This document shows positions 1-64,000 of a DNA stretch of 64,000 bases, piece by piece. The DNA comes from Terriglobia bacterium. GTDB taxonomy: Bacteria; Acidobacteriota; Terriglobia; JAIQFV01. The translations under genes and the position numbers were made by a program. Within the stretch, counting starts at the first letter, position 1. The number at the start of each line of letters is the position of its first letter. Below the pieces are notes generated by a model. The model saw only the letters and a program-made list of their open reading frames with translations. It made no database searches and was not told the origin of the DNA. The DNA is taken from contig JAIQFV010000006.1 in NCBI GenBank assembly GCA_020073085.1, positions 186,001 to 250,000 of the forward strand, read 5' to 3'.

Positions 1-265
1 CGGTGTGAGTTCTTCCGTCCCTTGAGGGGGCTCTTGAACTGCTGCCCGCAGCATTCTTGGATCCCCTTTCAGCCTGTGGGAGCCGAAAGCGCCCACCCCG
101 AAGCTTCTCAAGCTCGCCTTCCCGCACCATTCGATCCAGGCATTCTCTCAGGTGGCGACGATCGCCCGGCTTGAGACGAAGCACTCGGGAGAGATGTTTG
201 ATCTTCATATGCGGCTCCCGGGACTCGTGGAAGGCCTCCAGGATTTTTTCTTTGGTGGCGGTCAT
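1..265 (-). CDS. rnr: Ribonuclease R, N-terminal part (gene runs off the window)
   Basis: Only the first 88 codons are inside the window; the gene reads out through position 1. Translation from ATG at 265 gives MTATKEKILEAFHESREP and then a winged-helix-like stretch ending in MVREGELEKLRGGRFRLP. That is the N-terminal helix-turn-helix domain of RNase R/VacB, which comes before the cold-shock and RNB domains. The family is a processive 3'-5' exoribonuclease that degrades structured RNA. After residue 65 the sequence becomes basic and Ser-rich, which is usual for the linker before the cold-shock domains. The catalytic RNB domain is not visible, so the assignment rests on the HTH region alone. 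Confidence 0.72.
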   Translation of the reverse strand, partial: MTATKEKILEAFHESREPHMKIKHLSRVLRLKPGDRRHLRECLDRMVREGELEKLRGGRFRLPQAERGSKNAAGSSSRAPSRDGRTHT

Positions 266-785
266 GGTTAGGGTCAAAGTGGTCCTAATTCCGGTCACCA
301 TGGTAACACCGGGGGCGCACGGATTTTTGATTTTCTTGCAGAGAGGACGGCAGCACTTGTGCACAACGAGAATGAGGAGCCGTGGTAGCCGGGATGAATT
401 GCTTTTTGATTCATCCCGGGATCGCGGTTTCCAAAACTTGATTGCCACACAATTCTTTTTTATGAAACAGTGCATCGCAGACTTGCAATACACAATCCTT
501 CAGATCATCAAAAAACCAGAAGTGGCACGGAGAACCAATGGCGCCTTCCGGAGGTCCCAGCGAGCTGGCGAAGCCTGAAATCAAGCAGTTCGCGGCATTT
601 TTCCTTGCCAATCCGGGGGTATCAAAGTAGAATTCGACCGGCTTGGGCTCCCTTTCGAGGATTAGCTCCATAATTGAGGTGTGTCGGCGGTCGGACAACC
701 CCTGAGGGAGAAACCTAATCAGATTGGATTCACCGGAGGATTAATGCCGGGATTCAATACTGTGGACGATGTTTGAGGTGAATGA
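266..785. other. Intergenic region between divergent rnr and the radical SAM gene
   Basis: This 520-base stretch separates the divergent starts at 265 (minus) and 786 (plus) and must hold both promoters. It contains a perfect hairpin at 389-419. A 95-residue reading frame on the minus strand (411-698) starts only with TTG, has no ribosome binding site and shows no family signature, so it is not called as a gene. Confidence 0.6.
389..419. other. Perfect 11-bp stem hairpin
   Basis: CCGGGATGAAT (389-399) pairs perfectly with ATTCATCCCGG (409-419) around a 9-base loop. Neither strand has a T-run after the stem, so a Rho-independent terminator is unlikely. It could be a leader structure of the rnr transcript or a protein-binding site. 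Confidence 0.5.
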
Positions 786-2804
786 ATGTACAGTGATGGC
801 GTACTTCCTGAACAAACAGGTCCCCGGGGGCGACTGGGTTCCATGCGTGGTTCCGCTCTCCTTTCCGGTTTAGCGAACGTCGCTTGGAAGACCTTTCAGG
901 CGTTCAACCGGATGTTTCCTGAAGGAGAGCAGATTTCACCGAAATGGGCGCCGGGAAAATTATTAAAAAGTTATGAACGCACCGCCCCAACGCTGGGTGT
1001 TCCGAGGCAGACCGATTCACTCTGTCCGAAATGCGTGAAGGAAGTGCGCGACGCGGTGATGACCGGGCAAAAGGATTTGTCCGAGTTCTACGGCAAGCAT
1101 TCCGGCGAAATCAAGGCGGACATTGTTGAAGTGGAGGGCAAGGTCCTGATGCGGAAGACCTGCCCGAAGCATGGGGATATTGAAGACATCCTTTCGACCG
1201 ATGTGGAGTGGACCAAGCGCATTGAATCGCTCTTCTTCGGCCGCGACTTCCGCTGTAGCGATGACACTGATGTTCATAAGCATGGAACTTCCACGATCAA
1301 ATTCGGGCGAGGGGCCGTCCTCACGGTCGATCTGACCAACCGATGCAACATGATGTGCAATCCCTGCTTCATGGATGCCAACCAGGTAGGTTATGTCCAC
1401 GAACCCGATTGGGAGGACGTCAAAGGGATTCTGGATCGCGCGGTGTCTTTTAAACCCAAACGGCAGTCCATCATCTTATTCTCCGGCGGCGAACCCACCG
1501 TTGCCTCGACGTTCCTGAAGGCAGTGGCTTATGCCAAGGAAGTTGGATTTTATCGCATCCTGGCGGCCACGAATGGGATTCGTTTCGCTCAGGATCCGGA
1601 ATTCACGCGCCAGGCGCACGAAGCGGGGTTGCATGGGGCTTATCTGCAGTTCGACGGGGTGGGTGAAGATGTGAACGCCCACCGCGGCGTGGGCAACCTG
1701 TTCGATGTCAAGCTCCAAGCCATCGAGAATATGGCCAAGGTCGGCATGAAGACCACCCTGGTGACCACGATCCTGAATGGGGTCAATAATCATCGGATCG
1801 GGAAGATCGTGGAGTTTGCCTTGCAGAATATCGATAAGGTCCAGACCATTGCATTTCAACCCGTCTCTTTCACCGGCCGCGATGAAGACATCGACGACCG
1901 GCGACGCAAGGCGCAGCGCTACACGCTTTCTGAGATGTGCGATGACTTGAAGGTACAGCTGGGACCCGATCTTCAGCCGATGCGCGATTGGTTCCCCCTC
2001 TCTTCTTATTCTGCGTTCACGTCCGTGATGGACATGCTGGCCGGTGCCGATGCGCCGTGGGGTTGGAGTGCGTGCAATTGTCATCCCAATTGCGGCATCT
2101 TCACGCTCATCATGGTGAATCGCGCGACCGGGGAATGGTGCCCCATCTACAAGTTCTTCAACTACGAACAGTTCATCAAGGATGTCGCGGTCATCACCGA
2201 TAGCGCGCGGGGGAAAACCCTCACTACGGCGCAGTTGGCGATGGCCATCATGCGGAATTATGATGCCAAACAGGCCCCCCGGAATTTTCCCATCGGCCAG
2301 TTGGTTTCACTCTTTAAACCCGCCTCTGAAACCGCCAACAGCGACCGCAACGACCGCATGAAGACGCGTTCGGAGAAGGACGAATGGCGCGTGTTGTGCG
2401 TGGAGGGGATGTGGTTCCAGGATCTCTTCACCTACGATTTCCGCCGGACCGAAATGTGTGTCATCCCCTATGGAACCCAGGAAGGCGAGATCTCCTTCTG
2501 CGCGTACAACACCGGAGTCGGCTGGCGTCAGCTCATCGAAAGCATGCGTATGACGGCGACCACGGCAGAGTGGTATAAAAATTTCGGACGCCACAAGGTT
2601 TATGCGGCGGGGAAGCCAGTCGAGTTGCCGACGACGGAACACCACCTCAGCCTGCCGGTGTTCAGCGAATCGACGGGATCACCGGGCCCGTCCCCGGATG
2701 TCCGCCTGGAAGACCTTGACTTCGGCGGCGGCGCCATGCACGGTGGGGCGGCGCGCCCTCATGAACCGTCGAAGGAGGAGCAGTTCCTCTCAACTGGCAA
2801 GTAA
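786..2804 (+). CDS. Tes-like radical SAM protein (tetraether/membrane-spanning lipid synthase family)
   Basis: This 672-residue radical SAM enzyme has its cluster motif CNMMCNPC at C187, C191 and C194, which ligate the 4Fe-4S cluster that cleaves SAM. In front lies a metal-knuckle pattern, CPKC at 80-83 and CPKH at 126-129. This N-terminal zinc-type motif plus the TDLTNRCN-like start of the radical domain is the architecture of archaeal tetraether synthase (Tes/GDGT-MAS) and its bacterial homologues, which join lipid tails carbon to carbon. A further Cys-rich stretch (CNCHPNCG, about 433-440) could bind auxiliary clusters. The start has a GAGGTG ribosome binding site. A strong terminator follows, so the gene is probably monocistronic. 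That it makes membrane-spanning lipids is inference from family and host phylum; another radical SAM substrate is possible. Confidence 0.75.
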   Translation: MYSDGVLPEQTGPRGRLGSMRGSALLSGLANVAWKTFQAFNRMFPEGEQISPKWAPGKLLKSYERTAPTLGVPRQTDSLCPKCVKEVRDAVMTGQKDLSEFYGKHSGEIKADIVEVEGKVLMRKTCPKHGDIEDILSTDVEWTKRIESLFFGRDFRCSDDTDVHKHGTSTIKFGRGAVLTVDLTNRCNMMCNPCFMDANQVGYVHEPDWEDVKGILDRAVSFKPKRQSIILFSGGEPTVASTFLKAVAYAKEVGFYRILAATNGIRFAQDPEFTRQAHEAGLHGAYLQFDGVGEDVNAHRGVGNLFDVKLQAIENMAKVGMKTTLVTTILNGVNNHRIGKIVEFALQNIDKVQTIAFQPVSFTGRDEDIDDRRRKAQRYTLSEMCDDLKVQLGPDLQPMRDWFPLSSYSAFTSVMDMLAGADAPWGWSACNCHPNCGIFTLIMVNRATGEWCPIYKFFNYEQFIKDVAVITDSARGKTLTTAQLAMAIMRNYDAKQAPRNFPIGQLVSLFKPASETANSDRNDRMKTRSEKDEWRVLCVEGMWFQDLFTYDFRRTEMCVIPYGTQEGEISFCAYNTGVGWRQLIESMRMTATTAEWYKNFGRHKVYAAGKPVELPTTEHHLSLPVFSESTGSPGPSPDVRLEDLDFGGGAMHGGAARPHEPSKEEQFLSTGK

Positions 2805-2834
2805 TGTGCCGACTCTCCACTCAGCACGCTCAAG

Positions 2835-2867
2835 AGCCCAATCCGTTTTCCGCGGATTGGGCTTTTT
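2835..2867 (+). terminator. Rho-independent terminator of the radical SAM gene
   Basis: AGCCCAATCCG (2835-2845) and CGGATTGGGCT (2853-2863) form a perfect 11-bp stem with a 7-base loop, followed at once by a run of five T. It lies 30 bases after the stop codon at 2804. Confidence 0.93.
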
Positions 2868-3252
2868 GGCGATGGATGCAGTCCTCTCACGGACCAACCC
2901 GTCCAATGCATGAAGAAGCTTGATGAGGTCCAGCCCAGGGAAACCCGGAGAGCGGTTCTTGCGCTTCTTGGTGGCTGGAATCCTTCATGGTATATTTACC
3001 CGCCTCGGCTTCCGGCCCGGCCGCCACTTTAGGAATTCGAACCCATTCGACTGCGCTCCCGTCTTCCTGATGCCGCACTAACATCGTGGAATTAATACAG
3101 ACGTTGGAAATGGCGTTACGTCGGGTAATTGGGGAATCCTCGTGGTAGGGGCGCATAGCTATGCGCCCCTACGTTGATCATGCGCGATTTTGAAGCGTTC
3201 TCAAAGGCGTTTGTATTAGAAATCATCAAATTATCGATTTTGGAGAAATCAA
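2868..3252. other. Intergenic region with a palindromic element
   Basis: This 385-base stretch lies between the terminator and the acyl-CoA dehydrogenase. It holds the 28-bp palindrome at 3145-3172 and presumably the promoter of the next gene. An 89-residue frame on the minus strand (2887-3156) has no recognisable family and starts inside the palindrome, so it is not called. Confidence 0.6.
3145..3172. repeat. Perfect 28-bp palindrome, REP-like
   Basis: The half-site GTAGGGGCGCATAG is followed directly by its exact reverse complement with no loop. Palindromes of this GTAGGGGCGCA type are familiar as dispersed intergenic repeats in several environmental phyla. Only one copy was seen in this window. 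Confidence 0.75.
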
Positions 3253-4413
3253 ATGAATTATTTCTTGAACGAGCAACAACAGACCATCAAGGAACTCTGC
3301 CACAAGATCGGCGTTGAAAAAATCAAGCCGGTGCGGGCGGAGTACGATGAGAGTGGAAAATTCCCCTGGGACATTGTCAAGGTGCTGGGAGAAACCGACA
3401 TCTGCGGTGTGTACATCCCTGAGGCCTTTGGCGGTTTGGGTGGCGGCATCATGGAAATGGTCATCGCCACCGAAGAGTTGTCCCGCTTTTGCGGCGGTAT
3501 TGCACTCGCCTTTGCGGCGACCGGCCTGGGGACATTTCCCATCCTGCTTTTCGGGACCGAAGAGCAGAAGAAGAAGTATCTGCCCGACATTGCTTCCGGG
3601 AAGAAACTGGCGGCCTTTGCCTTGACCGAATCGAGCGCGGGAAGTGACGCGGGAGCCATTCGAGCCACTGCAACGAGGGACGGCGATCACTATAAATTGA
3701 ATGGAACGAAGCAGTGGATCACCAACGGCGGAGAAGCGGAGACTTACACGGTGATTGCGTTGACCGACAAGTCGAAGGGCGCCCGCGGGGCCACCGCCTT
3801 TGTTGTGGAAAAGGGGACCGACGGCTTCTCCTTCGGAAAGAAGGAAAACAAGATGGGGATCCGTGCCTCGGCAACGCGGGAGCTGGTTTTCGAGGACTGC
3901 AAGGTCCATAAAAGCCAGATGCTCGGGCGCGAGGGGATGGGTTTCATCGTGGCCATGAAGACCTTCGATATTACCCGTCCCGGCGTGGCTTCCCAGGCGG
4001 TGGGAATTGCCCAGGGCGCTTTGGACGAGGCGCTTTGCTATTCGCGCGAACGGCATCAGTTCGGCAAGCCCATCTCGTCGTTCCAGGCCATCCAGTTCAT
4101 GCTGGCCGATATGGCCATGAAGATTGAAGCCGCCCGCGCCCTGGTGTATTGCACCGCGCGCATGATCGATGCGGGCGAGACGAAGGTCTCCAAGGAGAGC
4201 GCCATGTGCAAGACACTGGCCTCCGATGTCGCCATGGAGGTCACCACGAATGCGGTTCAGATCCTCGGCGGCTATGGTTACATGAAGGACTACCCCGTGG
4301 AAAAGATGATGCGCGATGCGAAGATCACTCAGATCTACGAAGGCACCAACCAGATCCAGCGTCTGGTCATCGCCAGTAACTTGATCAAAGAGGCCGCCGC
4401 CGGGCTGGCATAG
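3253..4413 (+). CDS. Acyl-CoA dehydrogenase
   Basis: This is a full-length 386-residue flavoprotein of the acyl-CoA dehydrogenase family, which oxidises acyl-CoA to the 2-enoyl-CoA and passes electrons to ETF. The FAD/substrate motifs LTESSAGSDAGA (about 126-137) and QWITNGGEAE (about 154-163) are present. The catalytic base is Glu363 in the motif IYEGTNQIQR. Size and motifs fit short- or medium-chain enzymes (butyryl-CoA type), but chain length cannot be read from sequence by eye. The ATG has a TGGAGAAATCAA leader with GGAG. No ETF or thiolase gene is adjacent, so it is not part of a complete beta-oxidation operon here. Confidence 0.93.
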   Translation: MNYFLNEQQQTIKELCHKIGVEKIKPVRAEYDESGKFPWDIVKVLGETDICGVYIPEAFGGLGGGIMEMVIATEELSRFCGGIALAFAATGLGTFPILLFGTEEQKKKYLPDIASGKKLAAFALTESSAGSDAGAIRATATRDGDHYKLNGTKQWITNGGEAETYTVIALTDKSKGARGATAFVVEKGTDGFSFGKKENKMGIRASATRELVFEDCKVHKSQMLGREGMGFIVAMKTFDITRPGVASQAVGIAQGALDEALCYSRERHQFGKPISSFQAIQFMLADMAMKIEAARALVYCTARMIDAGETKVSKESAMCKTLASDVAMEVTTNAVQILGGYGYMKDYPVEKMMRDAKITQIYEGTNQIQRLVIASNLIKEAAAGLA

Positions 4414-4617
4414 GATTGTTTTCTGGATGAACCGGATTCAGATTTCAGTTTGCATGGGCGCGCATGGGCGGAACAGGAGTTCGTGCGAAAGCGCTGCCGT
4501 TTCCTGTGTTGATGAATCAGGCACGATAGAGGCCGGCCTCAGTGGTTCGCCGCAACCCTGGATCCCGCCGCTGAGGCCTTGGCCTTTATTCCGAATTCCG
4601 CAAGCCGCAATTCCGAA

Positions 4618-5499
4618 ATGAGCCGCCTCCTTGTCGGTCTGGGTGAGATTCTCTGGGACCTCCTTCCATCAGGCATGCAATTGGGCGGGGCCCCCGCCAA
4701 TTTCGCTTTCCATGCCCGGGCCCTCGGAGCTGATGCGGTCGTGGCGTCAAGCGTGGGCGCCGATGAACCGGGACGCGGAATCCTCGATCACCTTGACTCC
4801 CTGGGCTTGAATCACGACTACATCATCACCGATCCAGTTCACCCGACGGGGGCCGTGTGGGTTAACATCGATCGGAACGGGAATCCTGCTTACGTCATCC
4901 ATGAGCATGTTGCCTGGGACTTTCTCCCGCTGACCCGGCAATGGCTGGGGTTGGCCGGCAGGGCGGACGCCATCTGCTTCGGATCGCTGGCCCAACGCTC
5001 TGAGGTCTCCCGGACGACGATCCGGGCATTGCTTGAGAAGACCTCGCCCAACGCCTTGCGCATCTTCGATGTGAATTTGCGGGCTCCGTTCTTCACCCGC
5101 GAGGTCATCGAGACCTCGCTTCAACTCGCCACGGTGCTCAAGGTGAGCCGCGATGAACTGCCCGTTGTGGCCCGGCTCCTTTCGATGTCTGAACATGGAC
5201 CCATTTTATTGAACACGATCATGCAGCGCTATAATCTCCGGCTGATCGCTCTCACCCGAGGCGGGGAGGGGAGTGTTCTTTATTCAGGGGGACGGAGCTC
5301 GGACCATCCTGGTTATCGCGTTGAAGTCATCGACTCCGTGGGAGCCGGAGACGCCTTTACGGCCGCCCTGGCACTGGGAATGTTGAAAGGATATGATTTG
5401 GACCGGATCAATGACTCTGCAAATCGGGTGGCCTCCTTTGTCTGCTCGCAGGCGGGAGCCACGCCCGCGCTCCCAGAGGAATGTACAGCGCTTTTTTGA
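4618..5499 (+). CDS. PfkB-family carbohydrate kinase (fructokinase-like)
   Basis: This 293-residue sugar kinase belongs to the ribokinase/PfkB family, which transfers phosphate from ATP to a sugar hydroxyl. The N-terminal sugar-binding region reads GEILWDLLPSG then LGGAPANFAFHARALGADA. The C-terminal signature DSVGAGDAFTAALALGML holds the catalytic base Asp245 and the anion hole. The N-terminus resembles fructokinases, but the substrate is not certain. I chose ATG 4618 because translation from it begins directly with the family's first beta strand; an upstream TTG at 4579 would add 13 unrelated residues. No clear Shine-Dalgarno sequence precedes it. The next gene begins 28 bases downstream. 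Confidence 0.88.
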   Translation: MSRLLVGLGEILWDLLPSGMQLGGAPANFAFHARALGADAVVASSVGADEPGRGILDHLDSLGLNHDYIITDPVHPTGAVWVNIDRNGNPAYVIHEHVAWDFLPLTRQWLGLAGRADAICFGSLAQRSEVSRTTIRALLEKTSPNALRIFDVNLRAPFFTREVIETSLQLATVLKVSRDELPVVARLLSMSEHGPILLNTIMQRYNLRLIALTRGGEGSVLYSGGRSSDHPGYRVEVIDSVGAGDAFTAALALGMLKGYDLDRINDSANRVASFVCSQAGATPALPEECTALF

Positions 5500-5526
5500 G
5501 GAATTGCTCCCGGTCGTTTCACTGCA

Positions 5527-6642
5527 ATGAATCACTCCGAGATCTTAAGGAAGCTCAAATCGATGTTCAATCCCGAGGCGATTGCCGCAATGGCGCGCTT
5601 TGGGATTCACGAGACGAAGGCCTACGGCGTTTCGACCCCAGTTCTTCGGAGACTCGCCCGGGAGATTGGCCTTCTGTTTGTCTTCTGGGCCTGCATTATC
5701 ACGGCCACGCTCTTTGGCGTCGCTCCGGGCCTGGATCGATCCACAGGCAGAGCGACTCGCCGCATGATGGCGGTAACCTTCGACGATCTTCCTGTAGCCA
5801 CCACCACCTGGACCGATACAGCGGCCCAGACGAAAATCACCTCAAATCTTGTTCGAACGGTAGTTGCAAACAAGATCCCTGCGATTGGCTTCGTCATCGA
5901 AAAGAAGCTCTTCCAGGACGAAAAGCGGGACGAGGGGCGCGTGGCCCTGCTCCAAATATGGCTCGACGCCGGGCTGGAATTGGGAAACCACACTTATTCT
6001 CATGCGGACTTGCATCAGACCCCGTTGGTTGACTATGAGCAGGACATTCTCCGTGGAAGCGTTGTGACGAGTGGGTTGATGCAGAAGAAAGGAATGAACC
6101 TTCGCTATTTTCGTCACCCGTTTCTCCACACGGGAAGAAGCCTCGAAATCCGCCTGGACCTGGATGCCTTCCTGACTTCTCATGGCTACCGTGTCGCCCC
6201 TGTTACCATTGATAACTCCGACTGGATATTTGCCCGCGCCTATGACCGCGCGGTCTTTGAGGATGACAAGGGGCTGACTCGGCGCATCGTTCAAGCATAC
6301 ATTCCTTACATGGAGCGGAAATTCGATTATTTCGAGAGGCAATCCGTCGCCTTGTTCGGAGCTGAAATCAGGCAGGTGCTCCTGCTGCATGCCAATCGGC
6401 TCAATGCCGACCACTTCGAGGACTTGGTCAGGATGATGAGAAAGCGCGGATATGGGTTTATTACCCTGGACGAGGCTCTCCAGGACAAGGCTTACCGGTC
6501 TGTGGATACCTTCACGGGGCGAGGGGGAATCTCGTGGCTGCACCGTTGGGCGATCTCTCAAGGAAAGAATGGGCCCTTTTTCGCGGGAGAACCATTGACC
6601 CCGGAATTCGTAATGAAGGAGGCAGGAGTCAAGGCGGAGTAG
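5527..6642 (+). CDS. NodB-type polysaccharide deacetylase with an AlkD-like N-terminal fragment
   Basis: Residues about 80-371 form a carbohydrate esterase 4 (NodB) deacetylase: motif 1 is AVTFDDLP (D86, D87), and motif 2 is NHTYSHADLH (H155 and H159, metal ligands). FRHPFLHTG provides the third motif. Such enzymes remove N-acetyl groups from chitin-like, peptidoglycan or exopolysaccharide chains, normally outside the cytoplasmic membrane. Residues 1-48 do not belong to that family. They read like the start of an AlkD-type DNA alkylation repair protein (FNPEAIAAMARFGI, then VSTPVLRRLAREIG). The match stops abruptly at G48 (base 5670), and a hydrophobic segment LLFVFWACIITATLFG follows, probably the old signal peptide core. 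The frame is unbroken, so it looks like an in-frame deletion fusion. The hybrid may still be membrane anchored; whether it is functional is unknown. Confidence 0.8.
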   Translation: MNHSEILRKLKSMFNPEAIAAMARFGIHETKAYGVSTPVLRRLAREIGLLFVFWACIITATLFGVAPGLDRSTGRATRRMMAVTFDDLPVATTTWTDTAAQTKITSNLVRTVVANKIPAIGFVIEKKLFQDEKRDEGRVALLQIWLDAGLELGNHTYSHADLHQTPLVDYEQDILRGSVVTSGLMQKKGMNLRYFRHPFLHTGRSLEIRLDLDAFLTSHGYRVAPVTIDNSDWIFARAYDRAVFEDDKGLTRRIVQAYIPYMERKFDYFERQSVALFGAEIRQVLLLHANRLNADHFEDLVRMMRKRGYGFITLDEALQDKAYRSVDTFTGRGGISWLHRWAISQGKNGPFFAGEPLTPEFVMKEAGVKAE

Positions 6643-6874
6643 GGGGCGTTTGGGGAGGGTCAGGAGGCCGGACGCCAGAATTCAGACCCGCGAAGCCGGA
6701 GGCCGGACGCAGGAAGCCAGAAACAAGAAGATTCTGCTGGTCTGCATGGTTCTGGCTCTCCGGTCGCCTCCTCCCGGCTTCCATCTCTTCTCCGGCTTCA
6801 GGCGTCCGGCTTCTGACTTCGTTATCCAGACCGGACTTTCTTCGACCGAATCAAAGCTTAGAAAAGGGTCAAGA
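6643..6874. repeat. Short intergenic region with degenerate direct and inverted repeats
   Basis: GCCGGACGC occurs near 6667 and 6706, and its reverse complement GCGTCCGGC occurs near 6808. The flanking AGAAGCC-type words are also shared between the arms. The two arms form an imperfect inverted repeat that could fold into a long stem. It has the look of a decayed intergenic repeat rather than coding sequence. Confidence 0.4.
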
Positions 6875-7357
6875 ATGAAGCGAGGCGTCGACTACATCGG
6901 TGTTGGCGTGGGGGCCATTCTTGTGGATGGCGACGGGCGGCTTTTCCTTGCGCGCCGCGGTCCTCGGGCCAAAAACGAGCGAGGTCTCTGGGAATTTCCC
7001 GGAGGATCAGTTGAGTTCGGAGAACAGCTCGCCGCGGCGCTCCAGCGGGAGATGCGCGAGGAATACGGGATCGAGATCTCGGTCGGTGACCTCCTCGACG
7101 TGGTTGACCATATCCTTCCCGAAGAAGGTCAGCATTGGGTGTCTCCAACCTATATTTGCAGGATCACTTCCGGGACTCCCGAAATCCTCGAGCCTGACAA
7201 ATGCGCCGAAATCGGTTGGTTTCACCTCCATGAGATTCCGGCCCAGTTGACGCAGGTCACGCGGATTAATTTCGAGCACTACCGACAGCGCCTCGATTCA
7301 GCAGCGCTTTCCAGAAAGACAGATCACGATCGGTCACACCCCACGGTACGTAGTTAA
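6875..7357 (+). CDS. NUDIX hydrolase
   Basis: This 160-residue protein contains a complete NUDIX box, G44 to I66, with the REMREEYGI core (R58, E59, E62, E63) that binds the catalytic divalent metal. The preceding LWEFPGG and ARRGPRAKNERG stretches resemble MutT/ADP-ribose pyrophosphatase-like proteins that hydrolyse nucleoside diphosphate linked compounds. The substrate is not predictable. The frame stays open far upstream, but ATG 6875 is chosen because the domain begins there (GVGVGAILVDGDG) and an AAAAGGG sequence precedes it at good spacing. Confidence 0.9.
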   Translation: MKRGVDYIGVGVGAILVDGDGRLFLARRGPRAKNERGLWEFPGGSVEFGEQLAAALQREMREEYGIEISVGDLLDVVDHILPEEGQHWVSPTYICRITSGTPEILEPDKCAEIGWFHLHEIPAQLTQVTRINFEHYRQRLDSAALSRKTDHDRSHPTVRS

Positions 7358-7492
7358 GGCGGGCGACGATGACTTGGGTGGCTCACGGCGGCGGATAGGT
7401 TGGTGTAAATAGGGCCGTTTCCGGGTGAGACCCAGAGAACGGATGTTCTAGATTTTGGTGTCAGTCATGGTTCCTGACTGGGCGCCGAGGGA

Positions 7493-8512
7493 ATGAAGAT
7501 GAGACTCCCCAGGACAATGCGCGCGATGGTGTTGAAGGCCCAAGGGCAACCCCTGCGGCTGATGGAAGTCCCGGTGCCGCACCCGGCCTCCGGGCAGGTT
7601 CTGGTTCGAATCCGCGCGTGTGCCCTGTGCCGCACCGATCTTCACATCTTGGACGGAGATCTCACCGCACCCAAACTGCCCCTGATCCCGGGTCATCAGA
7701 TTGTAGGAACAGTGGTTGATGTGGGGAGTCATGTCGCACAATTTGCACTCGGAGAACGGGTTGGAATTCCCTGGCTGGGGTACACCGATGGAACGTGCCG
7801 TTACTGTAGCCGGGGGCAGGAAAACCTGTGCGACCACCCGCTATTCACGGGATACACCATTGACGGCGGATACGCCGAATACACCGTTGCCGATCAACGC
7901 TATTGTTTTCGTCTCCCGGCGCTGTATGGAAATGCTGAAGCCGCTCCGCTGTTGTGTGCCGGACTGATTGGCTATCGCACCTACCGGTTGGCGGGGGAGC
8001 ACGTCGAGCGCTTGGGGATTTACGGATTTGGCGCAGCCGCTCATATTATTGCCCAAATCGCAGTTCACGAAGGGAAACGCGTTTATGCTTTCTCGAGACC
8101 GGGCGACGTCAAGGCGCAGGAATTTGCGCGCAGCCTGGGTGCCGTATGGGCAGGGGATTCAACCCAAACACCGCCCGAGGCGCTGGATGCCGCTCTTATC
8201 TTTGCACCGGTTGGGCCGTTGGTCGTGACGGCCCTGCGAGCCACCGCCAAGGGTGGGACCATTGTCAGTGGCGGAATTCACATGAGCGACATCCCTTCGT
8301 TTCCCTATCGGCTGCTGTGGGAGGAACGAACGATTCGCTCGGTCGCGAACCTGACGAGGCAGGACGGGGAAGGGCTGCTGGACATCGCCCCCAAAGTCCC
8401 GGTAAGAACGGAGGTTCGGTTGTTTCCATTGGAGCAGGTCAACGAAGCGTTGTCATGCTTGCGCGAAGGACAGATCCAGGGTGCCGCCGTCCTGAACATT
8501 TCAGAGGAGTGA
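7493..8512 (+). CDS. Zinc-dependent alcohol dehydrogenase
   Basis: This 339-residue medium-chain dehydrogenase has catalytic zinc ligands in CALCRTDLH and GHQIVG, where the usual Glu after His is Gln, as in some AdhA-type members. The structural cysteines lie in CRYCSRGQENLCDHP. The substrate-side motif FTGYTIDGGYAEYTV is typical of the AdhA/YahK-like branch. The NAD(P) fold is near LGIYGFGAAAHIIAQIAV. It should interconvert alcohols and aldehydes or ketones in the cytoplasm; the physiological substrate is not known. GAGGG precedes ATG 7493; ATG 7499 is an alternative start. Confidence 0.9.
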   Translation: MKMRLPRTMRAMVLKAQGQPLRLMEVPVPHPASGQVLVRIRACALCRTDLHILDGDLTAPKLPLIPGHQIVGTVVDVGSHVAQFALGERVGIPWLGYTDGTCRYCSRGQENLCDHPLFTGYTIDGGYAEYTVADQRYCFRLPALYGNAEAAPLLCAGLIGYRTYRLAGEHVERLGIYGFGAAAHIIAQIAVHEGKRVYAFSRPGDVKAQEFARSLGAVWAGDSTQTPPEALDAALIFAPVGPLVVTALRATAKGGTIVSGGIHMSDIPSFPYRLLWEERTIRSVANLTRQDGEGLLDIAPKVPVRTEVRLFPLEQVNEALSCLREGQIQGAAVLNISEE

Positions 8513-8648
8513 ATGACAAGGCCCTTGTCCGCCTCCCGCCTACTTTATGTCTCGGCGACGGCAAATACGTTTACAGGAGATGTCTCCCTTATCTCCTCAA
8601 TTCAAAATTGGGCGCCCGCAATTTCACTTCCTACGTTAAACTGTAGCC

Positions 8649-9806
8649 ATGAGGACTGTGAACTTCATTATTTTTCTGGGAATCTTTTTTTCTATTTACG
8701 GATTGGTGAATTTCTATATTTTTGTTCGAGGCTGGCAATCCATCCCGCCGGGTTCCACCCTCCGAAGTGCCTATGCGATTGTATTCTGGGTGCTCGCGCT
8801 CGCTTTCATCCTTGGACGGACACTGGAAAACATGTGGCCTTCCCCACTCAGCGATCTATTCGTCTGGATGGGTTCATTCTGGATTGCGGCGATGATTTAT
8901 TTCTTCATCGCCTGTGTGGTGTTTGACCTCCTGCGGCTCGTCCACCACTTCCGCCCTTTTTTCCCGCCTCCGGTGATGGCCTATTACACACAATCAAAGT
9001 ATGTCGCCGCGGCGGGGACCATCGGCCTGGTGGCCCTCCTGCTTTTGGCGGGACACATCAACGCCTTGATCCCGAGGGTCAAAACACTTGAGCTCACCAT
9101 TCCCAAGAAGGTGGAGGGCATGAAGAGTGTCAACATCGTGGCGGCCTCCGATATCCATCTGGGAACGATTGTGGGCCGGCAACGCTTCGACCAGGTTGTG
9201 GAGAAGATCAACAGTCTCGCTCCTGATATCGTCCTGCTGGCGGGCGACATCGTGGATGAGGACCTGGCCCCTGTCATCAAGCAAAACCTCGGGGAGGCGC
9301 TCCGGAACATCAAGCCCCGGTACGGGGTGTATGCGATCACGGGGAATCACGAATACTTCGGAGGGGTCGAGGCTGCCTGCACTTACCTCGAGGAACACAA
9401 TGTCGTGATGTTGCGGGACCGGGCGGTGAAAGTGAATGGGACTTTCTTCCTCGTGGGCAGGGAGGACCGTTCCTACAACCACCGCATGGGCAGACAGCGG
9501 AAAACCCTGAAGGAATTGATGGCCGGGGTGGACCGCCAGTTCCCCGTGATCCTGATGGATCATCAGCCCTTCCGCCTGAACGAGGCCGTGGATCAGGGTG
9601 TTGATTTGCAGATTTCCGGACACACACACCACGGGCAATTGTGGCCTGTGAATTACATTATCCAAGCCCTTTTTGAACTGGGATGGGGCTACCGGAAGAT
9701 CGGGAACACTCATGTCTATGTTTCCAGTGGACTCGGCACCTGGGGGCCTCCCGTTCGAATTGGCAACCGCCCTGAGATTGTCAATATTCGATTGCATTTC
9801 CAATAG
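8649..9806 (+). CDS. Membrane-anchored metallophosphoesterase (YkuE-like)
   Basis: The first 150 residues hold about four hydrophobic segments, for example FIIFLGIFFSIYGLVNFYIF near 6-25 and AGTIGLVALLLLAGHINALI near 118-137. A calcineurin-like metallophosphoesterase domain follows with all the family motifs: SDIHLG (D168, H170), LLAGDIVDE, TGNHEYFGG and SGHTHHGQLWP. The domain binds two metal ions and hydrolyses phosphoesters. Related YkuE/LpxH-like membrane enzymes act on phospholipid or UDP-sugar derivatives at the membrane, but the substrate here is not determinable. It stands alone between an alcohol dehydrogenase and a radical SAM gene. Confidence 0.9.
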   Translation: MRTVNFIIFLGIFFSIYGLVNFYIFVRGWQSIPPGSTLRSAYAIVFWVLALAFILGRTLENMWPSPLSDLFVWMGSFWIAAMIYFFIACVVFDLLRLVHHFRPFFPPPVMAYYTQSKYVAAAGTIGLVALLLLAGHINALIPRVKTLELTIPKKVEGMKSVNIVAASDIHLGTIVGRQRFDQVVEKINSLAPDIVLLAGDIVDEDLAPVIKQNLGEALRNIKPRYGVYAITGNHEYFGGVEAACTYLEEHNVVMLRDRAVKVNGTFFLVGREDRSYNHRMGRQRKTLKELMAGVDRQFPVILMDHQPFRLNEAVDQGVDLQISGHTHHGQLWPVNYIIQALFELGWGYRKIGNTHVYVSSGLGTWGPPVRIGNRPEIVNIRLHFQ

Positions 9807-10077
9807 TGGGTTTCCACAAAGAGACCCGAAGATCTCCCTGACGTCCCTGAACCGGATGAATCCGAACCAAGCCACCTTTTGATGGGTTCTATTCATGAGT
9901 GTTCAATTGTGAACAGACAGGACAGTGTATTCAGATGCTATTATGGTGTCGTCCAGAATGACTCGAGAGGTGAAATTTATCACTTGCTCAGTTTTTGTTT
10001 GAACTCTTTTCCGTTAAAGCGCATGATGTCCTCTTTTTTCTGGAGGCAATCCCCATCTTAAAACTCAGAGGTCGTCA

Positions 10078-12066
10078 GTGAACGATACTACTATGGTTGC
10101 GGCCGCCGCGCGCCGCATTAACCTGTTTCTTATCAAGCCTTCGAATTATGATGACGATGGATACGTTGTCACGCATTTTCGTGGGGTTCTGCCTTCCAAC
10201 ACGCTGAGCTGTCTGGCGGCACTTACCGAGGACGTCCTCAAGAGAAAGACGCTTGGAGAAGGGCTCGATATACGGGTGCATCTCCTTGATGAGACCGTCC
10301 AAAAAATCCCCGTCAAGAAAATCTGCCGCACGGCCAGGCGTTCCAAATCACAGACGATCGTGTGCCTGGTGGGTGTGCAATCCAATCAATTCCCGCGTGC
10401 GTCCGATCTGGCGCGCCAGTTTCGGGCTGGGAATTGCACGGTCCTGATTGGCGGGTTTCACGTCAGCGGATACCTCGCCATGCTGCCCCAGATTCCACCT
10501 GAAATTCAGGGACTGATGGATGCCGGGGTTTCCATTGTCAAGGGTGAAGTGGAGGAGACCTGGGCGGGGATCTTGAAGGATGCCCTCGAAGGGAAGCTGA
10601 AGCCGCTCTACGATTTTGTCGACGACAAACCGGATCTCTACGACAAACCCATCCCGCTGATCGACACAAGGCTGCTGAAGCGGTTCATGGCCTCGAATTT
10701 TGGAACTATTGATTGCGGGCGTGGCTGTCCGTTCAATTGCAGCTTCTGCACCATTATCAACGTCCAGGGTCGCAAGATGCGCGTTCGCTCGGCCGAGTGT
10801 ATTGCCACCGCCATCCGTGAAAACTGGCACCGCAGCAAGGTGGATTTTTATTTCTTTACCGACGACAATTTTGCCCGCAATCTCCAATGGGAAAAAATCT
10901 TTGATGCCTTGATCGACTTACGTGAGAAAGAAAACATCGACCTCCGCTTCATGATGCAGGTAGACGTGCTCTCTTACAAGATCAAGAACTTCGTTGAGAA
11001 AGCGCGCCGGGCGGGTTGTACGCAGGTGTTTATCGGCATGGAATCGATCAACCCCGAAAGCCTGAAAGATGCCGCCAAGGCGCAAAATCAGGCCGCTGAT
11101 TATGGCAATTTGATCCAGGCATGGCACGACGTTGAAATTGCCACGCATGTCGGCTACATCCTGGGATTTCCGCACGATTCGCCGGAGTCCGTGCGGCAGG
11201 ACCTGCAACGGCTGATGCATGAAATCAAGGTGGAGCAGGCGTCATTTTTCCTCCTCACCCCCCTGCCGGGATCGCGCGATCACCTGGAGATGACCCAGCG
11301 CGGCGAATACATGGACAGCGACTACAACAAGTTTGATTCCATCCACGAGACCATGCAGTATCCCCATTTTCCCGCGCCGGGCTCGCTCAAGGCGATGTAT
11401 TTTGAAGCCTGGGAGACTTTTTACAGCTTTGAAAACATGAAGCGCATCTTGTCACGCTCGTCACCAAGGAACTACTGGAATATTCTTCGCAACTTCATCT
11501 GGTACAAAAATGCGGCCCTGATTGAACGGCGTCATCCCATGATGGGCGGATTTTTCCGGCGCAAAAGCCGCCAGACAATTCGTCCCGGTTATCCGGTCCC
11601 TTCCCGGTGGGCTTTTTACAAGATGCGGGTGCGTGAGATCCGCGCTTATCTGACGGCCATGGTCAAATTGATTCTGGAGATGGAGGAATTGTGGCTCCAG
11701 ACCCGTGTCCGCAGCGAATCGGAACAGCGCGTCGTCGAGGAGCTGAGCCGTTTGCGGGCCTCGGCTCGCCGTCGCCTGAGCCTGGCTGAAATCCAGCTGG
11801 CCCACGCCCGGGCTCGGATTCACGTGCCCACGATCCGGGTCCCTTCAAAGGTCACGCTGTACTGGCAGAACTGGCATCTCTGGATGGCCAGCCGCAAGGT
11901 GTACACACGGGCGGATATTGATGAATGCTGGCAGTCGGTGGTGCAGAATATTCGGCAGAGACGAATTCTCCGGATCTCACCGTTCCGGGTTCTCACCAAC
12001 ATGTGGCTTGATTTTCAAGTCACCTTGATGTTCGCCTTCGCCATTCTCAGGGCGCGGGAAGAGTAA
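10078..12066 (+). CDS. Cobalamin-binding-type radical SAM protein of unknown substrate
   Basis: This 662-residue protein has a cluster motif CGRGCPFNCSFC with C217, C221 and C224. An N-terminal Rossmann-like region (residues 15-190, including VCLVGVQSNQFPRASDLARQF and LIGGFHVSG) matches the B12-binding domain position of class B radical SAM enzymes. These usually methylate unreactive carbons or rearrange lipids and cofactors. The radical domain continues through FFTDDNFARN, QVFIGMESINPESL and VGYILGFPHDSPESV. The last 250 residues are unusual, rich in Trp, Arg and long helices, and end in a hydrophobic stretch that may touch the membrane. The start is GTG 10078 with AGAGG upstream, or ATG 10093. 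No obvious pathway partner is adjacent, and B12 binding should be tested because the usual DxHxxG motif is not evident. Confidence 0.8.
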   Translation: MNDTTMVAAAARRINLFLIKPSNYDDDGYVVTHFRGVLPSNTLSCLAALTEDVLKRKTLGEGLDIRVHLLDETVQKIPVKKICRTARRSKSQTIVCLVGVQSNQFPRASDLARQFRAGNCTVLIGGFHVSGYLAMLPQIPPEIQGLMDAGVSIVKGEVEETWAGILKDALEGKLKPLYDFVDDKPDLYDKPIPLIDTRLLKRFMASNFGTIDCGRGCPFNCSFCTIINVQGRKMRVRSAECIATAIRENWHRSKVDFYFFTDDNFARNLQWEKIFDALIDLREKENIDLRFMMQVDVLSYKIKNFVEKARRAGCTQVFIGMESINPESLKDAAKAQNQAADYGNLIQAWHDVEIATHVGYILGFPHDSPESVRQDLQRLMHEIKVEQASFFLLTPLPGSRDHLEMTQRGEYMDSDYNKFDSIHETMQYPHFPAPGSLKAMYFEAWETFYSFENMKRILSRSSPRNYWNILRNFIWYKNAALIERRHPMMGGFFRRKSRQTIRPGYPVPSRWAFYKMRVREIRAYLTAMVKLILEMEELWLQTRVRSESEQRVVEELSRLRASARRRLSLAEIQLAHARARIHVPTIRVPSKVTLYWQNWHLWMASRKVYTRADIDECWQSVVQNIRQRRILRISPFRVLTNMWLDFQVTLMFAFAILRAREE

Positions 12067-12070
12067 GTTC

Positions 12071-12586
12071 GTAGTAACGACTTCAGTCGTTATCACGCAA
12101 CTCAATGAGTCCCGGAAACGACTGAAGTCGTCACTACAGAGCCCGCCATCCTCGGAGACGACTAAGGTCGTTACTACGTGGCACGCCACTCCCGGAAACG
12201 ACTGAAGTCGTTACTACAAACCCAATTACCCTCGAATCGGGAGTAGTAACGACTTCAGTCGTTATCACGCAACTCAATGAGTTCCGGAAACGACTGAAGT
12301 CGTCACTACAAAGCCCGCCATCCTCGGAGACGACTAAGGTCGTTACTACGTGGCACGCCACTCCCGGAAACGACTAAAGTCGTTACTACAAAGCCAATTA
12401 CCCTCGAATCGGGAGTAGTAACGACTTCAGTCGTTATCACGCAACTCAATGAGTTCCGGAAACGACTGAAGTCGTCACTACAGAGCCCGCCATCCTCGGA
12501 GACCACTAAAGTCGTTACTACGTGGCACGCCACTCCCGGAAACGACTGAAGTCGTCACTACAAACCCAATTACCCTCGAATCGGGA
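12071..12586. repeat. Three exact-length 172-bp tandem repeats packed with palindromes
   Basis: Units start at 12071, 12243 and 12415, each exactly 172 bp, and differ only at scattered positions. Each unit contains four copies of an imperfect palindrome built on AACGACTTCAGTCGTT: one in one orientation and three reversed, giving twelve in all. The array fills the space between two convergent genes. Each unit ends with CTCGAATCGGGA, the sequence that in the third copy also encodes the last residues of the thioesterase gene. The array therefore seems to have grown by duplicating a segment that included that gene end. Reading frames of about 75 codons inside the array are by-products of the repeat. 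Confidence 0.95.
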
Positions 12587-13013
12587 TGGGCCGCCGGTTG
12601 TCATCCACGCACACGTAAGTGACTTCAGCCTCGGTCACTCTCACCTTTTCGTGCTTCTTCCGGTATCGTTCCGCAAACACTTCCACCTTCACAGTCACCG
12701 AAGTTCTTCCGACGCGCAGCGTCCGCGCATAAAAACTCACCACGTCGCCCACGAAGACCGGCTCATGGAAAACGACCTCCTTCATGGCGACCGTGACAAA
12801 GCGCTGGGGGGCGTGCTTATGGGCCTCAATTCCCCCGGCGATGTCCAGGTAGCTCAGGATCACGCCCCCGAAGATCGTCCCATTGGGATTGGTATCCCGG
12901 GGCATCAGACTGACTCGGATGGCGAGATCATCCTCACTTGAGGGCGAACCTCCAGCCGATTTGGGCCTGCCTTGATCCTGATCCATGGATTTGTTATCCA
13001 CGGGAGTCTCCAT
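12570..13013 (-). CDS. Acyl-CoA thioesterase, hotdog fold (YciA/ACOT-like)
   Basis: This 147-residue protein matches the YciA/BACH-type acyl-CoA hydrolases: [21 protein letters not shown] (about 44-64) includes the catalytic Asp region, and [19 protein letters not shown] and the [10 protein letters not shown] strand follow. These enzymes hydrolyse acyl-CoA to free acid and CoA in the cytoplasm. The start codon lies 15 bases after the stop of the upstream secreted-protein gene, so the two are probably cotranscribed. The final codons (IPIRG and TAA) lie inside the third 172-bp repeat unit. The N-terminal 30 residues are hydrophilic and probably disordered. Confidence 0.87.
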
Positions 13014-13028
13014 TGACCTTGAACCGAA

Positions 13029-14234
13029 CTATCGCACCCTGACCAACAACTCGTAGTAGGAGCCGCGGGTGCTGGTCCCATTCGTACTTCCGTGTTCGAT
13101 AATGTAAGTCCCTGTAGTCGGGACGACAAACCGGACAAAGGGGTCTCTCAGTCCGGTGGAAAAGTCATCATTCTCGGCCAGGGTCGCCCCCGAAGAGTTC
13201 TTGATCTCTATGACGTCATCGAGCGGGGAGCCAATCAAATCCGCAACCGCGAGGACATACAGAGTTTGCCCTGCCTGCAGGCTCATTGAGAAGTTATCTG
13301 CATCGGCACTTCCATTCGGGGCAATCATGGTGCCGATGATTCTCGCCGGCAGGGTGATGGGCTGGGCAGAGCCGACGGAGTCGTTCTCCTCGCGGTCATA
13401 GAAGATATTGTATCCAAGGGTTGAATCGGGGTTGACGCCGACGGTCGAAAAAGTGTCTCCCGCAGGGCCGGAAACATCGCGCAACGCCACGATGGTGACG
13501 TTGACATTGCTCGAGAACCGGACCGTGCCGTGAAACAGCGCGGGGAAGGTTGTGTCCGGAAAGATTTGATTCAGAAACAAGGCCGTCTGATGGTTGGAGC
13601 TTACACTGAAGAGCTTCTGGTTGATCTGGGCGCCCGTGCGGTTGAATAAGGTCGCCGTAATGTCCGTGTCGGCGCCGCTGAAATTGGCGATGGCAATGCC
13701 CGTGTTGGTGTTGGTCCCTGTCTCTGGAAAGTTGGTGGCGACGTCGGCGTCAAAGGAAAAAAGCGTCGCTCCCGTGCTGGGGAGAACCCCGGCTTCCGCG
13801 GTGACGATGATTGGAAGGCGACTGGTGTTCAGGACGTCAAAGACCTCGGAGACCTCGAGGGGAGCAGTTGAGGTAATTTTGCACCATCCCACGGTAAGCG
13901 GCGCGACCGCCCCCGTAAAGAAATGTGCCGTCTCACCCGCTTGAAGAGTGAAGGTCGTGGACGAGAGAGTGCCCGCCGCATCGGCTCGGTCAAAACTTCG
14001 AAAGTCAACAACAAAGGGGGTTCCATTTGACTTCGTAAAGGTCATGGTGATCGTGTTGGGGGTGCCGAGCGCGTTGTTCAGGAAGAACTGGCTGGCGAAG
14101 GCTGTGCCTCCGCTGACGCCGTCGGCGACCTGGGGAAAGAAGTAGACGGACCCTTGCGCCCACAGACACGATCCCCAGACTGCCAACACAAGAAACACCC
14201 CAATACCGATTTTCGAGGTACGTTTGACAAACAT
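13029..14234 (-). CDS. Secreted beta-sandwich protein with C-terminal PPC domain
   Basis: This 401-residue protein starts at ATG 14234, which has a near-perfect AAAGGAG site. It begins with a signal peptide (IGIGVFLVLAVWGSCLWAQG). The first ~260 residues are a beta-rich region beginning YFFPQVADGVSGG, with repeated segments such as VGWCKITSTAPLEVSEVFD and GIAIANFSGADTDITATLFN. The last ~110 residues resemble a bacterial pre-peptidase C-terminal (PPC) domain (DSVGSAQPITLPARIIGTM, then DADNFSMSLQAGQTLYV). The N-terminal region is similar in order and motifs to the protein at 51335-52273. The role is unknown; a cell-surface or secreted adhesion or matrix role is only a guess. It probably shares a transcript with the thioesterase. 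Confidence 0.8.
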   Translation of the reverse strand: MFVKRTSKIGIGVFLVLAVWGSCLWAQGSVYFFPQVADGVSGGTAFASQFFLNNALGTPNTITMTFTKSNGTPFVVDFRSFDRADAAGTLSSTTFTLQAGETAHFFTGAVAPLTVGWCKITSTAPLEVSEVFDVLNTSRLPIIVTAEAGVLPSTGATLFSFDADVATNFPETGTNTNTGIAIANFSGADTDITATLFNRTGAQINQKLFSVSSNHQTALFLNQIFPDTTFPALFHGTVRFSSNVNVTIVALRDVSGPAGDTFSTVGVNPDSTLGYNIFYDREENDSVGSAQPITLPARIIGTMIAPNGSADADNFSMSLQAGQTLYVLAVADLIGSPLDDVIEIKNSSGATLAENDDFSTGLRDPFVRFVVPTTGTYIIEHGSTNGTSTRGSYYELLVRVR

Positions 14235-14601
14235 GGTGTACTCCTTTGAGAGACGCTGCGGCCTTGCCGGCGTGGCGTCAGTGGATTGATTAATTGTGAA
14301 GAGTATGAGGGGCAGAGGACTCGAGAGAAAGTTCCAGTGGCGGCGGAAATCGGACCAAGAGCTCAGAAAGAACAATCTTCAAATCGCTTTTGACCGAGGG
14401 AATCCCCCCTCCGAGCGGCTCCTCCCCAGGGGGACCAACAAGTCCTCCGGGGTGAAAACCGTGTTGAGGCCAGAGCTTAACGCATCTTGGGGGATCGTAT
14501 CAATCTATTTGACAGTTTGAAGGAAGGAACATCAAGTGAATTTCGATCAAGAGGAGGGCAGGGGTTCTCGGTAGACAGGAATGGGGCGGGAATCTGCGGG
14601 T
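14235..14601. other. Intergenic region upstream of the secreted-protein gene
   Basis: These 367 bases lie between two minus-strand genes and should hold the promoter of the secreted protein. No hairpin with a T-run and no coding signal was seen. Confidence 0.5.
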
Positions 14602-17352
14602 TCAATTCAGCTGATTCATCTTGTTCCGAACCGCCTCCGCATATTTGGAATTCGGCAGAATCGCCAGGTATTTTTCAAAGGCACTTTTTGCTTCAGCCTT
14701 GCGTTCCAGCCTGAAGTAGGTGTCGCCCAGATTGGCGTAGGCGATGGCGCGTCGAGGGTCCAGAGCGATGGCCTTTTCGAACCAACTGGCGGCTTCCTTG
14801 AATTGTTCCAGTTTGTAATACATGTACCCCACATTGTTGGCGGCCAGCGCATTGGAAGGATCCAGTTTGGACGCCGCTATAAACTCCTGGAGGGCGTCCT
14901 GGTATTTCTTTTCCTTGAAGAGGGCCATCCCGCGGTCGTTGTGAGATTTTGAATTCTCCGAAGGAGAAGAAGCGCGCGAGACATTGCGCCCTCCGTTGAG
15001 CTTGGCCAGGGTCAATTGGGCGGCGACGAGGTCTTTTTTCAACTGCCGGTTTCGCGAACTCTTGTCGGCAATCTCCTTGCGAACGCGATCGAGTTCCGAG
15101 TTGATTCGAATGGACTCCTCGTCCAGCTGGGTGGAGAGCTCGCTCAGGAATTCATTCTCATGCTTGATCTCAAATACCACCTCACCGCCCTCGCTCCCCG
15201 GCAGATTTCCAAAGGCGGGTGTCTGATGGGATAGCGACGAGACGATCGGTCCGACATAGCCCGCCAGTTCGGAAGCGGTAATAAACCCGTCCCCATTCAA
15301 ATCCGCGCGTCCCTCGAGGCCCTGCATGAGCGTCCAGGTGAATACCGAATGGCCGTTGGGGCCATTGTCGGCCACCTGCTGGTCGGCACCCCCCGCAGTC
15401 AACATCTGGCGGGCGAGGCGACGCCCCATTTCCTTGAGGAAGTTCTCGGTCGATACCGGCGCCGCTCCCATTCCCCGCGTGAGCGCGAGACCGCTGTAAC
15501 AGGAATCCATGACGAAAAAAATGTGCTTCGCCGGAATTGCTTCGGAGATATCCTGAAAATTGGTCATCGAAATGGATTGGCCCTGGTAGCTCCGGACGTC
15601 GGCCTCCACAGGGACGATATAACCGAGGTCGCGCCCATTCGGTAATTTCCGCGTGATTCCGTGTCCCGCAAAGAACACGACGACCCGGTCGTCGTGTTTC
15701 ACTTTGTCCGGGTTCGCCAGGGTATCGCCGAGAACGGAAAGGATTCGCTCCCGAGTCGCGTCTCCATTCAGCAGCGTCACGATGTTTTCCGGTTTGAACC
15801 GGTACTTCCGGATCAGGATTTCCTGGATCCCGTTGGCGTCATTGACGGCATACCGGAGCTTGGGCCAGTTCCGGTACTCATCGATCCCGATGATCACGGC
15901 CCAGCTTTCCCGGTAAAGGTTGGGCGCAGGAACCGTTTCCTGTTCGGCATTCCTCTCGGCCAAAGCGGCGGCATCTTCCACGAAGCCGGTTCCATTCCAG
16001 GAAAGGAATCGATAGCCTTCTTTCTTTAGCGTTTCCAGGACATCGGGAAGCGCTTCGAGGGTACGCCCGTGAATGTCATGAAACAAAATGATGCCTCGTC
16101 CTTCCGCATCCACCTGGCGGATGACCCGATTGGCAATCGATTTCGGGATGGGATCGGCCCAATCCTTCGAATCGATGTTCCACAACACTTCTTTCATTTT
16201 TCGGGATTCCACTGCAGCCAGGACCTTGTCGGTCTCGGCGCCATAGGGCGGCCGAAAGAGGGTTGGGGAGGTGTGTGTAACATCCTGGAGCAGGCGGCTC
16301 GTGGACTCGATCTCCTCGGCGACTTCCTTGTCGCTCAATTTGGAGAGCATGGCATGGGAGTACGTGTGGTTGGCCAGGGAGGATCCGGACTCCAGGACGT
16401 GTCGGCTGGCTGTGGCCGCCCGGGTCTGCTGAATCGAGTGATTGGGACGAATGGTGCCCAGGTTGCGACCCACTTCAAAGAAAACGGAATGGACACGGTA
16501 CTTCTTCAGGATGTCGAGGACCTGGTCGGTATACCGGGGGTGCGGGCCGTCATCAAACGTCAGGACGAGGGTCTTGGGAGGAAGACTGCGGCCGAAGACC
16601 TCCAGTTTGCTGTCGCGCTTCATGGGGCCGCGCTGTCGAGATTCTGTAATCGAGCGTGTGGCCTCGTCGTATTCGGCCAGGATCGCATCGCGGCTGAAAC
16701 GCGTCTTCAAGAAAGCGACGTATCTTCCCCAGGCCTCGCGGCGCACTGCGAGACCGCGGGTTTCAAAACGCGCGAATATCTTCTCGAGCTCCTTGTCATA
16801 CAGCGATTGGATTTCCCGGAGGCCCTGGAGGTCCCCCTCGACCCGGGCTTGAAGCTTTTCCCTGGCCGCTGGCTGGGTCTTGCTCTCGCGCAGAGCCTGG
16901 TCCACATCCTCCAGGACATCACGAAAAACCAGCTTGTCGGCGTCGTGGAGCTCCGCATTGGATTCCAGTTGATCGAGGAACTTCCCGCAGGCGGGAGGTT
17001 GGACAGCGAACTGAGAGGCATCCGCCTGCCGAATTTCTTCAGTCAGTTGATCAGAGAGCCTGGAGAGGCGCTCATGGTTTTCCTGGAAAACAATCTTACC
17101 GACGACGGAGACCCGAGCCTGCTGCGCCTCATCGACCGCGGACTCGTCCTCCACCAGGACGATCAGTTTGCGATAGGCTGTCACCATGTCGGACAGGTCC
17201 TTCTGGAAGGCGTCGACCGCCGCGACCTCGGCCTTAGGTTTTTGGGGCGCCACGGGATGGGGCGACTTGGACCTCCACACCCACACTCCAATGACAATGA
17301 GGATTAGGGCGAGACTTGCGGAAATGATGATAATTTTCTTCGGGGTCAACAT
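14602..17352 (-). CDS. Membrane-anchored NodB deacetylase - caspase - EF-hand - TPR fusion protein
   Basis: A 916-residue multidomain protein. An N-terminal transmembrane anchor (about residues 7-27) is followed by a helical region (about 45-250). A NodB deacetylase comes next: TFDDGPH at 265-271, HTYSH at 329-333 and RPPYG at 367-371. A caspase-like peptidase C14 domain begins at AVIIGIDEYRNW (485-496), with catalytic His564 in FFAGHG and Cys618 in MDSCYSG. An EF-hand loop at 684-695 (DLNGDGFITASE) has all the calcium-ligand positions. A coiled coil (about 728-785) and about three TPRs (about 800-905) finish it. The deacetylase would act on peptidoglycan or a surface glycan; the caspase dyad is intact, so proteolysis is likely. 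With one N-terminal anchor all domains would lie on the same side, most simply outside. The divergent neighbour is a kinase-TPR protein. No SD is obvious at the ATG. Confidence 0.88.
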   Translation of the reverse strand: MLTPKKIIIISASLALILIVIGVWVWRSKSPHPVAPQKPKAEVAAVDAFQKDLSDMVTAYRKLIVLVEDESAVDEAQQARVSVVGKIVFQENHERLSRLSDQLTEEIRQADASQFAVQPPACGKFLDQLESNAELHDADKLVFRDVLEDVDQALRESKTQPAAREKLQARVEGDLQGLREIQSLYDKELEKIFARFETRGLAVRREAWGRYVAFLKTRFSRDAILAEYDEATRSITESRQRGPMKRDSKLEVFGRSLPPKTLVLTFDDGPHPRYTDQVLDILKKYRVHSVFFEVGRNLGTIRPNHSIQQTRAATASRHVLESGSSLANHTYSHAMLSKLSDKEVAEEIESTSRLLQDVTHTSPTLFRPPYGAETDKVLAAVESRKMKEVLWNIDSKDWADPIPKSIANRVIRQVDAEGRGIILFHDIHGRTLEALPDVLETLKKEGYRFLSWNGTGFVEDAAALAERNAEQETVPAPNLYRESWAVIIGIDEYRNWPKLRYAVNDANGIQEILIRKYRFKPENIVTLLNGDATRERILSVLGDTLANPDKVKHDDRVVVFFAGHGITRKLPNGRDLGYIVPVEADVRSYQGQSISMTNFQDISEAIPAKHIFFVMDSCYSGLALTRGMGAAPVSTENFLKEMGRRLARQMLTAGGADQQVADNGPNGHSVFTWTLMQGLEGRADLNGDGFITASELAGYVGPIVSSLSHQTPAFGNLPGSEGGEVVFEIKHENEFLSELSTQLDEESIRINSELDRVRKEIADKSSRNRQLKKDLVAAQLTLAKLNGGRNVSRASSPSENSKSHNDRGMALFKEKKYQDALQEFIAASKLDPSNALAANNVGYMYYKLEQFKEAASWFEKAIALDPRRAIAYANLGDTYFRLERKAEAKSAFEKYLAILPNSKYAEAVRNKMNQLN

Positions 17353-17669
17353 GTGTTCGGGTGACAGTGTTTTGCTGCAGTCATCCTTTGGATTAGGTTA
17401 TCACTGGCCGTCAAAAAACTCTACTAAAAGCTCCTCGGGCGAGAGTTGTCGTCTCAAATTCGTTTGACCCGCCGAAACTGAAAGATTACCCTTCTCAGAC
17501 GCGGCCGCTGCTGGAGGGCGAAGTGATGGGTCAGGGGGCAGCAGCCGTGCGGATTCCTGAGTCGATCTGCTCGGGGTGTTCACATCCCAGCGATTCTACC
17601 GGCAAAATCGGATCAACTCGTTCGCAAACGACGGGGAGATCGATCTCAAAGACCTGCGAGAGTGACACG
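17353..17669. other. Divergent promoter region between caspase fusion and kinase
   Basis: These 317 bases separate ATG 17352 (minus) and ATG 17670 (plus) and must carry both promoters, which makes co-regulation possible. No clear operator palindrome was found. Confidence 0.5.
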
Positions 17670-20252
17670 ATGAACGAGGATGATCAATCCCGGCCCGTGG
17701 AAGGTCGACGTATTGGCCCTTACCGGGTGGTGCGTGAGATCGGGCGCGGGGGGATGGGGGCCGTTTATCTCGCCGCCCGTGCGGATGAACAATTTGAACA
17801 GCGGGTGGCCATCAAGTTGATCAAGCGGGGGATGGACACCGACGACATCATCCGCCGCTTCCGAAACGAGCGGCAGATCCTGGCCAACCTCCGGCATCCC
17901 CACATCGCCACTCTCCTTGACGGGGGAATCACAGAAGAGGGCCTGCCCTACTTCGCCATGGATTATGTCGAGGGGGCCCCGATCGATCAATACTGCGATC
18001 AACACAAGCTTTCCATTCGGAATCGACTCAACCTCTTCCGGATGATCTGCTCTGCCGTCCAGTTTGCGCACCAGAACCTGATCGTGCACCGCGACATCAA
18101 ACCCGGCAACATCATAGTCACCCCGGAGGGGGTTCCAGTCCTGCTCGATTTTGGCATCGCCAAATTGCTGGACGCGGAGCATTCGCAGGAGACCATGCCC
18201 GGGCAGAGACCGATGACGCCGGAGTGCGCCAGTCCGGAACAGGTGCGCGGCGAGCCGATCACCACGGCCAGCGACATCTATTCCCTGGGCATCCTGCTGT
18301 ACAAGTTGCTCACCGGCCACCAGCCGTACCGCTTCGCCAGCGGGCTTCCCCAGGAAATCATTCATGTCATCTGTACCCAGGATCCGGAGAAACCCAGCAC
18401 GGCGATCAGCCGCACCGTGCAGGTGCCCGGCGTCAGCGCGGATGCTCCCGTCACCCTGACCCCCGAGGTGGTGAGCAAGAACCGCGACGACGAGCCGGAA
18501 AAGCTCCGCCGCCTCCTCTCAGGGGATCTGGATACCATCGTCCTCAAGGCGATGCAAAAGGATCCGCGGCGGCGATACGAATCCGTCGACCAGTTTTCCG
18601 AAGACATCCGACGGTTCCTGGAAGGCCTCCCGGTGATCGCGCAGAGCGATACGGCGGCTTATCGCGCCGCCAAGTTCATCCGTAGGCACAAAGTGGGCGT
18701 GACGGGCGCGGCGCTGATTGCGGTGGCGCTTGTGGGGGGAATGGTGGCAACAAGCTGGGAGGCCCACATTGCCGAGAGGGAACGGGCTCGGGCCGTGAAA
18801 CGCTTTGAGCAGGTCCGCCAGCTTGCCAATTCCTTCATGTTCGAGATCCATGACGCCATCGCCGATCTTCCGGGATCCACTCCGGCCCGTAACCTGCTCG
18901 TCAAAAGAGCTATGGAGTATCTCGACAGCCTGTCCCGAGAGGCGGGCGAGGATCCCGCATTACAAAGTGAACTGGCCACGGCCTACCAGAAGATGGCTGA
19001 TGTCCAGGGAAATCCTTTTTACGCCAACCTGGGCGACTCCGCGGGTGCCCTCTCGAGTTATCGCAAGGCGCTGGCGATTCGAGAACGGCTCGCTACGGCC
19101 GATCCCAAGAATGCAAAATTCCACCGCGATCTGGCGACCACTTATGATTCGGTGGGAGACATGCTGTGGGCAACCGGCGAGCTGGCCGGGGCGCTGGACC
19201 ACTACCGCAAGTCACTGGAAGTCCGCAAGGCGTTGCTCAAGGATTCGACTGAAGCCGAGGCGAGCCACGACTTGGCTTTGAGTTACGAGAGGATTGGCGA
19301 CACACTGGCCAAGAAGGGGGATTTCAACGCCGCGCTGGAGAGTCACCGGGACGCCCTGGCGATCCGGGAGGCACTCTCAAATCAAGATCCCCAGAATGCG
19401 AAGGCGCGCCGTGAGGTTTCGATCAGCTACGGGAAGGTGGGAGACATGCTCGCCCTTACGGGCAATCCCACCGTGGCTCTGGATAATCATCGCAAGGCGC
19501 TTGCGCTCCGTGAAGAATTGGCGGCCCGGGATCCGGGCAATTCCCGGGCGCGACGTGAATTGGCACTGGGGTACATTAATGTCGGAGAGTTGCTCTCGGA
19601 AACGGGGGACTGGAATGGCGCCCTGGAGAATTATCGAAAGGCGATGAAAATTCGTGAAGATCTGGCCTCGGCCGACCCCACCAATGTCCAGGCGAGCCGT
19701 GATCTGGCCATCATTTATGGCACCATCGGGGAAGCGCTTTCAGCGACGGGAGACAAGAGAGGTGCCGTGGATCACGGTTTGAAATCCCTGGAGATCTTCA
19801 AAACGATGTCGGCGCGCGATCCGACCAACCGCGGGGCTCGCGAAGATCTTGCCATCTGTTATGGCAGCCTGGCTGAAATCATGGAAGGGATCAGCGATGC
19901 AGAGGGCGCCCTGCGGAATTACCGCAATGCCGTGTCGATCCTCGAACCGCTCGTCGTCGCGGATCCGATGAATGCGGCCACCGAACGCCGGCTGGGGATT
20001 TATTATTCCTATTTGGGTTTGCTTGATGCAAAGCAGGCGGGCGCGCCGTCCATACCGGCGAATAAGAGGGTGGAGCTGTGGCAGCAGGCGCGTGAGTGGT
20101 ACCAGAAAAGCATGAATGCATTCCGGAACATCCAGAAGCATGGGATCCTTACCGGAGCTGAGCCCCTCAAAGCGGACCAGATGGCCGCGGAGGTCGCCCA
20201 CTGCGATGAGGCCCTGGCGAAATTGCGGGGCACAGGAAGAACCTCCCGATAG
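17670..20252 (+). CDS. Receptor-like Ser/Thr protein kinase with C-terminal TPR array
   Basis: This 860-residue protein starts with a Hanks-type kinase: glycine loop GRGGMGAVYLA (25-35 region), catalytic Lys49, HRDIKPGN with Asp142, and DFG at 160-162. The activation segment ends in TPECASPEQVRGE. A transmembrane helix follows (about 343-363, VTGAALIAVALVGGMVATSW). The rest is about eight TPR units of roughly 50 residues with the recurrent YRKALAIREELA...DPGN pattern, ending near residue 800. The kinase is cytoplasmic and the TPRs probably lie outside, sensing or binding protein partners. ATG 17670 is preferred; 49 upstream in-frame codons carry no domain. GAGAG precedes it. Kinases of this design are abundant in Acidobacteriota; the divergent caspase fusion, also TPR-tailed, is a candidate partner. 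Confidence 0.93.
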   Translation: MNEDDQSRPVEGRRIGPYRVVREIGRGGMGAVYLAARADEQFEQRVAIKLIKRGMDTDDIIRRFRNERQILANLRHPHIATLLDGGITEEGLPYFAMDYVEGAPIDQYCDQHKLSIRNRLNLFRMICSAVQFAHQNLIVHRDIKPGNIIVTPEGVPVLLDFGIAKLLDAEHSQETMPGQRPMTPECASPEQVRGEPITTASDIYSLGILLYKLLTGHQPYRFASGLPQEIIHVICTQDPEKPSTAISRTVQVPGVSADAPVTLTPEVVSKNRDDEPEKLRRLLSGDLDTIVLKAMQKDPRRRYESVDQFSEDIRRFLEGLPVIAQSDTAAYRAAKFIRRHKVGVTGAALIAVALVGGMVATSWEAHIAERERARAVKRFEQVRQLANSFMFEIHDAIADLPGSTPARNLLVKRAMEYLDSLSREAGEDPALQSELATAYQKMADVQGNPFYANLGDSAGALSSYRKALAIRERLATADPKNAKFHRDLATTYDSVGDMLWATGELAGALDHYRKSLEVRKALLKDSTEAEASHDLALSYERIGDTLAKKGDFNAALESHRDALAIREALSNQDPQNAKARREVSISYGKVGDMLALTGNPTVALDNHRKALALREELAARDPGNSRARRELALGYINVGELLSETGDWNGALENYRKAMKIREDLASADPTNVQASRDLAIIYGTIGEALSATGDKRGAVDHGLKSLEIFKTMSARDPTNRGAREDLAICYGSLAEIMEGISDAEGALRNYRNAVSILEPLVVADPMNAATERRLGIYYSYLGLLDAKQAGAPSIPANKRVELWQQAREWYQKSMNAFRNIQKHGILTGAEPLKADQMAAEVAHCDEALAKLRGTGRTSR

Positions 20253-20628
20253 CCCAGCTCGAATCGCGGTGGAAGGGCACAAACGGCCGTGGTTTGTGTT
20301 GTGACTTCCGCATAATTGAAGATCCCTTAGCGAGATCTCCGAGCCGGCTTGTTGAAGATTTAGAAGCAAGATATCCGCCTCCGAGGGTGCCATCCCATGA
20401 TCCCATCTGTGCAGAGTCCCAGGCCCGGAGGGTTGGGCAGAGTTTAGCCCCGTCTGAGCCCCGCGCTTTTTTCTTATGCGGGGCGAGGGCGGGGTAAGAG
20501 TTGGAAAATGATTTGAGCCCCGGAGGGGTGAAAGAACACGCTGCAAGTCCGGCGGCCATGCTAATTGCCGTTTGCAGACACTCGGTCCATTCCTTCTGCG
20601 TGGACCCCACGAGAAAGAGGGGGTTACC
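20253..20628. other. Intergenic region, possibly a decayed dispersed repeat
   Basis: This 376-base stretch contains a short GC hairpin, GCCCCGC (20458-20464) with GCGGGGC (20478-20484), without a T-run, and the phrase GAGCCCCGGAGGGGTGAAAG near 20514. That kind of sequence recurs between genes in many environmental genomes. Overlapping frames on both strands have no family signature. No gene is called. Confidence 0.45.
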
Positions 20629-20976
20629 TTGAAGCGTTATCTTTTCGTTCTGATGTTGTTTGCTGCCACCACTGCCGTCGCGGCAGCTACTCAGGGGTAC
20701 GTTGTCTTCTTAAAGGATTCAGAGGTCTATTCCGTCAGGACGGATGGCAGCGATCTTCGCCAACTCACCTCGGACGAGAATCCCAAAGATCTTCCACGTT
20801 GGTCGCCGGATGGCAAGCCTATCGCTTTTATGAGCCATCCCAGGCGGGATCCGGAAAGGGCCTTTGCGCATTTCATAGTGGTCACGAAACAGGCGGAACT
20901 GGACGATCTCAAAGAAATGGTCCTTCGGCTGGGGGGCGAGGGTCGCGATGCCTGGGACGTCTGGTCAGAACAATGA
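20629..20976 (+). CDS. Short exported protein with one PD40/TolB-like repeat (possible remnant)
   Basis: This 115-residue protein starts at TTG 20629, preceded by GAGGGGG at ideal spacing, and has a signal peptide (KRYLFVLMLFAATTAVAAA). It then shows a single WD40-like PD40 unit of the TolB type, with VYSVRTDGSDLRQLTSD and PRWSPDGKPIAFMS. Such propeller proteins normally carry many repeats over 300 or more residues, so this one cannot form a propeller alone. The C-terminus is charged, with no further repeat in any frame. It may be a truncated gene or a small protein that pairs with another; it is not certain to be functional. Confidence 0.55.
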   Translation: MKRYLFVLMLFAATTAVAAATQGYVVFLKDSEVYSVRTDGSDLRQLTSDENPKDLPRWSPDGKPIAFMSHPRRDPERAFAHFIVVTKQAELDDLKEMVLRLGGEGRDAWDVWSEQ

Positions 20977-21103
20977 TGAAGACAGGGATCGCATCTCCAC
21001 TATCCACTCAACTGCACTTTGGCGCCAGAGAATTCCCGGAGGTAAGGCATTGGACGCCGATGGGCGCGGATGAATGCGGGGCAAAGGGGGATTCGCCGCA
21101 GAT

Positions 21104-22930
<1,827 letters not shown>

Positions 22931-23189
22931 AAGTCACTTCTCCAGTTCGGGGTTTGGTTTCACACACAGAATCCCGCGAGGACCGCAAACTGACAACCTT
23001 ATCCTGTCGATCAGAGAACTGTCAAGGAGCACTGGATCGAAGTGCGCTGGTCAGTTTCCGGAGAACCGGCTCTACATTCCCCTTTGAAGGGGGTGATCCA
23101 CTATCATTCTCGGCAAGGAGTGATGAAAAGGGCTGTCGTTTGGACCCAGCAACACTCACCCGGCAATCTGAGTGCTATTCTCCGGGCCA

Positions 23190-25637
23190 TCACTCGTGGC
23201 GCAATGCGGTCGCCGGGTCAATCCGCATGGCTTGACGCGAGGGCAGGTAAGATGCCCCGAGTGCCACAATCGACAAGAAAAACGCAACGCCGACAAAGGT
23301 CCACGGATCGGTCGCCGTGACGCCGTAAAGCAGCCTTGACATCAGCCGTGTCGTCGCAATGGCGCTGAGAAGTCCCATGCCGATTCCTGCTGCGACCGAT
23401 CTCATCCCCTGCCTTAGCATGAGCCCAAGCACACGATTGGGGGTGGCGCCAAGCGCCATACGCACGCCGATCTCATGCGTGCGCTGGCCCAGGGCGTACG
23501 ATGACAGGCCGTAGAGGCCGACAACGGCGAGCACGAGGCCGAGCATACCGAAGATGCCCGCGAACTTGGCGGCCTTGCGCACAAGAAAAAGGCCATACCC
23601 GCCGTCGAGCGCCTGCTTCATGCTTTGCACGTCATAGAGCACAAGGGCGGGCTCATGCGCGTGAATGACCCGTTCGAGCGATGGCGCGAGCACCCGTGGT
23701 GACAGGGATGTGCGCACCTGCAACACTCGGAGGCCGGTGTAAGCCTGCGCGAGGGGCACATAAAAGTAGGGTTGGGGATCCTCGAAGAGAGAGTGATACT
23801 TACCGGTCCTTACAACTCCGACGACGGCGAACCACGGCCCACTTGAACCGGCATCGCGGAAGCGTTTACCCAGGGGCTCTCGACCGGGCCACAACTCCTC
23901 CGCGAGCCGTTCGTTCACAATTGCCACGCGGGGTGTTCGCTCAGCATCTTCCTCTGTAAAGCTTCGCCCGCGGCTGATCGGGATGCCCATCGTTGAGAAA
24001 TAATGAGAACCAACGGCATTCATGCCGGCTAACGGCCGCTCGCCGGTGCGGGATGACTGACCCTCAATGTCGACTGCATGGGTCGTGCTGACATAACCCA
24101 TTGGAATCGTAAAGGCGAAACTAAAATCCTCGATGCCGGGAACGGCATGCAAGCGCTCCTCGATGTCATGGAAGAAGGCCCGTCCTTGCGCTTCAGTGTA
24201 CCCAAGCTGAGAGACGTCCATGTGAAGGTTGAGCACGCCGTCAGATTGGAATCCGGGATCCATGTGCTCTGCCCGCGTCAGGCTGCGAATGAACAGTCCC
24301 CCTGCAACCAGGAGTACGAAACACAGGGCGATCTGAGCGGCGACCAGTCCGCCATACAAGTGGGGCCGGCCGCCGCCCGTGGGCGCACGGTCCTGGCCAT
24401 CGCGCAACATTTGGCCCAAACCGGAGGACGACGCCCGCAGCGCCGGCACCACCCCGACGATCATTCCGGCAAGTATGACCATTGCCGTGGAGTACAACAC
24501 GACCCGCCCGTCCACATGAAAGTCGAACCGGACCGGGAGGTCCCCAGGCAATTTGGTCCTGCCGAGGAGAATCCCCGACCAAGCGCCAAGCAATATCCCT
24601 GCGCTTCCCCCGAGTGCAGCGAGCATCAGGCTCTCCGTCAAAAGCTGCCTAAGGAGCCGGCCGCGCCCGGCGCCCAAGGCTGCCCGAATCGCAATCTCTC
24701 GCTGGCGGCCGATGCTTCGTGCGAGGACAAGATTCGTGACGTTTACTGCGGCCACGATCAGAACGAGGCCGACGAGAACCGTCATGATTGCGGCGCCGAG
24801 CGCGTTGGTTCGAGCATTGTCCTCCTCGGGTCGCGCCAGCCGCTCGGGCACCACCTTTAAAGTGACACCTTTGTTGGTGTCTGGGAACTGCCGTTCGACC
24901 CGCGCGGCCACGACATCCAGCGCCGCTTGCGCCTGCGCCAATGTGATGTGCGGCCGCAGCCGCGCTATCGTATGGAGTGACCGCGCTTCCCTCCGGTTCA
25001 AATCGCCTGTGCCAGCCCAATTCACTGGGAGGAAGAGCTCCGACCTGGAAAACGCGAAGGTGCCGTCGAATTCGGGAGGAGCCACGCCGACGATCGTGAC
25101 CGGTCGACCATTCACCTTTGCGGTTTCCCCGATGACGGAGGGATCGCCGCCGAATCTTTGGCGCCACGTCGAGTACCCAAGGATGACCACTGGATCCATG
25201 CGGCCGGGATCACCCTCGTCGGGGCCGATCAGGCGTCCGAGGGTTGGTCGAAGATCGAGCAGGGGGAAATAGTTTCCTGTCACCCACGTGGTCAACACCC
25301 GTTCCGAGCGTCCCCCCTTGGGGGACAGCCCCACAAATCCGACGGTGTAGCCGGCAATGTCCTCGAAAATGTCTCTAGTCGCGCTGCGGTAGTCCTGGAG
25401 ATCGAGATGTGAAACGGGGTGCAGGCCGCCGGCCAAAGAACGCTGAGTAGTAACAACGGCCAGACGTTCACTGTCCCGAACCGGCAGCGGCCGGAGAATA
25501 AAGGCATTGACAACGGTGAAGACCGCGGTATTGACGCCAATGCCGAGCGCAAGCGTCAGAACTGCAATGAGCGTTACACCCGGGGCCTTCATCAACATTC
25601 GCATTCCGTAGCGAATGTCTGTCGAGAATGTTCCCAT
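23190..25637 (-). CDS. Orphan ABC-type permease, MacB/FtsX family (acidobacterial duplicated orphan permease type)
   Basis: This 815-residue protein opens with [21 protein letters not shown], the start of the duplicated permeases seen in large numbers in Acidobacteriota. A transmembrane helix is followed by a MacB-like periplasmic domain and three helices near 280-400, and then the arrangement repeats in the second half, ending with three more helices ([20 protein letters not shown] near the C-terminus). The usual QR(R/E)[15 protein letters not shown] and [15 protein letters not shown] motifs appear once per half, at the cytoplasmic coupling positions. No ATPase gene adjoins it, in line with its orphan status. 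The substrate is unknown. ATG 25637 has GGGGGAGAGG upstream. Confidence 0.93.
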
Positions 25638-26219
25638 GCCTCTCCCCCTGGATCCTCGCGCTTAGGAATGCCTGGTCCACGCCGAGCGGCCCGAAATCCA
25701 TCGTTATGGTATCTGAAAATGCTCAGCCGGCGGAAGGCATTGTCAACCATGCCGCCGTGTTCGCCGTTATGACTGGTCGGGGGATGCGCTGCGCAATGCC
25801 TCGCATGCCAGTGTTCCGGATCCCCGCCCCACTTTGGCGTTTATGAAAGGGTCAACAAATCGGCTCCTTGGATGACCCTTCGTGCACCAAGCGAAAGCCT
25901 ACTCGATGTGAATCCTTGGCGGAGGTTGACCCGTCACTGGAGCGAATCTCGAATCACGTCTCTGGAATCAAAATGCATGGCGCGATCGAGGCAACCGCCC
26001 CCGGAGAGCTGAATGGAGGAGAAAGTGGAACAACGAGATCGAGGGGGACAAGCTCAGAGGCAAGGTTAAACTGGGATTTGTGCCCTCCAATCCTTTGACC
26101 ACTGAGAGCGCCATCCACGACTTGAGGAAGACAGATCTCACAATCACTCTCAATTCTTCATGGGCGCTTCACCTCGGTCTTCTTACCCGTCAGACTCCCT
26201 TCTCATCGATTCGTGCCCA
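25638..26219. other. Intergenic region
   Basis: These 582 bases lie between two minus-strand genes. No coding signature, clear hairpin terminator or repeat was seen. The promoter of the permease should lie near the 5' end of this stretch. Confidence 0.5.
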
Positions 26220-29150
26220 TCAAGATTGAGAATTCAATTGATTCACCTTTTCGAGAAGGGGCTGGATATTCATCTGAAAAGGGCTCCATTTCAGCCGCTC
26301 GGATTCTCCTTGAGGGGCTCCGAACAACCGGGTCCCAATCACTTCCCCCAGCTTCCGGTAACTCTCCCACTGGGCCTCGTCGAAGTATTGATTCATGGTC
26401 GATTCCTGGGGAAAATCCTCATGCTCCTCATGATACTGGATCAAATCGATAGGCTCATCTCCGGTGAGCGTGGGCTTAATCAAAAAGAGGATCGATTCGG
26501 CCTCCTTCTTGCCATCGTAACAGACCTTGGCGATGGCCGCATGGGCCGCAGAGAATCCCCCCTGTTCGGGGGTGACCGTCGTCTTCTTCCCCTCCCGGGG
26601 TAAATCCTGTTCACTCCAATTTCCGCGGCGAAGATTCTCGAGGGATCCGATGAAGGGATAGACAGAGTCCGCCAGGACCTCCTTCAACTCCATGTCCGTC
26701 AGAAAGGTGATTTCAGTGTTGAAATCTTTGCGGGCCTTTCGAACCAGGTTGGCGACGTCCGAGAAATCGTAATCCGGGTCACAACCGTTGTCACATACGA
26801 TGATCAGAGGAACACGACGGCGGACAAGTTCGTAGCAGGCTGTGTTTTCGAAATGCCCGCCGTCTGTAAGATACCAGTGTGGCCGAGCGGGGCCGTGAAA
26901 GCGCGCGGTGAACTCATTCAGCATGTACATCTGAACCGGGAATGCCTCCGTGAAGACCGCACCTATGCTCCTGGAGATCTTGAGATTTCTTGTCGCACCG
27001 GTTCGAATATTCGGATCCACGCCGCTGCCCCACCAATAGCCCAGTCGCAGGTTGGCCATACCACAGAGCAGACTCAGTCCCAGGCTGGTTCGCGACCCGA
27101 GCCCGGTGGAAAATGCGGCCCCTGAAATCCCCGTCCACTGTCCCAGGCTCAGGGGCTCGCAAAAAATTCCCCCATGAGGTGTTTCCGATTGGAAGATGTG
27201 AAACTTGTTTCTGTCTCCTTCGAGAACGGCGTCGGCGGGTCGGTCCCAGAGGGCGTGATGATTCACCCCCACACTGATCCCAAAGGGACTGACCGCCATG
27301 GCCAGCCCCTTCCGGTCGCGCTGTTCGATCTGCGACTTCCCGGAGACCGTCTCATTCAAAGTGACATTGATTAAATGAATCGGGCCGCCCGTCAGATGCG
27401 GAGTATATTCCTTCATCTTGACTTCATCGCCCTTGATCACCTCGGTCACACTGCGCCCTTTCCCGCTCAAACGGATCGGATTCGAAGCGCCTGGGTAGGC
27501 CCTGGTGAGGCGCGCCCCGTAAATCGCCGCATGGGAGGATTGGTTGAGAAACTGGAAGGTCTGGCCAAAGGCGTAAGAAAGCCCGATGCATACGAGTAGT
27601 GTCATCGAAAGCCACTTCCAATTCATGGAAGACACGATCTCGGCCATGTCATCATCATTGACCGCCAGAGTCTCCTCGGATCCGGCCTCCTGAATCACGA
27701 TGTGCCTCTCAGAGCTGAGTCCCACCTTGTCCTTTGGCGCATAGTTGTCCCAGATCATATGTCCGGCGTTGCCGTAAGGGATTTGCCATCCCCAGGAAAA
27801 CCCATGGGCGATGACCGAGAGGGAAGTGAGAACCACCATCAGGAGGGCGATCGCTCCAAGCGATGCGAAGAACTGGACGCGGAGCTTCGGCCGGCCCTTG
27901 CCCGCCATTCCGGCCAGCAGGATGGCAACCCTCTGAGCAACGGCCATGAACCCGGTGACGCCGGCGGCTGCGGCCAGGGCCTTGAAAGAGGAAAGGCCCC
28001 GGAACAAGCCCATGTGCCTCAAGTAAGCGTAAACCGTCTGCCCCAGAGAGTCCACAACGGCAAAGATCAGAAGCCCCACCGAGATCCAGACCCACAGGGC
28101 CAGCCAGGAGGAGAGCCGATTCCGAAGCAGCAGGGCTCGCGAAGCGCGACTCATCTCAGGCTCGCGCAAACTCCAGAAGTTCCAGCTGATGATCCACACG
28201 ATCAAGGTGAGTGCAGAACAAACCATCATGACAAACAGGAAGACCGAAAAACTGGGAGAGGTGGGTCCCATGGATCGATGAATCAACTGCACGATCCCCA
28301 GGATGATCATGAAGACGAACACCGTGATCCACGGGTGCCGAGTCAACCCTGAGGATGCATCGGATTTCTCGCCGGTGATCAACCAGTATGCCCACGCGAA
28401 AGGAACCACCAGGAAGACCAGTGTGAACAGCGGAAGAAGAATATAAGGGCTCCACCACACGAACCCCGTGGGCATCCCGGGGACAATGTCCTTGAGGATG
28501 GGGAGTGAGTAAAGGGTCAAAGATGACCCGATCGCCCGGAGGCCGTTGGCCAGGAGAAAGAGGGTCAGGAAAAGGACCGAGAGAACGATCTGAACCGCAA
28601 TCCAGTTCCGAACATAGACGCTGGTTGCAAGGAGCGTATCGCCCGAGCCGTTAGGCGAGAGGTAGCGGCCATTGTTGCGAAGCCAGTCCACGGGTCTCGA
28701 ATCCAGGTTGTTCGGAGCGAGGATATTTTCGACTCGTCCCACCGTGCTTTGTGCTTCGGGCTGACCCTTCTCGATCGACCGGTAGGCGTCTTTCAGTTCA
28801 CTGATTTCGTCCGCGGGGTTCTTCAGGTTGACCCAGGGGCGCACGAAGAGCATCCCGAGAAAAGATCCGATGTAGCCTCCGCCGGAAACCGTGGAAAGAT
28901 AATCGACCTTTCGAAGAAGATGATTCCTGGAGAGGGCCTGGAGGATGCCCAATGAGAATGTCGCACTGCGAATCCCCCCGCCTGACAGGGCAAGCCCGAC
29001 CCGTTCCTTCGCAGGGTCCTCGCCTGCCTGCTTCCGGCGCTCCACGATCGCCTTGATCTCGAGCTCAGAGAGTTGTTTCGGAAATTGACTCAACTCCTGT
29101 GGAAAAAGGATTCGATCTGCAATAGAGGCAGGATAACTTTCTTTGCTCAT
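26220..29150 (-). CDS. Polytopic membrane patatin-like phospholipase
   Basis: This 976-residue protein has a patatin lipase fold interrupted by a membrane region. The oxyanion motif SGGGIRSA is at 56-63, and the nucleophile is probably Ser89 in STVSGGGY (the first Gly of GxSxG is replaced). The second half of the dyad is Asp763 in TDGGHFENTACYELVRRR. Between the two halves lie about six to eight hydrophobic segments (about 170-540), for example IAVQIVLSVLFLTLFLLANG. Patatins cleave acyl esters of phospholipids, and here the active site should sit at the membrane. ATG 29150 has a GGAGGG site. A linker near 460-520 is hydrophilic and could be an extracytoplasmic loop. Its physiological role (lipid turnover, defence or signalling) is not known. 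Confidence 0.87.
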   Translation of the reverse strand: MSKESYPASIADRILFPQELSQFPKQLSELEIKAIVERRKQAGEDPAKERVGLALSGGGIRSATFSLGILQALSRNHLLRKVDYLSTVSGGGYIGSFLGMLFVRPWVNLKNPADEISELKDAYRSIEKGQPEAQSTVGRVENILAPNNLDSRPVDWLRNNGRYLSPNGSGDTLLATSVYVRNWIAVQIVLSVLFLTLFLLANGLRAIGSSLTLYSLPILKDIVPGMPTGFVWWSPYILLPLFTLVFLVVPFAWAYWLITGEKSDASSGLTRHPWITVFVFMIILGIVQLIHRSMGPTSPSFSVFLFVMMVCSALTLIVWIISWNFWSLREPEMSRASRALLLRNRLSSWLALWVWISVGLLIFAVVDSLGQTVYAYLRHMGLFRGLSSFKALAAAAGVTGFMAVAQRVAILLAGMAGKGRPKLRVQFFASLGAIALLMVVLTSLSVIAHGFSWGWQIPYGNAGHMIWDNYAPKDKVGLSSERHIVIQEAGSEETLAVNDDDMAEIVSSMNWKWLSMTLLVCIGLSYAFGQTFQFLNQSSHAAIYGARLTRAYPGASNPIRLSGKGRSVTEVIKGDEVKMKEYTPHLTGGPIHLINVTLNETVSGKSQIEQRDRKGLAMAVSPFGISVGVNHHALWDRPADAVLEGDRNKFHIFQSETPHGGIFCEPLSLGQWTGISGAAFSTGLGSRTSLGLSLLCGMANLRLGYWWGSGVDPNIRTGATRNLKISRSIGAVFTEAFPVQMYMLNEFTARFHGPARPHWYLTDGGHFENTACYELVRRRVPLIIVCDNGCDPDYDFSDVANLVRKARKDFNTEITFLTDMELKEVLADSVYPFIGSLENLRRGNWSEQDLPREGKKTTVTPEQGGFSAAHAAIAKVCYDGKKEAESILFLIKPTLTGDEPIDLIQYHEEHEDFPQESTMNQYFDEAQWESYRKLGEVIGTRLFGAPQGESERLKWSPFQMNIQPLLEKVNQLNSQS

Positions 29151-29424
29151 GAACCCTCCACGGGGACGACAGCCTGCTCGCCAGCCGGCGCGAAGAGCAG
29201 AGCCCGGCGAGGCGGCAGAGCAATGGTCGACTCATGCGCCATTTCAAAAGGACGATGGAAAGATGAGAGCGTCGAATGTATGCCTGGCGCGATCCAGGGA
29301 GCGCTCAGAGAATGTTTCAGGAACGACGGGAGCTTACAGCGAGGATTTGAGCGATGTCAAGGAGTTTGGATTGAGCGCGGTTCGGCAGGACACGGCTTTA
29401 AGATGTTCGCACAGATCTGAAGGT

Positions 29425-30339
29425 TCACCTTTTCAAAAATCCGATCTTGACGAGGAAATTCGAAAGGGCACTGCTGAACTCCTTCGGTTTTTCCATCATT
29501 AGAAAGTGGCTTACCTCCGGCCACGTCTGGTAATCGAGGTTGGGGGCGATGCTGCGATCGAACTGCTCGTTGTCGGCAGCCCAATTGGAGGCTTGGGCCA
29601 TGATCGCCAGCGTCGGAACAGTAATCTTGTCCTGCTGCCAAATCCCTTCATTCAACATGCCCTCCATCGCGCTGACGGCAACATATTGGGGAGTCCGCAG
29701 CATGGCCGCCTTGATTTCTCCCTTCAAGACGGGATCGGCCATTGGCTGCAACATGCCGTCAATCAGGCGTTCGGCAGCAATTGCATAATTTGGACCGCGG
29801 AGAGGTTCAAAAAATTTCTCGGCAGCGGCCTTGTCGGGAAAGGGCCGAAGGGAGCCGTCCACAATGACCAGGGCAATCGTCTTTTCCGGATACTTCCGGT
29901 AGAACTGGCGGATGACCGGCGTCCCCATGCTATGTCCCACGAGTACGGCACGATTCACTTTGGACTCGCGTAACACCGCCTCCACCGCGCGGGCAAACAA
30001 ATCCATGGTGTATGCAATCCGGGGTTTGTCGCTCAAGCCATGACCCGGCAGGTCGATCAGGATGACCCGGGTCTTGTCCTTGAAGGCCGGAACCTGGTCC
30101 TTCCAGAAACTCAGATCACAGGTCCAGCCGTGAACAAACACGAGTGCATCACTCCCCTGGCCATAGCTTTCGTAATGCACGCGCATCCGGTCGAGCTTTG
30201 CAAAGCGAGGTCCTTCCTTGGCTCCCTTGGCAGGCGCCATGACCGGCCAGCAGACCAAAACCGCGGCGAATAGCAGAACCCAGAAGCGCGACCCACCCGA
30301 TCTGCCTGGGGTGAATTTAGCCCGGTTGCAAAAGAACAT
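29425..30339 (-). CDS. Exported alpha/beta hydrolase
   Basis: This 304-residue alpha/beta hydrolase starts at ATG 30339, preceded by AAAGGAG. Alternative upstream starts lack a site. A signal peptide (FWVLLFAAVLVCWPVMAPAKG) implies export. The fold is marked by VFVHGWTCDLSFW (oxyanion loop), the nucleophile in VLVGHSMGTP, and a C-terminal His in EVSHFLMME. The acid is likely in the TLAIMAQASNWAADN region. The substrate cannot be inferred; esterase, lactonase and epoxide hydrolase relatives share this pattern. Confidence 0.88.
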   Translation of the reverse strand: MFFCNRAKFTPGRSGGSRFWVLLFAAVLVCWPVMAPAKGAKEGPRFAKLDRMRVHYESYGQGSDALVFVHGWTCDLSFWKDQVPAFKDKTRVILIDLPGHGLSDKPRIAYTMDLFARAVEAVLRESKVNRAVLVGHSMGTPVIRQFYRKYPEKTIALVIVDGSLRPFPDKAAAEKFFEPLRGPNYAIAAERLIDGMLQPMADPVLKGEIKAAMLRTPQYVAVSAMEGMLNEGIWQQDKITVPTLAIMAQASNWAADNEQFDRSIAPNLDYQTWPEVSHFLMMEKPKEFSSALSNFLVKIGFLKR

Positions 30340-30436
30340 GGAAGGCTCCTTTGACATGAGTAGCACTGTTATCGTTGTCTCGTTAAGCGCCCTTTGTCCC
30401 CGAATCATGCCAGGCACGCGGTCCGTGGCAAAATCT

Positions 30437-30826
30437 TTATCGCCGAACTTCGCTCATCAGTGCCAGGAGATTATTGTCGACATCCCGCAGGAAAGCCAAC
30501 CATAAGTCATGATCTGCCAACTGTGCCGCGCGATGTGGTGTGGCTTCAAAATGTACCCCGCGCGAGGAAAGTGTATCGAACGCGGCCTGGATATCTTCGA
30601 CCTTGTAATAGAGGATAGAGCCGGGGTGATCGAACTCGGGTTTCCCGGGGAGGGTCAGCATCAGCCGGACGCCGCCGCAGTCAAAGAACGCCATGTTCGG
30701 GACTTCAAACAGAAACCTCATGCCGAGCATGTCACGATAGAATTCGATGGCCTTCTTGACGTCGTGAACGTTGATTGAAATCTGACTGATTTGGGACAGT
30801 CCGAAGGTTGTAGAGAAGGTCGTCAT
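30437..30826 (-). CDS. VOC-superfamily protein (glyoxalase/bleomycin-resistance fold)
   Basis: This 129-residue single VOC module reads ISINVHDVKKAIEFYRDMLG, then FEVPNMAFFDCGGVRLML, then SILYYKVEDIQAAFDTLSSRG, and ends with FLRDVDNNLLALMSEV. The paired beta-alpha-beta motifs usually bind a metal and act on small electrophiles or bind antibiotics; the specific function is unknown. ATG 30826 has GGAGAC upstream. It sits between the exported hydrolase and the M28 peptidase on the same strand. Confidence 0.87.
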   Translation of the reverse strand: MTTFSTTFGLSQISQISINVHDVKKAIEFYRDMLGMRFLFEVPNMAFFDCGGVRLMLTLPGKPEFDHPGSILYYKVEDIQAAFDTLSSRGVHFEATPHRAAQLADHDLWLAFLRDVDNNLLALMSEVRR

Positions 30827-30888
30827 GGTTGTCTCCTCGAATGAATAGGATGCGCCTTCTTGAGGTCATCGAATTTCTTCATCAGAAT

Positions 30889-32355
30889 TCAGCGTGGCAG
30901 CGGGTCCGGAAGACTTGCGATCGCATAGGCCAGCACCGCCATCGCCGCCGCGTTTTCGGCCAGCTCAGAGGGAACCACCTTATCCAGCGTATCAGCGGCC
31001 GTATGATGATAGTTGAAGTAGGTGCGGCTGTCTTGAAACAGGCCGAACGCGGGCACCCCTGCCGATTCGAGCGGAGAAATGTCCGACCCGGTCTCATCGG
31101 AGGGGTTCATCAAGGTTGCGCCAGAACTCTCGAGAACCTGGGAGACCGGCCTCAACATCGGCAATGCTTTGGGGTTTGCATTGACATTGAATCCGAGGGG
31201 GTGGCCAGCGCCCAGATCACTCTCGATGGCAGCGATATGATTGGCGAGGTCTCCGGCGTAATCTTTGGCATAGGTCCTCCCCCCGACTAATCCATTTTCC
31301 TCGTTCATCCACGCAACGATCCGAATGGTTCGCTTGGGGCGGAGACGGAGCTGGCGGAGCAGCTGCGCGGTTTGCAGGGCGACGGCCACTCCCGCGGCAT
31401 CATCGATCGCCCCGGTGGCGAGGTCCCACGAATCAAGGTGACCCGACACGATGATCACCTGCTCGGGATGTTCGCTTCCTTTGAGGTCGCCGATGACGTT
31501 ATAGCTGACCGCATCCGGCAAGGTCTGAGGCGTCAGGGTCATATGAAGGCGCACGGGTCCTTGGGCGACGAGATCGGCAATCAGATCGGCGTCCTCGGAG
31601 GTGACGGCCGCAGCCGGGATCTTGGGTGCATCTGCGGCATAACGCATGGCGCCGGTGTGTGCCAGGCGATAATCACCGCCTCCTGGAGACCGGTTCAATG
31701 CGGCCACGGCGCCCAGCCTTGCTGCCGCGCTCGCGCCGAGACCCCGGTAAACGACCGATTGACCGTAGGCGGGCCCTCCGTAGCCTTCTGCCGCCATCTG
31801 CTTGTCGAATCGCTTGTTGAAGAGAACGATCTTTCCGGACACCTTCTCGCGGCCCAGGGCATTGAGTTCGTCGAAGTCATTGACCACGACAACCTCCGCG
31901 GTCACTCCTTCTGCCGGGGTTGCCACGCTCCCTCCCAGGGCCGTCAAGACGATTTTCTGCACTGTATCCGGCGCCTGGCCCGGGAATTGAACCAACTCGC
32001 CGGTTTCCTGGCCGCGCACCCAGTGGGGCACCGTCAATTTCTCGAGTTGGACATCCAGTCCAAGCCGGCGCATCTCGGAAGCCACGTACTCCACAGCCTG
32101 CTGGGCCTGCGGCGAACCGGTCAGCCGCGGGCCAATGTTGTTGGTCAGGTGACGGAGTTGAGCATAAGCATAATCGCTCTTAAGGGCCGCCTGCTGGACC
32201 TGTTTCAATTCATTCATGAGCTGCGGGGGATAGGTATAACTTGTGGTCCTGGGGCCTGGTTGTGCAAAAGAGGTGAAGCTCCAACAAATAACGAATACGG
32301 TAGCAAAAGAAAAGAGGGATCCGTAGGGTTTGGGTGGCGGAACAGTGTTTTTCAT
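30889..32355 (-). CDS. Exported M28-family zinc aminopeptidase/carboxypeptidase
   Basis: This 488-residue protein has a signal peptide after MKNTVPPPKPYGS and a full M28 peptidase domain with an inserted protease-associated region. Two zinc ions would be held by His306 (SGHLDSWD), Asp318 (AIDDAAG), the EE pair 352-353 (MNEENG), an Asp in IESDLGAG, and a C-terminal His in FNYHHTAADT. Such enzymes remove residues from peptides outside the cytoplasm. ATG 32355 is preceded by GAAGAAGG. It is divergent from the TonB receptor at 32673, which could import the products. Confidence 0.9.
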   Translation of the reverse strand: MKNTVPPPKPYGSLFSFATVFVICWSFTSFAQPGPRTTSYTYPPQLMNELKQVQQAALKSDYAYAQLRHLTNNIGPRLTGSPQAQQAVEYVASEMRRLGLDVQLEKLTVPHWVRGQETGELVQFPGQAPDTVQKIVLTALGGSVATPAEGVTAEVVVVNDFDELNALGREKVSGKIVLFNKRFDKQMAAEGYGGPAYGQSVVYRGLGASAAARLGAVAALNRSPGGGDYRLAHTGAMRYAADAPKIPAAAVTSEDADLIADLVAQGPVRLHMTLTPQTLPDAVSYNVIGDLKGSEHPEQVIIVSGHLDSWDLATGAIDDAAGVAVALQTAQLLRQLRLRPKRTIRIVAWMNEENGLVGGRTYAKDYAGDLANHIAAIESDLGAGHPLGFNVNANPKALPMLRPVSQVLESSGATLMNPSDETGSDISPLESAGVPAFGLFQDSRTYFNYHHTAADTLDKVVPSELAENAAAMAVLAYAIASLPDPLPR

Positions 32356-32672
32356 CGGCCTTCTTCCATTGAATAAGGTTTCTGACGTTGTCGGGTTCAA
32401 TGTCAATCTGCTATGGAAACCTCGGCATTATAGGGAATCGCTCCGCAGAAGGCCAGCCTTGATTCCCTTGGGCGAGGGGGAGGCTTTTGACTCGCGGCAG
32501 GACACTGCAGTACCGGTCGATTCGAGCATCGCACCAGGTTTCCACACCGCCCGGAGCCCCTCTTCTTCCTGGTATGCTTTTATGTTGCCCGCAGTTCTCT
32601 TTCTGTCTTATCCTTTGCACACTCCTGGAAGGCGTTCTTTAAACAATCGACGGCCTGAGGTTGGAATCTATA
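32356..32672. other. Divergent promoter region, M28 peptidase / TonB receptor
   Basis: These 317 bases lie between divergent genes. The best plus-strand promoter candidate is TTGCAC at 32615-32620, then 17 bases, then TTTAAA at 32638-32643, about 30 bases before the receptor ATG. Confidence 0.4.
32615..32643 (+). promoter_or_regulatory. Possible sigma-70-like promoter of the TonB receptor
   Basis: TTGCAC and TTTAAA with 17-base spacing resemble -35 and -10 hexamers. The match is moderate and no other evidence exists. Confidence 0.3.
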
Positions 32673-35654
32673 ATGAAAAAAAGACGATTTCGGCATTTAG
32701 CCCCGCTGGCATGCGCACTGCTCCTCTGTGCGCTTCTGTCTTCGGGGGTGATCTTTGCGCAGAGTCCCGAGGCGGCCCTGTCGGGGACCGTGTCTGACGA
32801 GAGCGGGGCACGCATTCCCTCCGCAGTCGTTTCGATCCGGGGCGTGGACTCGACATACAATCGTCAAACAAAGACCGATCCGGCGGGGGCCTTTCGAATC
32901 GAGCCCATCCCTCCGGGGAGGTATCAACTCAAGGTCGCGGCGCGCGGATTCGCGGAAGCTACGTATGAAATCAACATACACGTGAGCTCCATCCCCACCC
33001 TTTCGGTCACGCTTAGGCCGGAGGCTCTCAAACAGTCTGTCTCCGTCGTGGGAGAGGAGTACTCCCTGACTTCGCAACCGATCGAGACCACCAGCAGCAT
33101 CGAGAAGACCACGGTTTCAGCCCGCGACCTGACGGCCCTTCCCCTCGCGCATCGCAGCTTTGCCAACATCGCTTATTTGAGCCCCATGACTCAGCCGGTA
33201 GAACCTTCCGATCCCACCAAAGCACGCATCACCGCAGTCTCGTTTGCGGGGAGCTCAGGGTTGAACGTCGACTTGTCCGTTGACGGTGGGGACAACAACG
33301 ATGATTATATCGGTGGGTTCCTGCAAAACTATTCCCCCGATGCCATCCAGGATTTTGCGATCCGAACGGCCCAGTTCGATGCCGACACCTCGAGGACCAA
33401 CGGCGGTTCCGTCATCATCGCCACTCGCCGAGGCACCGAACAGTGGCATGGGAGTCTCGGGTTTTATGAGCGCAGCCGCTCTCTGAATGCGCGCAATGAT
33501 CTCGACAATCCTGAGCCGAATCCCAAGCAGCCTTTCTCGAGACAGAATGGTGTCGCCACCCTTGGAGGTCCCCTTCGAAAAGGACGGCTGTGGATGTTCT
33601 CATCCCTGGAATACATCCACGAAAACGCAAGCGTCGCCTACAGTGCGGACAGCTTGATTGAATTCAGGGCTCTGGCCGCGCTGGCGAACGGGGGGCTAGT
33701 CCCGGGGGTGAGTTCCATCGGCGTTCCTTCCTCGGTCCTGGTGCCATTTCGGGACACGCTCTTTTCGACACGGGTAGATTGGTCTTCCTCAGACCGCTCA
33801 CAATGGTTCTTCCGCGGCTCGCTGGACCGGAGCCTTGTGCAGAACGATCTGGTTCAGCAGGCCGCTCTACCCTCCACAGGGGCCACCACCCGTTCCAACT
33901 ATTTCAGTTTTCTGGTCAGCAATCAGTATCAGTTCCCATCGAACTGGACCGCGGTCCTTACCGTGGAAGCCAGCGAATTCCATCACACCAAGGAGAGAAA
34001 CTCGCCACTGGGCCTTGCCCTGGCGTTCCCATTCAGCGCGAGCTTTCACACCACGTCCGGGTTCGAGACCTTTGGTGACAATCAGTTTGTTACTCCCATC
34101 ACCGCGTTTCCCGTTCAGCGCGACCAGCAGAAGTACCAACTGCGGTATGACCTCCATTACTCGGCCGGCAAGCACTCCCTTTCATTGGGAACAAACTTGA
34201 TCCACGAGCCCGTCTTAAGGGGAAGGCTCGCCGATGATCCGGAACTTCTGGTGGAGTTTCCCAACGATCCGAGCTTCTATCTCTCCAACCTGGCGCAATT
34301 CTCTTCCGATTTCCTGGCGGGGAGCACAGAAATTCCCGGCGGCAATGGGAATTTTTCACAGAGCATTCGCAGGTTGGGAGTCTACGGGCAGGATTCCTGG
34401 CGTGTTCGGCCTCATCTGACGTTGAATTTTGGGCTCCGATACGACACGACCTTCGGGCTCTTTCGAGCTGAGGGACGTCTGCAGGACCAAAATCCGGCGG
34501 TCGCCACCCTGAACGCCCTCGGAGTCCCGCTCTCGCCGGGCATTCCCCATGACTATCGCCGGGCCCTGGCGCCGCGGCTGGGATTGGCATACTCTCCCGG
34601 GAGTTCATCCAGGACGGTGATTCGGGCCGGGGTGGGTTTGTATTACAACGACCTGAGTCAAAACGGTTGGGTGAATGCCTTTCAGGCGGTGAACGCTCCC
34701 TTGACGGGCCGACTGGAGCCGGGAGACCAGGGCGCGGTCATTGATCCGCAATATCACACCCCCTATGCCTTGGAAGCCAGTGCCGGCATCGAGCATGCTT
34801 TCCACAAGAATTGGCGTTTAAATGTCCAATACGAACATCACCAGGGAGTCCACCAGTACCGTCGGTACGAGTACGTCGGGGGATTCACGCTTCCCGAAGA
34901 TGCGCCCAACATCTCGCTGTTCAGGACCGACAATCGGTCCCGCTATGATGGGGTCTCGTTCATGGTGCAGCACCGCATGTCCAGCCGGTTCGAATTGACC
35001 GCTCATTACACCCTTGCCAGTGCATCCACATGGGGAGCAACCGTCGGTGAGCTGTTTGACTACGTCAACGGGGTCAGCGATGTGCGAAATGCTTTCGGCC
35101 CGGGAGACCATGGTCCTTCAGGCGAAGATGTGCGGCATCGCCTGGTGATTGCCGGGGCGCTGAGATTGCCTCTTAAGCTCGAAGTCACCACTCTCTCCCA
35201 ATTTGAGAGTGCGCGTCCGTTCACCCTGGCCACGCCGGTGGATTTGAACGGGGATGGACTCGATTCCAATGACCGGGCGGTCGTGAACGGAGTCCAGACC
35301 ACGCTCGACCAGTTTCGAGGAGCCCCGTTTGCGCAGATCGATCTTCGGGTGAGCCGGGAATTTACCCTGGGCGAGCGTGTTGCGGTCCACCCGTTCGTGG
35401 AGTTTTTTAACCTCCTCAACCGCACCAATCCCGGAAACAACTTTGTGTCGGATCTCTCCGCCCTGCCCATCCCGGCAAATCAACTCGGCAACGCCACGGC
35501 TCTTTGCGCGAATGCCGCATGCACGGCCACCCGGCCCATTACCAGTCTCAACGATCTGAGGGTCCCCGCAGGGGCCCTGGGTGATTTCTTCGGACCCGGC
35601 ACCACTGTTGGCATCCCCTTTGCTGCCCAACTTGGAATCCGGCTGACGTTCTGA
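32673..35654 (+). CDS. Oar-like TonB-dependent outer-membrane receptor
   Basis: A 993-residue receptor of the Oar/TonB-dependent carboxypeptidase-regulatory class. After a signal peptide (HLAPLACALLLCALLSSGVIFA) comes a CarboxypepD_reg beta-sandwich (about 33-115, ending in VTLRPEALKQSVSVVG), then a plug-like part (LTALPLAHRSFANIAYLSP), then a long barrel. C-terminal features are FVEFFNLLNRTNPGNNF and a final Phe in RLTF, as usual for Bam-inserted barrels. It should bind and import peptides or other large ligands using TonB. ATG 32673 starts the signal peptide; TTG 32661 is an alternative. The next gene follows after 28 bases. Confidence 0.9.
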   Translation: MKKRRFRHLAPLACALLLCALLSSGVIFAQSPEAALSGTVSDESGARIPSAVVSIRGVDSTYNRQTKTDPAGAFRIEPIPPGRYQLKVAARGFAEATYEINIHVSSIPTLSVTLRPEALKQSVSVVGEEYSLTSQPIETTSSIEKTTVSARDLTALPLAHRSFANIAYLSPMTQPVEPSDPTKARITAVSFAGSSGLNVDLSVDGGDNNDDYIGGFLQNYSPDAIQDFAIRTAQFDADTSRTNGGSVIIATRRGTEQWHGSLGFYERSRSLNARNDLDNPEPNPKQPFSRQNGVATLGGPLRKGRLWMFSSLEYIHENASVAYSADSLIEFRALAALANGGLVPGVSSIGVPSSVLVPFRDTLFSTRVDWSSSDRSQWFFRGSLDRSLVQNDLVQQAALPSTGATTRSNYFSFLVSNQYQFPSNWTAVLTVEASEFHHTKERNSPLGLALAFPFSASFHTTSGFETFGDNQFVTPITAFPVQRDQQKYQLRYDLHYSAGKHSLSLGTNLIHEPVLRGRLADDPELLVEFPNDPSFYLSNLAQFSSDFLAGSTEIPGGNGNFSQSIRRLGVYGQDSWRVRPHLTLNFGLRYDTTFGLFRAEGRLQDQNPAVATLNALGVPLSPGIPHDYRRALAPRLGLAYSPGSSSRTVIRAGVGLYYNDLSQNGWVNAFQAVNAPLTGRLEPGDQGAVIDPQYHTPYALEASAGIEHAFHKNWRLNVQYEHHQGVHQYRRYEYVGGFTLPEDAPNISLFRTDNRSRYDGVSFMVQHRMSSRFELTAHYTLASASTWGATVGELFDYVNGVSDVRNAFGPGDHGPSGEDVRHRLVIAGALRLPLKLEVTTLSQFESARPFTLATPVDLNGDGLDSNDRAVVNGVQTTLDQFRGAPFAQIDLRVSREFTLGERVAVHPFVEFFNLLNRTNPGNNFVSDLSALPIPANQLGNATALCANAACTATRPITSLNDLRVPAGALGDFFGPGTTVGIPFAAQLGIRLTF

Positions 35655-35682
35655 AAGCGTATTGAAATCAAACGGCCCGCCC

Positions 35683-36408
35683 ATGGGATTATTTCGCGAA
35701 GTCTCAATTTCCTTAGCAACCCGGCAGGTAGCAAAAGCAAAAGAGAGGGTCCGAGAGAACAAACTTCTAACCCTCGGTGTCGTGGTGCTGGGCGTCATTG
35801 GGGTGGTTATCGTTTATTATGCGGTGGTGACGGTGGTGGCGTACGAGGTGACCCCCCAACTCTACGCCGACTATGTGGCTTCCCACAGGATGCCGCTCCG
35901 GCTGGAGTCCCTTCCTCCGCGGGATGTTGAAATCCTGCTGGCGGTTGAGGATCCCAACTTCATGAATCACCATGGTATCGATCTGTCGACTCCCGGCGCC
36001 GGCTACACCACCATTACCCAGGGGCTGGCAAAACAGGTTTACTTCGTCCATTTCCGCTCCGGTATCGCGAAGGTCAAGCAGTCGCTCTACGCTATGGTCC
36101 TGGATCGGCTCGTGACCAAGCAGGATCAACTCAAACTCTTCATCAATACCGTGTACATGGGGACTTTGGCTGGAAAACCGGTCAATGGCCTCTCGGATGC
36201 CGCGCGTGTTTACTTTGGGAAGGATTTTGGCGCGTTGACCGAAGACCAGTATATTGCGCTGGTGGCGATGATTGTAGGGCCGGACGGCTACAGCGTCGTC
36301 CGGTTCCCCGCCCGCAACGCGGAACGGGTCCGGAGGATCAAGAAATTGTTGCGGGGTGAATGCAAACCGTCCGGTCTGGCGGATGTGTATTACGAAGGCT
36401 GCAAGTAG
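35683..36408 (+). CDS. Monofunctional peptidoglycan glycosyltransferase-like protein (GT51)
   Basis: This 241-residue protein has one transmembrane helix (about 27-52) followed by a GT51 domain. The motif AVEDPNFMNHHGID carries Glu89, at the catalytic position of the AVEDxxF(x)xHxG motif. TTITQGLAKQVYF (about 112-124) corresponds to the GGSTITQQLAKN segment, with the second Gln and flanking Gly altered. VYMGTLAGKPVNGLSDAARVYFGK corresponds to the NxxYxGxGxyGIxxAAxxYFGK region but is divergent. The size fits a MtgA-like enzyme that polymerises lipid II. It may instead be a degenerate relative. The start ATG 35683 lies 28 bases after the TonB receptor, so they are probably cotranscribed. Confidence 0.75.
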   Translation: MGLFREVSISLATRQVAKAKERVRENKLLTLGVVVLGVIGVVIVYYAVVTVVAYEVTPQLYADYVASHRMPLRLESLPPRDVEILLAVEDPNFMNHHGIDLSTPGAGYTTITQGLAKQVYFVHFRSGIAKVKQSLYAMVLDRLVTKQDQLKLFINTVYMGTLAGKPVNGLSDAARVYFGKDFGALTEDQYIALVAMIVGPDGYSVVRFPARNAERVRRIKKLLRGECKPSGLADVYYEGCK

Positions 36409-36506
36409 TCTTGGAGCGCCCCTCTACACCTCTGCTGTAGGGTTCGATTTTTTGGGGTCGTCCCTATCAAAAGTCATTTCATGAATCGGCGCAAAGGAGA
36501 CATTCT

Positions 36507-37559
36507 ATGAAACGCTCTTCCATCTTAGCCATCGTTCTTCTGATTGTTTTTGGAAGTCTATTGATCGCACAGGATCACGCGACGTTCAAAGTGGGTACGG
36601 CGACCGCGGCCCGGGGGCAGAAAACCAGCGGGGTGATCGAAGTGCCTGCGGGTGTTGATGCGGCCTTGAGTATCCCGGTTGTGGTGGTGCATGGCGCGAA
36701 GCCCGGGCCCGTTCTCGCGCTGGTCGCAGGGGCCCATGGAACGGAATATGCCTCCATCATTGCGCTCGAAAAGCTGATCGAAAAATTGAATCCCGCGGAG
36801 ATTTCCGGGACGGTCATCATTGTCCCGCTCGTCAACATTCAATCCTTCGAGAAAAAGGTGCCCCACGTCAATCCGGTGGACGGAAAGAGCATGAACCGGT
36901 TCTATCCGGGCAAGGCAGACGGCACGCAGACCGAGCGGGCATCCTTCCAGATTACAAAACAGGTCGTGGAACCATGCGATTATCTTATCGATCTGCATGG
37001 GGGCGATCTGGACGAGAGCCTGCGGCCTTACAGCTACTGGGTCCGGACCGACGACGAAAAGCTGAATGCCATCTCCCGTGAGTTGACGATGGCGTTTGGA
37101 TTGGACCACATCATCATTACCCAGGACCGCCCCAAGGACCCTAATGCCTCGGTCTATCTCGACAGCACGGCCGCCCTGCGCGGAAAGCCCTCGGTCACCG
37201 TGGAGGCGGGGCATGCCGGCACTGTCGAACCGGAGGATGTGAACGCCCTGGTTCACGGCTGTTTGAACGTCATGCGGTATCTGAAGATGGCCCCGGGGAC
37301 GGCCACGAGGATCGACCGTCCGGTCTGGATCATGAGGATCAATCCGGTGACCAGCGAGCAGACCGGGATTTTTTATCCGCTCGTCAAGCGCGGAACCTAC
37401 GTGGCGGAAGGCATGAGGATCGGTTACGTCACCGACTATGTCGGGAAGGTGATCTTCGAAGTCCATGCCCCGTCAACGGGGGTCCTCCTTTATATCTGCG
37501 CCGTGCCTTCGATGAAAAAAGGCGACACGATTGCGTATATCGGGGGACTGGCAAGATAG
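36507..37559 (+). CDS. Exported succinylglutamate desuccinylase/aspartoacylase-family hydrolase
   Basis: This 350-residue protein has a signal peptide (MKRSSILAIVLLIVFGSLLIAQ) and an M14-like AstE/AspA domain. Zinc ligands would be His77 and Glu80 (GAHGTEY) and His164 (DLHGGD). A further C-terminal beta region (VVHAPSTG-like) completes it. Relatives cleave an acyl group from an N-acyl amino acid or act as deacylases; the substrate here is not predictable. ATG 36507 has an AAGGAG site. It follows the GT51 gene by 98 bases. Confidence 0.85.
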   Translation: MKRSSILAIVLLIVFGSLLIAQDHATFKVGTATAARGQKTSGVIEVPAGVDAALSIPVVVVHGAKPGPVLALVAGAHGTEYASIIALEKLIEKLNPAEISGTVIIVPLVNIQSFEKKVPHVNPVDGKSMNRFYPGKADGTQTERASFQITKQVVEPCDYLIDLHGGDLDESLRPYSYWVRTDDEKLNAISRELTMAFGLDHIIITQDRPKDPNASVYLDSTAALRGKPSVTVEAGHAGTVEPEDVNALVHGCLNVMRYLKMAPGTATRIDRPVWIMRINPVTSEQTGIFYPLVKRGTYVAEGMRIGYVTDYVGKVIFEVHAPSTGVLLYICAVPSMKKGDTIAYIGGLAR

Positions 37560-37684
37560 ACAAGCCTGAAGATCGAAGCCGATCTCAAGGTTTTGTTTTT
37601 GTCGTCGATAAGAGGACATGCTTCGAGCCTCACCGGTATCTCGGATCCGGGCTGTGCAATGTCAGCATACTGGGAGGAAACCTC

Positions 37685-38641
37685 GTGGACCTCTTCGGTG
37701 AAAGAAATCGCATCGGCATGAGAGGGAGGCTAATGCTGTCAGTCGTTGCATTTGGCCTAGCCTGGACAATTTTATCGGGAGACCTGGCATTTCCACTCCA
37801 GGACACTGGGCCTCCCGTTTCGTCCCCTACTGCCGCTGCGAGCAAACAGAACATGGTCCCGCCGCAGAGTTCCTCCGGCCATCACATCAAGTCTAATTCC
37901 GACCCAGCCGAGATCACCGTCAGGTCGGTGTACCTGGAAGGCGGGAGCGAGTTGCCCGATGCGCAGGCCCTGGTAACTAAGGGACTGAGGGCGCATACCT
38001 ATTTCCTGGTTGAGGTTTCAGAGTTTGTCCGCCAACTCTTTTCGGACGACGGATACCTGCACGTCGAAGTGTCCGACCCCATCACTGCACCCATAGATTC
38101 AAGGACTGTCGATGTGACGTTGCGTATCAAGGCCGGGCCGCAATACCGCTTGAACGAGATTCAAATATCCGGGGCAAAAGCGATTGCGGTAACGGAACTT
38201 CGTGGACTGTTCCCACTCCAGGGCGGGGATATCTACAACAGGGGAAAGATTCGCAAAGCCTTCGAAGCCATGAGGCGACGCTATGAGACCAAGGGGTATA
38301 TCAACTTCGTTCCCATCCCTGATGAGGAGTTTGATGAAACCGGCAGGACGATCCTGTTGAAAGTCAAAATCCAGGAAGGCAAGGCCTTTCGCTTTGGCCC
38401 ATTGAAGCTTTCTGGGGTGGAGGCGGCCCCCGGTGTGGGTCACAAGATCCTGGCGGATTGGAAACCGTATCTCGGCCAGGGATTCAATATTGAACTGGTG
38501 GAGCAATTTATCGAGGAGCATTTCCGCTTGCCAAGAGCAAAAGTTGCTGAGTTCTACTGGCGCCACGTGAGACTCGAACTGAATGAAAGAGAGGGGATCG
38601 CCGCTATCCTGTTGCTTCTCCCAAACCATGATCCGGAATAA
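37685..38641 (+). CDS. POTRA-repeat protein without a beta-barrel
   Basis: This 318-residue protein starts at GTG 37685, supported by GGGAGGAAACCTC directly upstream. After an N-terminal hydrophobic segment (about 16-36) and a linker come three beta-alpha-alpha-beta modules typical of BamA/TamA POTRA domains: ITVRSVYLEGGSELPDA (about 77), YRLNEIQISGAKAIAVTELR (about 154) and FRFGPLKLSGVEAAPG (about 237). No barrel follows. It would be an exported or anchored periplasmic protein that could assist the Bam or Tam machinery. A truncated BamA cannot be ruled out, but the frame ends cleanly. Confidence 0.75.
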   Translation: MDLFGERNRIGMRGRLMLSVVAFGLAWTILSGDLAFPLQDTGPPVSSPTAAASKQNMVPPQSSSGHHIKSNSDPAEITVRSVYLEGGSELPDAQALVTKGLRAHTYFLVEVSEFVRQLFSDDGYLHVEVSDPITAPIDSRTVDVTLRIKAGPQYRLNEIQISGAKAIAVTELRGLFPLQGGDIYNRGKIRKAFEAMRRRYETKGYINFVPIPDEEFDETGRTILLKVKIQEGKAFRFGPLKLSGVEAAPGVGHKILADWKPYLGQGFNIELVEQFIEEHFRLPRAKVAEFYWRHVRLELNEREGIAAILLLLPNHDPE

Positions 38642-39124
38642 TTGGGGCTTCGGCCAATAACGGTGTCGGGGACCAATTCTCAGCATTTGTCTTTCAGATC
38701 AGTCGACACAACTCTCCCGAATCCTGAAACTCGGTGTGTTTCGCTGACCGTATCGAATAATTGAAAATCCGGATCGGATATCACCCGGGCCGGGACCTCC
38801 ATAAATAATTTGGCACTTCCCCAAACTGTGAGCGTCTCATACCAGAGGGGACCTGTGTCGAACTACATGGGGGCTGGGGATTCTTCAGGTTTCGAATAAG
38901 CTGATTTCAGAGGTAGAAGAGAGGTTTTCGGAGGCTTTGGCCCCTCCAGATCGTTCGATTTGGAGAATGAACCTTTAGAAAGCTCAGCGGGGAGCCTGAG
39001 TTCCCCTCAATTGCGCCACCTACCCTGCCTCTTTTACCCTTAGCCCGCGGTTCGGCCTGCTCCCTGCAAAGGTGCGTCCAGGTTGCCCGTTTAGATCCAC
39101 CCAAATTCCATCTGAGGGAATGTC
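38642..39124. other. Intergenic region upstream of the ABC genes
   Basis: These 483 bases hold no convincing coding sequence or T-run terminator. Short GC hairpins such as GGAGG...CCTCC near 38931-38947 are weak. The promoter of the ABC operon should be near the 3' end, where GAGGG precedes ATG 39125. Confidence 0.5.
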
Positions 39125-39889
39125 ATGCTTGAAGTCTCCAATCTAGTCAAACGATTCAATCGCATTCCGGCGGTCGATGGCGTGAGCTTCACGATTCACC
39201 GGGGTGAAATCCTTGGCTATCTCGGGCCCAACGGCGCCGGGAAAAGCACGACGGTGAAAATGCTGGTGGGACTCATGGAGCCCACCGAGGGGAGAATTCT
39301 CTTCCACGGTGAAGACGTCCGCCACAACAGGATTGAATTCCAGCGCCGGTTGGGTTACGTCCCCGAGGAACCAAACCTGTATCCGCATCTCACCGGCCGG
39401 GAATACCTGCAATTGATCGGCCGCCTGCGGGGGATTGCGCGGAGAGCGCTGGAGCCTCGAATCGATAAGATGCTCCGCTTGTTTTCGCTCTGGGAGGACC
39501 GCTATTCGCCTCTGGCCTCTTACTCCAAGGGGATGCGTCAAAAGATCCTTCTTTCGGCGGCATTGCTGCATGACCCCGATGTGCTGATCCTGGACGAGCC
39601 GTTTTCGGGACTGGACGTCAACACCGCCCTGGTGCTGCGCGCCTTGCTCCGGGCGCTGGCGGATGAAGGCAAGATGATCCTCTACAGCTCGCACATGCTG
39701 GAAGTGGTCGAAAAGGTGTGTTCCTCGGTGGTGATTTTGCGCGATGGGAAGGTGGTGGCCGACGGCGCCATCCAACATCTCCGCGCCCTGATGCAGCAGC
39801 CCTCGCTCGAAGGGATCTTCACGCAGCTTACCGAACAGGAAGACCCGGGGCGTGTCGTGAAGGATATTCTGGCGGCGATGCGATCTTGA
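39125..39889 (+). CDS. ABC transporter ATP-binding protein
   Basis: This 254-residue ATPase has Walker A GPNGAGKST (about 36-44), a signature SYSKGMRQK, Walker B LILDEP and a His-switch in SSHMLEVV. The fold matches ABC-2-type exporters (drug, lipid or polysaccharide export). It is 12 bases upstream of a large permease, so the two form one transporter. ATG 39125 has GAGGG upstream. Confidence 0.95.
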   Translation: MLEVSNLVKRFNRIPAVDGVSFTIHRGEILGYLGPNGAGKSTTVKMLVGLMEPTEGRILFHGEDVRHNRIEFQRRLGYVPEEPNLYPHLTGREYLQLIGRLRGIARRALEPRIDKMLRLFSLWEDRYSPLASYSKGMRQKILLSAALLHDPDVLILDEPFSGLDVNTALVLRALLRALADEGKMILYSSHMLEVVEKVCSSVVILRDGKVVADGAIQHLRALMQQPSLEGIFTQLTEQEDPGRVVKDILAAMRS

Positions 39890-39901
39890 AAACGGGATAA
39901 C

Positions 39902-41647
39902 ATGCGAGACAGACTCGAACGTTTGCAGAACTGGCTGAAGGAGACCCATTCGACCGGGTTCGAGCTGAGCCGCTTCTTTCTTCTCCACTCTCTGGACGGG
40001 GATTTCGTATCCGCACCCGGGCAGTGGCGACCGGTCACGGCGGGAGTGATTGCCATCCTCCTGTCCTCCTGCCTTGTTTTCGCGCAGGTGTTCAGCGGCA
40101 AGTACATGATCCTGAACTGGCGGCCGGCCGTTGAGCCGTTTCGCCGCGCGGTTCTCGCCGACACACTGTTCCTGATCACCCTGGCGATGTTCGTCATCGG
40201 GCTCTTTACGTCGTTCCAGTGGGCGTCGTTGTTTCCGGGGCTTCGCGATTATCTGGCCCTGGCATCCCTTCCGGTCCGCCTGCGGGAGATGTTCGTGGCC
40301 AAGTTCACGGCCCTGCTGGCCTTCGCGGGATTGTTCATTCTGGCCATCACGCTCCCTCTGAGCGTGATGCTGCCTACCGCCATGTCCGGCCGTCACGCAA
40401 CCACCCCTTATGGCGTGGAGGTCGGGGCGATCCTGGTCTCTACCTCCCTGGCGTCGTTGTTCATGTTTTTCTCGCTCGTCGCGGTGCAGGGGGTGCTGCT
40501 GAATGTCATCCCGATCCGCCAGTTCACGGGCGTTTCATTGGCGGTGCAGGCTTTTCTGCTCACAGTGCTGATGTGCTCGCTCCCGTTCGTGTTTTCGATT
40601 CCAGGGATGGATCGATTCATGGACCAGCGGCCGGGCTGGGCCGTATGGGTTCCGCCCCTCTGGTTTCTGGGATTACACCAGACGATGGTCGGCGCATTTG
40701 AACCCTTTGCGAACCGGCTGGCCGCGTTGAGCCTGGCCGGTGTCGGTGCATCCGCGGTGGCCGTCATGCTGACCTACACGTGGAGCTACCGCCGGCACAA
40801 GATGCGATTGATGGAGTCGGCGGGCACAGGAGCAGCGACCGTGCGGCGGGGCTGGCTTACGGTTCTCGGCGGGTGGGTCATTCCGGATTCCCGCAAGCTG
40901 GCTGTGTTCTCTTTTATTCGAAAAACCCTGAGTCGTAACCGGCAGCACCGTCTCGTCCTGACGGCGTTTGCCGGGCTGGCGGTCGCGGTGATCTTTGAGA
41001 GCTTCATCAGCCTCGCGCTCAGCCGCGGATTTCGAGGGTTCTCGGCGCCTTCACCGGGGCTGCGCCTGGCCGCTATCTCGGCGCCCCTCGCCCTATCGTT
41101 GTTCATGCTGGCAGGCTTCCGTTACCTCTTCCGGTTGCCGGTGGAACTCCGCGCCAACTGGGCGTTCCGCGTCAATGAGGAGGGGATTCGGCCCGCCTTC
41201 CTGGGGGGAGTGGAATGGTTTCTTCTTTGCGGCGCGGTGCTCCCCGTGGCAGGTCTCACGCTGCCTCTGGAAGTGTACATCCTTGGCGCCCGCGCCGGGT
41301 TCAGCGCGGCGCTCCTGTGCCTGCTTCCCTCACTGGCGCTGATGGAGCTGCTCCTCATGCAGATCAAGAGAATTCCTTTTACCTCTTCCTATCTGCCCGG
41401 TCAGCGACCTGTGATTCAGACGGTTGTGCTTTACTGCGTGGCCTTGTTCCTCTATGTGTCGGTTCTCGGTGGCATTGTCGCCTGGTGTCTTGAGAGGAGC
41501 ATGCTGACCCTGGGGATGCTGGCAGGGCTGTTCGCGGTGTGGATGCTCGCTCGAAGGGTCCGACGGGAATTCGGGGAAGGGGGCCAGATCGATTTCGAAG
41601 AATTGCCCGAACCCGTCGTTATGGCGTTGGACCTCGATCGGGACTAG
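39902..41647 (+). CDS. Large ABC permease partner
   Basis: This 581-residue integral membrane protein has about twelve hydrophobic segments, for example LILITLAMFVIGLFTSFQWA-like near 80-100 and SLAALFMFFSLVAVQGVLL near 180-200. It has no nucleotide-binding motif and lies 12 bases after the ATPase, as in ABC-2 exporters. The cargo is unknown. Its last 29 bases overlap the 3' end of the converging hybrid kinase gene at 41619, and the two genes share no intergenic terminator. Confidence 0.8.
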   Translation: MRDRLERLQNWLKETHSTGFELSRFFLLHSLDGDFVSAPGQWRPVTAGVIAILLSSCLVFAQVFSGKYMILNWRPAVEPFRRAVLADTLFLITLAMFVIGLFTSFQWASLFPGLRDYLALASLPVRLREMFVAKFTALLAFAGLFILAITLPLSVMLPTAMSGRHATTPYGVEVGAILVSTSLASLFMFFSLVAVQGVLLNVIPIRQFTGVSLAVQAFLLTVLMCSLPFVFSIPGMDRFMDQRPGWAVWVPPLWFLGLHQTMVGAFEPFANRLAALSLAGVGASAVAVMLTYTWSYRRHKMRLMESAGTGAATVRRGWLTVLGGWVIPDSRKLAVFSFIRKTLSRNRQHRLVLTAFAGLAVAVIFESFISLALSRGFRGFSAPSPGLRLAAISAPLALSLFMLAGFRYLFRLPVELRANWAFRVNEEGIRPAFLGGVEWFLLCGAVLPVAGLTLPLEVYILGARAGFSAALLCLLPSLALMELLLMQIKRIPFTSSYLPGQRPVIQTVVLYCVALFLYVSVLGGIVAWCLERSMLTLGMLAGLFAVWMLARRVRREFGEGGQIDFEELPEPVVMALDLDRD

Positions 41648-44600
41648 CTGGGTCGCTGGTTGGTGCCGCAAGGACTTCACGAACCTTGTTGAGGAGCGAC
41701 TTCTGGGTGAACGGCTTTTGGAGAAGGGACACTCCAGGCCGGAGCACACCGTGATGCGAGATGGCATCTTCGGTGTATCCGGAGATATAAAGCACTTTCA
41801 TCTCCGGTCGTCTCGGACGGAGCTTTTCGGCGAGCAATGGACCGCCCATCCCGGGCATGACCACATCCGAAAGTAGAAGAGGGATGGGGCCCCGATGCTG
41901 TTCGACGAGCTTGAGCGCCTCTTCCGGATCCCCCGCTTCGAGCACTGCGTAACCGTGGCCTTCCAGAATCTCGCGTAACAATTTGCGGAGCGGAGAAGCG
42001 TCCTCCACTACCAGGATGGTCTCGGATCCGCCGGGCACCTTCTCCTGCTGTGAGTCCCGGCTTGAGTCGGAATTCACTCCTCCCTCTAACTCGCGGGGGA
42101 GGTAGATTCGGAAGGTTGTCCCGATGCCCAGCCGGCTCTGGACCCAGATGTAACCATTACTCTGTTTGACAATGCCGTAGACGGTGGCCAGTCCCAACCC
42201 CGTCCCCTTGCCTTCCGCCTTGGTGGTAAAAAAGGGTTCGAAAAGGTGAGACTGAACTTCTGTGTCCATCCCGACTCCGGTATCGGACAATCCCATCATG
42301 ACATAGAGGCCTTTGACTGCACCCGGATTGGCGCTGACGAAGTCTTCACCGAGTTCGACGTTAGCGGTCTCCAGGGTGAGGGTCCCGCCATTTGGCATGG
42401 CGTCACGGGCATTGACGGCCAGATTCATAATAATCTGTTCGACCTGCCCTAGATCGGCCTTGGTTTGCGCAAGTTTTGAATCGAGCCTTGTGTCGAGCTG
42501 TATGTGTTCGCCAATCAAGCGGCGAAGCATCTTGTTCATGTCCTCCACCACCTTGTTCAAACTCAAAACGACCGGTTGCAACATCTGTTTGCGGCTGAAG
42601 GCGAGGAGCTGCCGGGTCAGCGCCGCCGCCCGATCTCCCGCCTTCCTTATCTCGGTAATATGAGTGTACATCGGGATGGTGGGGTCCACCTGTTGAGACA
42701 GCAGTTCACTATATCCGATGATCACTCCCAGGAGATTATTGAAGTCATGGGCGATGCCACCCGCGAGCCGGCCGACCGCCTCCATTTTCTGGGCTTGCCG
42801 AAGCCGATCGGTGAGTTGCTTGGACTCTGTCAGGTCCGCATAAATGCCAAAATTTGCGATTTGTCCCTCCGTGGCCGTGAGGGTGACTCCAAAGAGATGG
42901 ACCGGAACTCGACCACCATCCTTTCGTTGCCGGACCGTTTCCATTTCAACGGCGATCCCGTTCAGGTTCTTCGTGGAGATATTGTCGGCCTCGGCGCGCA
43001 AATCGGGAGGCACGATGACCGCATTGATGAATTTTCCGTGAATTTCATCGATGGAGAAAGCAAACGTCTTTTCGAAAGCCCGGTTGATTCGCAGGATCCT
43101 GTCCTGCTCGTCCAACATGACAATTCCCACCGGGGCGTTTTCAAACAGAGACTGAAACCGGGTCTTTTGAAGGAGCAGTTCCTCGTCTGACCGCTTCCGC
43201 TCGATTGCCAGGGCAATCTGGTTTCCCACCGACGTCAGGAATTCCAGGTCCCTCTGGGTGTAGGCCTTGGGATCGGAGTAATGTTGGACGACCAGGACGC
43301 CGATCGTTTCCTTGAGGGTCCTGAGGGGAACCCCCACCCAGACGGACGGAAGGGTCTCGACGCTTCCGACCTGACCTTCCTGAATCAGTTTCTGGAAGAC
43401 CTGCTCCGTCATCAGTATCGGTCGGCCGGTCCGGAACACATACGCCGTTCTGCTCCGGCCCACCTCGGCGGGCCCGCGGCGCGCAACGTACTGGTCCACA
43501 AAGTAGGGGAATTCAATGTGCCCCTTTTCCTTGTTGTAGAGCGCGATATGAAAATTGTCCGCGTAAACCACTTTTCGCAGCGAATGATGAATGCGACGGA
43601 GCAACTCGTCCAGGTTCGCGGTCTGATTGATCCCCTCACTGATTTCAAAGATGACTTCTCGCTCTTGTTCCGTCCGCACCTGGTCGGAGACATCGGTGAT
43701 GAATCCTTCCACCGCCAGCAACTCGCCGTGTTCGGAGTAGACCCCTCGGCCATGTTCCCACACCCACTTGGTCTGGTCTTGTGCCGTCCGGATGCGATAC
43801 GGAAGCTTGTAGGGAGTTTTCTCTCGCAGAGCGACCTGGATGTCACTCCGGCGTCGATTCTGGTCCTCATCGTTGATGACATTATTAAAGCCGAATTGAG
43901 GGTTTTGAATGAGGTCCAGGGGGGTGTAGCCGGTCAAATCCAGACAGCCGTCGCTGATGAATTCCATGGACCCGGCGTGATCGTTCTTGCTCCGGAACGC
44001 GATGCCGGGAAGATTTGAGATCAACGTGGAAAGACGGCGCTCGCTTTCGCGGAGTGCTTTCTCGGTCCGCTTGCGCTCCGTGACATCGCGGGCAATCCCC
44101 AGAACCAGTTCCTGTCCTTGGATCTTAATGGGGAACGTCCTCATCTCCGCGATGACTTGAGTCCCGTCCTTCCGGGTCAGAGTGAGTTCCTCAGGTCCGA
44201 AAGACATTCCCTGGGCGCTCGTCTTCAAGCCCAGGAGAGCCGTTCCGATTTGCTCCGGTGAGAGCAGATTCAAGGTCAAGAAATTCTTTCCGATGAGCTC
44301 TTCTCTGGGGTAGCCGATCAGGGATTCCGCCGCTCTGTTCCCGCCCACGAAATTCCCTTGCAGATCGTGCAGATAATAGGCGTCGGGCGCGAATTCAAAG
44401 AGGATTCCCAGGCGTTCCTCCGAATTCATGAGTTCCTCTTGGGCCCGCTTGCGCTCCGTGATGTCACGGGCGACCGTGCAAGCCCCTACGATGGTGCCCG
44501 CTGGATCTTTGATCGGCGAAATCGAGAGCGAGAGGAAGATCCGGCGGCCGTCCTTCCTCACCCGCTCGGTCTCGAAATGGTCGATCCTTTCTCCGCGTCG

Positions 44601-44849
44601 AAGGGTCGCCATGATCTCCGGAAACTCGTTAGTATGGTCGGGCGGAAGCAGGTTCGAAATGGGTTGGCCAATAATCTCCGGGGAGGAGTAGCCATAAATG
44701 CGTTCTGCCCCCTTGTTCCAGCTTTGAATGGTCCCCTCCATATCCTTGCTGATGATGGCATCATCGGAGGATTCCACGATTGAACTGAGCAAGAGCGCAG
44801 TGTCATTTAAGATCGCATGTCCTGTAATATCAACCACTTTGCTGGTCAT
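41619..44849 (-). CDS. Multi-PAS/GAF hybrid histidine kinase with receiver
   Basis: This 1076-residue protein has about five PAS domains and a GAF domain ahead of a histidine kinase core. The PAS hallmarks are [20 protein letters not shown] and [16 protein letters not shown]. The H-box His701 lies in [12 protein letters not shown], and the ATPase has [14 protein letters not shown] and [13 protein letters not shown]-terminal receiver carries Asp995 in [13 protein letters not shown]. It is probably soluble and senses small molecules or redox through PAS/GAF. GTG 44855 is an alternative start, but ATG 44849 has a better GGGGGAGAG spacing. Its cognate output is not in view. Confidence 0.92.
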
Positions 44850-44998
44850 CGGCACCTCTCCCCCAGGTCAATCCCCTTCATCCTGCAATAAAATCTTTCC
44901 AAAAAGTTCTCTTAGGACCGTATCTATCCTGGCCCCGAGGGCCACGGGAAAAAAAGCACAATGCGAATCCAATTCCTCGAAAGCCCCCCTTCCATCTT

Positions 44999-46345
44999 CT
45001 ACGTAGGGAAGCAGCGGCCGAAGGCAAGAAGCATCCGCGGGGATCCTTTGATCCGGATCTTTCTTCGCACCAGCGCCCAGACAAGATTCCGCTCTTTGGC
45101 CAGAAAGCCCAGCCAGGTGCGGCTGTCCGCCGAGAGATGAAGATCCGCCCTCCCCTGATGACCGTCTTGCACGTGGAGGGACTTGTTGCGAATGACGACG
45201 GTCGCCCGGCGGTGCTCCTCCCCAAAGAAGGTGAAGTGAAAAGTGGCGTTCAATCCCTCCGCCTGATGTCGCTGAAACGTGTTGGGCAGGTTAGCCAGGA
45301 AGGCCTCAATCGAGAGGACGCGCAGCCCGTTGTGGACGCGCTTCACCTTTTTATGCGGGAAGTGACGGGCCACATACGTCTCCGCGTCGGAGCGGGGCAC
45401 CACATAAACCGTTTCCGTTTTGTCTTGCAGGGGCCTGACGACCTCTTTGAGGAATTCCTGCCGTTGTTGGAGAAACGGACCGATGACGTCTTCCCCCGCA
45501 GGGCAGACGGCCATGCAGTAGGCGGATTTATAGTTGGCTCCAAACGAGAGGCTCTGCCACATCGAGGCCGATTCCGATTCGGTCACCCTCTGGCGATAGT
45601 CCCGGACTCCCTTGCTCTCCACGACCGTCTCTACCCAGTCGGTGAAGCCGCTCATGAACTCCCGGTAGTTGTGGGTATAGCAGGCCGAGAAGTCGAAGTG
45701 GCCGTCGGCGCCGATGGCGCCGACCGGACAGGCCGCGACGCACAACTTGCATTCCAGGCAGGGATTGTAGTCAAGGGGATGGTCATAAACGGTCACTTCC
45801 GCGTCGATGAGAATTGTGTCCAACAGGACAAAACTCCCGAACCTCGGATGAATGACATTGCGGTGGATTCCCATACGTCCGAGCCCCGCCGCCACCGCCA
45901 CAGGCTTGTGGGAGATGACCCAGGTTTTCCCGCCGGGGAAGCGTTCCATCTCCATGGGAAAACCAGCCGAGGGATTCATGGCCCGGATCCCGCGCTGCTC
46001 CAGGGCGGCGACAATTTGGCGCGCTGCATGATTCAGCTGATCCGTGGTCTGGTGAAATTCTTCGTTGGAGACGGACCGGGCCGTGTTGCGGATGTTCTCT
46101 CGGTTCATTCGGCACACCAGGCTGACCAGGGTTTTCGCGTGGGGAAAGACGGCCTGGATCGCGCGGCGTTGGTCGGCCAGTTCCGCCCGCTCGATCTCGA
46201 CAAAGCCGACATCGCCGGCCCCCGCCTCAAGACAGAGCTGGCGAAGCCATGCCGAATCCACCACGGAGGGGGGCGTCCGGGCGGCGTGGGCCTGCCCCTG
46301 CTCGTAAAAGTGTTGGACCGTGGGATGTTCATTGAGGGAAGTCAT
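44999..46345 (-). CDS. 4Fe-4S reductase (QueG-like core) fused to an SCP2 domain
   Basis: This 448-residue protein has an N-terminal region like epoxyqueuosine reductase and reductive dehalogenase relatives. It contains a ferredoxin-type cluster NPCLECKLCVAACPVGA (about 208-224), a second cluster around SAYCMAVCPAGED, and a Cys in FSACYTHNYRE. The C-terminal ~100 residues match an SCP2 sterol-carrier fold (ATFHFTFFGEEHRRATVVIR, then ADLHLSADSRTWLGFL). The combination suggests reduction of a hydrophobic, lipid-like substrate held by SCP2. QueG itself lacks SCP2, so the tRNA role is doubtful. ATG 46345 has GGAG. An operator identical to that of the MarR gene lies 15 bases upstream. Confidence 0.8.
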   Translation of the reverse strand: MTSLNEHPTVQHFYEQGQAHAARTPPSVVDSAWLRQLCLEAGAGDVGFVEIERAELADQRRAIQAVFPHAKTLVSLVCRMNRENIRNTARSVSNEEFHQTTDQLNHAARQIVAALEQRGIRAMNPSAGFPMEMERFPGGKTWVISHKPVAVAAGLGRMGIHRNVIHPRFGSFVLLDTILIDAEVTVYDHPLDYNPCLECKLCVAACPVGAIGADGHFDFSACYTHNYREFMSGFTDWVETVVESKGVRDYRQRVTESESASMWQSLSFGANYKSAYCMAVCPAGEDVIGPFLQQRQEFLKEVVRPLQDKTETVYVVPRSDAETYVARHFPHKKVKRVHNGLRVLSIEAFLANLPNTFQRHQAEGLNATFHFTFFGEEHRRATVVIRNKSLHVQDGHQGRADLHLSADSRTWLGFLAKERNLVWALVRRKIRIKGSPRMLLAFGRCFPT

Positions 46346-46359
46346 GAATTCTCCTTTCG

Positions 46360-46371
46360 TTGTATATACAA
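46360..46371. promoter_or_regulatory. MarR operator of the Fe-S/SCP2 gene
   Basis: TTGTATATACAA is a perfect 12-bp palindrome, extended to 14 by flanking bases. It lies 15 bases before ATG 46345 and covers a probable -10 element. The sequence TTGTATATACAACTAT recurs exactly at 46883-46898, the MarR promoter, which supports its being a regulated site. Confidence 0.75.
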
Positions 46372-46382
46372 CTATGATCTCC

Positions 46383-46412
46383 AAAAAAAATCAGCCCTGC
46401 TCTCTCAGGCCT
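46383..46412 (-). terminator. Probable Rho-independent terminator of the MarR gene
   Basis: On the minus strand AGGCCTG and CAGGGCT form a seven-pair stem with one G-G mismatch and a six-base loop; a run of eight T follows two bases later. It overlaps the MarR stop codon. Confidence 0.5.
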
Positions 46413-46858
46413 CCCCGCCTCAAGGCAGCGGCCGTTCGGTCGAGCACGGACCAACCCTGCTCACCCAACAGCGCCCTGGCCCGTTGCTGAGCTTCGCGCC
46501 ACGCGGGGATGGCCTTTTCCAGAAATCTTGCACCCGCGGTCGTGACCTGGAGCAAACTGGTCCGTCCGTCCTCGCCGGCGCTCCTTTTCAGCCAGCCCTG
46601 AAGGCGCATTCGCTCGACATCGCGGCTGAGCGTGGATTTTTCCAGGTGCAGGACCCGGCAGATGTCCCGGGGTCGGGCCTGACCCAGGCAGGACGCCGCC
46701 ACCAGGATGTTCATCTGGCTGACGGTCAGGCCGTGCGGCCGCAGGGCCTGGTTGTAAAGCCTCGTCACGGCCCGGGTGAGCAGACGCAACCGGACGGCGA
46801 TGCATTCCTCGGCGATCTGCTTGACCTGGAGGGAGGGAGATTCCGTTTTGTGAGTCAT
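46391..46858 (-). CDS. MarR-family transcriptional regulator
   Basis: This 155-residue winged-helix protein fits the MarR family, with LRPHGLTVSQMNILVAASC, then HLEKSTLSRDVERMRLQGWLKR (recognition helix), and the wing AGEDGRTSLLQVT. The ATG is at 46858; an upstream in-frame start at 46894 lies inside the operator and is unlikely. A perfect palindromic operator lies over its own promoter and over that of the downstream Fe-S/SCP2 gene. It probably represses both until a small phenolic, oxidising or hydrophobic ligand binds. A Cys in ASCLGQ and one in DICRVL could be redox sensors, but this is speculative. Confidence 0.93.
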   Translation of the reverse strand: MTHKTESPSLQVKQIAEECIAVRLRLLTRAVTRLYNQALRPHGLTVSQMNILVAASCLGQARPRDICRVLHLEKSTLSRDVERMRLQGWLKRSAGEDGRTSLLQVTTAGARFLEKAIPAWREAQQRARALLGEQGWSVLDRTAAALRRGGLREQG

Positions 46859-46882
46859 GGTGTTTGAGATGAATCCGTTTAA

Positions 46883-46894
46883 TTGTATATACAA
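46883..46894. promoter_or_regulatory. MarR autoregulatory operator
   Basis: TTGTATATACAA is identical to the site at 46360-46371. It overlaps the -10 of the MarR promoter and lies 25 bases before ATG 46858. Confidence 0.8.
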
Positions 46895-46911
46895 CTATCG
46901 GTCTCTGTCAA
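46884..46911 (-). promoter_or_regulatory. sigma-70-like promoter of the MarR gene
   Basis: On the minus strand a perfect TTGACA (46911-46906) is followed by 16 bases and TATACA (46889-46884). The -10 lies inside the operator palindrome, so bound repressor would exclude polymerase. Confidence 0.75.
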
Positions 46912-47082
46912 GTAAAAAAATTGATCCGTCGCGCAAGCGGCGAAAGCTGGAATTGCCGCTCCCGGGTGGCGATGCACAATGGAGGAAGAAAGGGTGCCGC
47001 CCACACCCACGGAGGACAAGGCCGGCCGGGGTCAACGGATTGAATGTCGAACGGGTTCGGAAAGTCCCGCAAAGGCCGCAGC

Positions 47083-47915
47083 TCACGGATCGAGGTACTT
47101 CACGAAGACCACTTCATTCTGGGTTTCGTTGTAGAGCAACTCATCGGCGATGGCCTTGACCGTCAACAGACCAAAGCCCCCGGGACGCACACCCATCTGC
47201 GCCCGGGTCTCTATATGCTCCCAGGGGCGGTCGGGGGCATTCTCCAAGGCGGCGCGTTTCAGGCCTTCGAAGCGAAAACCCGTCCCGGGGTCTGCGATCC
47301 GATACAAGACCATCCGGCGGGCGCGCAAGTAGGAGATGCGTACCTTCTGGTTGGGATCCAGTTTCCCCCCCCATTCGACGGCATTGGTGAGCAGTTCCCG
47401 AAACGCCATGCCGATGCGCTCGCGGATGTCATCCGGCAAGTCGGCCCTCAGTTGGTCCATGAAACCCGTAATACGGTTTGCCACTTCCAGGTCACAGGGC
47501 ACCAGCAGCTCGACCCAGTTCGGTCGGGCCGACAAAACCTCGATGGGAGGGGAAGTCGGCTTGGCGGCCAGAGAATCCTTGACCAAATCGACCAGGGCCT
47601 TCGGGTCGATGGGTTTGGTGATGTAGTGGTAAGCCTGCTCGCGGACCGCTCGCAGCAAGGTCTCCGGCGTGTTATCCGATGTCATGACCAGGACTCTGGG
47701 TCTTCTGGCCTGCTCGCGAAGCGAGGCGAGCAGTTCCAGACCATTCAAGCGGGGCATCCAGATGTCGGTCAGGAGCAGGTCGAAGTCTTTCTCGCGCAGT
47801 TGCTTTAAGGCAAGCGCACCGTTCGCCGCGGTGGCAACTGAAAACCCGGCACTCTTCAGCACGCCCCGCAACAAAAGGCGCGTGGTCCGATCGTCCTCGG
47901 CGATGAGAACGGTTT

Positions 47916-47919
<4 letters not shown>
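47083..47919 (-). CDS. REC-HATPase response regulator (RsbW-like output)
   Basis: This 278-residue protein has an N-terminal receiver with the phosphoacceptor Asp52 in [13 protein letters not shown] and acidic pair E8, D9. A helical linker follows, then an HATPase domain of the anti-sigma regulatory type (about 140-275), with [13 protein letters not shown] (N-box) and [11 protein letters not shown]. Such domains bind ATP and act as kinases or anti-sigma factors. ATG 47919 overlaps the stop of the upstream hybrid kinase by four bases (ATGA), indicating translational coupling, and GGAGAAG precedes it. The phosphorylated receiver probably switches a downstream anti-sigma or partner binding. Confidence 0.88.
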
Positions 47920-50984
<3,065 letters not shown>

Positions 50985-51334
50985 TTTATCACAGCGCTGG
51001 CCTGTCCAGAGGGGAATCCTTCAGACCGGGGGAGCGGTCGGCCCGAAATCAGAATCACAGCCCCAGGACTCGAAGATCGGCGTGGCTAACATGAAGGCCC
51101 CCGTGGGACTTCGCCGGCATAAGAACAACTTGTGCGAGAGGTTCCTGTGGCATGGCCCGGGTATGCTGACGGGCCAATGGATCGAGGCCGTTTGGCCTTA
51201 TGGGCAGGTGAAATTGCGGTTTGCGAAAAAAAGTGCCCTGCTCCACCGATAGGAGATCAGGGCGCTTCGTCATGGGGCTTCACTCGGCGCGAATATCCGG
51301 AGATTGCTTATTCGCCAGCCGGGAGTCGACCATA
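50985..51334. other. Intergenic region with a terminator
   Basis: These 350 bases lie between two minus-strand genes. A clear minus-strand terminator is at 51226-51267. The rest holds no supported gene; it should include the promoter of the hybrid kinase. Confidence 0.6.
51226..51267 (-). terminator. Rho-independent terminator of the secreted beta protein gene
   Basis: On the minus strand AAGCGCCCTG (51267-51258) pairs with CAGGGCACTT (51240-51231), ten pairs including one G-T, with an inner four-pair stem. It is followed by a run of T to 51226, and lies 68 bases after the stop at 51335. Confidence 0.88.
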
Positions 51335-52273
51335 TTACAACTTGGGCAGCAACAGGGGATTCCACTTCCCATCGACGTTAAAACTGCTTCGGGCGGTCGC
51401 CGCTTCTTCTCTGCCATTCTCTTGAGCTCGCTTGGAGTCGACGTGAGAGTCCACGCTCATGCTCGCGGTGGCCCCACCGAAGGCGCCTCTGCGTGCGATC
51501 ACGGCGGTGCCAATGGCTGCATCACTGCCGGTCGATCCGGTGAGTATGAGATTTCCGACAAAGCCCGTCGCAGTGGCCAGGGTGACCGGACAGAGTTCGC
51601 TCACCATCTGTGCCGCGTGGGCGAAAGCCGCGAATGAGATCGTACCGGAGCATCGCACCACACCGGACTTGTCATACAGCTGGGCTTGCATGGTGATGCC
51701 GGAATTGTAGGGGTTGACCAGGGCATAACCGGTGTCCTCGCCCGTGGCGAAATCTCGAAGCACGGGGATCGAAATCTGATTGTAAACCCGCGTGGGGGAG
51801 ACCCCCACGGTGAACAGCGGCATGCCAGTGAATTGGTTTCCGGCGTAATACGTCCAGCTCAGGTATCCGCCGAGATTGTGGCTGTTTGTCACTTCGGTCA
51901 CGCGCAACCAGCCGGTCTCGAGAGTTCCCACTCCATCGGTGTCCAGTTTGCAGCTGGAGTGGGGAGGGACCTGAAAATTGAGGGTGGTTGTCGTCGACGC
52001 CGTCACAAAGCAATCGGTGAAATACTGGGTTCTCAATGCATTCATCGGGATGTTGTGATCAAAATCTTCCAGCTGCACTTCCGAAATCCTGTCTTCAGGA
52101 TTGGAGACGACCAATGTCGTGACATAAGTGGAATTCCCGGAGACTCCATTGGCCACCTGGGCATACCGCAGACGCCAGTTGTATTCGGTTTGGCCCATCA
52201 TCGGCAAGGCCGCCAGGAGTAGCAGGATCGCCATGATCCCGAGGCGAAGGATTAGAGTTTTGCGCAATTTCAT
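51335..52273 (-). CDS. Secreted beta-sandwich protein, paralogue of 13029-14234
   Basis: This 312-residue protein has a signal peptide (LILRLGIMAILLLLAALPMMG) and starts at ATG 52273, behind a GGAGG site. It opens with RYAQVANGVSGNSTYVTTLVV, matching the FPQVADGVSGG start of the protein at 13029, and continues with ETGWLRVTEVTNSHNLGGY, GYALVNPYNSGITMQAQLYD and GNLILTGSTGSDAAIGTAVI. The order of segments matches, but the C-terminal PPC domain is missing. The role is unknown. Similar modules are typically found as many paralogues per genome, probably at the cell surface. Confidence 0.78.
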   Translation of the reverse strand: MKLRKTLILRLGIMAILLLLAALPMMGQTEYNWRLRYAQVANGVSGNSTYVTTLVVSNPEDRISEVQLEDFDHNIPMNALRTQYFTDCFVTASTTTTLNFQVPPHSSCKLDTDGVGTLETGWLRVTEVTNSHNLGGYLSWTYYAGNQFTGMPLFTVGVSPTRVYNQISIPVLRDFATGEDTGYALVNPYNSGITMQAQLYDKSGVVRCSGTISFAAFAHAAQMVSELCPVTLATATGFVGNLILTGSTGSDAAIGTAVIARRGAFGGATASMSVDSHVDSKRAQENGREEAATARSSFNVDGKWNPLLLPKL

Positions 52274-52700
52274 TTAATGCCTCCAGTGAGAGGGTTAAGG
52301 ACTCGGTTCATTTTGCAGCCGCGGGACAACTAAGACCGCCTCCAAGATGCAAGGGATGGGAACCATTCTTACTGCTCAAGTTCAGTTGGTGTCGGCCCAC
52401 AGCCTCAGAACTCTCAATAAATCCCCCCAATTGTCATGTCGGCGTGTTACAGAAGTTTGTCGCTGTAATCCTTGATGCCCGCCGCACCGGAGCCGATTTG
52501 CATCCACTGGTTCCCTCAAGGAACCATTGGCGTGATGTCAAAGATCACCCAACCTTTCCACCGGGCGCAGGTCTGTTTCCGGTCCACTTTGCAGTGAGAA
52601 GATTTTAGATAACACTCGGAAGGCCAGTCGCGTCTTTGAACAGGTGAGATACCGGCCGGCACATTGGGCCATTATTTTTTTCCAAAAGGATGGGTGGATC
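52274..52700. other. Divergent intergenic region
   Basis: These 427 bases separate the divergent starts at 52273 and 52701. A hairpin at 52504-52530 pairs CCAcTGGTTCC with GGAACCAtTGG over a five-base loop. No T-run follows. Confidence 0.45.
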
Positions 52701-54737
52701 ATGGAAGAGAACCAGCGAAGGTCGAGAAAATTTGGGGCCCGCGTTGTCAGCGTTATATTGCTGTACCTCCTCTTGGCGGGCCCGACGCTGTCTTTTGCTT
52801 ATCACGAGTGGTTTCGGGGCCTTGACCTGGAGTCCGCTTTGGGGCAAGCAAGCCTCGTGATGGTGGGGCGCGTGGCGCATGTAAGCGAAACCAAAATTAT
52901 CATGGGAGGGAAGGGCGAGCGCTCCCTCCTCCAATTCAAATTCGAACCGGTGCGGGTGCTCAAAGGCGTGTTCTCGCGGAAGTCCCTTTCCCTGACGAGC
53001 GACGACCTCGGAGTCCAGCGGTTTGGGGACGCCTCGCCCATCGAGGCCGGCCAGTTGCGTTTGTTGATGTTGGGGCGCTCGATGCAGGGTTTTGCCATCG
53101 TGCACGACTCCCCCAGCCTCGAGCAGGCGATCCCATTGTTGCAAGATCAAAACGACGGGTTGCTCGGGACTGTCAGGATATTGCTTGCCGTCAACGCCAC
53201 CACCGACCGTGCCTCGAAAGACGCCTTATTGCTCGAGGGATTGCGGACTCAAAAAGGCGCACCGGCTATTCCGCTGCTGGTCGCCTTGAAGCGCCGCTCG
53301 CTGCTGGCTGCACAGACCCCGGGCACGATCGCGGCTGTGGCGCCTCACTTGAACGACTCTTCCCCCGCCGTGCGCGAGGCGGCGGCGAACACCCTCCACG
53401 ATCTTTTCGAAGCTGATTATCTCGATCAACCCGTGCTCCGGGGCGACGCGGTCAATGCCCTGGCCGTATCGCTTGAGAAGTCCGATGCGGATGTTGCAGC
53501 CCGAGTCGCGGCATTCGAGGCAATGGGCACCGCAGGACCCGGCGCGCTGGAGAACCGGTCGGCCCGGGCACAGTTCGATCTCAACCGGCCTCTCACCTTT
53601 GCAGAGCAAGGCGCACGGCTCCGTGCCATGGGTCAGCTTAAGATGGGCGGCCAGGAAGCCGCGGTGATGGCCCTGCTCAGGCAAATGCCCCTGGATGCTC
53701 CCCCGGCAGTTCAATACGGGGCGGAATGGACAATGGCACGGTTGAAGCCGAGCGAAGGGATCCGAGAAATCGTCCTCAGGATCGAGAGGAAGTTCGAGTC
53801 GGGGCTCCCCGTCGTCACGGACTTGGATGTTCTGAGTGACCTGCCATCCGCCGACGCCACTCCGGCCCTACTTGAGGTCTCGAAACTCCCGCTGGACCAT
53901 GCGGAGCAAAATGAGTTTGCCTCTGCCTGCCGAAAGATAGCCGACGGGCGATTAGTCGCGCCCCTGGCGCGTCTGCTCGTCCCGAACCAGTGGGATATCT
54001 GGTGGCAGGCGTCCGAAGCGCTGATCAGGATCGATACCGACGAGGCCGCCAAGGCGTTTGAGCCGCATCTGGGTCAGGAAACGAACCTGTTGCGGAAATT
54101 GGAAATGGCCGAATTCTTGGGTCGGCACGGAATTCGCGACGGCTATCCTTACGCCCTCGAACACATGTCTGAGCCGGATCTGCGTGAGCAAGCCGTTTCC
54201 GCCCTGGGCGCGATACGCGAGCCTCGAGCGGTGGGAGAACTCCGCAGAATCCTTGAAACCAGCAACGATGTGGCTTGGAACATCGCGGCCGTGCGGGCCC
54301 TGGGAAGGCTCGGTACAGTCGATTTGACGCCGCGACTGCTGGAACTGGCGCGAAACGAGAAGAGCCCGCTCGCCCCTTCAGCGCTCATTGCCCTCGGGGA
54401 CCTTCACGAACCCCGGGTCCTCGAACTCGTCCGGGCAGGCTTGTCCTCGCGGAATATGGAAGTGTTGACAGCCAGTGCCCGAGCGGCCGGCAACCTCGCG
54501 GCATTACCCGGCGTCAGCGCCGAGGACATTCGCGATCAGCTTGCCTCACTGCTTGCTGATCCGGGCGCTCCCCAGGAGGCGCGCATCGCCGCCCTTGATT
54601 CGCTTGAGGCGTTAAATGATCGGCGTCTCGATGGCGCGCTGGCTCGAGCGGTGCGCGATGCGGGACTCGAGGAAAGCAGCCTCCTCCTCAAAATCGAAAA
54701 GTTACTGCGGGAACGAAAGGTAAAACTGATGCCTTAA
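52701..54737 (+). CDS. Exported HEAT-repeat protein
   Basis: This 678-residue protein has a signal or anchor segment (VVSVILLYLLLAGPTLSFAY). Residues about 30-130 hold a beta-rich domain (LVMVGRVAHVSETKIIMGG, then LGVQRFGD) of unknown type. The rest is an alpha-solenoid of HEAT-like repeats, e.g. SSPAVREAAANTLHDLFEA, and later LREQAVSALGAIREPRAV and IAAVRALGRLGTVDLTPRL. HEAT arrays bind proteins or glycans as scaffolds. The function is unknown. ATG 52701 starts the exported protein; a weak AAAGGA lies about 14 bases upstream. Confidence 0.8.
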   Translation: MEENQRRSRKFGARVVSVILLYLLLAGPTLSFAYHEWFRGLDLESALGQASLVMVGRVAHVSETKIIMGGKGERSLLQFKFEPVRVLKGVFSRKSLSLTSDDLGVQRFGDASPIEAGQLRLLMLGRSMQGFAIVHDSPSLEQAIPLLQDQNDGLLGTVRILLAVNATTDRASKDALLLEGLRTQKGAPAIPLLVALKRRSLLAAQTPGTIAAVAPHLNDSSPAVREAAANTLHDLFEADYLDQPVLRGDAVNALAVSLEKSDADVAARVAAFEAMGTAGPGALENRSARAQFDLNRPLTFAEQGARLRAMGQLKMGGQEAAVMALLRQMPLDAPPAVQYGAEWTMARLKPSEGIREIVLRIERKFESGLPVVTDLDVLSDLPSADATPALLEVSKLPLDHAEQNEFASACRKIADGRLVAPLARLLVPNQWDIWWQASEALIRIDTDEAAKAFEPHLGQETNLLRKLEMAEFLGRHGIRDGYPYALEHMSEPDLREQAVSALGAIREPRAVGELRRILETSNDVAWNIAAVRALGRLGTVDLTPRLLELARNEKSPLAPSALIALGDLHEPRVLELVRAGLSSRNMEVLTASARAAGNLAALPGVSAEDIRDQLASLLADPGAPQEARIAALDSLEALNDRRLDGALARAVRDAGLEESSLLLKIEKLLRERKVKLMP

Positions 54738-54773
54738 CTTGGATTCCGTCGATCTTCTGCCCCCACCCTCGCT

Positions 54774-54798
54774 CCGTCCCGCAAAGAGCGCGGGACGG
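54774..54798. other. Perfect 9-bp hairpin downstream of the HEAT gene
   Basis: CCGTCCCGC pairs with GCGGGACGG around a seven-base loop. No T-run follows; it may still terminate or stabilise the HEAT-gene transcript, or be a dispersed repeat. Confidence 0.45.
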
Positions 54799-54850
54799 AC
54801 CTTCCTGCCAAGGCGGATCTTCGGCAGGTGTGGTTACACTCGGGCAGCCC

Positions 54851-54931
54851 TCTGGGCCGAATCGTAGTCTCCGCCTCCCTGGGCCGGATCGCACTCTCCA
54901 CCTCCCCGGGCCAAGTCAAACTCTCCACGTC
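54851..54931. repeat. Three degenerate 27-bp tandem repeats
   Basis: Units at 54851, 54878 and 54905 share the frame GGGCC(n)A(n)TC(n)nACTCTCC(n)CnTC. They are all 27 bp, so a minus-strand frame would read nine-residue repeats (EVESAIRPR and relatives). Coding is not supported. Confidence 0.55.
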
Positions 54932-55391
54932 CTTGGTGGAGCAGTTCCATCCAACCTTCTTCCCACCACAATCTCCTTCCCAGAACACGCCTCGGCGCCG
55001 GGATTTAAAGTCAGAAATCCCTTGCCCCCGCCAATCCGGTTGTTGTAGTCTCCCTCCAGTTTGCGAGCCTCCACAAGCCCGTTCGCGCGGGAGAGCGGGA
55101 GACTTCGCGCACGAGGAGGCATTGAGAAACTCAGCCCATTCCATTCAAGCACTACTCATTATTCTTTAGGATTAGGACAATCAGATTCGTGGGTACAATC
55201 CCATCCTCAACCGCGACGTTCGCGGGTCAGCAACAGTCGGAGGACATTCCACTTTGTCTTTCCATGCCTCTGGCGGGGCCGGAATCCCATAGCGCCCCAC
55301 ATCGTCGTTGAGTTCAAGCTGAAGTTTGACCGGGAGATTTTATGTCAGTGTTTGTACCTTTGCTCCAGACCCGCTGAAATGAGGTAGCAAG

Positions 55392-58300
55392 ATGGTTTCA
55401 GAGAGATCCCGCATCGAATCCGGCAGCCGACGGTCCTTACTCCTGTTGGGTAATGTGATTCTGATGTTTTCGATGGCAACACTTTGGGGCCAGGAACCCA
55501 CGGCGGCGATAACGGGAACCGTTCAGGATACATCCGGCGCAGCCGTTCCCAGGGCGTCCGTGACCCTGACGGCTGTGGGGACAGGAAAGACGCGGGCGCT
55601 GGTCACCGATGAAAGGGGCAACTACTCGGCACTCTCGATCCCGGTCGGCAGGTATGAAGTCAGGGTTGAAAAAGCCGGGTTCAAGGCTTTCGTGAGAACG
55701 GGCGTCACGCTCGAGGTGGCCAACCAAACCATCGTCGATGTGCGGCTCGAAGTGGGCGATGTGCAACAGACGATGACGGTGACGGGAGAGGCGCCGCTTG
55801 TCAACACGACCGTAGCGGCGACGAGTGGCCTTGTAGGAGAACGCCAGGTAAAGGATCTGCCCCTCAACGGCCGTAGCTTCGATCAGCTGCTGACCCTCAA
55901 CACGGGGACGAGCAATTACACGAATAATTATCATTCCGGGGTGCAGGGGAATGCCTTTTCTGTGGCGGGGAGGCGGCCCGAAGAGAATCGCTTCCTGATG
56001 AACGGAGTTGACTACATCGGGACGGACGACAGCGGCCAGATCGTTTTGCCAAGCGGCGCCAGCGGACTCTTGCTGGGGGTGGATGCCGTGCTGGAGTTCA
56101 ATGTGCTTCAGGACTCTTACGGAGCCCAATATGGGAAGCGGGCCGGCGGTCAGGTCACCATCGTCACCTCTTCGGGGACCAACCAGCTGCACGGAGATGT
56201 CTTCGAGTTTTTCCGCAACAGCGCCCTGGACGCCCGGAATTTCTTTGATCACTCAGTCGGGCCATCCCCGTTTAAGCGAAATCAATTTGGAGGAGCCCTG
56301 GGAGGGCCGATCAAGAAAGATAAACTCTTCCTGTTCGGAAACTACGAAGGCTTTCGTCAGCGGCTTGGGCTCAGCAACGTCGCGGTGGTGCCGGATGCGA
56401 ATGCACGGCAAGGACTCTTGCCGATCGGGCCGGGCGGCGCCGAGGTCCCGGTGCCCGGGTTGCAGCCGAAAATGTTGCCGTTCTTTGCCTATTGGCCGAC
56501 TCCGAATGGTCCCACGCTGGGCGGCGGATTGGCGCTGAACTTCAGCAATCCCCCTCAGCGGATTCGGGAGGACTTTGGCCTGACGAGACTTGATTACTCG
56601 ATGTCGGCGAACGATTCACTTTCGGCCAGCTATACCCTTGACGATGGTGAAAATGACACGCCACAGGCCGATCCTGTTTTTTTGACCTCAACGATCCAGC
56701 GCACGCAATTGCTGAGCGTTCAGGAGACCCATGTGTTCTCCCCGACGATTTTGAACACGACGACCTTTGGGTTCTCCCGGGCTTTCGCCCTTTCTCAGAC
56801 GCCGACCAACGTCCCCATCCCACCGTCCTTGTGGTTGATCAGTGCGACTGCCCCGGGCGCTATCAGCATCGGCGGCGGCGTCGTGAGCACGGTGGCGGCC
56901 GCCGTGACATCGCCCGCCGGTACCCGCACCACCCGAAATGCGCGAAACCTCTTTACCGGTTCCGACGACGTCCACTTCACCCGGGGGGGACATTCCATCA
57001 GTGCAGGCGTCTGGATTCAACGGGTGCAGCAGAACCTGAGTGGCGCGCACCTGGCCCTGAGCGGTTCGGTCAGCTACCCTTCCTTGACGGCATTTCTGCA
57101 GGATAAGCCCACTTCGTTTGTCGCGACGCCGAATCCAACCCCATTGGGTCACCGCTCGACGGAAGCGGCCGGGTACATCGAAGATGACATCAAGCTCAAA
57201 CCGAATTTGACAATTCGTATCGGTTTGCGGGATGAGATGACGACAGGGTGGAATGAGGTTTCAGGGCGAGCTGCCAACTACCTCTTCGACACTCAAGGGA
57301 TGATCCTGACGGATCCCCTCGTGGGTGACTCTATTTTTACTCAGAACCATGCCCACGCCCTGTGGCAGCCGCGGCTTGGCGTCGCCTGGGATCCGACGGG
57401 CACAGGAAGGTGGTCCGTTCGGGCCGGCTTCGGCATTTATAACGATCTTCAAGACAGTCTGGCACACCGGATCAGCGCCAATCCGCCATTCAATGCGCGC
57501 ATGTCCATCTCGAACACCCCGATGCTGTCCATTATCCCGATCCCCGGGGGGACGCAACCGCCTCCCAGCTGCAATGCGCAGCTCCAGGCAGCCAAGACCC
57601 CATGCTCGATCTTCTCCCCCGGCGGGGTCGATCCTGAAATGCGGACTCCCACCGTTCAGGAGTGGAGCTTGACCCTCGAGCGGGAGATCACCCGCAATCT
57701 CAAATTTCTCGTTGGGTATGTAGGTTCCGAGGCGTACCACACGTCGCTCAGCATCGATCGCAATGTCGCGCCGCCGCAGATCTGCTCCGCCCCTGCGGGT
57801 TGCGCGAGCGGGGGAGTCGGTTCGGCGGTGGCGACGGTGCCGCAGGGAACACTGTACATGCCGCCCGGAATGCGACCCAACCCGTTCGTCGCAAATACCT
57901 TCTCGTGGCTCTTTCAGGGTACCAGCAACTACCATGCGCTGAATGTCTCGGTCGTGAAGCGTGCCTCCTCCGGGCTGAGCTTCAAAGTCAATTATACTTT
58001 TTCAAAGATCATGGACCTGAATTCCGCAATCACCAATTCCAGCGGCCAGAATGAGCCCCAATCGATTCTCAACCCCTTCAATTTCGCGCTCAACCGGGGA
58101 GTGTCGGCATACAGCTTGAAACACCAGTTCAACACGCATTTTACGTATGAATTGCCCATTGGACGGGGCCGTTCGTTGGGGGGAAACGCCAGCCGTTTTG
58201 TGGAGGAACTGATTGGCGGCTGGCAGTGGAATGGAATCATTACGGCTCAAAGCGGGTTTCCGTTCACGCCCCAGGTGGGGGCGAATGTCTCCGGCACGGG

Positions 58301-58679
58301 GGACACCTTCAATCCCGATGTGCCGAACTGGAATCCTGCCTTCAGCGGTCCGGTGATTCCGGGTACCCCAGACCACTGGTTCGATCCTCGTGCTTTCACG
58401 CGTCCGCTTCCGGGGACCTTTGGCAACGTGGCGCGGGGGTCTCTCATCGGCCCGGGCCTGTTCACCATCGATACTTCTCTGTTCAAGGAGTTCAGCATGG
58501 GCGAGAAGTTGACGCTGCAGTTTCGGGCAGAGACCTTCAATCTCTTGAATCATGCCAACTTCGGGATCCCGAGTCAGGTCGTGTTTTCGGGCACGAACAT
58601 CGCCAATTCCGCCGGCGTGGTCACCTCCACGGCGACAACCTCTCGTCAAATGCAGTTGGCCCTGAAACTCATCTTCTGA
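55392..58679 (+). CDS. Oar-like TonB-dependent outer-membrane receptor
   Basis: A 1095-residue receptor of the carboxypeptidase-regulatory class. It begins with a signal peptide (LLLLGNVILMFSMATLWG), then a CarboxypepD_reg domain starting TAAITGTVQDTSGAAVPRAS (about 36-120), the plug-like motif LPLNGRSFDQLLTLN (about 157-171), and a large barrel ending in QLALKLIF. C-terminal FRAETFNLLNHANFGIPS is characteristic of these proteins. It probably imports peptides or glycans. It shares design but not the start region with the receptor at 32673. No peptidase or SusD-like gene lies beside it. ATG 55392 has GAGGT. Confidence 0.92.
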   Translation: MVSERSRIESGSRRSLLLLGNVILMFSMATLWGQEPTAAITGTVQDTSGAAVPRASVTLTAVGTGKTRALVTDERGNYSALSIPVGRYEVRVEKAGFKAFVRTGVTLEVANQTIVDVRLEVGDVQQTMTVTGEAPLVNTTVAATSGLVGERQVKDLPLNGRSFDQLLTLNTGTSNYTNNYHSGVQGNAFSVAGRRPEENRFLMNGVDYIGTDDSGQIVLPSGASGLLLGVDAVLEFNVLQDSYGAQYGKRAGGQVTIVTSSGTNQLHGDVFEFFRNSALDARNFFDHSVGPSPFKRNQFGGALGGPIKKDKLFLFGNYEGFRQRLGLSNVAVVPDANARQGLLPIGPGGAEVPVPGLQPKMLPFFAYWPTPNGPTLGGGLALNFSNPPQRIREDFGLTRLDYSMSANDSLSASYTLDDGENDTPQADPVFLTSTIQRTQLLSVQETHVFSPTILNTTTFGFSRAFALSQTPTNVPIPPSLWLISATAPGAISIGGGVVSTVAAAVTSPAGTRTTRNARNLFTGSDDVHFTRGGHSISAGVWIQRVQQNLSGAHLALSGSVSYPSLTAFLQDKPTSFVATPNPTPLGHRSTEAAGYIEDDIKLKPNLTIRIGLRDEMTTGWNEVSGRAANYLFDTQGMILTDPLVGDSIFTQNHAHALWQPRLGVAWDPTGTGRWSVRAGFGIYNDLQDSLAHRISANPPFNARMSISNTPMLSIIPIPGGTQPPPSCNAQLQAAKTPCSIFSPGGVDPEMRTPTVQEWSLTLEREITRNLKFLVGYVGSEAYHTSLSIDRNVAPPQICSAPAGCASGGVGSAVATVPQGTLYMPPGMRPNPFVANTFSWLFQGTSNYHALNVSVVKRASSGLSFKVNYTFSKIMDLNSAITNSSGQNEPQSILNPFNFALNRGVSAYSLKHQFNTHFTYELPIGRGRSLGGNASRFVEELIGGWQWNGIITAQSGFPFTPQVGANVSGTGDTFNPDVPNWNPAFSGPVIPGTPDHWFDPRAFTRPLPGTFGNVARGSLIGPGLFTIDTSLFKEFSMGEKLTLQFRAETFNLLNHANFGIPSQVVFSGTNIANSAGVVTSTATTSRQMQLALKLIF

Positions 58680-58816
58680 GACTGCCTCCAGTTTTGGACG
58701 CGGATGAGATCGTGGGCCCCGGCGTGGCTCGTTCTTTTCCCCTTTGCTTGAATTACGAGCCACGGGGTTGGACGATCATTGGGTTTGTACCACCCTTCAT
58801 TCCAAGACCCAGTCGC

Positions 58817-60226
58817 TCATTTCCAGCCCAGCGTTTCTTTGATCTCCTTCATGTCGAAAGCCCTCAGCGTCATGGCTGCAAGCGTGTAGATCACAAACCC
58901 TCCAAGAATCCGCGCCGAAATGCCCGTGCCTTTAGACCAGTACAGATAGGCCGCCATAATTAGGCTGGCCAGAATGGGCTTCCAGAGGTGTCCCAGCAGC
59001 GGAAGGGCTGTCACCTTCCGGGCCACACCCTCATAAGTCAGGAGAAGCAACAACAGCTCTGAGATCACCGTGGCCACGGCCGAACCGACATAACTGTAAC
59101 GGGGAATCAGGACGCAATTGAGCGTCACATTCACAAGGACCGCCGCCAGCGAAACCCAAAGGTTATAGTTTTGCAGTCCGTGGGACAGCAGGGTGACTCG
59201 GTATAGAACGCGACTCGACGACAGCGGAATAATCCATATGAGGATGGCGAGTGCGACCGCACCTCCCGAGAAACGGGACCCGTACACCAGCCGGATGAGG
59301 GGACGGGAGACCATCGCACCCCCGACGGCCAGGGGCACCGCGAGCAACAGGGTATACTTCTGCGTCCTGGTCGAGATGTGCTGCAGCATGGAAGGATTGC
59401 CCCTGCAGCGTGAAACCGCCGGCAATAGATTCCGGTTGTAGAGAAAAACGAAGGAAGAAAAGAAACCGATGAACTTGTAAGCTGCGCTGTACTGGCCAAC
59501 GTCAGAGGCCGGTTTGAGAAAGCCGAGCAGGACCATGTCGAAGTTGATCATGATCAGCGTGAACACACTTGAGAGTCCCATCGGCAAAGAGCTCTTCAGG
59601 ATCTTGGACCAGGCGTGGATCTCGAAAGTGAAACGAAGGGGCCCGATCTCCCTGCGGAATAGGAAAATAAGATACAGAGTGGACACGAACTCGCCGGTGA
59701 TCTGGAAGACCGGGATCCAAAGATACTGAGTGGGCTGATTCAACAACGACAGCACCAACGTGGAAAAGATCAACTGGCCCAGGACATTGGCGGCCGCGAC
59801 GTATTTCATCTTTTCGACCGCTTGGAAGGCCCACTGCAAGGAAAACGCCGAGGAAATGAGAGTCAACCCATAAAGCAGCATGAGCGCTTTGACCGACATC
59901 GGTTTGGTGAGCAGGGAAACGGTGAGGAGGAGGGCGGTGGCCGCCAAGAGGCTGGAAACTAGCCGGAGGCCAAGAATGTTTGCGGTGTGGGCGGACGCCA
60001 GGGAACGATCGCGAGCCACCTCCTGGATCCCATACACATCAAGCCCCTGGTTGACGATCAGACCGAAATAAAGCGTGAAGGCGACCGCAAAGGCGATGTC
60101 ACCGAAGAGTTCGGTGCCCACGACCCGGGCCATATGCGCGAAGGCCAAAAACGCCAGGGCCTTCGCGGCCAGATCGCCAGTCGCCAGAACGGTGAAATTA
60201 AGCAGAAAGCTTCGGGCTTGCCCCAT
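58817..60226 (-). CDS. Polysaccharide flippase (Wzx-like, MOP superfamily)
   Basis: This 469-residue protein has about 12 to 14 hydrophobic segments over its length and an N-terminus (NFTVLATGDLAAKALAFLAF) like O-antigen and teichuronic flippases. Motifs of the family, such as LFGDIAFAVAFTLYFGLIVN and LDVYGIQEVARDRS, are recognisable. These proteins flip lipid-linked sugars across the cytoplasmic membrane. The next gene upstream (60314) is 87 bases away on the same strand, so an operon is possible. Confidence 0.87.
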   Translation of the reverse strand: MGQARSFLLNFTVLATGDLAAKALAFLAFAHMARVVGTELFGDIAFAVAFTLYFGLIVNQGLDVYGIQEVARDRSLASAHTANILGLRLVSSLLAATALLLTVSLLTKPMSVKALMLLYGLTLISSAFSLQWAFQAVEKMKYVAAANVLGQLIFSTLVLSLLNQPTQYLWIPVFQITGEFVSTLYLIFLFRREIGPLRFTFEIHAWSKILKSSLPMGLSSVFTLIMINFDMVLLGFLKPASDVGQYSAAYKFIGFFSSFVFLYNRNLLPAVSRCRGNPSMLQHISTRTQKYTLLLAVPLAVGGAMVSRPLIRLVYGSRFSGGAVALAILIWIIPLSSSRVLYRVTLLSHGLQNYNLWVSLAAVLVNVTLNCVLIPRYSYVGSAVATVISELLLLLLTYEGVARKVTALPLLGHLWKPILASLIMAAYLYWSKGTGISARILGGFVIYTLAAMTLRAFDMKEIKETLGWK

Positions 60227-60313
60227 GCTGTGTGTCTTTGTTCAAATCCCGTCCGTCGAGTTCTTATCGCCTCGAGCAGTTTTCAGTTCAGGGTGTCCGG
60301 TCTCCAGCAGCCC

Positions 60314-61894
60314 TCACGGCTTTCGGAGGATATGAAGGGGAAGGATCTTGGCCGCACCCGAGGCGAACGGCTCACGACGAATCACGCGAAGCGTCCGGCC
60401 CTCCCGCCACCGCTCCGCCATCATGCTCTTCAAAGCCAGAGAAGTCCCGAGCTGATCCAGGACGGTCAGGATCAGGCGCTCCTCATCGAAGGCTCCAACC
60501 CGGGGGCTGACCACGATGTTGACTCGAGGCAGGCCATCCTCTTCCTCTTCAAGGAACTGGTAGTCAGTGGCGTGCCCGCCGAACCGGGACGGTAGAACGT
60601 CCTCGACCAGCGAGATCAGCTCGCTTCCGAAGAATGTCATGCCCTCGCTGGTGAGCTTGTCGTAGCTGCGAATGTTCGTGATGTGCTGTTCAAAGCCCAG
60701 GTCCCCCCAGAGACAAGCGCACTTTCGTTTCTCGATTTTGCCATAATCATCGCTCTCGACATTGAGCAGAAGTTTGGGACAACTGGGGAGAAGAGTCGTA
60801 TAGAGCAGGGCGTCAACGCAGAGGGTCGAGTTCAGAATCTGTTTCTTCCGTTGGAGGACCGCCAGTTTGTCCGTCAGGAGATGGACATCATCCAGCGCGG
60901 CCGGCTCGCCGCAGGCCATCCCGATATTGCCGATCTCTCCCATGGAATATTGTGCAGCCGCTCTGCATCCGCTCTCCGCCACAATCTTCGCTTTGGCCGG
61001 CGTGTAAGGCTCGGAGTTGAGTCGGAATAAGGTCCCCGAGATATCCAGCCCCCGCTCCTGTGCAGCCAGACACACACGCACTCCAGAGCTTGGATTGGTG
61101 TGGAGTTCCGCGGGGTTCCCTCCTTTTCTTTTTGCAGCCAGCCAAAGAGCGACCTTATGGGCGTCCTCCAGTGGCGTGTATTCCGGATTTGGCAGCGGGT
61201 TCCCGCACAGCCGGCTGCCATAAAGTGCATATTTCGTGAAAACGAAGTACTTCAGTGTCTTGGGGCGGACGACCAAAGGACTGAGCGAAAACCATTTTTC
61301 AATTCGCTGATCAATCTTGGCGGATCGGAGCAGGTGCTTCAAACCGCTCACCACCGGCGGAACCCCATACCAAATCGCAACCGGCCTGCCCTGTAGCCCC
61401 AAGCATTCGATCGACAGGAAGTGGTATGCCGCCTCATGTGTCAACAGGTCAAAATCGACGATGATCCGGGTGCCCACGCCCCGGGAACCTGCGGTCTGGA
61501 GCTCATAGTCTCGTGCCAGAAGGGGATTGTGGAAATCCTCGGGTCGCACCTTGAAGCTTAGCCCGGGGCGATGAACCGGCCGGCGCCCCTTGAACTCCTC
61601 AAACGTCACGTAGACCCCCGCATCATAGAGCTTGCCAAGCGTGGTTTCCAGGCCCTCGCGGCGTACCAGGGCCGCGACCGTCGGGAAGTCAATGCCGGCG
61701 TGTTTCAGGAGCCTGGCATACGGACTGCGAGGATTACCATAAATCCCCCGCTCCACTACCCGGAGAAAGGATTCGTTCCGGTCCTGCAATTGACGCTGTA
61801 TTCTCCGGCGGCAATCCTCCGGAGTGAGCGGTTGTCCCAGGAACCTCCGAAGGCCGGAGAAGTACCTGAAAAACATCTTTAAGTCATCGATCAT
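60314..61894 (-). CDS. PaaK-like adenylate-forming enzyme
   Basis: This 526-residue protein resembles the phenylacetate-CoA ligase/CapK branch of adenylate-forming enzymes. The P-loop position reads LQTAGSRGVGTRI instead of the canonical SSGTTG form. The middle motif AQYSMGEIGNIGMACGE replaces the YGSTE type. A C-terminal lysine motif (ASGAAKILPLH) is retained. The enzyme probably activates a carboxylic acid for ligation to CoA, a carrier or a glycan. The start is ATG 61894, matching the start of the domain (IDDLKMFFRYFSGL); an upstream start at 61951 is less likely. The substrate cannot be told. It lies between a flippase and a transporter, which suggests acylation of an exported polysaccharide. 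Confidence 0.72.
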   Translation of the reverse strand: MIDDLKMFFRYFSGLRRFLGQPLTPEDCRRRIQRQLQDRNESFLRVVERGIYGNPRSPYARLLKHAGIDFPTVAALVRREGLETTLGKLYDAGVYVTFEEFKGRRPVHRPGLSFKVRPEDFHNPLLARDYELQTAGSRGVGTRIIVDFDLLTHEAAYHFLSIECLGLQGRPVAIWYGVPPVVSGLKHLLRSAKIDQRIEKWFSLSPLVVRPKTLKYFVFTKYALYGSRLCGNPLPNPEYTPLEDAHKVALWLAAKRKGGNPAELHTNPSSGVRVCLAAQERGLDISGTLFRLNSEPYTPAKAKIVAESGCRAAAQYSMGEIGNIGMACGEPAALDDVHLLTDKLAVLQRKKQILNSTLCVDALLYTTLLPSCPKLLLNVESDDYGKIEKRKCACLWGDLGFEQHITNIRSYDKLTSEGMTFFGSELISLVEDVLPSRFGGHATDYQFLEEEEDGLPRVNIVVSPRVGAFDEERLILTVLDQLGTSLALKSMMAERWREGRTLRVIRREPFASGAAKILPLHILRKP

Positions 61895-61991
61895 GGAAGT
61901 CCAGCGTCCATGGAATATCCAGATTTTCAATTCTGGCCAACATGGGATCATTGCACCGGCGAAGTCTCATCGGCAATCAGGATTAACAACC

Positions 61992-63422
61992 TCAATACCG
62001 TATCAGGCCGATGAGCGGCCAGTACCACACCAGCAGAATCAGAAGAACCAGAAATTCAACCACCGCCAGGCAGAGTCCGACCTTCAAGAAATCGCGGGCC
62101 TGAAAATAACCGAACGAGAACCCGGCGATCGTTGCACCGGACTGGTAAACGAAAATCTTTCCCGTCAGGGCGAGCGTCCAAACCAATCCTGCGGCCACGG
62201 GATTCCAGTGGTGTGCCAATGCAAAGTTCATTACCGTCGGCATCGAGGTGGCAAGGGTGGTTGGATCGCTCGGGACCAGGAGGTGATAGGAAAAGGAGGT
62301 CCAGTACAACACAATGGCAGACGGCAGGAAGCTGTAGGCCCACGGCCCCCAGCAAAAGGTGAGTGCTTGTGTGACCACGGCCAGGGCGCCCGTCTTCATT
62401 AATCCGTCACCCAGGCTCAATGCGGAAGCCGTAAAAATGAAGGGGAGGAAGTTGATCTGTTTCAGATCCTCCGGTTCCAACACCCCGATTCGTGGCAAGG
62501 TGGCCACGAGAGCAATCCCCAGCGCCACCACCGCGGGATGGATATGATGGATGAAGTCGGTCACCCAAAGAAGGAGGGCTGCTACAAGAAGAATGGCGCA
62601 TCGCTTTTCGACGGAGCCCCAGGCTTCCCTCTGCCGCTGCCCTGCCCCCGAAGGCCCTTGGCTGGATCCTGATTTGAGGGGATCCGCGGGAAAGAGCCAC
62701 ACAATGACCAGCCAGCAAGCAAGAAGGCTGACGACGAGGGCCGGAAACATGGCAAAAAACCACTGACTCCAATAGACCGACGCCCGCCCGACCTTTTCAA
62801 TGATCCCCTGGGCCACAATCGTCGAACCCCCCGTGATCATTAATTTGTCGAAGAGGGTGGAAGAGAAGGTGAGTGCGACAAAGAGGCCTCGTGCCGGCAG
62901 GTCCTCCGGTCCCCAGCCCCGCGAGGAGACGACTCCAAGACCGATTCCCGCCAGGATGATCACGCGGGCGATCCCGGAGGGAACCAGGAAGTTCAACAGA
63001 AGACTCGTCAGAAGAAAACTCAGAACAAGCCGGGAATAAGACAGCCCGGAGCGGCCCATCAGCCATCCCGCCAATCGATGGGCAAGGCGCGTCTTCGTCA
63101 TCATCAGGCCGAAGAGCCCTGTCGCGAAAACAAACCAGGCCGAAATATTGGTGAATCCCCCGAACGCGGTGGAAGAAGGTACCCTGACCACGGTCCAGAA
63201 GAGATAACATCCGATGAGTCCGGTGATCGCGTGGGGAAGTATCCGGGCCACCCACATGATCAGCACGAGAAGACTGACTGCGAGCGCGTGTCGGGCGTCG
63301 GGTTGGATCGAGGAAGGATAGAACCACAGGGCAATGGTCAGCACGAGTGCCAGACTGAAAACAAGAATCCTCGCCCGCGAGTTCCTCAACCCCCCATCTT
63401 GGTGGCCTTGGAATGTCGTCAT
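61992..63422 (-). CDS. SLC13/DASS-type anion transporter
   Basis: This 476-residue protein is mostly hydrophobic with about 11 to 12 transmembrane helices. It matches the sodium-coupled dicarboxylate/sulphate symporter class, with ISAWFVFATGLFGLMMTKT, an early SALSLGDGLMKTGAL-like re-entrant segment and a C-terminal VPSDPTTLATSMPTV motif. It would import sulphate or carboxylates. ATG 63422 is preferred over TTG 63446. It is 97 bases upstream of the adenylate-forming gene on the same strand. Confidence 0.82.
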   Translation of the reverse strand: MTTFQGHQDGGLRNSRARILVFSLALVLTIALWFYPSSIQPDARHALAVSLLVLIMWVARILPHAITGLIGCYLFWTVVRVPSSTAFGGFTNISAWFVFATGLFGLMMTKTRLAHRLAGWLMGRSGLSYSRLVLSFLLTSLLLNFLVPSGIARVIILAGIGLGVVSSRGWGPEDLPARGLFVALTFSSTLFDKLMITGGSTIVAQGIIEKVGRASVYWSQWFFAMFPALVVSLLACWLVIVWLFPADPLKSGSSQGPSGAGQRQREAWGSVEKRCAILLVAALLLWVTDFIHHIHPAVVALGIALVATLPRIGVLEPEDLKQINFLPFIFTASALSLGDGLMKTGALAVVTQALTFCWGPWAYSFLPSAIVLYWTSFSYHLLVPSDPTTLATSMPTVMNFALAHHWNPVAAGLVWTLALTGKIFVYQSGATIAGFSFGYFQARDFLKVGLCLAVVEFLVLLILLVWYWPLIGLIRY

Positions 63423-64000
63423 CAACAGAGTCCGCTTCCTCGGCAAGACCGCGGCATTGCATTTGAAGACAGGAGGAATTCCCCCTTTTTTCGCTTCCCA
63501 GATGACAGGCTGTTACCCCGGGCGTTGGCTCGCGCCGAACCACCCTCCCGGACCAGGTGTGGAGAGCATTCACACTCTGCCATGGAGTGTCACAAAGTTC
63601 TGAATGCTTCGGGCCATGATGTTAACTCACATTGCATCTTGTCTCAAGCTCTCGGGACTTCAGCCCTCGGGATTTCGGGATTTGAATTTCATGACAAATC
63701 TCCCCACGACGTGACGCCGCAACGGATTCAAGTGAATTTTCCTTGAATTCGAGGAGGTCAAGTTCTACACTTCTGGTCGGCCGGGCGATCCCCCATTTAA
63801 TTCGCCTTGCTTAATCATCTCCCGACTCAACCGGCCAGGTACAGAGTCTCCACAGTAACAAGTGTTTGTTTATTCCTTAAGGCAGGTGCCTGCGGGGGGT
63901 GCCATTGTTCCTATCCTCTTCAACCCGGTTGTGCAAGTTCGGAGGTGTCCGCGAATTCCTGGGTGTCGGCGCGGCCAAGACGGGTTGATTTAGTTCCAAT
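63423..64000. other. Intergenic or unresolved end of the window
   Basis: These 578 bases hold the upstream region of the transporter and nothing else that could be supported. Base composition is less GC-rich than in the genes. A gene running off the window to the right cannot be excluded. Confidence 0.4.

Follow-up and report, generated by a model that had tools for sequence, protein, structure and literature searches.

A Tes-like radical SAM gene of Terriglobia: an A-type paralogue in the acidobacterial branch of the tetraether synthase family and its possible link to iso-diabolic acid

The locus and its Tes-like gene

The stretch of DNA analysed here (the window) comprises 64,000 nucleotides on contig C6 of a Terriglobia genome of 5.79 Mb that is 98.7% complete (G000) and is most closely related to Terriglobia MAGs (96% identity). 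Near its first bases lies a gene for an A-type Tes-like radical SAM protein, whose open reading frame starts with the ATG at 786 and stops at 2804. The first-pass annotation had placed the start at 684, which is wrong since stops interrupt the frame between 684 and 785 (DDV*GE*M). Met1 of the corrected protein is kept in at least 90% of aligned homologues, and a second MAG, the nearest one, encodes a protein that is 96% identical with a dN/dS of 0.032. The window protein is thus real and strongly constrained. The features of the gene, all on the forward strand, are as follows.

605..633, + strand: promoter-like TTGCCA-17-TAGAAT, 5' of the Tes-like gene (consensus match only)
786..2804, + strand: A-type Tes-like radical SAM protein (P0001), 672 aa (ORF; 7TOL phmmer; NF045702 score; dN/dS)
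837..908, + strand: N-terminal amphipathic helix, residues 18-41, kept in A/B proteins and absent from M. jannaschii Tes (AF2 helix)
1023..1034, + strand: CPKC, residues 80-83 (C80, C83 = C9, C12 of 7TOL), first half of the rubredoxin-type Fe site (alignments; invariant)
1161..1172, + strand: CPKH, residues 126-129 (C126, H129 = C33, H36 of 7TOL), second half of the rubredoxin-type Fe site (alignments; invariant)
1275..1292, + strand: HKHGTS, residues 164-169, in place of the N-terminal [4Fe-4S] ligands CxxxCxxCxxH (alignments)
1344..1367, + strand: CNMMCNPC, residues 187-194 (C187, C191, C194 = C98/C102/C105 of 7TOL), radical SAM cluster (PF04055; alignment)
2073..2093, + strand: CNCHPNC (C430, C432, C436), in which C436 = C338, a C-terminal [4Fe-4S] ligand (alignments)
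2406..2423, + strand: GMWFQD, in which M542 = the labile cluster ligand Met439 (alignments; PMC9433317)
2454..2474, + strand: MCVIPYG, in which C558 = the ligand C455 and Y562 = Tyr459 (alignments)
2496..2513, + strand: FCAYNT, in which C572 = the ligand C470 (alignments)

Promoter-like sites of this kind number five in the stretch, against 1.6 expected in shuffles. An RNase R-like gene (named from its sequence) lies upstream, arranged back to back with the Tes-like gene, and an acyl-CoA dehydrogenase-like gene (3253-4413) follows on the same strand, 448 bases downstream. No operon is evident around the window gene. Visual inspection suggested a terminator-like hairpin at about 2831-2868, but the scan did not report it and it is not claimed. 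Similarly, when the open reading frames around 80 related loci were clustered, the idea of a conserved lipid-gene operon was dropped, as no tightly linked partner of A-type genes emerged. Genes that by eye resemble lpxD/lpxB/lptD are found some kb off in some Pyrinomonadaceae, a linkage too loose to be of use.

Likeness to archaeal Tes and the metal ligand sets

Among all solved structures, the only strong sequence match of the window protein is to the M. jannaschii GDGT-MAS/Tes (7TOL/7TOM). The alignment to 7TOL is nearly end to end (phmmer E=1.4e-65, residues 109-596), so that the homology to archaeal Tes proposed in the first-pass annotation is borne out far beyond chance. The AlphaFold2 model, with a mean pLDDT of only 74.5 and a pTM of 0.82, is predicted to share the overall 7TOL fold; Foldseek ranks 7TOL and 7TOM first (E=7.7e-30, TM 0.80 on the target), 22 orders of magnitude ahead of the runner-up MoaA (E=3.6e-7). 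Of the NCBIfam models, that for Tes (NF045702) fits best at 311.7 bits, below its equivalog cut-off of 450, while the TrsS model NF045646 reaches 209.7 bits against a cut-off of 490 and other radical SAM models also give sub-cutoff matches. As such, the window protein is not an orthologue of Tes.

The ligand assignments for 7TOL were taken from PMC9433317, and the numbering was checked by confirming that the reconstructed 7TOL sequence has Met at position 439 and Tyr at 459. The CPKC and CPKH knuckles and the radical SAM motif, on which the earlier identification had leaned, are present, with Pfam Zn_ribbon_HMPTM matching the N-terminal part at 50 bits (cut-off 27) and Radical_SAM (PF04055) at 70 bits. 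In all 18 A proteins aligned, the rubredoxin, SAM and C-terminal cluster ligands, Met439, Tyr459 and the SAM-contact residues are kept, and the 29 B proteins retain the full ligand set except for one with H36 changed to G.

The N-terminal [4Fe-4S] ligands, by contrast, are missing in 47/47 A/B proteins and present in 11/11 canonical Tes copies. In the HKHGTS region, C73, C77, C80 and H83 of 7TOL are lost: the window protein has D/H/S/K at the C73/C77/C80/His positions, across the A/B set His invariably replaces C77 and Ser replaces C80, and H166 and S169 are invariant in the clade. The alignment to the active site of Tes that had been called for thus upholds the catalytic ligands of the lipid site and not those of the N-terminal cluster, which is predicted from the alignments to be absent from A/B proteins. 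Moreover, the CxC within CNCHPNC is an extra pair typical of the A/B clade, nearly all members of which have CxC before C338. The hydrophobic moment of the N-terminal helix averages 0.53 in the family (the 95th percentile of background is 0.47), and this helix could serve as a membrane-surface anchor.

Paralogues, phylogeny and distribution

The source genome carries three Tes-family genes. The window gene is the A-type; a B-type on contig C2 encodes a 53% identical paralogue (694 aa, 324 bits), and a C-type, or canonical, gene on contig C13 encodes 551 aa and scores 589.4 bits, above the Tes cut-off of 450. This canonical gene (C13:69428-70897; L086:9404-11059) adjoins a SPASM-type radical SAM gene (L086:7652-9292), and an acyl-CoA dehydrogenase-like gene also lies near it (L086:12321-14237). 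The same genome holds two DUF2229 (Ger/PlsA-like) genes, at C4:192121-192777 and C16:60660-61355 (1073 and 1213 aa), for the putative ester-to-ether step; together with the canonical Tes they make it a candidate brGDGT producer.

A and B proteins form one clade with a support of 100 in two trees, and in both this clade joins the Tes side, beside intermediate-type acidobacterial sequences and away from TrsS-like proteins. A-types are a single group (support 100), and the sequences given the B label on their score split between two positions. The trees have a long A/B stem and one archaeal sequence only, and are compatible with the clade being either nested in bacterial Tes or its sister. The intermediate-type sequences nearest the clade (L120, L122, L124 and L126; families f49 and f4) score above the Tes cut-off, and those checked have the N-terminal cluster ligands. 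A placement in a non-lipid radical SAM clade, named at the outset as the outcome that would sink a Tes-like identity, was not found. That identity holds in so far as the protein lies on the Tes side with the catalytic ligands, but not as an archaeal-type Tes, given the sub-cut-off score, the lost cluster ligands and the separate canonical copy.

Genes of the A/B clade occur in 141 of 298 genomes of the phylum (E<=1e-150). The A-type is patchy, being found in 24 of these 298, and 17 of the 24 also have a B-type. Of the 299 Terriglobia genomes, 293 carry some member of the Tes family; the canonical form is present in just 31, and the A/B clade is dominant in the class. Genomes with no Tes gene at all also occur (f22 and others). 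Some Terriglobia have a B-type and a canonical gene as near neighbours, no more than about 1-8 kb apart (L139 in G066, L144 in G108 and G240:C7:11931-15820). A/B-clade genes were also seen in MAGs labelled Planctomycetota, KSB1, Calditrichota, Gemmatimonadota, Latescibacterota and Acidimicrobiia (L060, L066, L076-L079, L083, L008), through either inter-phylum transfer or mis-binning. A supposed selenocysteine in A-type genes of family f27 ('1 TGA') was discarded, the TGA being an ordinary stop near the C-terminus.

A proposed role in iso-diabolic acid synthesis

In many soil Acidobacteriota at least a quarter of the fatty acids is iso-diabolic acid, from which brGDGTs, the climate proxies used to reconstruct past temperature and pH, are presumed to be built. 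The acid is formed by the tail-to-tail join of two iso-C15 chains (PMC13274423). Edaphobacter paludis JP48T, described as aerobic in growth, has 25% of its fatty acids as iso-diabolic acid, and its genome (G204) has one Tes-family gene, a B-type, with canonical Tes absent. For Chloracidobacterium, the genus description lists iso-diabolic acid among the primary fatty acids; C. validum BV2-C (G086) has one B-type and two TrsS-like genes, and no canonical Tes. Pyrinomonas methylaliphatogenes K22, with more than 40% ether and membrane-spanning lipids, carries one A and one B, again with canonical Tes absent, and is the only lipid-typed A carrier. This link between gene and lipid is drawn from three strains, all of them producers, and genomes that share ancestry do not count as independent; the three may also carry Mss or elb genes. 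The phenotype evidence concerns the B-type and would extend to the A-type by paralogy, so that the window gene's own role, as against that of its B-type sister, is the weakest point of the case. Furthermore, Zeng et al. reported a single Tes homologue of 32% identity in E. aggregans and homologues of 40-42% in Solibacter and Koribacter; the former would fit the B-type and the latter the C-type.

Canonical Tes appears to follow another set of genes. DUF2229 was used as a stand-in for the ether-forming Ger/PlsA, although other CoA-activase proteins carry it too. Among Terriglobia it occurs in 28 of 31 genomes with canonical Tes and in 73 of 268 without (Fisher p=7e-12, a value inflated by shared ancestry), and its high-scoring subfamily in 21 of 31 against 3 of 268 (shared ancestry again inflating p). 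E. paludis, C. validum and K22 have no DUF2229 (Ger/PlsA-like) genes, compared with two in the window's genome. Since canonical Tes tracks DUF2229, which these A/B-only producers lack, canonical Tes is suggested to belong to the ether (brGDGT) branch and the A/B clade to work without it.

On this basis, the A/B family is the best-supported candidate for the iso-diabolic acid enzyme of these bacteria, and we give slightly better than even chances to an A/B-clade gene joining iso-C15 acyl tails of membrane phospholipids into ester-bound iso-diabolic acid. The joined atoms would be the terminal methyl carbons of two iso-C15 acyl tails, giving 13,16-dimethyl octacosanedioic acid, and this join would be the same kind of chemistry as Tes coupling. 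If the clade works as Tes does, cleavage of SAM would yield a 5'-deoxyadenosyl radical that takes hydrogen off one tail end; this first tail would be parked on the C-terminal [4Fe-4S] cluster as a C-S bond, and a second SAM would activate the second tail for the attack that forms the sp3-sp3 bond. The retained ligands of A/B proteins appear compatible with these steps. With the N-terminal [4Fe-4S] cluster predicted absent, electrons would have to get to the active site by another route. As the clade occurs in aerobes, losing this surface cluster may, speculatively, reflect oxygen sensitivity. For the window protein the analysis itself gives the predicted fold, the ligand set, the clade and its distribution, and we infer the substrate, product, lipid orientation and reaction. 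The membrane-spanning-lipid role suggested by the first-pass annotation thereby gains genotype and phenotype support for the clade, most directly for the B-type, and the data favour ester-bound iso-diabolic acid over tetraethers as such.

The lost cluster and the extra CxC could also signal altered chemistry. The clade might carry out another radical reaction of lipid tails on the same scaffold, such as a mid-chain GMGT-like bridge or the coupling of tails of other length, with iso-diabolic acid made by a different enzyme; the long A/B stem and the changes at both clusters favour this, and two paralogues in one cell suggest different substrates. We nevertheless consider it unlikely, as E. paludis reaches its 25% iso-diabolic acid with one Tes-family gene and the mapped SAM and C-terminal cluster ligands flanking the lipid pocket are kept. 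A non-lipid substrate (peptide, cofactor or other), as in radical SAM families with related N-terminal parts, would suit the scores that TrsS (209.7 bits) and other radical SAM models give below their cut-offs, and the failure to find a conserved lipid-gene operon around A-type genes; MJ0619 itself was once named a methanopterin methylase. However, the window protein keeps the C-terminal lipid-side domain, whose ligands are lost in TrsS-like D sequences (C338, M439, C455, Y459 and C470 are changed or gapped in two or more of the three aligned), and the tree puts the A/B clade on the Tes side, which makes such a substrate distinctly improbable.

The remaining alternative, that the window protein is a plain canonical bacterial Tes turning diethers into brGDGT tetraethers, follows a proposal made for the Tes homologues of Acidobacteriota collectively (PMC8941075, PMC10087280). 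It is very doubtful here: the protein has 312 bits against a cut-off of 450, its genome also encodes a canonical copy of 589 bits, and DUF2229 genes follow canonical Tes and are missing from the A/B-only E. paludis, K22 and C. validum. Both the presence of Tes homologues in Acidobacteriota and a possible part for them in brGDGT synthesis had already been described in these papers, the general idea having appeared in 2022; the later PMC11868695 states that the activity of acidobacterial homologues has not been confirmed. In the openly searchable literature, no paper was found that separates the A/B clade from canonical Tes, or that describes its missing N-terminal cluster or an iso-diabolic link. 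Nor did the literature searched name a demonstrated iso-diabolic acid enzyme for Acidobacteriota, Mss and Ger having been found in other bacteria.

Coupling of iso-C15 tails by the A/B clade would also imply a wider division of labour. The A/B clade may supply the iso-diabolic acid synthase so far missing from Acidobacteriota, as a Tes derivative of aerobes that has lost the surface N-terminal cluster and makes ester-bound membrane-spanning lipids, while canonical Tes and Ger/PlsA-like enzymes make brGDGTs; this fuller picture is tentative and falls somewhat short of an even chance. In the source genome, the canonical Tes on contig C13 and the Ger/PlsA-like enzymes would then serve the ether-lipid (brGDGT) branch. 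The analysis predicts that the ester and ether branches depend on different genes, and it narrows the search for the iso-diabolic enzyme to one gene in the cultured E. paludis. If true, any survey in which all bacterial Tes homologues are taken as tetraether genes would conflate two enzymes.

Compared with known systems, Mss of T. maritima and other bacteria shares the proposed product class of the A/B clade, namely (iso-)diabolic acid membrane-spanning lipids. With the Tes model as query, T. maritima gave no match at E<=1e-50, against about 1e-93 for the A/B clade, which argues against a close relation of Mss to the Tes family and thus for a more distant one. TrsS-like radical SAM (seleno)proteins (NF045646) are related to the window protein in their N-terminal and radical SAM parts; those checked keep the N-terminal cluster ligands and have lost Met439, Tyr459 and most C-terminal cluster ligands. 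Several Acidobacteriota have such TrsS-like Tes relatives without the full C-terminal cluster site (L150, L151, L152). The canonical acidobacterial Tes of the source genome belongs to the same superfamily as the window protein, with lipid-tail coupling as its most likely role; unlike A/B proteins, canonical copies keep the N-terminal cluster ligands, score above the cut-off and co-occur with Ger/PlsA-like genes. Finally, MJ0619 Tes/GDGT-MAS (7TOL/7TOM; NF045702), at 31.5% identity, shares with the window protein the domain order, the predicted fold, the rubredoxin-type Cys3His Fe site, the SAM cluster, the C-terminal [4Fe-4S] ligands C338/C455/C470, Met439 and Tyr459. In contrast to MJ0619, the window protein lacks C73/C77/C80/H83, so that an N-terminal [4Fe-4S] cluster is not expected, scores under the family cut-off, and has an extra CxC before C338, an N-terminal amphipathic helix and a longer C-terminus.
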